A stretch of DNA of 38,622 bases from Bacteroidota bacterium (GTDB lineage: Bacteria; Bacteroidota; Bacteroidia; 2-12-FULL-35-15), in assembly GCA_023251835.1 (NCBI GenBank), contig JAHEXZ010000051.1, forward strand, positions 1 to 38,622, given 5' to 3'. A program made the translations under genes and the position numbers. The notes under the pieces are model-generated. The model was not told the DNA's origin. It saw nothing but the letters and a program-made list of their open reading frames with translations, and did not search any database. Every line of letters begins with the position of its first letter. The first letter of the stretch is position 1. Of the stretch, positions 1-38,622 are shown in pieces.

Positions 1-1014
1 TGTTTTTTTACCGGATATAAATACCTCAGATTTTCTGCTGTTATCTCTAAATTTTATTGCATTTGAAATAAGATTCCTGAAGAGCTGAGTTATCAAAACA
101 GGATCCCCGTTAATTGAAGAAAGTTCATCAATTTTAATTATTGCACCTGATTCATTTATTGAACCAGCCATTTCACTTAAAACGTTTTCTAATAAAGCAT
201 TCGGGTTTATTTTTTCAAAAGGTCTTATTTTGTTAAGCCGGGAATATTCAAGGAGACTTTGAATAAGGTTCCGCATCCTTTGTGCTCCATCAACAGCAAA
301 TTTTATAAATTCCCCTGCTTCTGCATCAAGTTTATCTTTATATCTTTCCGCCAGTAATTGTACATAACTGGTAACCATACGCAGAGGTTCCTGCAAATCA
401 TGTGATGCAATGTATGCAAACTGCTGTAAGTCATTATTTGACCGTATTAATTCATCAGATTTTTTTTGCAGCTCATTTTTTGATTTCTCAATTTCCTCTA
501 CTTTCCCTGCTAATTTTTCTGTAACTCTTATTCGAGAAATAAATATGGGTATAATTAATGCCTCAATAGTGATTATTGAACCGATAAAGAAGCCAAAACT
601 AATTGTTGGATTGGTAATTGGAATAAAATAAGCTGCGCAGATAAATACAATACTAAAAAAAACATAAAACAGGAGATGAGTGATTTTTTTGAAATAAGCA
701 TTCAGTATTACAATAACAACTACAAACAAAAGAAGAAACTCTGAGGAAAAATTATTAACTGCGGTCAGATAACTCTGATGAAACGTAACAAAATATATAA
801 GTCCATACAAAAAACAAGTAAAGTGTTCTTGAATATAATGACTTGAAAAGGATAACAGAAGTGTTATCAGCATTATAAAAACACCAATTATTCTTATATA
901 AAGAGGATCAATAGCACCCGGAAGGTATATTTTATAAATTAATCCCCATGCGGAATATAAAATTATTCCAATGATTAATAATATCCTATCTGCCTTCAAA
1001 TCTTTGTTATACAT
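1..1014 (-). CDS. Membrane sensor histidine kinase, 3' end beyond the window
   Basis: The reverse strand reads open for 338 codons from an ATG at 1014 to the window edge. The first roughly 190 residues hold about five or six hydrophobic segments separated by short loops, with no recognisable extracellular sensor domain. A short coiled coil rich in K, E and Q follows. Next comes a HisKA dimerisation domain with the H-box FAYIASHDLQEPLRMV, whose His is the expected autophosphorylation site. The start of the HATPase domain is present, with the N-box LFRNLISNAIKFR. The G-boxes, and any receiver domain, lie outside the window. This architecture is typical of Bacteroidota hybrid or orphan kinases in which the membrane part is poorly conserved. 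No partner regulator is visible, so the signal and target are unknown. The 1015-1271 spacer shows no gene. Confidence 0.85.
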   Translation of the reverse strand, partial: MYNKDLKADRILLIIGIILYSAWGLIYKIYLPGAIDPLYIRIIGVFIMLITLLLSFSSHYIQEHFTCFLYGLIYFVTFHQSYLTAVNNFSSEFLLLFVVVIVILNAYFKKITHLLFYVFFSIVFICAAYFIPITNPTISFGFFIGSIITIEALIIPIFISRIRVTEKLAGKVEEIEKSKNELQKKSDELIRSNNDLQQFAYIASHDLQEPLRMVTSYVQLLAERYKDKLDAEAGEFIKFAVDGAQRMRNLIQSLLEYSRLNKIRPFEKINPNALLENVLSEMAGSINESGAIIKIDELSSINGDPVLITQLFRNLISNAIKFRDNSRKSEVFISGKKT

Positions 1015-1271
1015 AACCGCTTTTTCCGATTAGTTTTTGTAGAGAGAACAGCAGAAGCCAAGTTATTCCCATACTTGTTTTTTGTAACAATTCTACATTA
1101 ATGATAAAGGATATTAGATAAGTTTTCGATGAACCCCAGTGAATATCAGTTGAAGATATTATAAAAATCAGGTGGGAGATTTACATGAACGAAGGAGGGT
1201 ATGAATGACAATTTTCGGGGAGCGGACTAAAATAAATGAAAAAAGTCGGAACAATGCCGAGAAAAACACTG

Positions 1272-2171
1272 TCAATGTTGCGTAATAAATTCCCCAAGAG
1301 CATTTAAATAATTCTGGAAGCCCACTGTTTGAGGAATAGTGCTATGCCCTGCTCCTTTTATCCGATGTGCTTCTTTATAGCTGCCATTGTAATTATTATA
1401 AACAACGGCACCATGAGTATCAATATTTAAAAAGTTATCATCTTCGCCATGAATCCAGAAGAAAGGCTGTTGTACTTTTTTAATTTGTTCAGCATTATCA
1501 ATTTTTAAATCAGTAAAAAATGCACCCGGCATCACAAGCCCGGAGGCATCCTGAACCATAACTTCCGCAGAAGCAAAAGGAGCTTCCAACAGTAATTTAC
1601 AAGGCTTCATACTATAGTTCCCGGCACTAAGTTTAGTAGCCGGTGCAGAGCCCATACTAAAGCCATAGATTACCAGACGATTATCTGTCAATCCTTTATT
1701 TTTTAACCATTTTAGTGCCGCATCCACATCAGCATATAATCCATCTTCCGTTGGTTTTCCCTCTGATAAGCCATATCCTCTGTAATCAATCATCAATACA
1801 CCAAAACGGTTTTTGGACTTTATATTAGCCAATAACTTTGCCCGTTGCCAGTAAAAATCCATGTGTTCTGCATTTCCATGGCAATACATAATCACAGTAT
1901 CAATAGCTATACGGTTTATACTTCCTGTATATATAGCATATATTTGTGTAGCGCCAGATTCATCCGGAGCCTGTGATGAAAGCTGAAAAATATGAATCAG
2001 GCTATCGGGTATCTGGTAAGATACATCCAGCCTAAAATCCGTATCACCAGTGTAGTTATCTAATTTATATTCAGTAATTTTTGTAATATTCGGATTAAAC
2101 AGATTATCATCCAACCGTAAGCAGGACGTGAGGCTTGTTATAATAAGTGCAATGAAATATAGTTTTTTCAT
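1272..2171 (-). CDS. Alpha/beta-hydrolase lipoprotein
   Basis: A 299-residue protein begins with a lipoprotein signal (MKKLYFIALIITSLTSC), so it is probably anchored in the envelope through Cys17. The rest is an alpha/beta-hydrolase fold. An HGN oxyanion-hole motif is followed by the strand-turn VLMIDYRGYGLSEG, the nucleophile elbow G-F-S-M-G, a late Asp in FFWIHGEDDNFL, and the His of GAGHST near the C-terminus. A complete Ser-Asp-His triad is therefore likely. The closest general type is the ABHD13/YfhR-like serine hydrolase group; substrate and direction (esterase, thioesterase or peptidase) cannot be told from sequence. It lies 6 bp after the neighbouring lipoprotein gene and is probably cotranscribed from the promoter at 2866-2873. 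Confidence 0.85.
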   Translation of the reverse strand: MKKLYFIALIITSLTSCLRLDDNLFNPNITKITEYKLDNYTGDTDFRLDVSYQIPDSLIHIFQLSSQAPDESGATQIYAIYTGSINRIAIDTVIMYCHGNAEHMDFYWQRAKLLANIKSKNRFGVLMIDYRGYGLSEGKPTEDGLYADVDAALKWLKNKGLTDNRLVIYGFSMGSAPATKLSAGNYSMKPCKLLLEAPFASAEVMVQDASGLVMPGAFFTDLKIDNAEQIKKVQQPFFWIHGEDDNFLNIDTHGAVVYNNYNGSYKEAHRIKGAGHSTIPQTVGFQNYLNALGEFITQH

Positions 2172-2177
2172 TATTTT

Positions 2178-2852
2178 TTAAAATTTATAGGTATACCCCA
2201 GATATATACCAAAAGCTCCATGTTTACGAAATGGGCTTTGGTAATCAACTACTAATTTTTCGTTTGACAAATTCGGAGCAATAACTTTTATTTCAATGTT
2301 AAAATTCCATTTCTTTCCTGCAAAGCTATGTCCTAAAGATGGCATAAATATCCAATGATTTTCTTGTTTAATATCAAAAGCCCGTTTTCCTGATAGTTCA
2401 AACCAATTATCACAACTTAAATAAACAAGATTTTTATGCTTACCATATTCCCAAAACGCATTAACAGCCAGTTGAGGATAAAATTTGTAAGCACTTTTGT
2501 TCCTGTAAATAATATTTGCAACAGGTGTTATGCTAATAGCCGGTATGTAGATATTTTGCTTTGTTATTTGCTTGGTAGCACCCAATTCTGTTTGCAGATT
2601 TCCGTATAAGGCAGAAGTAACATTAAGTGAAGCAAACCCTGTTAACGTGCTATCAATACCGTACCCATAATTAGCTGTTAAAAAAGGAATTGGAATAACG
2701 GCTGTTCCATAGCTGATTAAAGGCCCTCCCATAGTTGCTGAAGCTGCATGCTGTTTTTTATCCAAGGGTTTTACATATTTTACAGCAGAACAGCCACAAA
2801 AGAGAGGGATACAGATACTAAACAGCAGTTTAGAGTACATTTTATTTTCCAT
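2178..2852 (-). CDS. Hypothetical lipoprotein with barrel-like C-terminus
   Basis: A 224-residue protein has a lipobox ending in LFCGC, so it should be exported and lipidated. The mature part alternates short hydrophobic and aromatic stretches and ends in Tyr-Lys-Phe (GYTYKF), the aromatic end common in small outer-membrane barrels. I do not recognise a named family. Two starts are possible: ATG at 2852, or the internal ATG at 2840 (MYSKLL), which gives a more usual signal peptide. The predicted transcription start near 2861 leaves only about 9 nt before the first ATG, so the second is a serious alternative. It heads a two-gene unit with the hydrolase at 1272-2171. Confidence 0.7.
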   Translation of the reverse strand: MENKMYSKLLFSICIPLFCGCSAVKYVKPLDKKQHAASATMGGPLISYGTAVIPIPFLTANYGYGIDSTLTGFASLNVTSALYGNLQTELGATKQITKQNIYIPAISITPVANIIYRNKSAYKFYPQLAVNAFWEYGKHKNLVYLSCDNWFELSGKRAFDIKQENHWIFMPSLGHSFAGKKWNFNIEIKVIAPNLSNEKLVVDYQSPFRKHGAFGIYLGYTYKF

Positions 2853-2862
2853 ATATATATGG
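2849..2862. repeat. 14-bp perfect palindrome over a start codon
   Basis: CCATATATATATGG is a perfect palindrome. It covers the first ATG of the minus-strand lipoprotein gene and lies just downstream of that gene's -7 box. It could be an operator for a dimeric regulator, or simply AT-rich leader sequence. Confidence 0.45.
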
Positions 2863-2865
2863 ATG

Positions 2866-2873
2866 CAAATATA
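2866..2873 (-). promoter_or_regulatory. Bacteroidota -7 box (TATATTTG) for the lipoprotein-hydrolase pair
   Basis: On the reverse strand TATATTTG matches the phylum consensus TAnnTTTG exactly. Transcription would start near 2861, so the leader would be about 9 nt to the first ATG or about 21 nt to the internal one. No clear -33 TTTG was found. Confidence 0.5.
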
Positions 2874-2896
2874 ATTCTATTTACCCGAAAACTCAT

Positions 2897-2904
2897 TACC
2901 TTTG
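2897..2904 (+). promoter_or_regulatory. Bacteroidota -7 box (TACCTTTG) for the DUF4834-yfhO unit
   Basis: TACCTTTG matches TAnnTTTG exactly and ends 7 bp before the ATG at 2912. The predicted start site is near 2908, which gives an almost leaderless transcript. It is divergent from the box at 2866-2873, with only 23 bp between the two. Confidence 0.5.
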
Positions 2905-2911
2905 TTCGCAC

Positions 2912-3133
2912 ATGAGAGACGTATTTTATACCATATTAATTGTTTGGGTGCTATGGCGAATAGTTAATAGTATCAGTTCATATAAATCCAAACAAACCAA
3001 TACAAATAGCAGTTTTTCTTCTTCTAATAACAAACATAAAAAAGGTGAAACCTCGGTGGATTATGTTCCTCCTGTCAAAAAGAAAATCAAAGACGATGAA
3101 GGCGAATATGTTGATTATGAGGAAATAGGTTAA
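2912..3133 (+). CDS. DUF4834-like small membrane protein
   Basis: A 73-residue protein has an N-terminal hydrophobic helix (about residues 4-20), a Ser/Asn/Lys-rich flexible middle, and an acidic tail DDEGEYVDYEEIG. A hydrophobic start followed by a conserved GEYVDYEE-type C-terminal motif is what I know of DUF4834, a small Bacteroidota-restricted family of unknown function. The protein is probably anchored in the inner membrane with the acidic tail in the cytoplasm. It precedes yfhO by 65 bp in the same direction. The family name rests on recall of the motif, not on a search. Confidence 0.7.
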   Translation: MRDVFYTILIVWVLWRIVNSISSYKSKQTNTNSSFSSSNNKHKKGETSVDYVPPVKKKIKDDEGEYVDYEEIG

Positions 3134-3139
3134 TTACCT

Positions 3140-3147
3140 TATATTTG
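3140..3147 (+). promoter_or_regulatory. Possible -7 box (TATATTTG) before yfhO
   Basis: An exact TAnnTTTG match lies 51 bp before the yfhO ATG. The only TTG upstream (3111-3113) is spaced slightly too far, at 26 bp. The box could give yfhO its own transcript in addition to read-through from the gene before it. Confidence 0.4.
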
Positions 3148-3198
3148 TGCTTTGGCAAATTTCTAACCGGTTTCTACCTAAAAAAAATATAATTACGC

Positions 3199-5724
3199 AT
3201 GAAAAATATTGATTTAAAAAAGTTTCTACCCATAGCAACTGCCATTGTATTATTTGTTGCATTAACATACGGTTATTTTACTCCCTTACTAAAAGGCAAA
3301 GTGATTGTACAGAGCGACTTAGTTTCTGTAACAGGTATGGCAAAAGAAACTAATGATTTCAGGGATCAATATCATGAAGAGGCACTATGGACCAACTCCA
3401 TGTTTGGTGGTATGCCAACCTATCAAATATCAGTAAGGTATCCTAACAATCTTATTCAATATTTACGCACAGATGCCCTTCTCGGAATGAAGAACCCAGC
3501 TCATATTGTTTTCACTTACTTATTGGGTTTTTTTATTTTGTTACTGGTATTAAAAATTGACCCCTGGCTGAGCATCTCAGGGGCAATTGCCTTTGCCTTT
3601 TCTGCCTATTTCTTTATTATTATTGACGCTGGACATACAAGTAAAGCTCTGGCCATAGGCTATATGCCTCTTGTTTTTGCAGGAATTATTCTGATAAACA
3701 GAGGAAAGTATTTAATCGGAGGTGCATTAACAGCTTTATTTTTAGCATTGGAATTATTATCCAACCACGTACAAATTACTTACTACTTTTTCCTGTTTCT
3801 GGGCGTGTATCTTATTTTTGAGTGGGTTCCACGTATTAGAAATAAAGAATTCAACGTTTTCTTAAAAAGCTTTGCAACTTGTATAGTTGCGGGAATTATT
3901 GCCGTAGGATGTAATATCACTAATTTATTAAACACTTCTGATTATGCATCAGTAACTATCAGAGGTGCTTCTGAACTATCATCCGATCAAGGAAATAAAA
4001 CTTCAGGTTTAGATAAGGATTATGCTACACAATGGAGTATGGGGGTATCAGAAACTATGACACTAATGATTCCCGGCTTTAAAGGCCGTGCTTCCGATAT
4101 TCCGGTAAGTAAACACGAAAGTGCTTTAAAGCAGGTGGATCAACGATTTAAAGAAAGTATCGCAGGAACTCCACAGTATTGGGGCGATCAACCATTTACC
4201 ATGTCACCCTATGCCGGAGCAATAGTTGTTTTTTTATTCATATTTGGATTATTCATCGTTGAAGGTCGCATGAAATGGGCCTTGCTTGTAGCTACCATTT
4301 TTTCTTTTTTGCTCTCATGGGGCAAAAATTTTATGCCTTTAACCGAATTCTTTTTAGACCATTTCCCATTGTATAATAAATTCAGGGCCGTATCTATGAT
4401 ATTGGTAATTGCCGAATTTACAATGCCATTACTGGCAATTCTGGCATTAAACAAATTATTCACAACTCCCAACTTTTTTACCCAAAAAGTAAAACTGGCT
4501 TTCGTTAATTATGAGGTAAGTGTAAAAAATGCCTTTTTTATTGCGTTTATACTAACAGGAGGATTATCATTGATTTATTACCTGGCTCCCGGTCTAACAG
4601 ATTTATTTGGACAAGGAGAATATGACAGAATATACGATCAATTAGCCAAAAGCAATAGTGCTGAAATAGCACAGGAGTTTTTGGACAACTTAAAAATAGC
4701 ACGCGCCAACCTCTTTAAAGCAGATGCTATCCGTAGCTTCTTTTTTATATTACTTGCTGCAATTACGCTCTGGTTATTTTTTAAATCAAAAATTAATAAG
4801 GCTGCTGTCACAGCAATAATAGCGGTTCTGATTTTTATCGACTTAGTTCAGATTGACAAGCAATTTGTAAACGATAGCAATTTTAAATCGAAACAGGAAG
4901 CGAAAGTACCATTTCCTATGACAACAGCTGATAAGGAAATATTAGAAGATAAAGATCCTGATTATCGTGTGCTGAATATTGCAGTAAATACATTTAATGA
5001 ATCAGGAACATCCTATTATCACAAATCAATTGGTGGATACCACGCTGCCAAGTTAAGACGTTACCAGGATCTGATTGATCACCATCTGCAAAATAGTATT
5101 CAAAATGTAATGGGAACATTAAGAACACAACCCAATGATTCATCTTTGCGTGCAACATTTGCAAAGCAGGGGATATTAAACATGCTGAATACAAAATATA
5201 TCATATATAATCCTGATGCAGCCCCTCTTCAAAATCGTTACGCATTAGGAAATGCGTGGTTTGTGCACGACATAAAAATGGCCAAAAATGCCGATGAAGA
5301 AATACAATTAGTTGGGGGAATTAATCCTGCATATACAGCCGTAATAAACGAAAAATTTAACACCGAGCTGGAAGGATTTACTCCAAAATCAGCTGATGCT
5401 ACAGCAAAAATAAGATTAACTGAGTATAAACCCAACCATTTAAAGTACGAATCAGAAACAGCAACAGAACAACTGGCTGTATTTTCTGAAATTTATTACA
5501 ATAAGGGTTGGAATGCCTATATTGATGGTGAACTAAAACCGCATTTTGGTGCTGATTATGTGCTGCGTGCAATACGCATCCCTACAGGTAAACACACTGT
5601 TGAATTTAAATTTGAGCCACACAACTATTATTTAGGAGAAAAAATTTCATTAGCTTCCTGTATTTTACTATTTGGCGCAATTGCTACTTCTGTAATTATT
5701 AGTTTAAGAAAAAAAGCAGCATAA
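3199..5724 (+). CDS. YfhO-family polytopic membrane protein
   Basis: An 841-residue inner-membrane protein. An N-terminal hydrophobic helix (about residues 10-30) leads to a periplasmic segment with the GGMPTYQI motif. About a dozen further helices follow up to residue ~550, then a long soluble C-terminal domain, and one last helix before the basic tail SLRKKAA. This is the layout of Bacteroidota YfhO proteins, GT-C-like relatives of lipid-linked sugar glycosyltransferases; in Firmicutes YfhO acts in glycosylation of lipoteichoic acid. A role in glycosylating an envelope molecule is an inference from the family, and the acceptor is unknown here. The stop codon overlaps the start of a DJ-1/PfpI gene remnant, so whatever normally followed yfhO has been deleted. 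Confidence 0.85.
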
Positions 5725-5878
5725 ATTAATTGCAGCCATTTGCCATGCTCCCTGGACATTAATTGAAACGGGAAAATTGAAAGGTGGTAAACAATTAACA
5801 TCTTATAAATCTCTAAAAACCGACCTGTTAAATGCAGGAGCTGTTTGGAAAGATGAAGAGGTCGTTGTAGTAAAATGA
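5723..5878 (+). pseudogene. Internal fragment of a DJ-1/PfpI-family gene
   Basis: This frame encodes about 50 residues ([20 protein letters not shown], then a [17 protein letters not shown] block, then DEEVVVVK and TGA). AICHxPWTLIE is the nucleophile elbow of PfpI/YhbO-type proteins, with the reactive Cys followed by His. The later TS..SLKTDLxNAGxxWxDEEVVV block is equally typical. The family is normally about 170-190 residues. Here everything before the elbow (roughly 100 residues) is gone, and so are the last 20 or so residues (the TSR-PDDLP segment). No start codon precedes it and it overlaps the yfhO stop. It is a decayed internal piece and not a functional gene. Confidence 0.75.
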
Positions 5879-6048
5879 CTGTTTCCGAGAGCATATCCTA
5901 TATAAGAAAACACAAGGGATTAGCTATTGGCAATGGCCTTATATTTCTGTTATTATTTACAATTCCTTACGCAGGTGTTGTACTGGCTGCTATAATTGCT
6001 CCTGTGGCTGCAACAATTGCTGTATTGGAATTAGAACTAAGTCAATAA
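5875..6048 (+). pseudogene. C-terminal remnant of an EI24 (CysZ-like) membrane protein gene
   Basis: A 57-codon frame begins at an ATG that overlaps the TGA of the PfpI remnant (ATGA) and ends in TAA. It reads ISYIRKHKGLAIGNGLIF followed by two hydrophobic stretches containing IPYAGVVLAAIIAPVAATIA. A basic turn, GxxIGNG, a hydrophobic helix, IPxxG and APVxAxxAAT is how Bacteroidota EI24-domain proteins end; those are normally about 220-270 residues. The N-terminal three quarters is missing. It could still be made as a small membrane protein from the chance ATG, but a truncated remnant is more likely. mqnA starts 13 bp downstream. Confidence 0.6.
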
Positions 6049-6061
6049 TTTCAGGGCGTTT

Positions 6062-6817
6062 ATGAATAAAATAAAAATATCTGTAGTTTCTTATCTAAAT
6101 TCAAAACCGTTTATTTATGGGTTGCAGCATTCATCTATAATGAATAATATAGAGCTGCAATTGGATATGCCGTCAGTATGTGCCGGCAAGCTGATAGATG
6201 GAAAAGTAGATGTAGGCTTAGTTCCTGTGGCAATACTACCTCAGTTAAAAGAATACCATATCATCAGCGACTTTTGTATAGGAGCCGAAGGAAAGGTGGC
6301 TTCAGTAATGCTTTACAGTAATGTTCCATTAAAGGAGATAAAATCTATACTTCTTGATTATCAGTCACGTACTTCAGTAACATTGGTAAAAGTACTCGCT
6401 ATGTATTTTTGGCAAATATGTCCGCAATGGAAGCTAGCTACAGAGGGGTTTGAAAATGAAATAGCGGGAACAACAGCTGCCGTTATTATTGGCGATCGTA
6501 CATTTGGATTAAAAGATAAATACCCATTTTCCTATGATTTAGCTGAGGAATGGTATAAATTTACCCGCTTACCTTTTGTTTTTGCCTGCTGGGTAGCCAA
6601 TAAAAAACTACCCGATACCCTTATAGCTCAATTTAATGAAGCCTTGAAGTTTGGACTTGATAACCGCCCGATAATAATTGATGAATTATCAAAAAATAAT
6701 AAATACCAGGTGGAGCTTTCGGAATACCTGCACCAAAGTATAAAATATGACTACAACAGCTCTAAAAAACAGGCTTTGGAATTATTTCTAAGCTATATTA
6801 GAAAAATTTCGGGTTAG
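6062..6817 (+). CDS. mqnA: Chorismate dehydratase MqnA
   Basis: A 251-residue periplasmic-binding-protein-like fold that opens with ISVVSYLNSKPFIYGL, the diagnostic MqnA/MqnD N-terminus that binds the enolpyruvate substrate. KVDVGLVPVAILPQL and an IIGDRTFGLK segment follow. MqnA converts chorismate to 3-[(1-carboxyvinyl)oxy]benzoate, the first step of the futalosine route to menaquinone, so this organism probably makes its respiratory quinone without MenF/MenD. The length fits MqnA (about 250) better than MqnD (about 280-300). No other mqn gene is in the window. The gene lies directly after two gene remnants, and no promoter is obvious in the short spacer. Confidence 0.88.
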   Translation: MNKIKISVVSYLNSKPFIYGLQHSSIMNNIELQLDMPSVCAGKLIDGKVDVGLVPVAILPQLKEYHIISDFCIGAEGKVASVMLYSNVPLKEIKSILLDYQSRTSVTLVKVLAMYFWQICPQWKLATEGFENEIAGTTAAVIIGDRTFGLKDKYPFSYDLAEEWYKFTRLPFVFACWVANKKLPDTLIAQFNEALKFGLDNRPIIIDELSKNNKYQVELSEYLHQSIKYDYNSSKKQALELFLSYIRKISG

Positions 6818-6889
6818 CAGGTTTTTAATATTTCATAAAAAAGTGAAAAATGTAAACTTAAATTTTTTATGAGATAAGGCTTTTTTTAT

Positions 6890-6897
6890 TATGTTTG
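6890..6897 (+). promoter_or_regulatory. Bacteroidota -7 box (TATGTTTG)
   Basis: An exact TAnnTTTG match. The in-frame ATG at 6891 lies inside this box, so it cannot be the start of the following gene. Transcription would begin near 6902, leaving about 80 nt of leader before the ATG at 6984. Confidence 0.55.
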
Positions 6898-6983
6898 CAT
6901 TTAACTTAAAACAAAAATTAAATAAGTTTATATTTGATTGTCTTTTATACTGTATTTTCAGCTTAATACTTAATATCTTGGCT

Positions 6984-8615
6984 ATGGTAAAAAAAATGAT
7001 GTATTTGCCGGTTTTGTTGATGTTCTCAATGTATACCGTTTCTGCTCAAAAAGCTATACAAAAAAGTGAAGAAATGATAAAGACGTTTAATGCAGAACAG
7101 CGTTTTTACGCAGGTGATTATCAGGGATCTTTAAATGTTTATAATGATCTTTTAAAAACCAAGCCGAATGATGCAAATATGATTTTTCATATTGCCGAAT
7201 GTTATTATAAGTTAGCTCAATATCCTCAGGCGCTTGAGAATGTAAAAAAAGCCAAAAGTATTGATGCAAAAGCCAATGAAGATATATCCTTACTGTTAGG
7301 AAAATTGTACCATATGGATGGTAACCTGGATGAAGCTCTTGCCGAGTTTACGGCTTATAAAAGTATGGTTACCGGAAAGAAAGCCCAGGAAAGTGATATA
7401 GACCTCCACATTTCCCAGGTGAATATGGCTAAAACATTAATGGCTACCTCTGTAAATGTTAAGATAGAAAATGCTACAGATATTATTAATTCAGAATATG
7501 ATGACAAAACACCATCTGTAACTGCTGATGGAAAAACATTGATATTTACTTCCAGAAGGCCTGGAAAAACAAGTGCGTTGGATATTGAAGGGGATAAAAA
7601 GTACTTTGAAGACATTTATATAGCAAGATGGGATTCCATTAATAGAAAATGGGGAGCTGCTGAGTTGCTGCCTGGAAACATTAATACAGAAGGCCATGAT
7701 GCCTGTAGCAGTATATCCCCAGATGGAAAAGAAATATATATCTATAAAAATGATGTTGATGCTGAATCCCGCGGTGGTGATATTTATGTGTCTAAATTAA
7801 GTTCTTCCGGCAAATGGGGTATCCCAAAATCATTGGGCAAACCAATAAATACTACTTATTTTGAAGGAGGAGCATGCATTTCACCGGATGGTAATACGCT
7901 TTATTTTGTGAGTGAACGTCCGGGTGGACGTGGTCATGCTGATATTTATATGTCGAAGCGTAAAGACCGTACAGCATGGGAGGTTCCTGTTAACCTCGGA
8001 CCGGATGTTAACACTGCTGAAGATGAAGGAGGTATTTTCCTTGCTCCGGATGGCAAAACCCTGTTTTTTACTTCACAGGGGTTCAATTCAATGGGAGGAT
8101 ATGATATATTTAAAACTGTTTATGAGAACGGAAAATGGTCAAAACCGGTTAATTTGGGTTACCCTATAAATACTATTAATAATGATATGAGTCTTACTCT
8201 TTCTGCCGATGCACAAACCGGTTATTTTGCAAGTGACAGAAAAGGAGGCTTGGGAGATTTAGATATTTATAAAATAGATTTAATCCACTACCCCGTACTC
8301 GAAAAGGATATGAAATATAAAACCGATTCATTACCGGCAATGGGTATTTTAAAAGGCACGGTATTTAATGCAACAGATGGTACAGCACTTGAAGCTGAAG
8401 TTGTTGTTTTAGATGAAGCTGGTGCAAAAATAGGAAGCACTATGTCGAGCTCCGGCAGCGGTGATTATTTTCTCACACTTTCAACAGCTAAAACATACGA
8501 AGTTAAAATAGAACTCGAAGGGTATAAACCTATAAGCGAAAAGGTTGAAATTAAAGCAACAAAAGGCATAGGTTCTCCTACATTAGTAAAACACTATTTA
8601 TTGTATAAGAACTAA
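6984..8615 (+). CDS. TPR / PD40 beta-propeller envelope protein (PorE-like, no OmpA domain)
   Basis: I place the start at 6984, where a normal signal peptide begins (MVKKMMYLPVLLMFSMYTVSAQ). An upstream in-frame ATG at 6891 would add 31 residues and sits in a promoter box. The 543-residue product has TPR helices (about residues 30-145), then five PD40/WD40-like propeller blades marked by SxDGKxLxFxSxRPG-type repeats (about 175-425). A C-terminal carboxypeptidase-regulatory-like fold begins at GILKGTVFNATDGTALEAEV. The order is the same as in PorE of the type IX secretion system, but PorE ends with a peptidoglycan-binding OmpA domain that is absent here. Bacteroidota carry many such paralogues, so a direct T9SS role is not established. 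Confidence 0.8.
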   Translation: MVKKMMYLPVLLMFSMYTVSAQKAIQKSEEMIKTFNAEQRFYAGDYQGSLNVYNDLLKTKPNDANMIFHIAECYYKLAQYPQALENVKKAKSIDAKANEDISLLLGKLYHMDGNLDEALAEFTAYKSMVTGKKAQESDIDLHISQVNMAKTLMATSVNVKIENATDIINSEYDDKTPSVTADGKTLIFTSRRPGKTSALDIEGDKKYFEDIYIARWDSINRKWGAAELLPGNINTEGHDACSSISPDGKEIYIYKNDVDAESRGGDIYVSKLSSSGKWGIPKSLGKPINTTYFEGGACISPDGNTLYFVSERPGGRGHADIYMSKRKDRTAWEVPVNLGPDVNTAEDEGGIFLAPDGKTLFFTSQGFNSMGGYDIFKTVYENGKWSKPVNLGYPINTINNDMSLTLSADAQTGYFASDRKGGLGDLDIYKIDLIHYPVLEKDMKYKTDSLPAMGILKGTVFNATDGTALEAEVVVLDEAGAKIGSTMSSSGSGDYFLTLSTAKTYEVKIELEGYKPISEKVEIKATKGIGSPTLVKHYLLYKN

Positions 8616-8675
8616 GCAGAAATTGTTTTATTTCTTTTAAGGGGCTAAATTCAATAATTAATGGATTGTTGGAAA

Positions 8676-8693
8676 ACCCGATAGCTATCGGGT
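8676..8693. repeat. 18-bp perfect palindrome, copy 1
   Basis: ACCCGATAGCTATCGGGT is a perfect palindrome between two convergent genes. The identical 18 bp recur inside tilS at 11757-11774. In this position it could form a hairpin at the ends of both transcripts, but no T-run follows. Confidence 0.85.
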
Positions 8694-8741
8694 GAAATAA
8701 AAACAACTTTTAGAATCCTACTTGAAAAAATTAAAGAACTG

Positions 8742-10853
8742 TCAATTACTGATACCTGCCCTCTTTTTAAACTCATTTATTCCCTCATCCAGCCAGCGCA
8801 TATATTTCTGAATATCAGGGTTATAGTGTGCGGTTTCTTTTGTGAGCATTTGTTCATTGGTATCTATTAGCACGTACTGGGGCTGTGCATTGGTTTTATA
8901 TATGCTTCCTTGCATATAGCTCCATTTATTACCGATAGTATTAATTGTAAAATCTCTCTCTCCAAGTTTTTTAATGGTTTTTTCATTTTCGGGCAGTTCT
9001 GTTTTATCATCCACATAAAGTGATACCAGAACTACTTCATTACGTAAGCGTTTATCTACTTCAGGGTTTGTCCATACCTGTGACTCCATTTTACGGCAGT
9101 TTACACAGGCCCAGCCGGTGAAATCTATCATCAGCGGTTTATTTACTTTCCTGGCATAAGCTAAGGCTTGAGCATAATCGTGAAAGCATGGTAATTCATT
9201 CGGACAGTGTTCTTTTGAATGACCTGTCTCACTTTCATTTTTTGTTGGTATAAAAGCACTTTTACTTCCAACCCCTTGTGGCGATTCGCTATAAAAATCA
9301 GGAGGAGGAAAACCGCTGATTAATTTTAAAGGAGCACCCCATAAGCCTGGGATTAAATAAAGTGTAAATGAAAATGTAAGAATTGCAAAAAATAAGCGGG
9401 TAACTGATAAGTGCTGTATGGGGCTATCGTGTGCTAATTTAATCCAGCCCATTAAATAAATGCCCAATAAGCCGAATATAACAATCCATAAAGCAATAAA
9501 TATTTCACGGGTAAGAATGCCGGCTTGTACCACCAAATCAGCATTAGAAGCAAACTTAAGTGCCAGGGCAAGTTCTAAAAATCCCAATACCACTTTAACA
9601 GAATTGAGCCAGCCCCCCGATTTGGGTAATGTATTGAGCCAGCCAGGAAAAGCTGCAAATAAACCAAATGGAAGTGCAAGTGCAGTTGAAAAACCAAACA
9701 TACCCCAAAATGGGCCTCCCAATCCTCCATTAACTGCTGCTTCTACCAATAGGGTGCCTATTATTGGCCCTGTACAGGAAAAAGATACTAATGATAAAGT
9801 AAAAGCCATAAAGAAAATGCCAATTAATCCGCCCCTGTCGCTTTGGGCATCTATTTTATTAATAAAACCTGATGGAAGCATAATCTCAAATGCGCCAAGG
9901 AACGAAATGGCAAATACCACTAATAACACAAAGAAAGCCAGGTTGAACCAAACATTAGTAGAAAGGGCATTAAGTGCATCCGGGCCAAATGCTTTAGTAA
10001 CACCCAAACCAAGAAGTACATATATTATTATTATAGAAAGAGCATAAATAAATGCATTTGAAATCCCTTTTGCCCGTGTTTTGCTGCTTTTAGTAAAAAA
10101 ACTAACTGTCATTGGTATCATAGGGAATACACAAGGGGTTAACAACGCTGCCAGTCCTCCCAGAAAACCGGTTATAAATAATGTCCACCAGCTTCTGCTG
10201 GTGGCAGTTTCTGTCTCTTCTATTTTCGGGGTAGAATTATTGCTGGATACGTTTGATTTTGAAGTATCAACAGTGGCATTTGCCTTTTTATTTCGTAGAT
10301 GTAAGGCCTGATAGATAGAATTGGAATCACACTTACACGGTGCAATATCGGTTGAAGAAGCAGAACCTCCCCCAACACATGCTGTTGTGCCCTGAACATT
10401 AAAACTAAAACTAATGGTTGCTGGAGGCAAACATTGGCTTTCATTACATACCATAAATTCCAGATTCCCTTTTATCTCGATGGATTTGTCGGTTTTAAGC
10501 TTAATTTTTTGCTTAAAAATAGCCTGGTGCTCAAAAAATTGGAGTTCGAAATTCCATACCGGCTCAAATTTTTTAATCAATTTACTTTCAGTAGTAGGGC
10601 CTGTAAGCGTATAGCCATCGTCTGGAGTAAAATAGAAGGAAGTAGGGATAGGGCCTTCGTCACCATAGGATTTTTGGCCGTATAAGTGCCATGCATCATC
10701 TATTTGGGCTTTAAAAATTAATTCATATTCACAGTCATGAAGTTTTTTAGTTTTAAAATCCCATTTAACAGGAATATAAATTTGTGCATGAATGCTGGTG
10801 AGAATACCAATGCCTGATAATAGTAGCAGGCTTAATCTGAAAAAGTTTCTCAT
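8742..10853 (-). CDS. dsbD: Thiol:disulfide interchange protein DsbD
   Basis: A 703-residue protein with all three DsbD modules. After a signal peptide ending in SIHAQ comes the periplasmic alpha domain with the redox pair in MVCNESQCLPP (about residues 130-145). A Cys-rich linker follows, then the eight-helix transporter domain, with Cys in LTPCVFPMIP and a second Cys in SLVSFSCTGP. A C-terminal thioredoxin-like domain contains WACVNCRK. DsbD passes electrons from cytoplasmic thioredoxin across the inner membrane to periplasmic thiols, serving cytochrome c maturation and disulfide repair. Size and domain order match the Bacteroidota form. It lies beyond the terminator of the upstream minus-strand gene and so should have its own promoter; the best candidate, a one-mismatch -7 box at 10874-10881, is weak. 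Confidence 0.93.
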   Translation of the reverse strand: MRNFFRLSLLLLSGIGILTSIHAQIYIPVKWDFKTKKLHDCEYELIFKAQIDDAWHLYGQKSYGDEGPIPTSFYFTPDDGYTLTGPTTESKLIKKFEPVWNFELQFFEHQAIFKQKIKLKTDKSIEIKGNLEFMVCNESQCLPPATISFSFNVQGTTACVGGGSASSTDIAPCKCDSNSIYQALHLRNKKANATVDTSKSNVSSNNSTPKIEETETATSRSWWTLFITGFLGGLAALLTPCVFPMIPMTVSFFTKSSKTRAKGISNAFIYALSIIIIYVLLGLGVTKAFGPDALNALSTNVWFNLAFFVLLVVFAISFLGAFEIMLPSGFINKIDAQSDRGGLIGIFFMAFTLSLVSFSCTGPIIGTLLVEAAVNGGLGGPFWGMFGFSTALALPFGLFAAFPGWLNTLPKSGGWLNSVKVVLGFLELALALKFASNADLVVQAGILTREIFIALWIVIFGLLGIYLMGWIKLAHDSPIQHLSVTRLFFAILTFSFTLYLIPGLWGAPLKLISGFPPPDFYSESPQGVGSKSAFIPTKNESETGHSKEHCPNELPCFHDYAQALAYARKVNKPLMIDFTGWACVNCRKMESQVWTNPEVDKRLRNEVVLVSLYVDDKTELPENEKTIKKLGERDFTINTIGNKWSYMQGSIYKTNAQPQYVLIDTNEQMLTKETAHYNPDIQKYMRWLDEGINEFKKRAGISN

Positions 10854-10915
10854 AGAATAGTACAGTTAAATCCCGAATTTATAAAGCTTTTTAGATTTTA
10901 TTAAGGGTTAAAGAT

Positions 10916-10948
10916 AAAAAAATAGCCCCGAAACTTCGGAGCTATTTT
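10916..10948 (-). terminator. Rho-independent terminator after the 98-residue gene
   Basis: On the reverse strand a 14-bp stem (AAAATAGCTCCGAA pairing with TTCGGGGCTATTTT, one G-T pair) with a 2-base minimal loop is followed by seven T. It lies 26 bp after the stop codon of the minus-strand gene at 10974. Confidence 0.85.
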
Positions 10949-10973
10949 AAATAAATACCAGTAGTTTTAACAT

Positions 10974-11270
10974 TTATTTTATTTCATGTATCCTGTGAAT
11001 GGGTATTAGTACCCCTTGTTTTAATATTACCCTTTTATCTGTCACTCCCCAAACTGTAGTTTCTACTTGTTTTACCCCTTCCGAATCTTCAAACACAATT
11101 TTAATTTTATTGTGCTCCAGATTTCCCAGTTTCAAAGCTCTTTCGAGGTTTGATTGCCTGATTTTAATCGCATCTTTTGATGCTAAAACCTCGTTATCAG
11201 GAAATTTTAAGCCACGTATATTCTCTTTTTCAATAGAAAGCGGCCTGCTTATGTTTGTAGCGTTTGTCAT
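10974..11270 (-). CDS. Small conserved protein of unknown function
   Basis: A 98-residue soluble protein with no signal peptide and no membrane segment. The C-terminal half is clearly structured: a KLGNLEHNKIKIVFEDSEG stretch, then VETTVWGVTDKRVILKQGV and IPIHRIHEIK, which reads as alternating beta strands of a small barrel. I recall near-identical small proteins in many Bacteroidota genomes, but none with a known role. The start ATG at 11270 fits, and a strong terminator follows, so it is probably transcribed alone. The 197-bp spacer upstream contains no gene. Confidence 0.75.
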   Translation of the reverse strand: MTNATNISRPLSIEKENIRGLKFPDNEVLASKDAIKIRQSNLERALKLGNLEHNKIKIVFEDSEGVKQVETTVWGVTDKRVILKQGVLIPIHRIHEIK

Positions 11271-11467
11271 GGTGCTATGGTTTTAGAGGTTAGTGGGAAT
11301 AGTTATTTAAATAACAGATTTCAACGTATATAAAAAGAAAGCGTTACAATTTACATAAAAAACATTTTCAACAGTTTTCAACAACGGCATTTTGTTGATT
11401 TTCAGTAAGTTATTTTTTGTGTGATGAGAGATAGTTATACTTCTCCAAGAAACCCTTACGTTTTTCT

Positions 11468-12820
11468 TTATGAAAATTGAGCTTCTGCCTGATATATTTT
11501 CCGCGTTTTATCCGTAATCTTAAACCGTTCATCAATTCTGAGTCCTACCACCCATATAATTTTACCGGATGAGGTAATCAACCAGGTATTTTCTTTCTGG
11601 TAAAGTGATAATTTATTATCAATAAAAAAATCGCTCAACTTTTTTTTTCCTTTCATGCCTAAAGGATAAAATGCGTCCCCCTTCCGCCATTTTCGTACTT
11701 CTAATGGAAATTGAAGTTTTTCGAAATCCAACATAGCTATTGAGTTAGTAGTTGATACCCGATAGCTATCGGGTTGGTAGTTGGTAGTTGGTAGCGTTTG
11801 AAATTTTAGTCTAAGTTTATCTGTTAATAGTTCTGTTTGTTCTTTACTGATTTTAAATTCGGATACTTTTTTTATTTTTTCACTTGTCAGCTTCTGAATG
11901 ATTAATGTTTCCCTGTCTTTTATTAGTCGATGTGTGGCGGAGAAAAACTGCTTTCCGGGTTCTCCATCAAGCCCGGTTATAATTTCTTCAATTGTACTTG
12001 TGTTAAATTGATAAGGCTTTAGAAATTCATATAAATATGTATTTAATGGAAAAAGTTTTTTTAGCGAACGTATAGAAATTGTTATACCTTCTTTTTCGGA
12101 TTTTACAATTGTGTTACGCTTATTTTCGATTTCATTTCTGTAAACAGATTCTACTTCGTATAAATGTCTAATGGTATCACCTGCAGTTTTTTCAAAATTC
12201 GGATTTAATTCTTTCAAGACTGGAATAATATGGTGACGGATTTTATTTCGTGTATATTTATCGGAAATGTTGCTGCTGTCTTCCCGGTAATTTAGTTTAT
12301 ACTTTTGAGCATAAGTTTGAATTTCTTTTTTTGTGGCAAATAGCATTGGGTGTATAATAAAACCTTGTTTAGGCAATATGCCATGTAAGCCTGAAATACC
12401 GGTTCCTCTTATTAAATTAATAAAAAGTGTTTCAACAGAATCATCAAGATGATGGGCTGTTGCTATATAATTATAATTATACTGTTGTCTTATTTCTTCA
12501 AACCAGCGATAACGTAGTTCGCGTGCGGCCATCTGAATGGACAATTTATTCTTTTTAGCATAAACATTGGTTTTAAACAGTGTATTATAAAAAGGCACAT
12601 TGTAGCTTGTTGCAAGTGCTTCAACAAACTCTTTATCTTTATTACTTTCTTCACCGCGCAATTGAAAGTTGCAGTGCGCAATTCCAAATGTCAATTTTGA
12701 TTTATAAAATAAATCACACATCACAACGGAATCAATACCCCCGCTTACGGCCAGCAGAAGCCGGTCATTCAGATTAAAAAATTTTTCTTTTTTTATATGG
12801 TTTACGAATGATGAAAGCAC
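11468..12820 (-). CDS. tilS: tRNA(Ile)-lysidine synthase TilS with a repeat-encoded insertion
   Basis: A 450-residue PP-loop ATPase. The SGGIDS pyrophosphate-binding motif is at residues 26-31, and AHHLDDSVETLFINLIRGTGISGLHGI is the family signature. The C-terminal TilS domain (FYPLGMKGKKKLSDFFID) is present. TilS attaches lysine to C34 of the AUA-reading tRNA-Ile, an essential step that changes its specificity from AUG to AUA. Residues about 344-360, between the middle and C-terminal domains, are encoded by an 18-bp palindrome with flanking CTACCAA repeats. They read NYQPDSYRVS within a Thr/Asn-rich stretch, just before the conserved LDFEKLQFPLEVRKW. The insertion keeps the frame. Confidence 0.93.
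   Translation of the reverse strand: MLSSFVNHIKKEKFFNLNDRLLLAVSGGIDSVVMCDLFYKSKLTFGIAHCNFQLRGEESNKDKEFVEALATSYNVPFYNTLFKTNVYAKKNKLSIQMAARELRYRWFEEIRQQYNYNYIATAHHLDDSVETLFINLIRGTGISGLHGILPKQGFIIHPMLFATKKEIQTYAQKYKLNYREDSSNISDKYTRNKIRHHIIPVLKELNPNFEKTAGDTIRHLYEVESVYRNEIENKRNTIVKSEKEGITISIRSLKKLFPLNTYLYEFLKPYQFNTSTIEEIITGLDGEPGKQFFSATHRLIKDRETLIIQKLTSEKIKKVSEFKISKEQTELLTDKLRLKFQTLPTTNYQPDSYRVSTTNSIAMLDFEKLQFPLEVRKWRKGDAFYPLGMKGKKKLSDFFIDNKLSLYQKENTWLITSSGKIIWVVGLRIDERFKITDKTRKIYQAEAQFS
11757..11774. repeat. 18-bp perfect palindrome, copy 2, inside tilS
   Basis: Identical to 8676-8693. On the coding strand of tilS it is preceded by two CTACCAA units and followed by a related CAACTACTAAC stretch, so the whole insertion is roughly 45-50 bp. 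It is read as codons without breaking the frame, in an interdomain linker. Confidence 0.9.
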
Positions 12821-13063
12821 CGGTTGTTCTATTATATTTAATAACTGATGTTACGTAATGCTAATCTAACTGGCCATTAATGGCATATTCTGTTGTTGCG
12901 TTGTTTAAGACAGTTTTGGCTACAAATATACTGTTTCGCTCAGTTTTGGCAACAACGTTCATTCCTAAAATTGTGAATTGGTATGTGCTTCATTTGGTTA
13001 AGATATATTGCAAGCTACGTAGTACTTTGTATACATTTTGCACGGTGGCATTAATATCCTGGA

Positions 13064-13226
13064 TATTTCGGTGCTCTGCACCTGTTTATAGATGTCGCTA
13101 TTTTATTTATCTACAAATATTTTGCGGCTCTGCCGCCCTGAAGTTATTAGGTAATGTAGCGGCAGAGCCGCGAAATATTTGTAGATTTTACGATTTTATG
13201 ATTTTAAGGTGCATCGCACCGAAATA
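13064..13226. repeat. Nested inverted repeat with 28-nt inner arms
   Basis: The inner arms 13109-13136 and 13159-13186 pair at 27 of 28 positions around a 22-nt loop. The outer arms 13064-13083 and 13207-13226 pair at 18 of 20. Each arm itself contains a small hairpin: GGTGC..TGCACC in the outer arms and GCGGC..GCCGC in the inner arms. The result is a compound cruciform-like structure with GC-rich tips in an AT-rich surround. Confidence 0.88.
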
Positions 13227-13239
13227 CCTACACATCAAT

Positions 13240-13278
13240 TTTTGCGTAACAGCAGTTAATAACTGATGTTACGCAAAA
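13240..13278. repeat. 39-bp near-perfect palindrome
   Basis: The arms 13240-13257 and 13261-13278 match at 17 of 18 positions around AAT. The outer part, TTTTGCGTAAC / GTTACGCAAAA, is perfect. Its right arm contains the second copy of the 18-bp direct repeat found at 12838. Confidence 0.88.
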
Positions 13279-13314
13279 TTTATATCTAATTCAGAATATC
13301 TCGATATTTCCACC

Positions 13315-13396
13315 TGTCATTTCGAACGCAGTGAGAAATCTTGTCAATCAATTGCAAAGATTTCTCTTCCTGCATTCAGCAGGATTCGAAATGACA
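13315..13396. repeat. 82-bp hairpin element (TGTCATTTCGAA type)
   Basis: The outer arms TGTCATTTCGAA and TTCGAAATGACA (13315-13326 / 13385-13396) are perfect. The inner arms GAGAAATCTT and AAGATTTCTC (13333-13342 / 13357-13366) are also perfect. The TGTCATTTCGA..GAGAAATC form is one I recall as a dispersed intergenic repeat in Bacteroidota genomes. Confidence 0.85.
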
Positions 13397-13567
13397 ATGA
13401 TAGTGATTATGAATTATTTAAAGCTGTCACTTTTATTGTCTTTTTGAGAAAATTACCCTTCTCTCTTTATCAATTCTCTTGTCCATTACAAGTATAAAAG
13501 TCTATCATTTTTAAATCTTTTTCTTTGCGTAACATGACGTATTAAGTTAGATTTAGCACAAATTTAA

Positions 13568-14896
13568 CTATTTCAATACTTCAAACATTGCTTTTGCTTT
13601 TAATAAACACTCTTCGTATTCATTTTCTGCATCCGATTTATTGGTGATGGCACCGCCAACCATAAAAGAGAGGTATTTATTTGCCTGGTTATAGAGTATG
13701 CTGCGAATAACCACATTAAAATCAAAATCACCATCAGGATTAATATAACCAACAGTTCCCGAGTACAGTCCTCGTTTGGTGTTTTCATATTTTTCAATCA
13801 GTTTCATAGCATTAACTTTGGGAGCTCCTGTCATTGAACCCATAGGAAAAGTGCTTTTGATAATGTCAGTAAATGTAATTGTGTCTTTTAGTTCACAGCT
13901 TATGGTAGAAATCATTTGATGCACCTGTTTGAAGCTATAGATACCAAAAAGCTCATCAACATTTACAGTTCCCCGCTTTGCCAGTTTTGACAAATCATTG
14001 CGCACCAGGTCAACAATCATTACATTCTCACTTTTTTCTTTTTCACTGTTTCTTAATTCTAATTTGAATTTTTGATCTTCATATGGAACAACAGAGCGTT
14101 TGGCTGTTCCTTTAATGGGTTGCGAAATTAAGTTATTTGAATGTTTCCGGATAAAGCGTTCGGGGCTTGCACATATCAGGTAATGGTTGTTAGTCGTATA
14201 AAAGGCACTGAAAGGAGCTTGAGAAATTATATTTAATTTTTTAAAAATGTCAACAGTATTAATTATTGCATTTTCAGCAAAGAACTCCTGGCAAAAGTTA
14301 ACTTCATAAATGTCGCCTTTACCGATATGTTGCTTTAATTGATTTACAGAATTGATATATTCTTGCTTTGTAATTCTTGAAAGTATAGTTGGCTTATATT
14401 GAGAAATAAAGGATGAGGCAGCCTCAACTTCATTTGAAGGAGAAGATTGGTCAAAAGCCAGGTGATAAATAGTTTCTGCTTTTTCTTTTGTTACACAACC
14501 ATCATCATAAAAAACAGTAAGTCTGTTGTTTTCTATTTGCAGTATAACTTCAGGTATAAAAAAATGAAGGAATGGAAATCCTGTATTGTCAATGTTGTCA
14601 GAGCTTAGCTGCTCAATTTCATTTTTCAGGTCGTAACTCAGGTATCCAAATAACCAACTATTTTTTTTTTTATAACAGAATTCCTGTAATTGTTCCAAAG
14701 CATTATTATTATTACTATCGACAAGCAGCTCAGCCGTGGCTCCAACAGCAATAATTTTATCCGAATACAGGCGCTGATTTTTATTTGACTGAGAATTAGA
14801 GTCTAAAATACATAGAGGATCATAATGCTCATTTAAGCCATCAATATTGAGTTTCTGGTTGTATGGTGAATGTGGATATGTTATTTTTTTTAGCAT
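13568..14896 (-). CDS. pabB: Aminodeoxychorismate synthase component I (PabB type)
   Basis: A 442-residue chorismate-utilising enzyme, counting from the ATG at 14896. The frame can be extended to a TTG at 14956, but a -7 promoter box ends 3 bp before the 14896 ATG, which favours the shorter form. Motifs in order are QPIKGTAKRS, the PIKGT form whose Lys is typical of PabB rather than anthranilate synthase; MIVDLVRNDLSKLA; and FPMGSMTGAPKVNAMKLIEKYE plus RGLYSGTVGYI, the conserved active-site core. It should convert chorismate and ammonia to 4-amino-4-deoxychorismate for folate, with a PabA glutaminase encoded elsewhere. Confusion with TrpE or a menaquinone or salicylate enzyme is unlikely given PIKGT. 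Confidence 0.88.
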   Translation of the reverse strand: MLKKITYPHSPYNQKLNIDGLNEHYDPLCILDSNSQSNKNQRLYSDKIIAVGATAELLVDSNNNNALEQLQEFCYKKKNSWLFGYLSYDLKNEIEQLSSDNIDNTGFPFLHFFIPEVILQIENNRLTVFYDDGCVTKEKAETIYHLAFDQSSPSNEVEAASSFISQYKPTILSRITKQEYINSVNQLKQHIGKGDIYEVNFCQEFFAENAIINTVDIFKKLNIISQAPFSAFYTTNNHYLICASPERFIRKHSNNLISQPIKGTAKRSVVPYEDQKFKLELRNSEKEKSENVMIVDLVRNDLSKLAKRGTVNVDELFGIYSFKQVHQMISTISCELKDTITFTDIIKSTFPMGSMTGAPKVNAMKLIEKYENTKRGLYSGTVGYINPDGDFDFNVVIRSILYNQANKYLSFMVGGAITNKSDAENEYEECLLKAKAMFEVLK

Positions 14897-14899
14897 GTA

Positions 14900-14907
14900 C
14901 AAAGATA
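14900..14907 (-). promoter_or_regulatory. -7 box (TATCTTTG) giving a leaderless pabB transcript
   Basis: On the reverse strand TATCTTTG matches TAnnTTTG exactly and ends 3 bp before the ATG at 14896. A start 4-5 nt after the box would fall on or beside the ATG. No -33 TTG is clear at the usual distance. Confidence 0.4.
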
Positions 14908-15105
14908 GATTTTCATTGGGATTATCATATAGTACTTTATAATTCCTTGCCTGCAATTTCTTCCCACCTGATGTCCAACTGGCTTTTTCTAATTAAAGAT
15001 ACCTATAAACTCCTTATTTGATAATTGATACAGAAGATTTCGTGTTAAAATTTCAAAATAGTTTTTATCCGTTTTAAATGTTCAAAAAATAAAGTTTTCA
15101 ACAAA

Positions 15106-15130
15106 GTGGTAAATTGTGGTAAAAAGTGGG
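15106..15130 (+). promoter_or_regulatory. MraZ operator: three GTGG repeats at 10-bp spacing
   Basis: GTGGT, GTGGT and GTGGG begin at 15106, 15116 and 15126, with AT-rich 5-bp spacers. MraZ is known to bind direct TGGG-type repeats with 5-bp spacers in front of its own operon in E. coli and Mycoplasma. The last repeat overlaps a near-consensus -7 box (GAAATTTG, 15130-15137), which is what autorepression would need. The GTG at 15106 could be read as an upstream in-frame start, but it lies in the operator. Confidence 0.75.
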
Positions 15131-15168
15131 AAATTTGTTTTTATTTTTACGGCTCGAAGGAAAAAACA

Positions 15169-15636
15169 ATGAACAGTTTATTTGGTGTATATGAGTGTAA
15201 TGCTGATGCAAAAGGGCGTGTAATGCTTCCTGTTGCATTTAAAAAACAGCTTACCAAGGCACTGAAAGCTGGTTTTGTGATGAAGCGTAGCATTTTTAGC
15301 AAATCGCTGGAACTGTATCCAATGGCTACATGGAATGAAATGGTGAAGGATGTAAATAAGCTGAACAAGTTTGTGAAAAAGAATGTAGAGTTTATAAGGA
15401 TGTTTAACTATGGTGTAGTGCCTGTAGAATTGGATGTTTCCGGACGGCTGTTGATTCCTAAAGATCTCATGACGTTTGCTGGTATTAGCAAAAATGTAAC
15501 AATGGCTGCTGCAGGAAACGGAATAGAGATATGGGATACAAAAGCTTATGAGAAGTTTATTAACGACAGCACTGCCAATTTTGAAAAACTGGCAGAGGAT
15601 GTAATGGGTGGTATTAATCCATCACCGGAAGAGTAA
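15169..15636 (+). CDS. mraZ: Transcriptional regulator MraZ, first gene of the dcw cluster
   Basis: 155 residues starting MNSLFGVYECNADAKGRVMLP, the standard MraZ opening. Two SpoVT-AbrB-like half-domains are visible: DAKGRVMLPVAFKKQL and DVSGRLLIPKDLMTFAGI, each with the DxxGR motif used for DNA contact in the ring-shaped oligomer. MraZ represses its own operon and tunes expression of cell-division genes. I use the ATG at 15169 because the upstream GTG at 15106 would add 21 unrelated residues and lies within the operator repeats. rsmH starts at the next base after the stop, so the two are translationally coupled. Confidence 0.95.
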   Translation: MNSLFGVYECNADAKGRVMLPVAFKKQLTKALKAGFVMKRSIFSKSLELYPMATWNEMVKDVNKLNKFVKKNVEFIRMFNYGVVPVELDVSGRLLIPKDLMTFAGISKNVTMAAAGNGIEIWDTKAYEKFINDSTANFEKLAEDVMGGINPSPEE

Positions 15637-16551
15637 ATGCACTACCACGAACCTGTTCTTTTAAAAGAATGTATTGATGGGTTGAACATTAATCCTGAAG
15701 GCATTTATGTAGATGTTACTTATGGGGGTGGCGGGCATTCTAAAGAAATACTTAAACATCTGACAACGGGAAGGCTTTACGCATTCGATCAGGATGAAGA
15801 AGCATTGAAGAATAGATTGGCAGATGAGCGGCTTGTGCTAATCAAACAAAATTTCAGGTATCTGAAAAATTTTTTGAAACTGTACAACGCACTGCCTGTT
15901 GATGGATTGCTTGCTGATTTGGGTGTTTCCTCTCATCAGTTTGATCAGGCTGAAAGAGGTTTTTCTACACGCTTTAATGCAAAGTTGGACATGCGTATGG
16001 ATCGTAACACTAAACATACTGCAGCAGATATATTAAATACTTATAGTGAGGAAGAGTTGAAGCGCGTATTTAAATTGTATGGAGAGCTTGATAATGCAGG
16101 TAAGTTAGCGTATACCATATCTCATGTAAGAAAAGAAAGTGTTATAGTAACAGTTGATGATTTAAAAAATGCAATAGGAGGATGTGTGAAACGAGGACGG
16201 GAGAATCAATATTATGCACAGGTATTTCAGGCGCTTCGCATAGAAGTGAATAGAGAGTTGGAAGCTCTTGAAGAATTACTGATACAAAGTATAGAGGTGT
16301 TGAAGCCGGGCGGAAGATTAGTAGTTATCTCTTATCATTCCTTAGAAGATCGGTTGGTTAAGAATGTAATGCGTAGCGGAAAAATAGATGGTGAGCTGGA
16401 AAAAGATTTTTATGGGAATCCGCTAACACCATTTAAAGTAATAACACGTAAGCCGATAGTGCCAAGTGATGCAGAGATAGAAAGAAACAGCAGGGCTCGT
16501 AGTGCAAAGCTGAGAATAGCAGAGAAAGTGACTTCGCTCAACTTCCTTTAA
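15637..16551 (+). CDS. rsmH: 16S rRNA (cytosine-N4)-methyltransferase RsmH
   Basis: 304 residues. HEPVLLKECIDGLNI, then the SAM-binding VDVTYGGGGHSKEIL, LADLGVSSHQFDQAERGFS and GRLVVISYHSLEDRLVK are all RsmH (MraW) signatures. The enzyme methylates N4 of C1402 in 16S rRNA and helps tune the ribosomal P site. The ATG directly follows the mraZ stop. The last codons (TSLNFL) and the bases just after them (ACTTCCTTT..AAAGGTGGAGT) form an imperfect inverted repeat, so the extreme C-terminus may be repeat-derived. Confidence 0.95.
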   Translation: MHYHEPVLLKECIDGLNINPEGIYVDVTYGGGGHSKEILKHLTTGRLYAFDQDEEALKNRLADERLVLIKQNFRYLKNFLKLYNALPVDGLLADLGVSSHQFDQAERGFSTRFNAKLDMRMDRNTKHTAADILNTYSEEELKRVFKLYGELDNAGKLAYTISHVRKESVIVTVDDLKNAIGGCVKRGRENQYYAQVFQALRIEVNRELEALEELLIQSIEVLKPGGRLVVISYHSLEDRLVKNVMRSGKIDGELEKDFYGNPLTPFKVITRKPIVPSDAEIERNSRARSAKLRIAEKVTSLNFL

Positions 16552-16586
16552 AAGGTGGAGTAGTTGTAAAAAAATTAAAAAAACAG

Positions 16587-17114
16587 GTGGAAAATAAAAA
16601 AACGGACATTAAGAATAGCAACAAATTTCGTGAGTCCCCTTTGCCTAATGATGACAGTAGTAAAGATGAAGTTACTAAGGCTGTTCGCGCCTCCTCCCCG
16701 AAAGAGAGTTCCTTTGTCGGACGGGCAGGGGCGGGTGGGGGACTTATACGTTCGGTTGCAAGCGTTGTAAGTGGAAGTTTTCTTTCAAAAGAAGCAACCA
16801 TAAAAAATTTTCCATTTGTTTTTTTTCTGTCATTTCTGGCCATCTGTTATATCGCAAATGGTTATTATGCCGATGACCAGGTAAGAAAAGTAAATAGTTT
16901 GAGTAATGAAATTAACGAATTAAGAACTCAATATATAGTAGTAAAAGATTCGTTGGTAATAAAAAGCAAACAAACGGAAGTCGCTAAGGTTTTGGCAGCA
17001 CAGCAAACAGGTATAGTAGAAAGTGTGGTGCCTCCAAAAAAAATAGTAATAGCCCCTCCTGGCATCCCCCAGGGGGATGAAGAACAAAGTGTAAAGGGAA
17101 ATTGGTTTAAATAA
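16587..17114 (+). CDS. ftsL: FtsL-like division protein with repeat-encoded cytoplasmic insertion
   Basis: A 175-residue bitopic protein of the Bacteroidota FtsL-like type. The cytoplasmic tail (1-73) is followed by one transmembrane helix (about 74-93). A periplasmic coiled coil (about 96-135) ends in SLVIKSKQTEVAKVL, the conserved end of this family. FtsL forms a complex with FtsQ-type proteins and activates septal FtsWI. I use GTG at 16587; no in-frame ATG exists nearby. The protein is longer than the usual 110-130 residues. Residues about 34-52 (RASSPKESSFVGRAGAGGG) come from a GC-rich block, and residues 160-164 from a second palindrome. Position between rsmH and ftsI supports the identification. 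Confidence 0.85.
   Translation: MENKKTDIKNSNKFRESPLPNDDSSKDEVTKAVRASSPKESSFVGRAGAGGGLIRSVASVVSGSFLSKEATIKNFPFVFFLSFLAICYIANGYYADDQVRKVNSLSNEINELRTQYIVVKDSLVIKSKQTEVAKVLAAQQTGIVESVVPPKKIVIAPPGIPQGDEEQSVKGNWFK
16687..16743. repeat. GC-rich repeat-like block inside ftsL
   Basis: About 57 bp with long C and G runs (CCTCCTCCCCGAAAG to GGGGCGGGTGGGG), which can partly fold back on itself, in a gene that is otherwise strongly AT-rich. It is read in frame as a Ser/Gly-rich stretch of the cytoplasmic tail. It resembles the CTCTCCCC/GGGGAGAG elements around murD, but no exact second copy is present in the window. Confidence 0.55.
17063..17079. repeat. 17-bp palindrome in the ftsL 3' end
   Basis: CATCCCCC-A-GGGGGATG is perfect. 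It encodes GIPQGDE in the periplasmic tail of FtsL, downstream of the conserved coiled coil. Confidence 0.75.
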
Positions 17115-17131
17115 ATTGATATTAATATAAT

Positions 17132-17203
17132 AATCTTTCCTCTCTCCTCACGCTTGCGTTGAAACTACAGCATAGGCGTATGAAGAGGGGATTAAGGGAA
17201 GAT
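17132..17203. repeat. Imperfect inverted repeat in the ftsL-ftsI spacer
   Basis: ATCTTTCC at the left pairs with GGGAAGAT at the right, and CCTCTC with GAGGGG further in. The 94-bp spacer is otherwise empty. It is unusual for so long a spacer, and for a hairpin, to interrupt this part of a dcw operon. Confidence 0.45.
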
Positions 17204-17208
17204 ATCTA

Positions 17209-19365
17209 ATGGAAATAAAAAAGGACATATTGTGGCGCATTTACCTGATGTATTTCTTCATCTGTCTTTTTGGTGTAGCGATTATATACAAAATATGTGT
17301 TATACAGTTTTCAGAAGGTAATATGTGGCGCTCCAAATCAAGTAACTTTTCTACGAAACTTTTTGATGTTGAAGCTATACGTGGCAATATATATGATAAC
17401 AATGGTATTCTGTTAGCAACCTCATTACCATATTATGAAGTTGGAATGGATGTAAATACGGATGCAATTACAGACGATATATTTTATGATAATGTTGATT
17501 CTCTAGCATATTGCTTTGCTAAGTTATTTAAGGATAAGCAACAAAAAGAATATAAACAAATACTTGTAAAAGCCCGAAAAAGTGGGGACAGATGGGTAGC
17601 GCTTCAACGAGGGGTTCCTTATTCTGAACTTCAGCAGTTAAAAAAATTTCCTCTTTTGCGTAAAGGACGTAATAAAGGTGGGTTTACTTATATCCAGACT
17701 AATAAACGTGAACGGCCTTTTCAAAATCTTGCTGCGCGTACCATTGGGAAATATAATGAAGCCGGAACAGGTAAATCATATGGTTTGGAAGTAGCATATC
17801 ATAGTTATCTCAAGGGAGAAAGTGGCAAACGTTTAATGCAAAAAATTGCAGGAGGGGTTTGGAAAGAAATTAATGATGACGAAGACGATATAACGCTGGA
17901 GGATGGAGCCGATGTTGTTTCGACTATTGATATTAATATACAGGATGTAGCTGAAAATTCTTTGAAAGACTGTTTAAAGAAACATGGAGCCGCTTATGGA
18001 TGTTTAGTGTTAATGGAAGTAAAAACAGGAGCTGTAAAGGCTATTGCTAACCTTACCCGCAAAGATTCTACGACTTATGTGGAAAATCTGAATTACGCTG
18101 TGGCGTACGCAACTGAGCCTGGCTCTACATTTAAGCTGGCATCATTGATAACTGCAATGGAAGATGGTTATATCGATTTGGGTGATGAGGTGGATATTGA
18201 AGATGGTACGCATAAGTACTATTCCAGTGTGATGAAAGATTCGCACCGCCCGGAGAATAGTGAAGTAACTGTTCAGGAAATATTTGAACAAAGTTCAAAT
18301 GTGGGTGTTTCAAAAATAATAACACGCTATTATTCAAAGGACCCACAACGGTTTGTTGATCGTTTATGCCAGATGAATCTGAATACACCTTTAAAAATAA
18401 GTCTTCCGGGAGAAGCAGCACCACGTATTAAGAATATAAAAGACAAAGATTGGTCTGGAACTACTTTGCCCTGGATGAGCATTGGCTATGAGCTAACGGT
18501 TACTCCTCTGCAAACACTTACATTTTATAATGCTATTGCAAATAATGGCAAAATGGTACGTCCGATGTTTGTAAAAGAAATTCGTAAGCGGGGTAAGACA
18601 ATTAAAGTGTTTGAACCTGAAATTATCAATGCTTCGGTTTGCTCACAACCTACTATTGATAAAGCAAAAAAGATGATGGAAGGTGTGGTTGCAAATGGTA
18701 CTGCTAAAAGTCTTAAAAGAGCCGACTATAAAGTGGCGGGAAAAACTGGTACAGCACAGATTGCAAAAGGAGGCGATTATAAAAAAGGTGGTGTAAGTTA
18801 TCTGGCCTCATTTGTAGGTTATTTCCCTGCAGATAATCCTAAGTACTCATGTATTGTTGTGGTAAGTGCTCCAACGGGTGATTCATATTATGGTGGTGCA
18901 GTTGCCGGGCCGGTATTCAAAGATGTAGCAGATAAAGTGTATTCCACAAGCTTGGATATTCATAAAGAAATTAATGCTGTTCAACCGCTATATGCTACAA
19001 GAACTCCTGTAATTAAAAGCGGCTCAAGGGAAGATATTCAGTTGGTGCTTAAAACACTTAAAGTGCCCGTTAAATTAACCGGTACAACTTCAGAGTGGGT
19101 ATCAGGAACTGCAAGTGATTCTATCCTGGTTCATTTATCTGCTAAATATTCTGAGGAATCATTAAAGCGCGGAATTGTTCCTGACTTAACGGGTATGTCG
19201 GCAAGAGATGCATTATATCTGCTTGAGAATAATGGTATGCAGGTGAAAATAATTGGAAGTAACAAAGAGCGCCCTTACGAATGGAGTGGTGCAATCATAA
19301 AACAGTCTATAGATGCAGGAACAGCATTTACCAAAGGAGTACAAATAATACTAGAACTGATTTAA
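17209..19365 (+). CDS. ftsI: Septal peptidoglycan transpeptidase FtsI (class B PBP) with PASTA domain
   Basis: 718 residues. A short cytoplasmic tail and one transmembrane helix (about 9-31) lead to the PBP dimerisation domain, with R-G-N-I-Y-D-N-N-G near residue 59. The transpeptidase domain has the catalytic S306-T-F-K309, S362-S-N364 and K512-T-G514 motifs, all intact. A C-terminal PASTA module runs from about residue 656 to the end (VPDLTGMSARDALYLLENNG). It cross-links septal peptidoglycan as the partner of FtsW. A C-terminal PASTA domain is normal for Bacteroidota FtsI, unlike the enterobacterial protein. murE begins 13 bp downstream. Confidence 0.95.
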   Translation: MEIKKDILWRIYLMYFFICLFGVAIIYKICVIQFSEGNMWRSKSSNFSTKLFDVEAIRGNIYDNNGILLATSLPYYEVGMDVNTDAITDDIFYDNVDSLAYCFAKLFKDKQQKEYKQILVKARKSGDRWVALQRGVPYSELQQLKKFPLLRKGRNKGGFTYIQTNKRERPFQNLAARTIGKYNEAGTGKSYGLEVAYHSYLKGESGKRLMQKIAGGVWKEINDDEDDITLEDGADVVSTIDINIQDVAENSLKDCLKKHGAAYGCLVLMEVKTGAVKAIANLTRKDSTTYVENLNYAVAYATEPGSTFKLASLITAMEDGYIDLGDEVDIEDGTHKYYSSVMKDSHRPENSEVTVQEIFEQSSNVGVSKIITRYYSKDPQRFVDRLCQMNLNTPLKISLPGEAAPRIKNIKDKDWSGTTLPWMSIGYELTVTPLQTLTFYNAIANNGKMVRPMFVKEIRKRGKTIKVFEPEIINASVCSQPTIDKAKKMMEGVVANGTAKSLKRADYKVAGKTGTAQIAKGGDYKKGGVSYLASFVGYFPADNPKYSCIVVVSAPTGDSYYGGAVAGPVFKDVADKVYSTSLDIHKEINAVQPLYATRTPVIKSGSREDIQLVLKTLKVPVKLTGTTSEWVSGTASDSILVHLSAKYSEESLKRGIVPDLTGMSARDALYLLENNGMQVKIIGSNKERPYEWSGAIIKQSIDAGTAFTKGVQIILELI

Positions 19366-19378
19366 CGAAGAGATAGAA

Positions 19379-20842
19379 ATGAAATTGTTAAAAGATATAC
19401 TATATAAAGTTGGATTAGTTGAGGTGATTAGTTCTACAAATATTGCAATTACTGCAGTAAGCTTTGATTCCAGGAAGATTGAAAAAGACAGTTTGTTTGT
19501 GGCAGTTAAAGGAACACAGAGTGATGGACATAAATACATTGAAGATACTATAGCAAAAGGTGCCATTGCTGTTTTATGTGAAGCGTTACCACTGATAATT
19601 AATGATAAAGTTACTTACATAAAAGTAAATAATTCTGCTCTTGCCCTTGGTATTGTGGCAGCAAACTTTTATGATAATCCTTCTGAAAAGATAGATTTAG
19701 TAGGTGTTACAGGAACAAACGGAAAAACAACTACAGTAACATTATTGTTTAACCTTTTCAGAAAACTGGGATATAAGGCAGGTTTATTATCAACAGTGCA
19801 AAACAAAATTAATAATGATACTATTCCTTCAACACACACAACACCAGATGCAATAGAACTCAATGCCTTACTTCGTCAGATGTTGGATAGCGGATGTACA
19901 CACTGCTTTATGGAAGTGAGTTCTCATGCTGTTGTTCAAAATCGTATTGCCGGAATTCACTTTACCGGTGGAGTCTTCACAAATATTACACACGATCATC
20001 TTGATTACCACAGAACATTTGATGAATATATAAAGGCTAAAAAGGGGTTCTTTGATATGTTAGGAGCGGATGCTTTTGCTTTAGTAAATAAAGATGATCC
20101 GAATGGTCTGGTGATGATCCAAAATACCAAAGCAACCAAAAAAACGTACTCACTTCGCACTATGGCCGATTTCCGCTGTAAAGTGGTAGAAAATCAATTT
20201 AACGGATTGCTTTTAAATATTGACAATAACGATGTCTGGAGTAAGCTTATCGGAAATTTTAATGCTTATAACCTTTTGGCTGTGTACGCTACAGCTATCT
20301 TGTTAAAAGAGGATAAAACAAATGTACTTACTACGCTGAGTACTTTAAATGCAGTAGAAGGGCGCTTTCAATATGTACGTACTGACAATGGTATTGTTGG
20401 TATTGTTGACTATGCACATACCCCGGATGCATTGATGAATGTGCTTAAAACCATAAATGATATACGAACCGGTAATGAACATGTGATTACTGTTGTTGGA
20501 TGCGGTGGAGACCGTGATTCTGCAAAACGCCCTGTTATGGCAAAAATAGCCTGCGACATGAGTAATAAGGTGATTCTTACATCTGACAATCCGAGGAGCG
20601 AAGACCCGGATACTATTATTAAACAGATGCAGCAGGGAGTGGATGCTGTAAATTATAAAAAAACAATTTCCATTACAAACAGGAGTGAAGCAATTAAAAC
20701 AGCTTGTTCTATTGCAAAACCGGGAGATATAATACTTGTTGCCGGTAAAGGACATGAAAAATATCAGGAAATAAAAGGGATAAAGCATCCATTTGATGAT
20801 ATGCTGGTGTTAAAGGAAAATTTAAAATTATTCGAAAAATAA
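19379..20842 (+). CDS. murE: UDP-MurNAc-L-Ala-D-Glu:meso-DAP ligase MurE
   Basis: 487 residues with the three Mur-ligase domains. The ATP-binding loop GTNGKTT is at 112-118. A central HTTPDA..L segment binds the UDP-sugar. DNPR at 403-406, followed by SEDP, is the signature that selects meso-diaminopimelate over lysine. The peptidoglycan is therefore predicted to be of the DAP type, as expected for a Gram-negative Bacteroidota. The stop codon is followed at once by the mraY ATG, so translation is coupled. Confidence 0.95.
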   Translation: MKLLKDILYKVGLVEVISSTNIAITAVSFDSRKIEKDSLFVAVKGTQSDGHKYIEDTIAKGAIAVLCEALPLIINDKVTYIKVNNSALALGIVAANFYDNPSEKIDLVGVTGTNGKTTTVTLLFNLFRKLGYKAGLLSTVQNKINNDTIPSTHTTPDAIELNALLRQMLDSGCTHCFMEVSSHAVVQNRIAGIHFTGGVFTNITHDHLDYHRTFDEYIKAKKGFFDMLGADAFALVNKDDPNGLVMIQNTKATKKTYSLRTMADFRCKVVENQFNGLLLNIDNNDVWSKLIGNFNAYNLLAVYATAILLKEDKTNVLTTLSTLNAVEGRFQYVRTDNGIVGIVDYAHTPDALMNVLKTINDIRTGNEHVITVVGCGGDRDSAKRPVMAKIACDMSNKVILTSDNPRSEDPDTIIKQMQQGVDAVNYKKTISITNRSEAIKTACSIAKPGDIILVAGKGHEKYQEIKGIKHPFDDMLVLKENLKLFEK

Positions 20843-22114
20843 ATGTTTTACTATCTGTTTCAATTTTTAGATAAGCAGCTTAATTTCCCCGGAGCAGGGG
20901 TGTTTCAATACATATCCTTCCGTGCAGCAATGGCATTGATAGTATCATTAATCATATCGATGGTATTTGGGAAACGTATTATCAATGTTTTACATAAAAA
21001 ACAGGTAGGTGAAACAGTTCGTGATTTGGGTTTGGAAGGCCAGTTGCAGAAGAAAGGTACTCCCACAATGGGCGGTTTGATTATACTTTCCGCAATCATT
21101 GTTCCAACACTGTTATTTGCAAAGCTTCATAATGTTTATATTCTTTTAATGCTTTTGTCTACGGTATGGCTCGGTGCAATAGGCTTTTTAGATGACTATA
21201 TAAAAGTTTTTAAAAAAGATAAGGAAGGGCTTGCAGGCAGATTCAAGGTGATGGGGCAGATTGGTATAGGGCTTATTGTTGGTATTACATTGTATTTTCA
21301 TAATGATGTGGTAGTTCGTGAACGTGTACACAGCAGTGGTAAAAGTGCTTATACTATAGAAATGGTAAACGATGCCGACCAGGTTGCAGCACGTATGCCT
21401 GAATATTCATCGGCAGATACAAAATCAATGAAAACCACTATCCCCTTTGTAAAAAACAATGAATTTGATTATTCGTGGCTGCTTGCATTTTTAGGCGATG
21501 GCTATCAGAAATGGGCATGGCTAATTTTTATTCCTATTGTTATCATTATTGTTACTGCCGTTTCTAATGGTGCAAATATAACCGATGGTATTGATGGATT
21601 GGCTACAGGAACATCTGCTATCATTGGTGTTACTCTTGGAATATTGGCCTATGTTTCGGGTAACCGCGTATTTGCAGATTATCTGAATATCATGTATCTA
21701 CCTAATTCTGGTGAGTTAGTAATTTATATCGCAGCGTTTGTGGGAGCCTGTGTTGGCTTTTTGTGGTATAATTCATTTCCTGCCCAAGTGTTTATGGGTG
21801 ATACGGGTAGTCTTGCATTGGGAGGTATAATTGCTGTTTTTGCAATAGCCATTCGTAAAGAGCTCCTTATCCCTATTCTGTGTGGTGTTTTTCTTGTTGA
21901 GAATTTATCGGTGATATTACAGGTATATGTCTTCAAACGCAGAAAGAAAAAGTATGGAATTGAGTATGCAAGAGAGCACCGTTTTTTAAAAATGGCACCG
22001 TTACATCATCATTATCAAAAATTGGGAATGCATGAATCAAAAATTGTTTCACGATTCTGGATTATTGGAATTATGCTGGCGGTGCTGGCTATTGTAACGT
22101 TGAAGCTGAGGTAA
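20843..22114 (+). CDS. mraY: Phospho-MurNAc-pentapeptide transferase MraY
   Basis: A 423-residue polytopic enzyme that makes lipid I from UDP-MurNAc-pentapeptide and undecaprenyl phosphate. The aspartates D117-D118 in [10 protein letters not shown] and D248 of [12 protein letters not shown], plus the HHH motif in [18 protein letters not shown], are the catalytic and metal-binding features. It is longer than E. coli MraY (360). The extra ~60 residues are in a hydrophilic loop before EFDYSWL (about residues 155-210), as is usual in Bacteroidota. A hairpin element lies immediately downstream of the stop. Confidence 0.95.
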
Positions 22115-22155
22115 CACATCTCCGGCTCTCCCCGCAGGGGAGAGGGTAGGATGTG
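22115..22155. repeat. Hairpin element in the mraY-murD spacer (CTCTCCCC/GGGGAGAG copy 1)
   Basis: The core CTCTCCCC-GCA-GGGGAGAG spans 22126-22144. An outer stem, CACATC (22115-22120) with GATGTG (22150-22155), extends the fold to the mraY stop codon. No T-run follows, so it is more likely an mRNA-stabilising or processing hairpin than a terminator. The core recurs 83 bp downstream inside murD. Confidence 0.85.
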
Positions 22156-22172
22156 AAAAGACAAAATAACCT

Positions 22173-23597
22173 ATGAAGGGCGAACAAAATAATACCAATA
22201 CACAAACGCTCTCCCCACAGGGGAGAGCTGGAGAGGGGTGTCGTCTTGTTGTCTTAGGCGGAGGTGAAAGCGGGGTTGGTACTGCGGTATTAGCTTATAA
22301 AAAAGGCTTTGATGTATTTCTGTCGGATAAAGGAAAAATAAAAGATAAGTATAAAGAAGTTCTTTCAAAATATAAGATAAAGTGGGAAGAGGGTAAACAT
22401 ACAGAAGCATTGATTTTAAATGCTGATGAAGTAGTTAAAAGTCCTGGTATCCCTGATAAAGTCGAGCTGATAAAGGCTTTACATAAAAAAAATATTCCTG
22501 TGATTTCTGAGATAGAATTTGCAGGAAGATACACAAAGGCAAAAAAAATATGTGTAACAGGAAGTAATGGAAAAACAACAACAACGCTGCTTATTCATCA
22601 TATATTAAAAAAAGCTGGTCTTCATGTAGCGCTTGGAGGTAATGTGGGAAAAAGTTTTGCAATGCTGATAGCTGAAAATGCTTGTAAGCCCGGACAAAAA
22701 GATTTTGACTATTACGTGTTAGAGCTAAGTAGTTTTCAGTTAGACGGAATGTTTGATTTTAGGGCCGATATAGCAATATTGCTAAACATTACTCCGGATC
22801 ACCTGGATAGATATGGTTATGAGATACAAAATTATATTGATTCAAAATTCAGGATTATACAAAATCAAACAGAGAATGATGCATTTATATACTGCATGGA
22901 CGATGAGGTAATTGAAAAAGAATTAAAAAAACGAATAATACGGGCAAGGCAATACCCTTTCTCGATTAAACAAAAAGTAGAAAATGGAGCATACCTAAAT
23001 GAAAATAATCAACTAATAATAAACCTAAACAATACAAATCCATTATTTATGACAATCCAAGAACTTGCGCTACAAGGTAAACACAACATTTACAATTCAA
23101 TGGCAGCAGCCGTTTCTGCTAAATTAGTAGATATTAGAAAAGAAACCATTCGTGAAAGTTTATCTGACTTTCATAACATTGCCCACCGTTTAGAGATAGT
23201 TGGAAATGTACATGGTATAGAGTTTATTAATGACTCTAAAGCTACCAATGTAAATTCAACATGGTATGCACTTGAAAGTATGATTAACCCTGTAATACTT
23301 ATTCTTGGGGGAGTTGATAAAGGAAACGACTATTCAATGCTGAATTCTTTGGTTAAAGAAAAAGTGAAAGCAATTATTTGTTTGGGCTCAGATAATAATA
23401 AAATAATTAAGGCATTCAGCGGAATGGTTGGTACTATAATGGAAGCAAAATCTGCTAAAGAAGCTGTAGATCAGGCATACAGAATGGGAAAGAAAGGGGA
23501 TACTGTTTTATTGTCTCCTGCTTGTGCAAGTTTTGATTTATTTGAAGATTATGAAGATCGTGGAAATCAATTCCGGCAGGCTGTAAGAAGCTTATAA
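22173..23597 (+). CDS. murD: UDP-MurNAc-L-Ala:D-Glu ligase MurD with repeat-encoded N-terminus
   Basis: 474 residues. The N-terminal Rossmann motif LVVLGGGESGVG starts only at about residue 25, while typical Bacteroidota MurD reaches it within about 5 residues. Residues 12-22 (TLSPQGRAGEG) are encoded by a CTCTCCCC-n3-GGGGAGAG palindrome. No ATG, GTG or TTG lies in frame between the palindrome and the motif, so the repeat must be translated. The ATP loop GSNGKTT is at 130-136, and ITPDHLDRYG and NDSKATN follow. The enzyme adds D-glutamate to UDP-MurNAc-L-Ala in the cytoplasm. Confidence 0.95.
   Translation: MKGEQNNTNTQTLSPQGRAGEGCRLVVLGGGESGVGTAVLAYKKGFDVFLSDKGKIKDKYKEVLSKYKIKWEEGKHTEALILNADEVVKSPGIPDKVELIKALHKKNIPVISEIEFAGRYTKAKKICVTGSNGKTTTTLLIHHILKKAGLHVALGGNVGKSFAMLIAENACKPGQKDFDYYVLELSSFQLDGMFDFRADIAILLNITPDHLDRYGYEIQNYIDSKFRIIQNQTENDAFIYCMDDEVIEKELKKRIIRARQYPFSIKQKVENGAYLNENNQLIINLNNTNPLFMTIQELALQGKHNIYNSMAAAVSAKLVDIRKETIRESLSDFHNIAHRLEIVGNVHGIEFINDSKATNVNSTWYALESMINPVILILGGVDKGNDYSMLNSLVKEKVKAIICLGSDNNKIIKAFSGMVGTIMEAKSAKEAVDQAYRMGKKGDTVLLSPACASFDLFEDYEDRGNQFRQAVRSL
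22209..22227. repeat. CTCTCCCC/GGGGAGAG palindrome copy 2, inside murD codons 13-19
   Basis: CTCTCCCC-ACA-GGGGAGAG has perfect arms identical to the core at 22126-22144; only the central trinucleotide differs. A further GGAGAGGGG follows. In the mRNA it forms a strong hairpin 37 nt after the start codon. Confidence 0.9.
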
Positions 23598-23600
23598 AAT

Positions 23601-23671
23601 ATACTGAGCGAATGAGTTTGTAATGGTTAGTGAGCTTGTCGAACTATTGCAAACCCATTCAGTCGAAGTAT
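23601..23671. repeat. Imperfect inverted repeat in the murD-ftsW spacer
   Basis: The left arm 23601-23620 (ATACTGAGCGAATGAGTTTG) pairs with 23650-23671 at most positions around a ~30-nt loop. The right end, CATTCAGTCGAAGTATA, recurs with one change in the ftsZ-ftsE spacer at 31419-31435, so the two belong to one family. Confidence 0.75.
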
Positions 23672-23706
23672 AGTATTGTCAATAAAATGGAGATAACTAA
23701 CCAACA

Positions 23707-24870
23707 GTGATAAATTTATTTAAATATATAAAAGGAGATAAAGTAATATGGACAGTAGTTCTGCTGCTTTCTCTTTTATCTGTTTTGGTTGTGTACAGCT
23801 CGGTCATTGCTCTGGCATACCGTTATAAAGGTGGGGATACCGGATCATATCTTATAAAACATGTTTTTATTGTAGGATCAGGAATCTTGCTGATGTATTT
23901 TATTCATAAGGTAAAATATTCTTATTTCTCCCGAACATCACAACTTGCAATATTTATAGCAGCACCTTTATTATTATATACTTTGCTAAATGGTGTAAGT
24001 GCCGGTGAAGCCAGTCGCTGGCTTGTTATTCCGGGAACATCTTTGACCTTTCAAACGTCAGATTTTGCCAAATTGGCCTTGATAACTTATGTAGCGCGTA
24101 TGTTATCAATCAAGCAAAATCAGATTAAAGATTTCAAAGCGGCATTTTTGCCTATTGTTATTCCTGTTGGAATTATTTGTGCTCTTATATTACCTGCTAA
24201 TTTTTCTACTGCAGCATTACTGTTTATGACATGTTTGGTTTTGATGTTTATCGGTAGAATGAATGCAAAACATTTGTTATTACTGATTGGCTCAGGCTTG
24301 GTTGTTGGTGGTATAATAATTATTCTGATTTTTAATTTCCCAAATGCAATTCCACGGGGTACTACCTGGAAAGCCCGTATTGAAAATTTTATTAAGGGAG
24401 ATAGCGAAAGTAACTTTCAGGCTGAACAGGCTAAAATTGCAATTGCTACCGGTGGCCTTATTGGAAAGGGGCCGGGTAATAGTATGCAGCGGAATTTCTT
24501 GCCACAAGCATCTTCTGATTTTATTTTTGCTATTCTGATTGAAGAATGGGGACTTATTACAGCTGTTGTTATTGTTTTTTTATACCTCATTTTATTATTT
24601 CGTGGCGTACGTCTGGCCAATAAGACAGAGCGGACATTCGGAAGTTTGCTTGCCATAGGTCTAACATTTAGCCTGGTATTTCAGGCAATGGTAAATATGG
24701 CTGTTGCAGTGAGTTTGTTTCCAGTTACAGGACAGCCATTGCCATTAGTGAGTATGGGTGGAACATCTATATGGTTTACAAGCATTGCAATAGGAATGAT
24801 ATTAAGTGTAAGTCGTGAAAGTGAAGCTGCATCGGCTATTAAAGAGGGAGGTGTACATGCAACCGCTTAG
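23707..24870 (+). CDS. ftsW: Septal peptidoglycan polymerase FtsW (SEDS family)
   Basis: 387 residues with about ten transmembrane helices. The SEDS family features are visible: GASRWL-like SAGEASRWLVIPG, a FQTSDFAKLALITYVAR stretch, GPGNSMQRNFLPQASSDFIFAILIEEWG, and the C-terminal GQPLPLVSMGGTS. The start is a GTG at 23707. FtsW polymerises lipid II glycan strands at the septum together with FtsI, and as family knowledge does not need to act as the flippase. The 3' end overlaps murG by 14 bp. Confidence 0.95.
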   Translation: MINLFKYIKGDKVIWTVVLLLSLLSVLVVYSSVIALAYRYKGGDTGSYLIKHVFIVGSGILLMYFIHKVKYSYFSRTSQLAIFIAAPLLLYTLLNGVSAGEASRWLVIPGTSLTFQTSDFAKLALITYVARMLSIKQNQIKDFKAAFLPIVIPVGIICALILPANFSTAALLFMTCLVLMFIGRMNAKHLLLLIGSGLVVGGIIIILIFNFPNAIPRGTTWKARIENFIKGDSESNFQAEQAKIAIATGGLIGKGPGNSMQRNFLPQASSDFIFAILIEEWGLITAVVIVFLYLILLFRGVRLANKTERTFGSLLAIGLTFSLVFQAMVNMAVAVSLFPVTGQPLPLVSMGGTSIWFTSIAIGMILSVSRESEAASAIKEGGVHATA

Positions 24871-25969
24871 GATTATAGTAAGTGGAGGAGGAACAGGGGG
24901 ACATATATTCCCTGCTATTGCTATTGCAAATGCAATTAAAATTTTACGGCCAGATGCCGAATTTTTATTTGTTGGTGCAAAAGGAAAAATGGAAATGGAA
25001 AAGGTGCCTGCTGCCGGCTATAAAATAGAAGGCTTATGGATTAGTGGTTTTCAGAGAAAACTAACTTTATCCAATTTAGCTTTTCCTTTTAAACTTATTA
25101 GTAGCCTGGTAAAAGCACGGAAGATATTAAATACATTTAAACCTGTGGCTGTTATTGGTACGGGAGGATTTGCAAGCGGCCCCATGCTGCAGGTGGCAGC
25201 GAAAAAAGGAATTGTTACATTGATACAGGAACAGAATTCATACCCTGGTATTACTAATAAAATTCTTGCAAAGAGTGTAAATAGAATCTGTGTAGCTTAT
25301 TCAGGGATGGAAAAATATTTTCCTAAAGAAAAAATTTTACTTACCGGAAATCCTATCCGTCAGGATATAACAAACCTGGAAGGTAAACGTGACAGAGGAT
25401 TGGAAACTTTTGGTTTGTGTTCAGATAAAAAAACGATTCTGGTAATTGGAGGAAGCCTTGGTGCAAGAACTATTAATGAAAGTATTTTAAAGTCTCTCGA
25501 AGTATTTGACAAAAATAATATTCAGCTTGTATGGCAAACCGGAAAAGGGTTTTATGATATCGCCAGACAAGCGATTGCCAAATTTGAAAACAAAGGAATA
25601 AAAGCATTTGATTTTATCCAGAAAATGGATTATGCATATGCAGTTGCAGATATAGTAGTTTCCCGGGCCGGTGCCAGCTCAGTTTCTGAATTATGCTTAG
25701 TAAAAAAACCAAGTATTCTGGTGCCTTCGCCTAATGTGGCAGAAGATCACCAGACTAAAAATGCAATGGCTCTGGTAACTTATAATGCCACACTTTTGAT
25801 AAAGGATTCAGAAGCTCGTGAAGCACTTTGTAATGAAATTATATCACTTATAAATGATCCGGAGCAATGCAGTAAATTGTCTGCTAATATTGCAAGACTT
25901 GCACTAAAAGACTCTGCAAATGTAATTGCAAATGAAGTATTGAGGTTAATAAATGGCAGAGCAAAATAA
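24857..25969 (+). CDS. murG: UDP-GlcNAc:lipid I GlcNAc transferase MurG
   Basis: 370 residues from the ATG at 24857. An upstream GTG at 24815 would add 14 residues lying within ftsW and is unlikely. The N-terminus MQPLRIIVSGGGTGGHIFPA carries the GGGTGGH loop. A second glycine-rich turn, VIGGSLGARTINE, and the UDP-GlcNAc site SRAGASSVSELCLVKKPSILVPSP are intact. MurG makes lipid II on the inner face of the membrane. It overlaps ftsW by 14 bp and murC by 17 bp, the tightest coupling in the cluster. Confidence 0.95.
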   Translation: MQPLRIIVSGGGTGGHIFPAIAIANAIKILRPDAEFLFVGAKGKMEMEKVPAAGYKIEGLWISGFQRKLTLSNLAFPFKLISSLVKARKILNTFKPVAVIGTGGFASGPMLQVAAKKGIVTLIQEQNSYPGITNKILAKSVNRICVAYSGMEKYFPKEKILLTGNPIRQDITNLEGKRDRGLETFGLCSDKKTILVIGGSLGARTINESILKSLEVFDKNNIQLVWQTGKGFYDIARQAIAKFENKGIKAFDFIQKMDYAYAVADIVVSRAGASSVSELCLVKKPSILVPSPNVAEDHQTKNAMALVTYNATLLIKDSEAREALCNEIISLINDPEQCSKLSANIARLALKDSANVIANEVLRLINGRAK

Positions 25970-27377
25970 ATTCTTAAGTAATTTACAATATGTCTATTTC
26001 TTAGGCATTGGTGGTATTGGCATGAGTGCATTGGCCCGCTATTTTCATGCTATGGGAAAACAAGTAAGCGGATATGATAAAACCTCTACAAAGCTTACGA
26101 CTGAGTTGATTGCAGAAGGAATAAATATCCATTTTGAGGACGACCTCAACTGTATTAAATCCGAAATCCGAAATCCGAAATCCGAAATTCTGATAGTTTA
26201 TACTCCCGCAATTCCAAATGACCATAAAGAATTAAATTATTTCAAAAAGAATAATTTTAATATTAAGAAACGTGCTGAAGTGCTGGGAATGATAACCGAT
26301 GCTTCATATACAATAGCTGTTGCGGGAACACATGGTAAAACAACAACCTCATCTTTGGTTGCCCATATTTTGAAAACAGCAGGTCTTGATCCTTCTGCAT
26401 TTTTAGGAGGTATTACTCAAAACTATAATACAAATCTGCTACTAAGTTATAATCTGAAAAACTCCAGGCTCCGATCCCCCGACTCCGAACTAATAGTGGT
26501 AGAAGCTGATGAATACGATCGTTCGTTTTTAACATTGCATCCCGAAATAGCTGTAATTACCTCTGTTGATGCTGATCATCTGGATATTTATGGCGATAAA
26601 AAATATGTGGAAGAGTCGTATTCTATGTTTGCAGAACAGGTTAAATCTAAACTTGTGTTAAAGAATACTATTGTAAATAAAATTATTTCAAAACAACAGG
26701 TAGTTACATACGCTGTAAATGATGCAACAGCAAACTACTCTGCTCAAAATATCAGAATTGAAAATGCAACATATCATTACGAAGTAATAACACCTAATGG
26801 AATATTAAAAAATATATCTTTAGGAATACCAGGACTTCATAATGTTGAAAATTCAATTGCTGCAGTAGCCGTGGCATGTTTAATGAATATTTCAGAGGAA
26901 TATATTCGTGAGGCATTAAAAACATTTTATGGGGTAAAAAGAAGATTTGATTACCATTTGAAAACTGATAAGATGGTATATATTGATGATTATGCACATC
27001 ATCCGGAAGAACTGAAGGCTTGTATTAATGCCGCAAGGGAGATGTTTCCGGGTAGAAAAATTACAGGAATATTTCAACCCCATTTATATTCACGTACCCG
27101 TGATTTTGCTGATGAGTTTGCGAAGAGCCTTGATTTATTGGATGAATGTATACTGTTAGAAATATACCCTGCCCGCGAACAACCAATTGAAGGGGTTAGT
27201 TCTAAACTGTTACTCGACAAAATGAAACTTGCAAATAAAAGCATCTGCTCAAAAGACGATTTGGTAAAAGAAGTGAGTAGCCGGGAGCTGCAAGTGCTGT
27301 TAACTATGGGAGCCGGAGATATTGATACTTTTATTGAACCGATAAAGAACGAATTAAAAAAAACTATCTCTGTGTAG
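25953..27377 (+). CDS. murC: UDP-MurNAc:L-alanine ligase MurC with two repeat-encoded insertions
   Basis: 474 residues. FLGIGGIGMSALAR is the N-terminal nucleotide fold, GTHGKTT (125-131) the ATP loop, and VVEADEYDRSFL and YIDDYAHHPEEL the remaining signatures. Two stretches look foreign. Residues 68-79 (IKSEIRNPKSEI) are encoded by four 7-bp tandem repeats, and residues 171-180 (SRLRSPDSEL) by a CTCCGA-type GC-rich stretch directly before the conserved VVEADEYD. Both lie at loop positions and keep the frame. The final codons and the stop fall in a third repeat (CTCTGTG type). MurC adds L-Ala to UDP-MurNAc, the first amino acid of the stem peptide. Confidence 0.95.
   Translation: MAEQNKFLSNLQYVYFLGIGGIGMSALARYFHAMGKQVSGYDKTSTKLTTELIAEGINIHFEDDLNCIKSEIRNPKSEILIVYTPAIPNDHKELNYFKKNNFNIKKRAEVLGMITDASYTIAVAGTHGKTTTSSLVAHILKTAGLDPSAFLGGITQNYNTNLLLSYNLKNSRLRSPDSELIVVEADEYDRSFLTLHPEIAVITSVDADHLDIYGDKKYVEESYSMFAEQVKSKLVLKNTIVNKIISKQQVVTYAVNDATANYSAQNIRIENATYHYEVITPNGILKNISLGIPGLHNVENSIAAVAVACLMNISEEYIREALKTFYGVKRRFDYHLKTDKMVYIDDYAHHPEELKACINAAREMFPGRKITGIFQPHLYSRTRDFADEFAKSLDLLDECILLEIYPAREQPIEGVSSKLLLDKMKLANKSICSKDDLVKEVSSRELQVLLTMGAGDIDTFIEPIKNELKKTISV
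26159..26186. repeat. Four tandem ATCCGAA units inside murC
   Basis: ATCCGAA occurs four times head to tail without error. The unit is 7 bp, so gain or loss of one unit would shift the frame of murC; three units (21 bp) are read as the 7-residue period K-S-E-I-R-N-P. Confidence 0.92.
26463..26490. repeat. CTCCGA-type low-complexity insertion in murC
   Basis: TCCAGGCTCCGATCCCCCGA and the following CTCCGAA make a C-rich stretch of near-repeats (GGCTCCGA, GACTCCGA) inside an AT-rich gene. It is translated as SRLRSPDSE. The unit differs from the ATCCGAA array 270 bp upstream but has a similar CCGA core. Confidence 0.6.
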
Positions 27378-27450
27378 CTCTGTAAATATCTGTGTGCTCT
27401 GTGTTTAATTTTTAACAAGAGTTCATAGAGGAAAAAGAGCCATCACAGAG
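27368..27450. repeat. CTCTGTG repeats across the murC stop codon and the murC-ftsQ spacer
   Basis: CTCTGTG occurs at 27368-27374 (ending in the murC stop) and 27397-27403, with a partial copy between them. The inverse, CACAGAG, is at 27444-27450, 13 bp before the ftsQ ATG. The spacer can fold into a long imperfect hairpin. It contains no gene and no exact -7 box. Confidence 0.65.
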
Positions 27451-27462
27451 GGTAGGATACAA

Positions 27463-28272
27463 ATGAAAAAAGTAAAGAAAATAGCACTGATAACCTTATG
27501 GTCATTATTAGCAGCAGGCTTGCTGATAAGTATGGGCTTTGTAAACAAAGAGCAGGATTCTTTACTTTGTAAAAGTCTCGATATAAAAGTGAATCAGGAT
27601 GGTGATTTATATTTTTTAAATAAAATGGATATTGCTGAGCTGATTCATCAACGGGGAGATTCGATTGTAAACCAACCCAAAGCAACAGTAAATATTGTAG
27701 CGATAGAAAATGCATTAAATAGCCATGAAAATATTGCGGATGCAAGGGTATACGTTACTATTGATGGAAGGGTAAAGGTAGATGTTAAGCAGCGCAGACC
27801 TCTGCTTCGTGTCATTAATACTATTGACGACAGTTATTATATAGATGATGAAGGAAAATTAATGCCTCTTTCAGATAAATATACCACAAGGGTTCTAATA
27901 GCAAACGGTAATATTTCTGACTCCTATGTAATGCATTATAAGCGCTCGGTAAAAGATATGGTTAAAGATAATAAAGCAGGAAAAAACAGTATGCTGGATG
28001 AATTGTATGCAATGGGTGTATATATTGATGCAAATCCTTTTTGGAAAGCCCAGATTCAGGAGATATACATTAACGAAGATAAAGATATGGAGCTTGTTCC
28101 ATTGGCAGGTAACCAGAAAATTATATTTGGTGATACTTCGGCAATGGAAGAGAAATTTAATAAACTGTTGATATTTTACCAGCAAGGTTTAAATACAACG
28201 GGCTGGTGGGATAAATATTCTATCATAAACCTGAAATTTAAAAATCAAATCGTTTGTACAAAAAAAATATAA
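27463..28272 (+). CDS. ftsQ: Cell division protein FtsQ
   Basis: 269 residues: a basic N-terminus, one transmembrane helix (about 6-25), a POTRA-like region (about 35-105, including VNIVAIENALNSHENIADARVYVTIDGRVKVDVKQRRP) and the beta domain (YYIDDEGKLMPLS). The pattern of a helix, POTRA and an R-x-P..YYID-x-G motif is characteristic even though FtsQ sequences diverge strongly. It recruits FtsL-type proteins to the septum. Its place between murC and ftsA is the usual one, and ftsA starts 4 bp after its stop. Confidence 0.9.
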   Translation: MKKVKKIALITLWSLLAAGLLISMGFVNKEQDSLLCKSLDIKVNQDGDLYFLNKMDIAELIHQRGDSIVNQPKATVNIVAIENALNSHENIADARVYVTIDGRVKVDVKQRRPLLRVINTIDDSYYIDDEGKLMPLSDKYTTRVLIANGNISDSYVMHYKRSVKDMVKDNKAGKNSMLDELYAMGVYIDANPFWKAQIQEIYINEDKDMELVPLAGNQKIIFGDTSAMEEKFNKLLIFYQQGLNTTGWWDKYSIINLKFKNQIVCTKKI

Positions 28273-28276
28273 CACA

Positions 28277-29548
28277 ATGGAACCATCAGAAATTGTAGTA
28301 GGACTTGATATCGGAACAACAAAAATTGTAGCAATTGTTGGCCGCAGGAACGAGTTCGGAAAAATTGAAATCCTTGGTATAGGTAAATCCGAATCTTTTG
28401 GTGTAGCACGAGGAGTTGTTCAGAATATCGATAAAACAGTGGAAGCAATACGGTCGGCTGTTGCCGAGGCCGAAAACAAATCAGGGGTTGATATTAAAGT
28501 AGTAAATGTAGGCATTGCAGGTCAACACATCAAAAGTGTGCAGCACCGCGGTATTAAAACACGTACCAGTGTGGAGGAAGAAATCTCACAAAAAGATATT
28601 GATGCATTAATAGATGATATGTTCCGGTTGGTAATGCAGCCGGGCGAAGAGATTATTCACGTGTTGCCTCAGGAATACATTATTGATAGTGAACAAGGAA
28701 TTAAGAATCCGATAGGCATGTCGGGAATACGTCTGGAAGCCAATTTTCACATTATCACCGGACAAATAGCTGCTGCCCGTAATATTTACAAATGTGTACA
28801 TAAAGCGGGACTTGAAGTAGCAGAATTGATGTTGGAGCCATTGGCTTCAGCTGAAGCTGTACTAAGTGATGAAGAAAAAGAAGCAGGTGTTGTATTAGTT
28901 GATATAGGAGGAGGAACAACAGATGTGGCTATTTTCCAGGATGGCATTATCCGTCATACAGCGGTTATCCCTTTTGGTGGTAATGTGATAACAGAAGATA
29001 TTAAGGAAGGTTGTACTATTATAAAGAGCCAGGCAGAGTTATTAAAAATAAAATTTGGCTCTGCACTGGCAAGCGAAAATCAGGAAAATGAAATAGTTTC
29101 TATTCCCGGGTTAAGAGGCCGCCCGCACAAAGAAATTTCTGTTAAAAATTTGTCTGCCATTATTCAGGCTCGTATGGAAGAAATTATAGAACACGTGTAT
29201 TACGAAATCAAGAATTCCGGCTACGAAAAAAAATTAATTGCAGGTATTGTAGTTACCGGTGGTGGAGCCCAGTTGAAACATGTTACACAATTAGTTGAAT
29301 ATATTACAGGTATGGATACGCGTATTGGATATCCTAATGAGCATCTGGCTAAAGGAAGTGAAGAAATTACAAGCCCTATGTTTGCTACTGCTGTTGGACT
29401 TATTATGAAAGGACTTGAAACACTTGATAAACAAAATAAAAAAACTACAACTTCAACATCTACAATTAAAGGCCATTCAAAAGAAAAATCATCAGGTTTT
29501 TTTGATAAGCTGAAAAGTTTTTTTGACGAAGATACAGCACAGCAATAG
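28277..29548 (+). CDS. ftsA: Cell division actin homologue FtsA
   Basis: 423 residues. VVGLDIGTTKIVAIVGR is the phosphate-1 motif, VVLVDIGGGTTDVAIF the phosphate-2 motif, and AGIVVTGGGAQLKH the adenosine motif of the actin fold. The SHS2/1C region lies between them (VVNVGIAGQHIKS). The last residues, SSGFFDKLKSFFDED, form an amphipathic helix that should bind the membrane, so FtsA can tether FtsZ filaments. The Thr/Ser-rich stretch just before it is a flexible linker. Confidence 0.95.
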   Translation: MEPSEIVVGLDIGTTKIVAIVGRRNEFGKIEILGIGKSESFGVARGVVQNIDKTVEAIRSAVAEAENKSGVDIKVVNVGIAGQHIKSVQHRGIKTRTSVEEEISQKDIDALIDDMFRLVMQPGEEIIHVLPQEYIIDSEQGIKNPIGMSGIRLEANFHIITGQIAAARNIYKCVHKAGLEVAELMLEPLASAEAVLSDEEKEAGVVLVDIGGGTTDVAIFQDGIIRHTAVIPFGGNVITEDIKEGCTIIKSQAELLKIKFGSALASENQENEIVSIPGLRGRPHKEISVKNLSAIIQARMEEIIEHVYYEIKNSGYEKKLIAGIVVTGGGAQLKHVTQLVEYITGMDTRIGYPNEHLAKGSEEITSPMFATAVGLIMKGLETLDKQNKKTTTSTSTIKGHSKEKSSGFFDKLKSFFDEDTAQQ

Positions 29549-29711
29549 TACCTGTTCGGTCTATAATACGCCTGGTAATTAACATTGAGTGGTTAGTAAC
29601 TAATGGCGGCTGTGTAAAAACTACATTAAAAAAAGCATCAATTTTATGCCTTGAAAAAAGGTGAAAGTCTGTAAACACTGAAAATACCAATCATTATAAT
29701 AAAAAAACAAA
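29549..29711 (+). other. ftsA-ftsZ spacer, 163 bp
   Basis: No coding frame, no exact TAnnTTTG box and no strong hairpin. The length is unusual for this junction and may hold an ftsZ promoter not recognisable by consensus. Confidence 0.4.
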
Positions 29712-31325
29712 ATGATGAAATTCGATTTAACCCAGGACAACTCGGCAATTATAAAAGTAATTGGTGTAGGCGGTGGCGGAAGCAACGCTGTTAACCACAT
29801 GTACAAACAAGGCATCAAAGGTGTTGACTTTTTTGTTTGTAATACTGATCAACAGGCTTTGGACATGAGCCCTGTTCCTGCAAAAATAGTATTGGGCGCA
29901 AGTTTAACAAAGGGGCGTGGAGCTGGTTCTTTACCGGAAGTTGGAAAAAATGCAGCAATCGAAACGATTGAAGAGATAAAAACTATTTTAGGAAACAATA
30001 CCGAAATGGTATTTATTACCGCTGGTTTAGGTGGCGGTACCGGAACCGGTGCAGCACCTATCATTGCAAAAGCTGCTAAAGAATTGGGAGTTTTAACTGT
30101 TGGTATTGTTACTATTCCATTTGGGTTTGAAGGTAAAAAAAGAAAGGCACAGGCTGATGCTGGTTTAGAAGCTCTGAAACAAAATGTAGATACATTACTT
30201 GTAATCAGTAATGATAAATTACGCGAAATATATGGCAATTTAAAAGTTACTGAAGCATTTGGACATGCAGACGATATTCTGTCAACTGCAGCAAAAGGTA
30301 TTGCTGATATTATAACCACTACCTTACAAATCAATACAGATATCAATGACGTTAAAACAGTAATGAAAGATAGCGGTGTTGCAATCATGGGTTCTGCTTT
30401 AGCATCTGGTGAAAGTCGTGCATTACGTGCCGTTGAACAAGCTATGTCTTCTCCATTATTAAATGATAGTGATATAAGAGGTGCCCGCTATGTATTGGTA
30501 AATATTACCTGTGGTGAAGATGAAATCACAATGGATGAACTGGGTGAAATTACAGATTATATACAAGATGCAGCAGGTATGACTGCTGAAGTAATTAAAG
30601 GTTATGGTGTTGACCTTTCATTGGGTGATAAAGTAAGTGTAACTATCATTGCTACAGGATTTGATGCTAAAGGCAGTGTAGGAAGTAAGTTTGAAAAAGC
30701 CCCTGAACGTATATTGCATGTTTTAGACGAACCTAAAAAAGTAGAAACCCCTGTTGTTCCAGTGGTAAATACAACTCCTAAAGTGGAACAAATGGTGACT
30801 TATGTAAAAGAAACGAAAGAAGAAGTAAAACCTGTTGTAAATGAAGAAAAGGAAGTAACGCCAACCGAGCCTTTCCTGTTCATTAAAAAAGAAGAACCTG
30901 TAGCTGAGAAAAAAGAAGAGCAGGTTTCATTTGAATTCGAAATTACTAATGCAACAACAAATACTACTTCAGAAGAAGTGTCTGATACTTCTGTGTGGAA
31001 TGAAGAGCCATTCCTGAAATCTGAACCAGCGGCAGAAGAAGAAAATCAGAATACAATTGTTGCAAAAGTTCAGAATGAAGAACAACTGAAAAAAGCTCAG
31101 GATCGTGTTTCGAGGTTAAAAGAGTTAAATTTTAAACTTTTGAAAACTCCTAATGGCTTATCTGAACTTGAAAACGAGCCGGCCTATAAAAGAAGAAATA
31201 TAAACTTGGATTCTACTCCTCACTCCTCTGAGTCACAAGTATCACGTTATACTTTATCGGAAGGAGATGACAAAAAAATTGAGATTAAACCAAACAATTC
31301 TTTTTTACATGATAACGTAGACTAG
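29712..31325 (+). CDS. ftsZ: Cell division GTPase FtsZ
   Basis: 537 residues. The tubulin-like GTPase core has GVGGGGSNAV near the start, the GGGTGTG signature at 107-113 and the T7-loop catalytic motif N208-T-D-I-N-D213. The core ends at about residue 320. A long Glu/Lys/Thr-rich linker of roughly 190 residues follows, then the C-terminal peptide NNSFLHDNVD, which binds FtsA and other partners. The long linker and the LHDNVD-type end are usual for Bacteroidota. It is the last gene of the cluster and is closed by a strong terminator. Confidence 0.97.
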   Translation: MMKFDLTQDNSAIIKVIGVGGGGSNAVNHMYKQGIKGVDFFVCNTDQQALDMSPVPAKIVLGASLTKGRGAGSLPEVGKNAAIETIEEIKTILGNNTEMVFITAGLGGGTGTGAAPIIAKAAKELGVLTVGIVTIPFGFEGKKRKAQADAGLEALKQNVDTLLVISNDKLREIYGNLKVTEAFGHADDILSTAAKGIADIITTTLQINTDINDVKTVMKDSGVAIMGSALASGESRALRAVEQAMSSPLLNDSDIRGARYVLVNITCGEDEITMDELGEITDYIQDAAGMTAEVIKGYGVDLSLGDKVSVTIIATGFDAKGSVGSKFEKAPERILHVLDEPKKVETPVVPVVNTTPKVEQMVTYVKETKEEVKPVVNEEKEVTPTEPFLFIKKEEPVAEKKEEQVSFEFEITNATTNTTSEEVSDTSVWNEEPFLKSEPAAEEENQNTIVAKVQNEEQLKKAQDRVSRLKELNFKLLKTPNGLSELENEPAYKRRNINLDSTPHSSESQVSRYTLSEGDDKKIEIKPNNSFLHDNVD

Positions 31326-31345
31326 GATTAAAGGAATTTAATGTT

Positions 31346-31381
31346 AAAAAAATGCCTCGCAATTTTGCGGGGCATTTTTTT
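31346..31381 (+). terminator. Rho-independent terminator at the end of the dcw cluster
   Basis: The stem AAAAAATGCCTCGCAA pairs with TTGCGGGGCATTTTTT (one G-T pair) around a short TT loop, with T-run and A-run flanks. It lies 21 bp after the ftsZ stop. Being symmetrical it may also act on read-through from the opposite strand. Confidence 0.9.
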
Positions 31382-31390
31382 AACCCTATT

Positions 31391-31435
31391 TATACTTCGG
31401 CTGAGCCCACCGAAGCCTCATTCAATCGAAGTATA
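31391..31435. repeat. Inverted repeat abutting the ftsE stop codon
   Basis: TATACTTCG (31391-31399) and CGAAGTATA (31427-31435) are perfect arms around a 27-nt loop. The right arm ends at the base next to the minus-strand ftsE stop. The stretch CATTCAATCGAAGTATA is shared, with one change, with the murD-ftsW spacer element. Confidence 0.8.
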
Positions 31436-32113
31436 TTAGTTTTTAAATTCAATTACTTTGCCTTCCTCACACTTGATTGTACGTGAAGGAAATTTATTGA
31501 ACATCATAATGTCATGTGTAGCAATAATTACAGCACGTCCGCTTTTGCTGATTTCAAGAAGCAGATTCATAATCTCCTCTGATGTTTCAGGATCAAGATT
31601 ACCTGTGGGTTCATCGGCAAGTATCAGTTCAGGATCATTAAGTAATGCACGTGCAATTGCAATACGCTGTTGCTCACCACCGGATAGCTCATGAGGCATT
31701 TTAAACCCTTTGGTGCCCAATCGAACTTTTTCTAATACATCCTGTATGCGTTTCTGCATTTCCTCCTTGTTTTTCCAGCCGGTGGCTTTGAGTACAAAGA
31801 GTAGATTTTCATTGATGTTTCTATCTGTTAATAATTGAAAATCCTGGAATATAATACCTAATTTTCTGCGTAAATAGGGAATTTCTTTTCTTTTAATGTT
31901 TGTCAGGTTATATCCTGACACGGTTGCTTCACCCTGAACAAGCTCTAATTCAGCATAAAGGGTTTTAAGCAGACTGCTTTTGCCACTTCCGGTTTTGCCG
32001 ATGAGGTATACAAATTCTCCTTTATCAATATCCAAAGAAACATTGTTGAGCACCATGTTGTGCTTTTGAAATATTGAAACTTTATCTAAGTGGATAATAT
32101 TATCGAGGGCCAT
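31436..32113 (-). CDS. ftsE: Cell division ABC ATPase FtsE
   Basis: 225 residues from the ATG at 32113 ([16 protein letters not shown]). Upstream in-frame starts at 32149 (ATG) and 32155 (TTG) would add poorly conserved residues. Walker A GKTGSGKS is at 39-46. [15 protein letters not shown] is the ABC signature, [12 protein letters not shown] is Walker B, and ATHD is the switch. FtsE works with the membrane protein FtsX to activate peptidoglycan hydrolases at the septum. ftsX is not adjacent, so the assignment to FtsE over LolD-like relatives rests on the overall sequence and on the position beside the dcw cluster. It is convergent with ftsZ. Confidence 0.82.
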
Positions 32114-32269
32114 AAAAGATATGCCTGTAAAATTACTTATGAACCGCATTAACAATTGTTTTTTTAATGCAATACTTTCAACACATCTGCGTTAATAACT
32201 TTCAAATATCACACATATAAATGCTGCTATCCTTACTAATTTTACGCCTCTTACACATCCATTTGCCTT

Positions 32270-35200
32270 ATGAGCAAACTAAAAACAGTTGCATTAGTAG
32301 CAGTGTTTTTCCTCTTTCTGACAAGGGGTGCAGATATTTTTGCACAGAAAACTTCAATACTCATTCATAAAGATGCTGAGTTCAAAAAAGCAATAGAGTT
32401 ATTTCAAAAAGAAAAATACGGAGCAGCCCAAAAGTGCTTTAACAAAGTAATTGAAGCATATCCGGATTTTCATTCTATCATACGTATCGATGCAGAATTT
32501 TATAATGCTGTTTGTGCAATAGAATTATTCAATAAGGATGGGGAATACTATCTAAAACAATTTATAAAAAATCATCCTGAAAGTCCCAAAGTGAAAAATG
32601 CCTATTTCTATTTAGGAAAGTATAACTATACAAAGAAAAAATATAAGGAAGCAAATGAATGGTTTGATAGTGTGGATATCTATGAACTCACTACTGAAGA
32701 ACTTGCTGAATTTTATTTTAAACGTGGATACAGTTATTTCTCAACTGATAAATATGGCCCTGCCAAAAAGGACTTTTATGAGATTAAGGATGTAGATAAT
32801 AAGTATGCTGCATCTGCAAAATACTACTACGCCCACATTTTATACAATGAGAAAAACTATGAGTCAGCTTTGAAAGATTTTCTGAAGCTTCAATACAATG
32901 AAACATTTAAACCTGTTGTTCCTTTTTACATTGCTCAATTGTATTATTTACAGGGGAAATACGATGATGTGATAGTTTATGCACCTGCATTGCTTGATTC
33001 CGTTAGTTCCAAACGTGCCCCTGAAATAGCACGTATCATTGGAGAATCTTATTATCATACCGGACGCTTTAAGGAAGCAATACCTTATTTGAAAAAATAT
33101 GAAACGGCCATTGGATCCTTACCTCGCAAGGATAATTACCAGTTGGGATACGCTTATTATAAAATAAAAGACTATGCTAACGCACTTAACTATTTTATAA
33201 ATGTTACCTCTGTTGACAATGATTCACTTGCTCAGAACGCTTATTATCATATAGGAGATTGTTATTTAAAAGCAGGTAATAAACAAAATGCACGTAATGC
33301 CTTTGGCGAGGCAGCAAGACCTGATTTTGACAAGGCAATACAGGAAGATGCTTTGTTTATTTATGCAAAATTATGTTATGAGCTGGCGTATAACCCATAT
33401 AGCGAAACAATTAAAGCATTCCAGAAATATATAAAAACTTATCCGAATGCCGCACGTGTTGATGAAGCCTATACCTATCTGGTGAATGTATTTTTAACAT
33501 CTAAAAATTATAAAGAAGCACTCGAATCTATTGAAAATATTAAAATGCTTACACCCGATCTGGAGCAAATACATCAGAAAGTTGCTTATTACAGAAGTAT
33601 TGAATTGTTTAATAACTCACAGTTTGCAGAAGCCCTCGACCATTTTAATAAGGCTTTAATTTATAAATCGGATAAAGAAATTACTGCTCTGGCATTATAC
33701 TGGACTGGTGAATGTTATTACCGTGAAAAACAATATCAGAGTGCTGTTTACAGTTATCTGGCTTATACCGAAGAACCTGGCGCTATTGAAGCATTAGATT
33801 ATAGCGATGTAAATTATAATATTGGCTATTGTTTCTTCAAACAAAAAGATTATCCAAATAGTAACTTGTGGTTTCGCAAGTTTGTTACATTTAAACCCCA
33901 CGCAAATGCTCAAAAAATAAACGATGCATACAATCGTATTGGTGATGGTTACTTCATGATCCGTGATTTTATCAATGCCGCAGATTATTATGAGGAATCA
34001 TATAAGCTAAAACTTGTAGATGCTGATTATGCATTATTTCAAAAAGCTTTGTCCAATGGTGTTCAAAAAAAATATACTTCCAAAATATCCGATTTATTGA
34101 TATTTATTCAGGAGTACCCAAAATCACCCTACATCCAAAAAGCGAAATTTGAACTTGCACAAACCTATATGGCAGATAATCAGAATCAACTTGCTTTATC
34201 TGTTTTTAAAAAATTTATTGATGAAAATCCCGGCAGTGTTTATGTAAATATGTGCCTTAGTAAAATAGGTTTAATATATTATAATGATAAGGAAGATGAT
34301 AAAGCATTAGAGTATTTTGACAAATTAATAAAAAGAGACCGTAAATCACCCGAAGCTATTGAGGCAATTAATGTTGTGAAATCAATATACACTGCAAAAG
34401 GAAACATTCAGGGAATGGAGGAATATCTTGCTTCCATTGGAGCATCTATACCTCAGGTGGCATTAGATTCTCTTGCCTATGGAGTGGGCAAAACACATTA
34501 TATGGAACAGGATTGTAAAAATGTTGTGACAGATTTTGAAAAATATATACAACGCTTTCCTGACGGAATATTTATTGTAAATGCCAATTTTTATAAAGCA
34601 GAATGTGAGCAGAAGCTTGAAAATACAGATGCTGCATTGGTGGGGTATACTTTTGTTATCAATAAAAGCAGAAATCAGTTTACAGAACAGGCATTGTATC
34701 AGGCTTCTGACATCTTATATAAAAAACAAAACTACTTACAGGCTCTCGATTATTACAAACAATTAGCACAACAGGCTGAAAATCTTGAAAATACTACAAG
34801 TGCGGCAATTGGTCTAATGCGTTGCAGTTACCAGTTAAAAAATTATGCCGAAGCAATTGGTTATGCTAACATTGTTTTAGGACTTGAGAAATCAAGTAAT
34901 GAGTTAATACATGAATCTCATTATATTGTTGCACAATCAATGTTTGCCACTCAAAAATATGATGATGCAATGGCCGAATTTAGGGTAGTGGCCAACACTG
35001 CAAAAAATGAATTGGGCGCAGAAGCTTTATATAATATAGCCTATATTCAATATCTTAAAATGAATTATAACGAAACTGAGAAAAGTATTTTCGACTTTAT
35101 TAACAGCGATGGAGATTATCCATATTGGGTTACCAAAGCACTCATTTTGCTGGCTGATAATTATGTTGCATTAAATGATAATTTTCAGGCAAAAACTACT

Positions 35201-35380
35201 TTAAAATCTATAATCACAGATTCTGATATCCCTGAATTAATAAAAATAGCTCAGGAAAAAACGGATAAAATAACTGCGGAAGAGAATGCAAAATTAGTTA
35301 AACCTCAAACAGAACCAGTGCAATTAAAGTTTGAAGGCGATACCATAGAACAGAAAAAATTGTTTACTGAACCTAAGTAA
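32270..35380 (+). CDS. Large exported TPR-repeat protein
   Basis: 1036 residues with a signal peptide (MSKLKTVALVAVFFLFLTRG, ending near FAQ). Almost the whole protein is tandem TPR or SEL1-like helix pairs, with recurrent YYxAxxxFxxxxxxYP and AYYxIGDCYLKxGN units from about residue 30 to 1000. No enzyme motif is visible. It is probably a periplasmic scaffold. Such long TPR proteins paired with an outer-membrane barrel are common in Bacteroidota, and here the barrel gene starts 14 bp downstream. Which complex they serve is unknown. The upstream spacer has only one-mismatch -7 boxes (for example TAACTTTC at 32196-32203). Confidence 0.85.
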   Translation: MSKLKTVALVAVFFLFLTRGADIFAQKTSILIHKDAEFKKAIELFQKEKYGAAQKCFNKVIEAYPDFHSIIRIDAEFYNAVCAIELFNKDGEYYLKQFIKNHPESPKVKNAYFYLGKYNYTKKKYKEANEWFDSVDIYELTTEELAEFYFKRGYSYFSTDKYGPAKKDFYEIKDVDNKYAASAKYYYAHILYNEKNYESALKDFLKLQYNETFKPVVPFYIAQLYYLQGKYDDVIVYAPALLDSVSSKRAPEIARIIGESYYHTGRFKEAIPYLKKYETAIGSLPRKDNYQLGYAYYKIKDYANALNYFINVTSVDNDSLAQNAYYHIGDCYLKAGNKQNARNAFGEAARPDFDKAIQEDALFIYAKLCYELAYNPYSETIKAFQKYIKTYPNAARVDEAYTYLVNVFLTSKNYKEALESIENIKMLTPDLEQIHQKVAYYRSIELFNNSQFAEALDHFNKALIYKSDKEITALALYWTGECYYREKQYQSAVYSYLAYTEEPGAIEALDYSDVNYNIGYCFFKQKDYPNSNLWFRKFVTFKPHANAQKINDAYNRIGDGYFMIRDFINAADYYEESYKLKLVDADYALFQKALSNGVQKKYTSKISDLLIFIQEYPKSPYIQKAKFELAQTYMADNQNQLALSVFKKFIDENPGSVYVNMCLSKIGLIYYNDKEDDKALEYFDKLIKRDRKSPEAIEAINVVKSIYTAKGNIQGMEEYLASIGASIPQVALDSLAYGVGKTHYMEQDCKNVVTDFEKYIQRFPDGIFIVNANFYKAECEQKLENTDAALVGYTFVINKSRNQFTEQALYQASDILYKKQNYLQALDYYKQLAQQAENLENTTSAAIGLMRCSYQLKNYAEAIGYANIVLGLEKSSNELIHESHYIVAQSMFATQKYDDAMAEFRVVANTAKNELGAEALYNIAYIQYLKMNYNETEKSIFDFINSDGDYPYWVTKALILLADNYVALNDNFQAKTTLKSIITDSDIPELIKIAQEKTDKITAEENAKLVKPQTEPVQLKFEGDTIEQKKLFTEPK

Positions 35381-35394
35381 AAAATAATAATTAA

Positions 35395-37089
35395 ATGAAA
35401 AAGTTAATTGTCACGTCAATGCTATTTTTTTCCCCATGTCTGTTGGTTTTCACAGGTATGGCTTGCATGCCGGGAACAATTCTGCTGGCACAAAGTAGCC
35501 TCGATTCTATGACAATTATAAACGTTGGTGAATACAAACCAACAATAATGGATGCTAACAAAATAAGCGATAATCCATCATTTAGCGATTCAACTAAAAA
35601 GCTTCCGGTATCGGGCTATGCAATAAACTCAAAAAAAATAATTACAGGTTTTGATGTGGAACCCATTCAACCGGCACAGATGGTTGGTGAACCCTTAACA
35701 AAATTATACAATGCACTTGTAAAATTAGGTATGGGTACATATACCACTCCTTACGGTGAATTATGGTTTAACAGTTTACGCTCAAAAACTTCTTCATACG
35801 GTGTGCGATTGAAACATTTATCTTCTTCTGCTACCCTCAAAAATTATGGGTATGCAGGATATAGTGATAATGAAATAAACATATATGGAAAGCAATTTCT
35901 GAAAGAATATTCTTTAACCGGTAATCTTGATTATGTACGTAATGTAGTGCATTTTTATGGATACGATGCCTCATTGTACACTAAAAGCAAGGATACAACA
36001 CGTCAGCGTTTTAACCTGTTCTCCGGTAATGTTGGTTTGGTAAGTCATTACAATGATGCAAAGCGGATCAATCATGATGTAAAACTGTATTACTATAATC
36101 TTGCAGATAAATACGGTGCTTCTGAAAACAATGTAAAAGCAACAGGAGCTCTGCAAACAGCTATAAGCAATGAAATACTAAAGATAAATGCCGGGGTTGA
36201 TTTCTATAACTATAAAACACAATATGATACAATTAATAATACCATTATTACTTTAAACCCTAATTTTATTGCCACGGGCGAAAAATATCGCATAAACCTT
36301 GGAGTTATTGCTGCTATGGATGTATTTATACAATCAAAATTTTATTTTTATCCGAATCTTGATTTAAGTTATAATGTGATTGATGATATTATTATTCCTT
36401 ATGCCGGAATAACCGGAGAATTACAAAAAAACAGTTTTAAATCATTCACTGACCACAATCCATTTGTGCTATCATCACTTCCAATGCAAAATACAAACAA
36501 AAAATATGAATTCTTTGGAGGTATCAGAGGAACATTATCTTCTACCACGGCATTTAATGCCAGAGCTTCATACGCTAATGTCAGCAATATGCCACTTTTT
36601 GTAAACGATACAACAGAGCTGCTACAGAATAAATTTAATGTTATCTATGACGATGCTTCACTGCTAAATATACGCGGTGAAGTATCCTATCAGCAACGCG
36701 AAAAATTACGTATCAGCCTCAGAGGGGAATATTTTAATTATAAAATGAAAAACGAATTGAGAGCATGGTATATTCCACAGGTACAAATTACTCTTGCTGC
36801 AAATTACAATTTGCAGGATAAAATTGTTGTTAAGGCCGACCTCTTTTATATAGATAACCAGTTTGCCAAAACCTATGCAGCAGATACTATAAACAGTACA
36901 GGAAAAAAAGTTGTGTCAAAACAGTTAAAAGGCATATTTGATGCTAATATTGGAGCCGAATACCGTTATACCAAACGGCTTGGTTTCTTTATCAGTTTTA
37001 ATAACATTGCTAATTTCCGTTATTATCGTTGGAGTAATTATCCAACCCAAAGATTTAGTTTAATGGGTGGATTAAGTTATTCATTCTAA
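35395..37089 (+). CDS. Outer-membrane beta-barrel protein, partner of the TPR protein
   Basis: 564 residues. A signal peptide (ending near LLAQ) is followed by an about 80-residue plug-like segment (INVGEYKPTIMDANKISDNP, then ITGFDVEPIQPAQMVGEPL). After that, amphipathic strands alternate to the C-terminus, which ends in Tyr-Ser-Phe (GGLSYSF), a typical barrel end with terminal Phe. It lacks a full TonB plug and TonB box, so I do not call it a TonB-dependent receptor, although barrel similarity to that group is likely. It is cotranscribed with the TPR gene. Function unknown; a structural or export role with the TPR protein is an inference. Confidence 0.75.
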   Translation: MKKLIVTSMLFFSPCLLVFTGMACMPGTILLAQSSLDSMTIINVGEYKPTIMDANKISDNPSFSDSTKKLPVSGYAINSKKIITGFDVEPIQPAQMVGEPLTKLYNALVKLGMGTYTTPYGELWFNSLRSKTSSYGVRLKHLSSSATLKNYGYAGYSDNEINIYGKQFLKEYSLTGNLDYVRNVVHFYGYDASLYTKSKDTTRQRFNLFSGNVGLVSHYNDAKRINHDVKLYYYNLADKYGASENNVKATGALQTAISNEILKINAGVDFYNYKTQYDTINNTIITLNPNFIATGEKYRINLGVIAAMDVFIQSKFYFYPNLDLSYNVIDDIIIPYAGITGELQKNSFKSFTDHNPFVLSSLPMQNTNKKYEFFGGIRGTLSSTTAFNARASYANVSNMPLFVNDTTELLQNKFNVIYDDASLLNIRGEVSYQQREKLRISLRGEYFNYKMKNELRAWYIPQVQITLAANYNLQDKIVVKADLFYIDNQFAKTYAADTINSTGKKVVSKQLKGIFDANIGAEYRYTKRLGFFISFNNIANFRYYRWSNYPTQRFSLMGGLSYSF

Positions 37090-37156
37090 ACCTGGTTGGC
37101 ACAAATTTTATAATCGATATAACAGAAGAATCATTTTCAAGTTATCAATTAATTTA

Positions 37157-37164
37157 TATTTTTG
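37157..37164 (+). promoter_or_regulatory. -7 box (TATTTTTG) of the T9SS cargo gene
   Basis: An exact TAnnTTTG match. An in-frame TTG at 37162 lies within it and cannot be the start. The leader to the ATG at 37216 would be about 48 nt. Confidence 0.5.
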
Positions 37165-37215
37165 TTTATTAATCAGTTAACCAAATTTTTCAAAAAACCT
37201 AAAAAAACAATACAC

Positions 37216-38247
37216 ATGAAAAAAAAATTACTACTTTTTACTACCGTTATCACTTCATTTGCTGCTAATGCACAAATTACACTGGCAGACATGCCGGTTG
37301 CAGGAGAAACCTATGTTATGGCAAACGACACAACTACTGTTAGTTCCTACGGTGGTTCAGGAACAGGTCAAACATGGAACTTCTCTGGTTGGTTGAACCA
37401 GAAAGCAGATACTAACGCATTTGTTAATGCCTCTTCACTTCCCGGTTACTCCGATTTTCCGACATCAAATTTAGGAATGGCGATAGACAGCGTGTCTCAA
37501 TTTATGAAAACAGCTTCAACACAGGTGGAAATATTAGGTGTCTATGGCAGTTTAGGGTTTGGGCCAATGGCTTTGGAATTTATACCTGCACAGAAATTCA
37601 TAACATTCCCTTCAAATTACCAAACTGCTTTTAACGGGAACTCCGGCTTTACAATACAATATGATCCTAACCAGATGGGGGTAGACTCTGTTAAGTTAAT
37701 CCATGCGATAATATACTCAAGTATTTTTGATGCTTCTGGCACCATTACAACCCCGGCTTATTCAAATGTGAGTGCCTTACGTCAAAAATATACCGAGATG
37801 ACTGTGGATTCAATGTATATAAAACTAACCGGGGGAGGCTGGATGATGCCTGGTCCCCCAACTATTGATACAACCATCAGCTACAGATGGTGGTCAAATG
37901 CCCATAAATTCACTGTGGCAGAAATTATAACAAGCGGTAACGACAGTATTGAAAATGCCAGCTACCTTGTAACTACATTGGTAGGGGTGAATGAAGTAGC
38001 AGCTTCCAAAAATCAGGTTCAGGTGTTCCCAAATCCTGCTTCGGATAAAATTACCGTAACGGGTGTATCTGATGCTTCTTACTTATTTATTTTTGATGAA
38101 AATGGTAAATTGGTAGAACGTAACACATTAAAGAAAAATAATACAAGCATCAATGTGACCCCATACAATAATGGAGTCTATTTCTATAATATTATCCCAC
38201 TAAATGGAGGTTCTGTTACCAAAGGGAAATTTGTTGTAACAAAATAA
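37216..38247 (+). CDS. Type IX secretion cargo with C-terminal sorting domain
   Basis: 343 residues from the ATG at 37216, which opens a clean Sec signal (MKKKLLLFTTVITSFAANAQ). An upstream in-frame TTG at 37162 lies in the promoter box. The mature body has no motif I recognise; it is rich in Ser/Thr/Gly and aromatic residues, as in surface or adhesive proteins. The last ~75 residues are a type A sorting domain: VQVFPNPASDKITVTG, then LFIFDENGKLV, YNNGVYFYNI and KGKFVVTK. In this system the domain is cleaved after passage through the outer-membrane SprA translocon, so the product should be secreted or surface-attached. It also indicates that the organism has a type IX system. Confidence 0.88.
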   Translation: MKKKLLLFTTVITSFAANAQITLADMPVAGETYVMANDTTTVSSYGGSGTGQTWNFSGWLNQKADTNAFVNASSLPGYSDFPTSNLGMAIDSVSQFMKTASTQVEILGVYGSLGFGPMALEFIPAQKFITFPSNYQTAFNGNSGFTIQYDPNQMGVDSVKLIHAIIYSSIFDASGTITTPAYSNVSALRQKYTEMTVDSMYIKLTGGGWMMPGPPTIDTTISYRWWSNAHKFTVAEIITSGNDSIENASYLVTTLVGVNEVAASKNQVQVFPNPASDKITVTGVSDASYLFIFDENGKLVERNTLKKNNTSINVTPYNNGVYFYNIIPLNGGSVTKGKFVVTK

Positions 38248-38273
38248 TAATGTCAGCCGAAATATAAAAAATG

Positions 38274-38299
38274 TACCCTGATCGTTTCAAATCAGGGTA
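38274..38299 (+). terminator. Rho-independent terminator of the T9SS cargo gene
   Basis: A 9-bp perfect stem TACCCTGAT / ATCAGGGTA with an 8-nt loop is followed by a T-rich tract (38300-38310). It lies 27 bp after the stop codon. Confidence 0.85.
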
Positions 38300-38343
38300 T
38301 ATTTTTATTTACGATTCGTAATTAATTTAAACTGAGAGTAAAA

Positions 38344-38562
38344 ATGAAAAAATCATTTTTGGCCTTTGCCATTTTACTTAGCGCATGTGTTACCTGTATT
38401 CAGGGATGCAGCAGTGCTTCTAATGAAAAAAAACAAGAACAAACAGAAGAAAAAGCGGTTTACCAATGCCCAATGGACTGTGAAAAAGGTAAAACCCATG
38501 ATAAAGCCGGTCAATGTCCTGTTTGTGGTATGGATTTGGAAAAAGCACCTGTAAAGTCATGA
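38344..38562 (+). CDS. Small lipoprotein with heavy-metal-binding (YHS-like) domain
   Basis: 72 residues. A lipoprotein signal ends at Cys22 (TCIQGC). After a charged linker comes YQCPMDCEKGKTHDKAGQCP followed by VCGMDLE, the CPM..C..CPVCGM pattern of the heavy-metal-binding domain. That domain is also found at the N-terminus of CusB/CzcB-type efflux adaptors and in copper-handling proteins. The Cys and Met residues are those expected to bind copper or a similar metal at the envelope. No efflux genes are seen before the window ends 60 bp later, but they could follow. Confidence 0.82.
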   Translation: MKKSFLAFAILLSACVTCIQGCSSASNEKKQEQTEEKAVYQCPMDCEKGKTHDKAGQCPVCGMDLEKAPVKS

Positions 38563-38579
38563 TTGTTTTCCTTTCATAA

Positions 38580-38588
38580 CCCCCCCCC
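38580..38588. repeat. Run of nine C in the intergenic end of the window
   Basis: A C9 homopolymer followed by T6 lies outside any visible gene. It may be prone to length error or to slippage. Confidence 0.6.
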
Positions 38589-38622
38589 TTTTTTCTGTAG
38601 TTTTTATAGTAAAATTTTCAAA

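Follow-up and report, generated by a model that had tools for sequence, protein, structure and literature searches.

Two MITEs with ends matching those of NF049921-family insertion sequences lie between tilS and pabB in a Bacteroidota genome

Structure of the tilS-pabB block

The window, that is, the whole stretch of 38,622 nucleotides that was analysed, contains a long gene-free block between tilS and a pabB-like gene. The block consists of two adjacent MITEs, A and B, the first of which hosts a separate hairpin repeat, with three repeat families (A, B and a REP-like palindrome) stacked in one place. The features are as follows (strand is given for genes only).

11468-12820, minus strand: tilS, flanking host gene (PF01171, PF11734)
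12838-12844: left target duplication TTAATAA of A, identical to the heptamer at 13256-13262
12845-13255: MITE A (411 bp) with the ends CTGATGTTACGTAA / CTGCTGTTACGCAA, diverged and of low copy number in this genome
13062-13228: REP-like nested palindrome within A, an independent repeat family (first hairpin of the sequence-only reading)
13237-13281: right end of A, TTAATAA and left end of B, head to head (second hairpin of that reading)
13256-13262: TTAATAA, at once the right target copy of A and the left flank of B
13263-13538: MITE B, 276 bp, ends CTGATGTTACGCAAAA / GTCATGTTACGCAAAG (right end, reverse complement)
13315-13396: internal TGTCATTTCGAA palindrome of B (third hairpin of that reading)
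13539-13545: right flank of B, GTATTAA, a 5/7 match to TTAATAA
13568-14956, minus strand: pabB-like chorismate-binding enzyme, flanking host gene (PF00425)

The hairpins and the direct repeat of the sequence-only reading are real, and all were found at essentially the positions that it gave. The 28-nt arms of the first hairpin (13109-13136 and 13159-13186, 96% complementary) are enclosed by an outer pair, 13064-13083 and 13207-13226; the second corresponds to a 22-nt inverted pair, 13237-13258 and 13260-13281; the third is built of the pairs 13315-13326/13385-13396 and 13333-13348/13351-13366. The direct repeat, previously given as 18 bp, covers 21 nt (12838-12858 vs. 13256-13276, 95%) and is explained as the left ends of A and B together with the target. 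The structures exceed chance expectation: A and B fold far more stably than shuffled sequences, and the motif combining end and target is present 40 times in the genome, compared with 0-1 for the reversed control. One further inverted relation, absent from the earlier description, links 13237-13277 with 13524-13564 and thus places the real right end of B at about 13538.

However, the three hairpins had been taken for the mobile units, whereas the true units are 12845-13255 and 13263-13538. The first hairpin is an independent repeat, as proposed, but in the block it is not free-standing and sits inside A; the second is not an element at all, being the junction where the right end of A faces the left end of B; the third forms the middle part of B and is not an element of its own. 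The general idea of serial insertion of non-autonomous elements fares better, as it agrees with the TTAATAA targets, with the independent palindrome in A and with the recurrence of B at 41 places; the boundaries of the units have to be redrawn.

Both A and B are short, have terminal inverted repeats and contain no transposase gene. A has a duplicated target, the perfect TTAATAA on both sides, and no second full-length copy in this genome; partial relatives of its own parts occur at C152:3709, C134:5963-6155 and C22:214. A is probably a younger insertion than B, having landed in the left target copy of B. No Pfam family matches the sole long ORF in the elements (12880-13266, 128 aa). A also contains a short imperfect tandem repeat (TGTTTNNGNCAGTTTTGGCNACAA) at 12902-12925 and 12932-12955.

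Copies of B, target sites and distribution

When the genome was searched with the whole gap, the region from about 13256 to 13545 recurred as one unit at 41 places, the window included. The extent of B (276 bp) was set by aligning the flanks of the copies, which are mostly 93-97% identical (median pairwise identity 96%), some of them being cut off at contig ends. The TGTCATTTCGAA palindrome is present in the aligned copies, and the right end is usually CTCATGTTACGCAAAG or CTGATGTTACGCAAAG. Exact target duplications of 6-7 bp flank 29 of the 35 full copies. Among 36 extracted rows, one of them (L055) being another element that has the same ends, the duplication is exact over 7 bp in 26 and over 6 bp in four (30/36), whereas random re-pairing of left and right flanks yields 2.9 duplications on average and never more than 12. 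The duplicated target has a palindromic consensus, TTA(A/T)TAA (TTAWTAA). Cases such as TTATTAT, TTAGGAT and, in Methylobacter, TTAGTTT demonstrate that all seven bases are part of the duplication. After removal of the element and one duplication, only one of 34 rejoined targets falls within an ORF that is 120 aa or longer, and thus the insertions are mostly intergenic. The copy of B in the window has no intact target duplication, the right one being decayed or rearranged.

These data bear on the possibility that A and B form a single composite transposon moving jointly between its outer ends. The two elements abut, have matching ends and share TTAATAA. However, a perfect TTAATAA duplication surrounds A alone, B occurs without A at about 40 other places, and the flanks on the outer sides differ (TTAATAA vs. 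GTATTAA). A composite transposon is therefore very unlikely.

The genes pabB and tilS are adjacent in 18 congeners, where the gap varies from 13 to 774 bp with a median of about 97 bp. The gap in the window is 747 bp, of which 46 bp remain once A, B and one duplication for each element are subtracted by hand; hence the long gene-free block was made by insertions. The congener with a gap of about 774 bp (G026, locus L264) has a long degenerate TTTGAAGAA-type repeat array there, unrelated to A and B. The tilS-pabB block has no DNA-level match in plasmids or phages.

It had also been suggested that the block may be transcribed as structured RNA. A functional structured RNA or a regulatory region (small RNA, attenuator, terminator) between pabB and tilS would agree with the very stable folds (z = -6.8 for B and -9.5 for A, relative to dinucleotide shuffles), with one terminator-like site and with the substitution pattern of B, 3.4% at paired vs. 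6.5% at unpaired positions. On the other hand, the strong folding of A and B is explained by the DNA being palindromic. The block has no Rfam match at its gathering score, and the matches to miRNA models below that score were rejected as hairpin artefacts. No convincing covariation was seen among the copies of B, half of the few double-sided changes coming from a row that is no B copy; promoter-like and terminator-like sites occur at the level of shuffled sequences; and almost all relatives have a far shorter pabB-tilS gap. A function of this kind is thus hardly credible. We found no reason to assign a host function to A or B, and the nest that they form is ordinary mobile-element debris.

The 13-mer CTGATGTTACGCA at the element ends occurs 51 times in this genome, compared with 0-2 times in each of 35 congeners, so the burst of these ends is species-specific. 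Very probably, B was amplified recently in this species. The ends are also abundant, around unrelated interiors, in two genomes from other families of the same class of Bacteroidota (G093 and G101). When 84,980 species genomes were scanned with the motif TTANTAACTGATGTTACGCA, at least 112 loci were found, whereas an estimated 2-7 would be expected by chance from base composition. By record title, the matches listed include Gammaproteobacteria (methanotrophs, Beggiatoaceae, Psychromonas), Bacteroidota, Campylobacterota, Chloroflexota, Latescibacterota and others. Single matches in a phylum could be due to chance or to contamination of metagenome bins; paired ends with matching flanks were seen in many of the positive groups.

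A candidate parent transposase

Comparison of the sequences indicates that the 13-bp ends of A and B match those of a little-described transposase family spread across many bacterial phyla. In a Neisseriaceae locus (L135), a DDE transposase is encoded between such ends, which are 1070 bp apart and are each flanked by TTATTAA. The protein matches Pfam DDE_5, and its best NCBIfam match is NF049921, 'transpos_IS701_2'; this copy is partly masked by N and scores 217 bits, under the cut-off of 250 bits. The cut-off is exceeded by other members (379.6 and 295.1 bits). The former score belongs to Methylobacter tundripaludum SV96, which has three 1105-bp IS copies with exactly CTGATGTTACGCA ends. The same genome contains numerous MITEs; 12 of them, 104-368 bp long, were retrieved with the 13-bp ends, these ends being all that they have in common with the IS, and 11 of the 12 have exact 7-bp duplications. 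A MITE of this end type in SV96 (L343, C1:390003-391926) is split by DNA encoding a transposase-like protein of 464 aa. A complete Bacteroidota genome of the same class as ours (G340) encodes an intact 360-aa version of the transposase between the same ends. Seven named plasmid IS from Polaromonas, Acinetobacter, Thiothrix, Moraxella and cyanobacteria have the same 13 bp or variants differing in 1-2 bases. Thus NF049921 IS (e.g. those of SV96 and Polaromonas pPNAP01) resemble A and B in the CTGATGTTACGCA end and in the 7-bp TTAWTAA-type duplication. They differ in encoding a transposase of about 350 aa, whereas the MITEs have the ends only and encode nothing. No description of the end sequence was found in a literature search.

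These IS are presumably the source of the transposase acting on A and B. The sequence-only reading had proposed a search for elements with the same ends plus a transposase; such elements exist in other genomes, but the enzyme is of the DDE type and is absent from the assembly of this genome. Very probably, to judge from the ends and duplications, A and B are two MITEs moved in trans by an NF049921-type DDE transposase, with a palindrome stacked in A. The transposase would recognise the 13-bp end and insert the elements into AT-rich intergenic TTAWTAA sites, duplicating 7 bp. A would have received its REP-like palindrome separately, and the hairpins would simply be structures that the elements carry along.

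In this genome, a draft assembly in which absence is uncertain, the search for NF049921 gave nothing above 20 bits, so mobilisation in trans is, for this genome, something that we infer from other ones. The driving transposase may have been lost, may be unassembled or may have been present only transiently. It was not found in the assemblies of G093 and G101 either, though these are rich in the ends. A coresident parental IS, which is a usual rather than a strictly defining feature of MITEs, was therefore not found here; an autonomous IS with the same ends and duplication length is known from elsewhere, a genome of the same class among them.

Several other candidates were considered. In this genome, a transposase end beside a terminal inverted repeat (TIR) at C149:38325 belongs to another IS inserted nearby, the other copies of which have no TIR. 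Four contig ends (C149:38474, C137:43600, C20:7 and C166:95529; L081-L084) stop inside the same IS, which has the putative C-terminal peptide PIEKYTEGFKENQIRRLKRQAKNLGLQVVEV and in one copy lies 20-30 bp from a CTGATGTTACGCA end. Among the PF01609 transposases of this genome (C4, C81, C24), only that on C4 is NF049921-like, and it lacks matching ends. Inspection of the ORFs between the end pairs of L217 (1.6 kb) and L124 (1.9 kb) revealed no recognisable transposase.

The safest statement about classification is that the parent belongs to an IS4/IS701-related subgroup, NF049921. Its members are about 1.1 kb long (1.07-1.12 kb) and, like the MITEs, produce duplications of 7 bp, sometimes 6 or 8; the complete Y-2-R-3-E-6-K signature is present in all 10 transposases of the group that were checked. 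The family name given to the transposase by NCBI points to IS701. However, that family as published has 4-bp duplications, a length of 1400-1550 bp and an incomplete YREK motif (PMC2266710), and the NF049921 IS differ from this definition in all three respects. The ISPepr1 subgroup of IS4, with 7-8 bp duplications, 5'-CT ends, AT-rich targets, YREK and a length of 1500-1600 bp (PMC2266710), is similar in the first four of these features but not in the length (about 1.1 kb in the NF049921 IS) or in the homology of the transposase; with IS4-type NCBIfam models, the parent transposase reaches no more than 116 bits, below their cut-offs. ISAba11, an IS701-like element of Acinetobacter, has a related transposase and the end core TTACGCA in common with the NF049921 IS. 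It differs in protein sequence (24% identity) and in its ends, TAGGACTTACGCA; the YREK motif was not found in it, and its direct repeat is reported as 5 bp (PMC7885321) vs. 7 bp. The NF049921 IS thus lie outside the ISAba11 group by transposase similarity, ends and duplication length. A parallel for the MITEs is MITEAba12, also short and non-autonomous, with the ends and duplication length of an IS, but its parent is ISAba12, which is coresident, and its duplications are 9 bp (PMC6382973).

Palindromes within the elements and related repeats

The palindrome in A has the appearance of a REP sequence, being GC-tipped and nested and having several solo copies. Copies without the A/B-type ends were found on contigs C116, C65, C2, C99, C114 and C46, and further partial matches in the genome are 70-86% identical. 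Given these copies and the 41 places occupied by B, the sequence-only reading was not refuted by its own criterion, a lack of further copies of any unit in the genome.

That reading named a REP-associated tyrosine transposase as a possible driver. The hairpins would then form a REP/BIME array, the block being a landing site for REP sequences. Palindrome 13062-13228 has the required appearance, and the genome contains three Y1 transposase genes (on C124, C81 and C33). However, this accounts for that palindrome only. Terminal inverted repeats, 7-bp duplications and ends matching those of IS, all present in A and B, are lacking in Y1 elements and fit the DDE family NF049921; for A and B as a whole, a RAYT driver is ruled out by the target duplications. 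Moreover, the RAYT-like genes at C124:18142 and C81:19417 (L282, L283) are flanked by their own, different palindromes (GACTCCGGCCGGAGTC-type arrays and AGCGTAGCGTCCCGCTACGCT), none of the tested motifs occurs near the gene on C33, and none of the three genes is flanked by the palindrome of A. A REP array is thus an unlikely account of the block. The inner palindrome resembles REP/BIME sequences and differs from them in being a passenger of A, with no cognate RAYT identified among the three.

Under mobilisation by an NF049921-type transposase, palindromes would travel as cargo. One MITE is found both with a AAGCCCCAGAGGGGC...GCCCCTCTGGGGCTT palindrome (C43:5320-5573) and without it (C53:4845-4960); this candidate filled/empty pair could reflect either insertion of the palindrome or its precise loss. 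Of 30 independent element clusters with these ends, 14 contain an internal inverted repeat that is perfect over 12 bp or more, compared with one of 150 neighbouring control segments. This suggests that MITEs with these ends may often carry or accept REP-like palindromes. A tentative extension is that unrelated REP-like hairpins are preferentially accepted or carried by NF049921-type MITEs, which would then be a palindrome vehicle spanning phyla.

Two repeat types described earlier come from overlapping hosts. The TAACTGA direct repeats are heptamer arrays of Beggiatoaceae, cyanobacteria and Bacteroidetes (PMC4679880). TAACTGA coincides with the sequence formed where the TTAWTAA target meets the element end CTGATG, and the host ranges overlap; in the loci examined, no TAACTGA arrays were found at the element ends. 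One such array lies directly upstream of an ATG in a Pyrinomonadaceae MAG (JAJAZE010000123.1, L129:3395), as in Beggiatoaceae (PMC4679880). The MITE in hupL of Thiomargarita nelsonii is abundant and 205 bp long, and its authors did not find its parent IS (PMC4853749). Thiomargarita also carries the present end family (L150, L179).

With the MITE explanation, the window no longer calls for a regulatory or RNA account. The label 'IS701' in annotations covers a subgroup that differs in length, ends and duplication. A widespread set of MITEs, undescribed in the literature searched, is supplied with a presumed parent transposase and with a search motif, TTANTAACTGATGTTACGCA, and many repeats between genes of Bacteroidota, methanotrophs and giant sulfur bacteria are explained by these MITEs. 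If they indeed act as palindrome vehicles, one transposase family would disperse many otherwise separate palindrome families.
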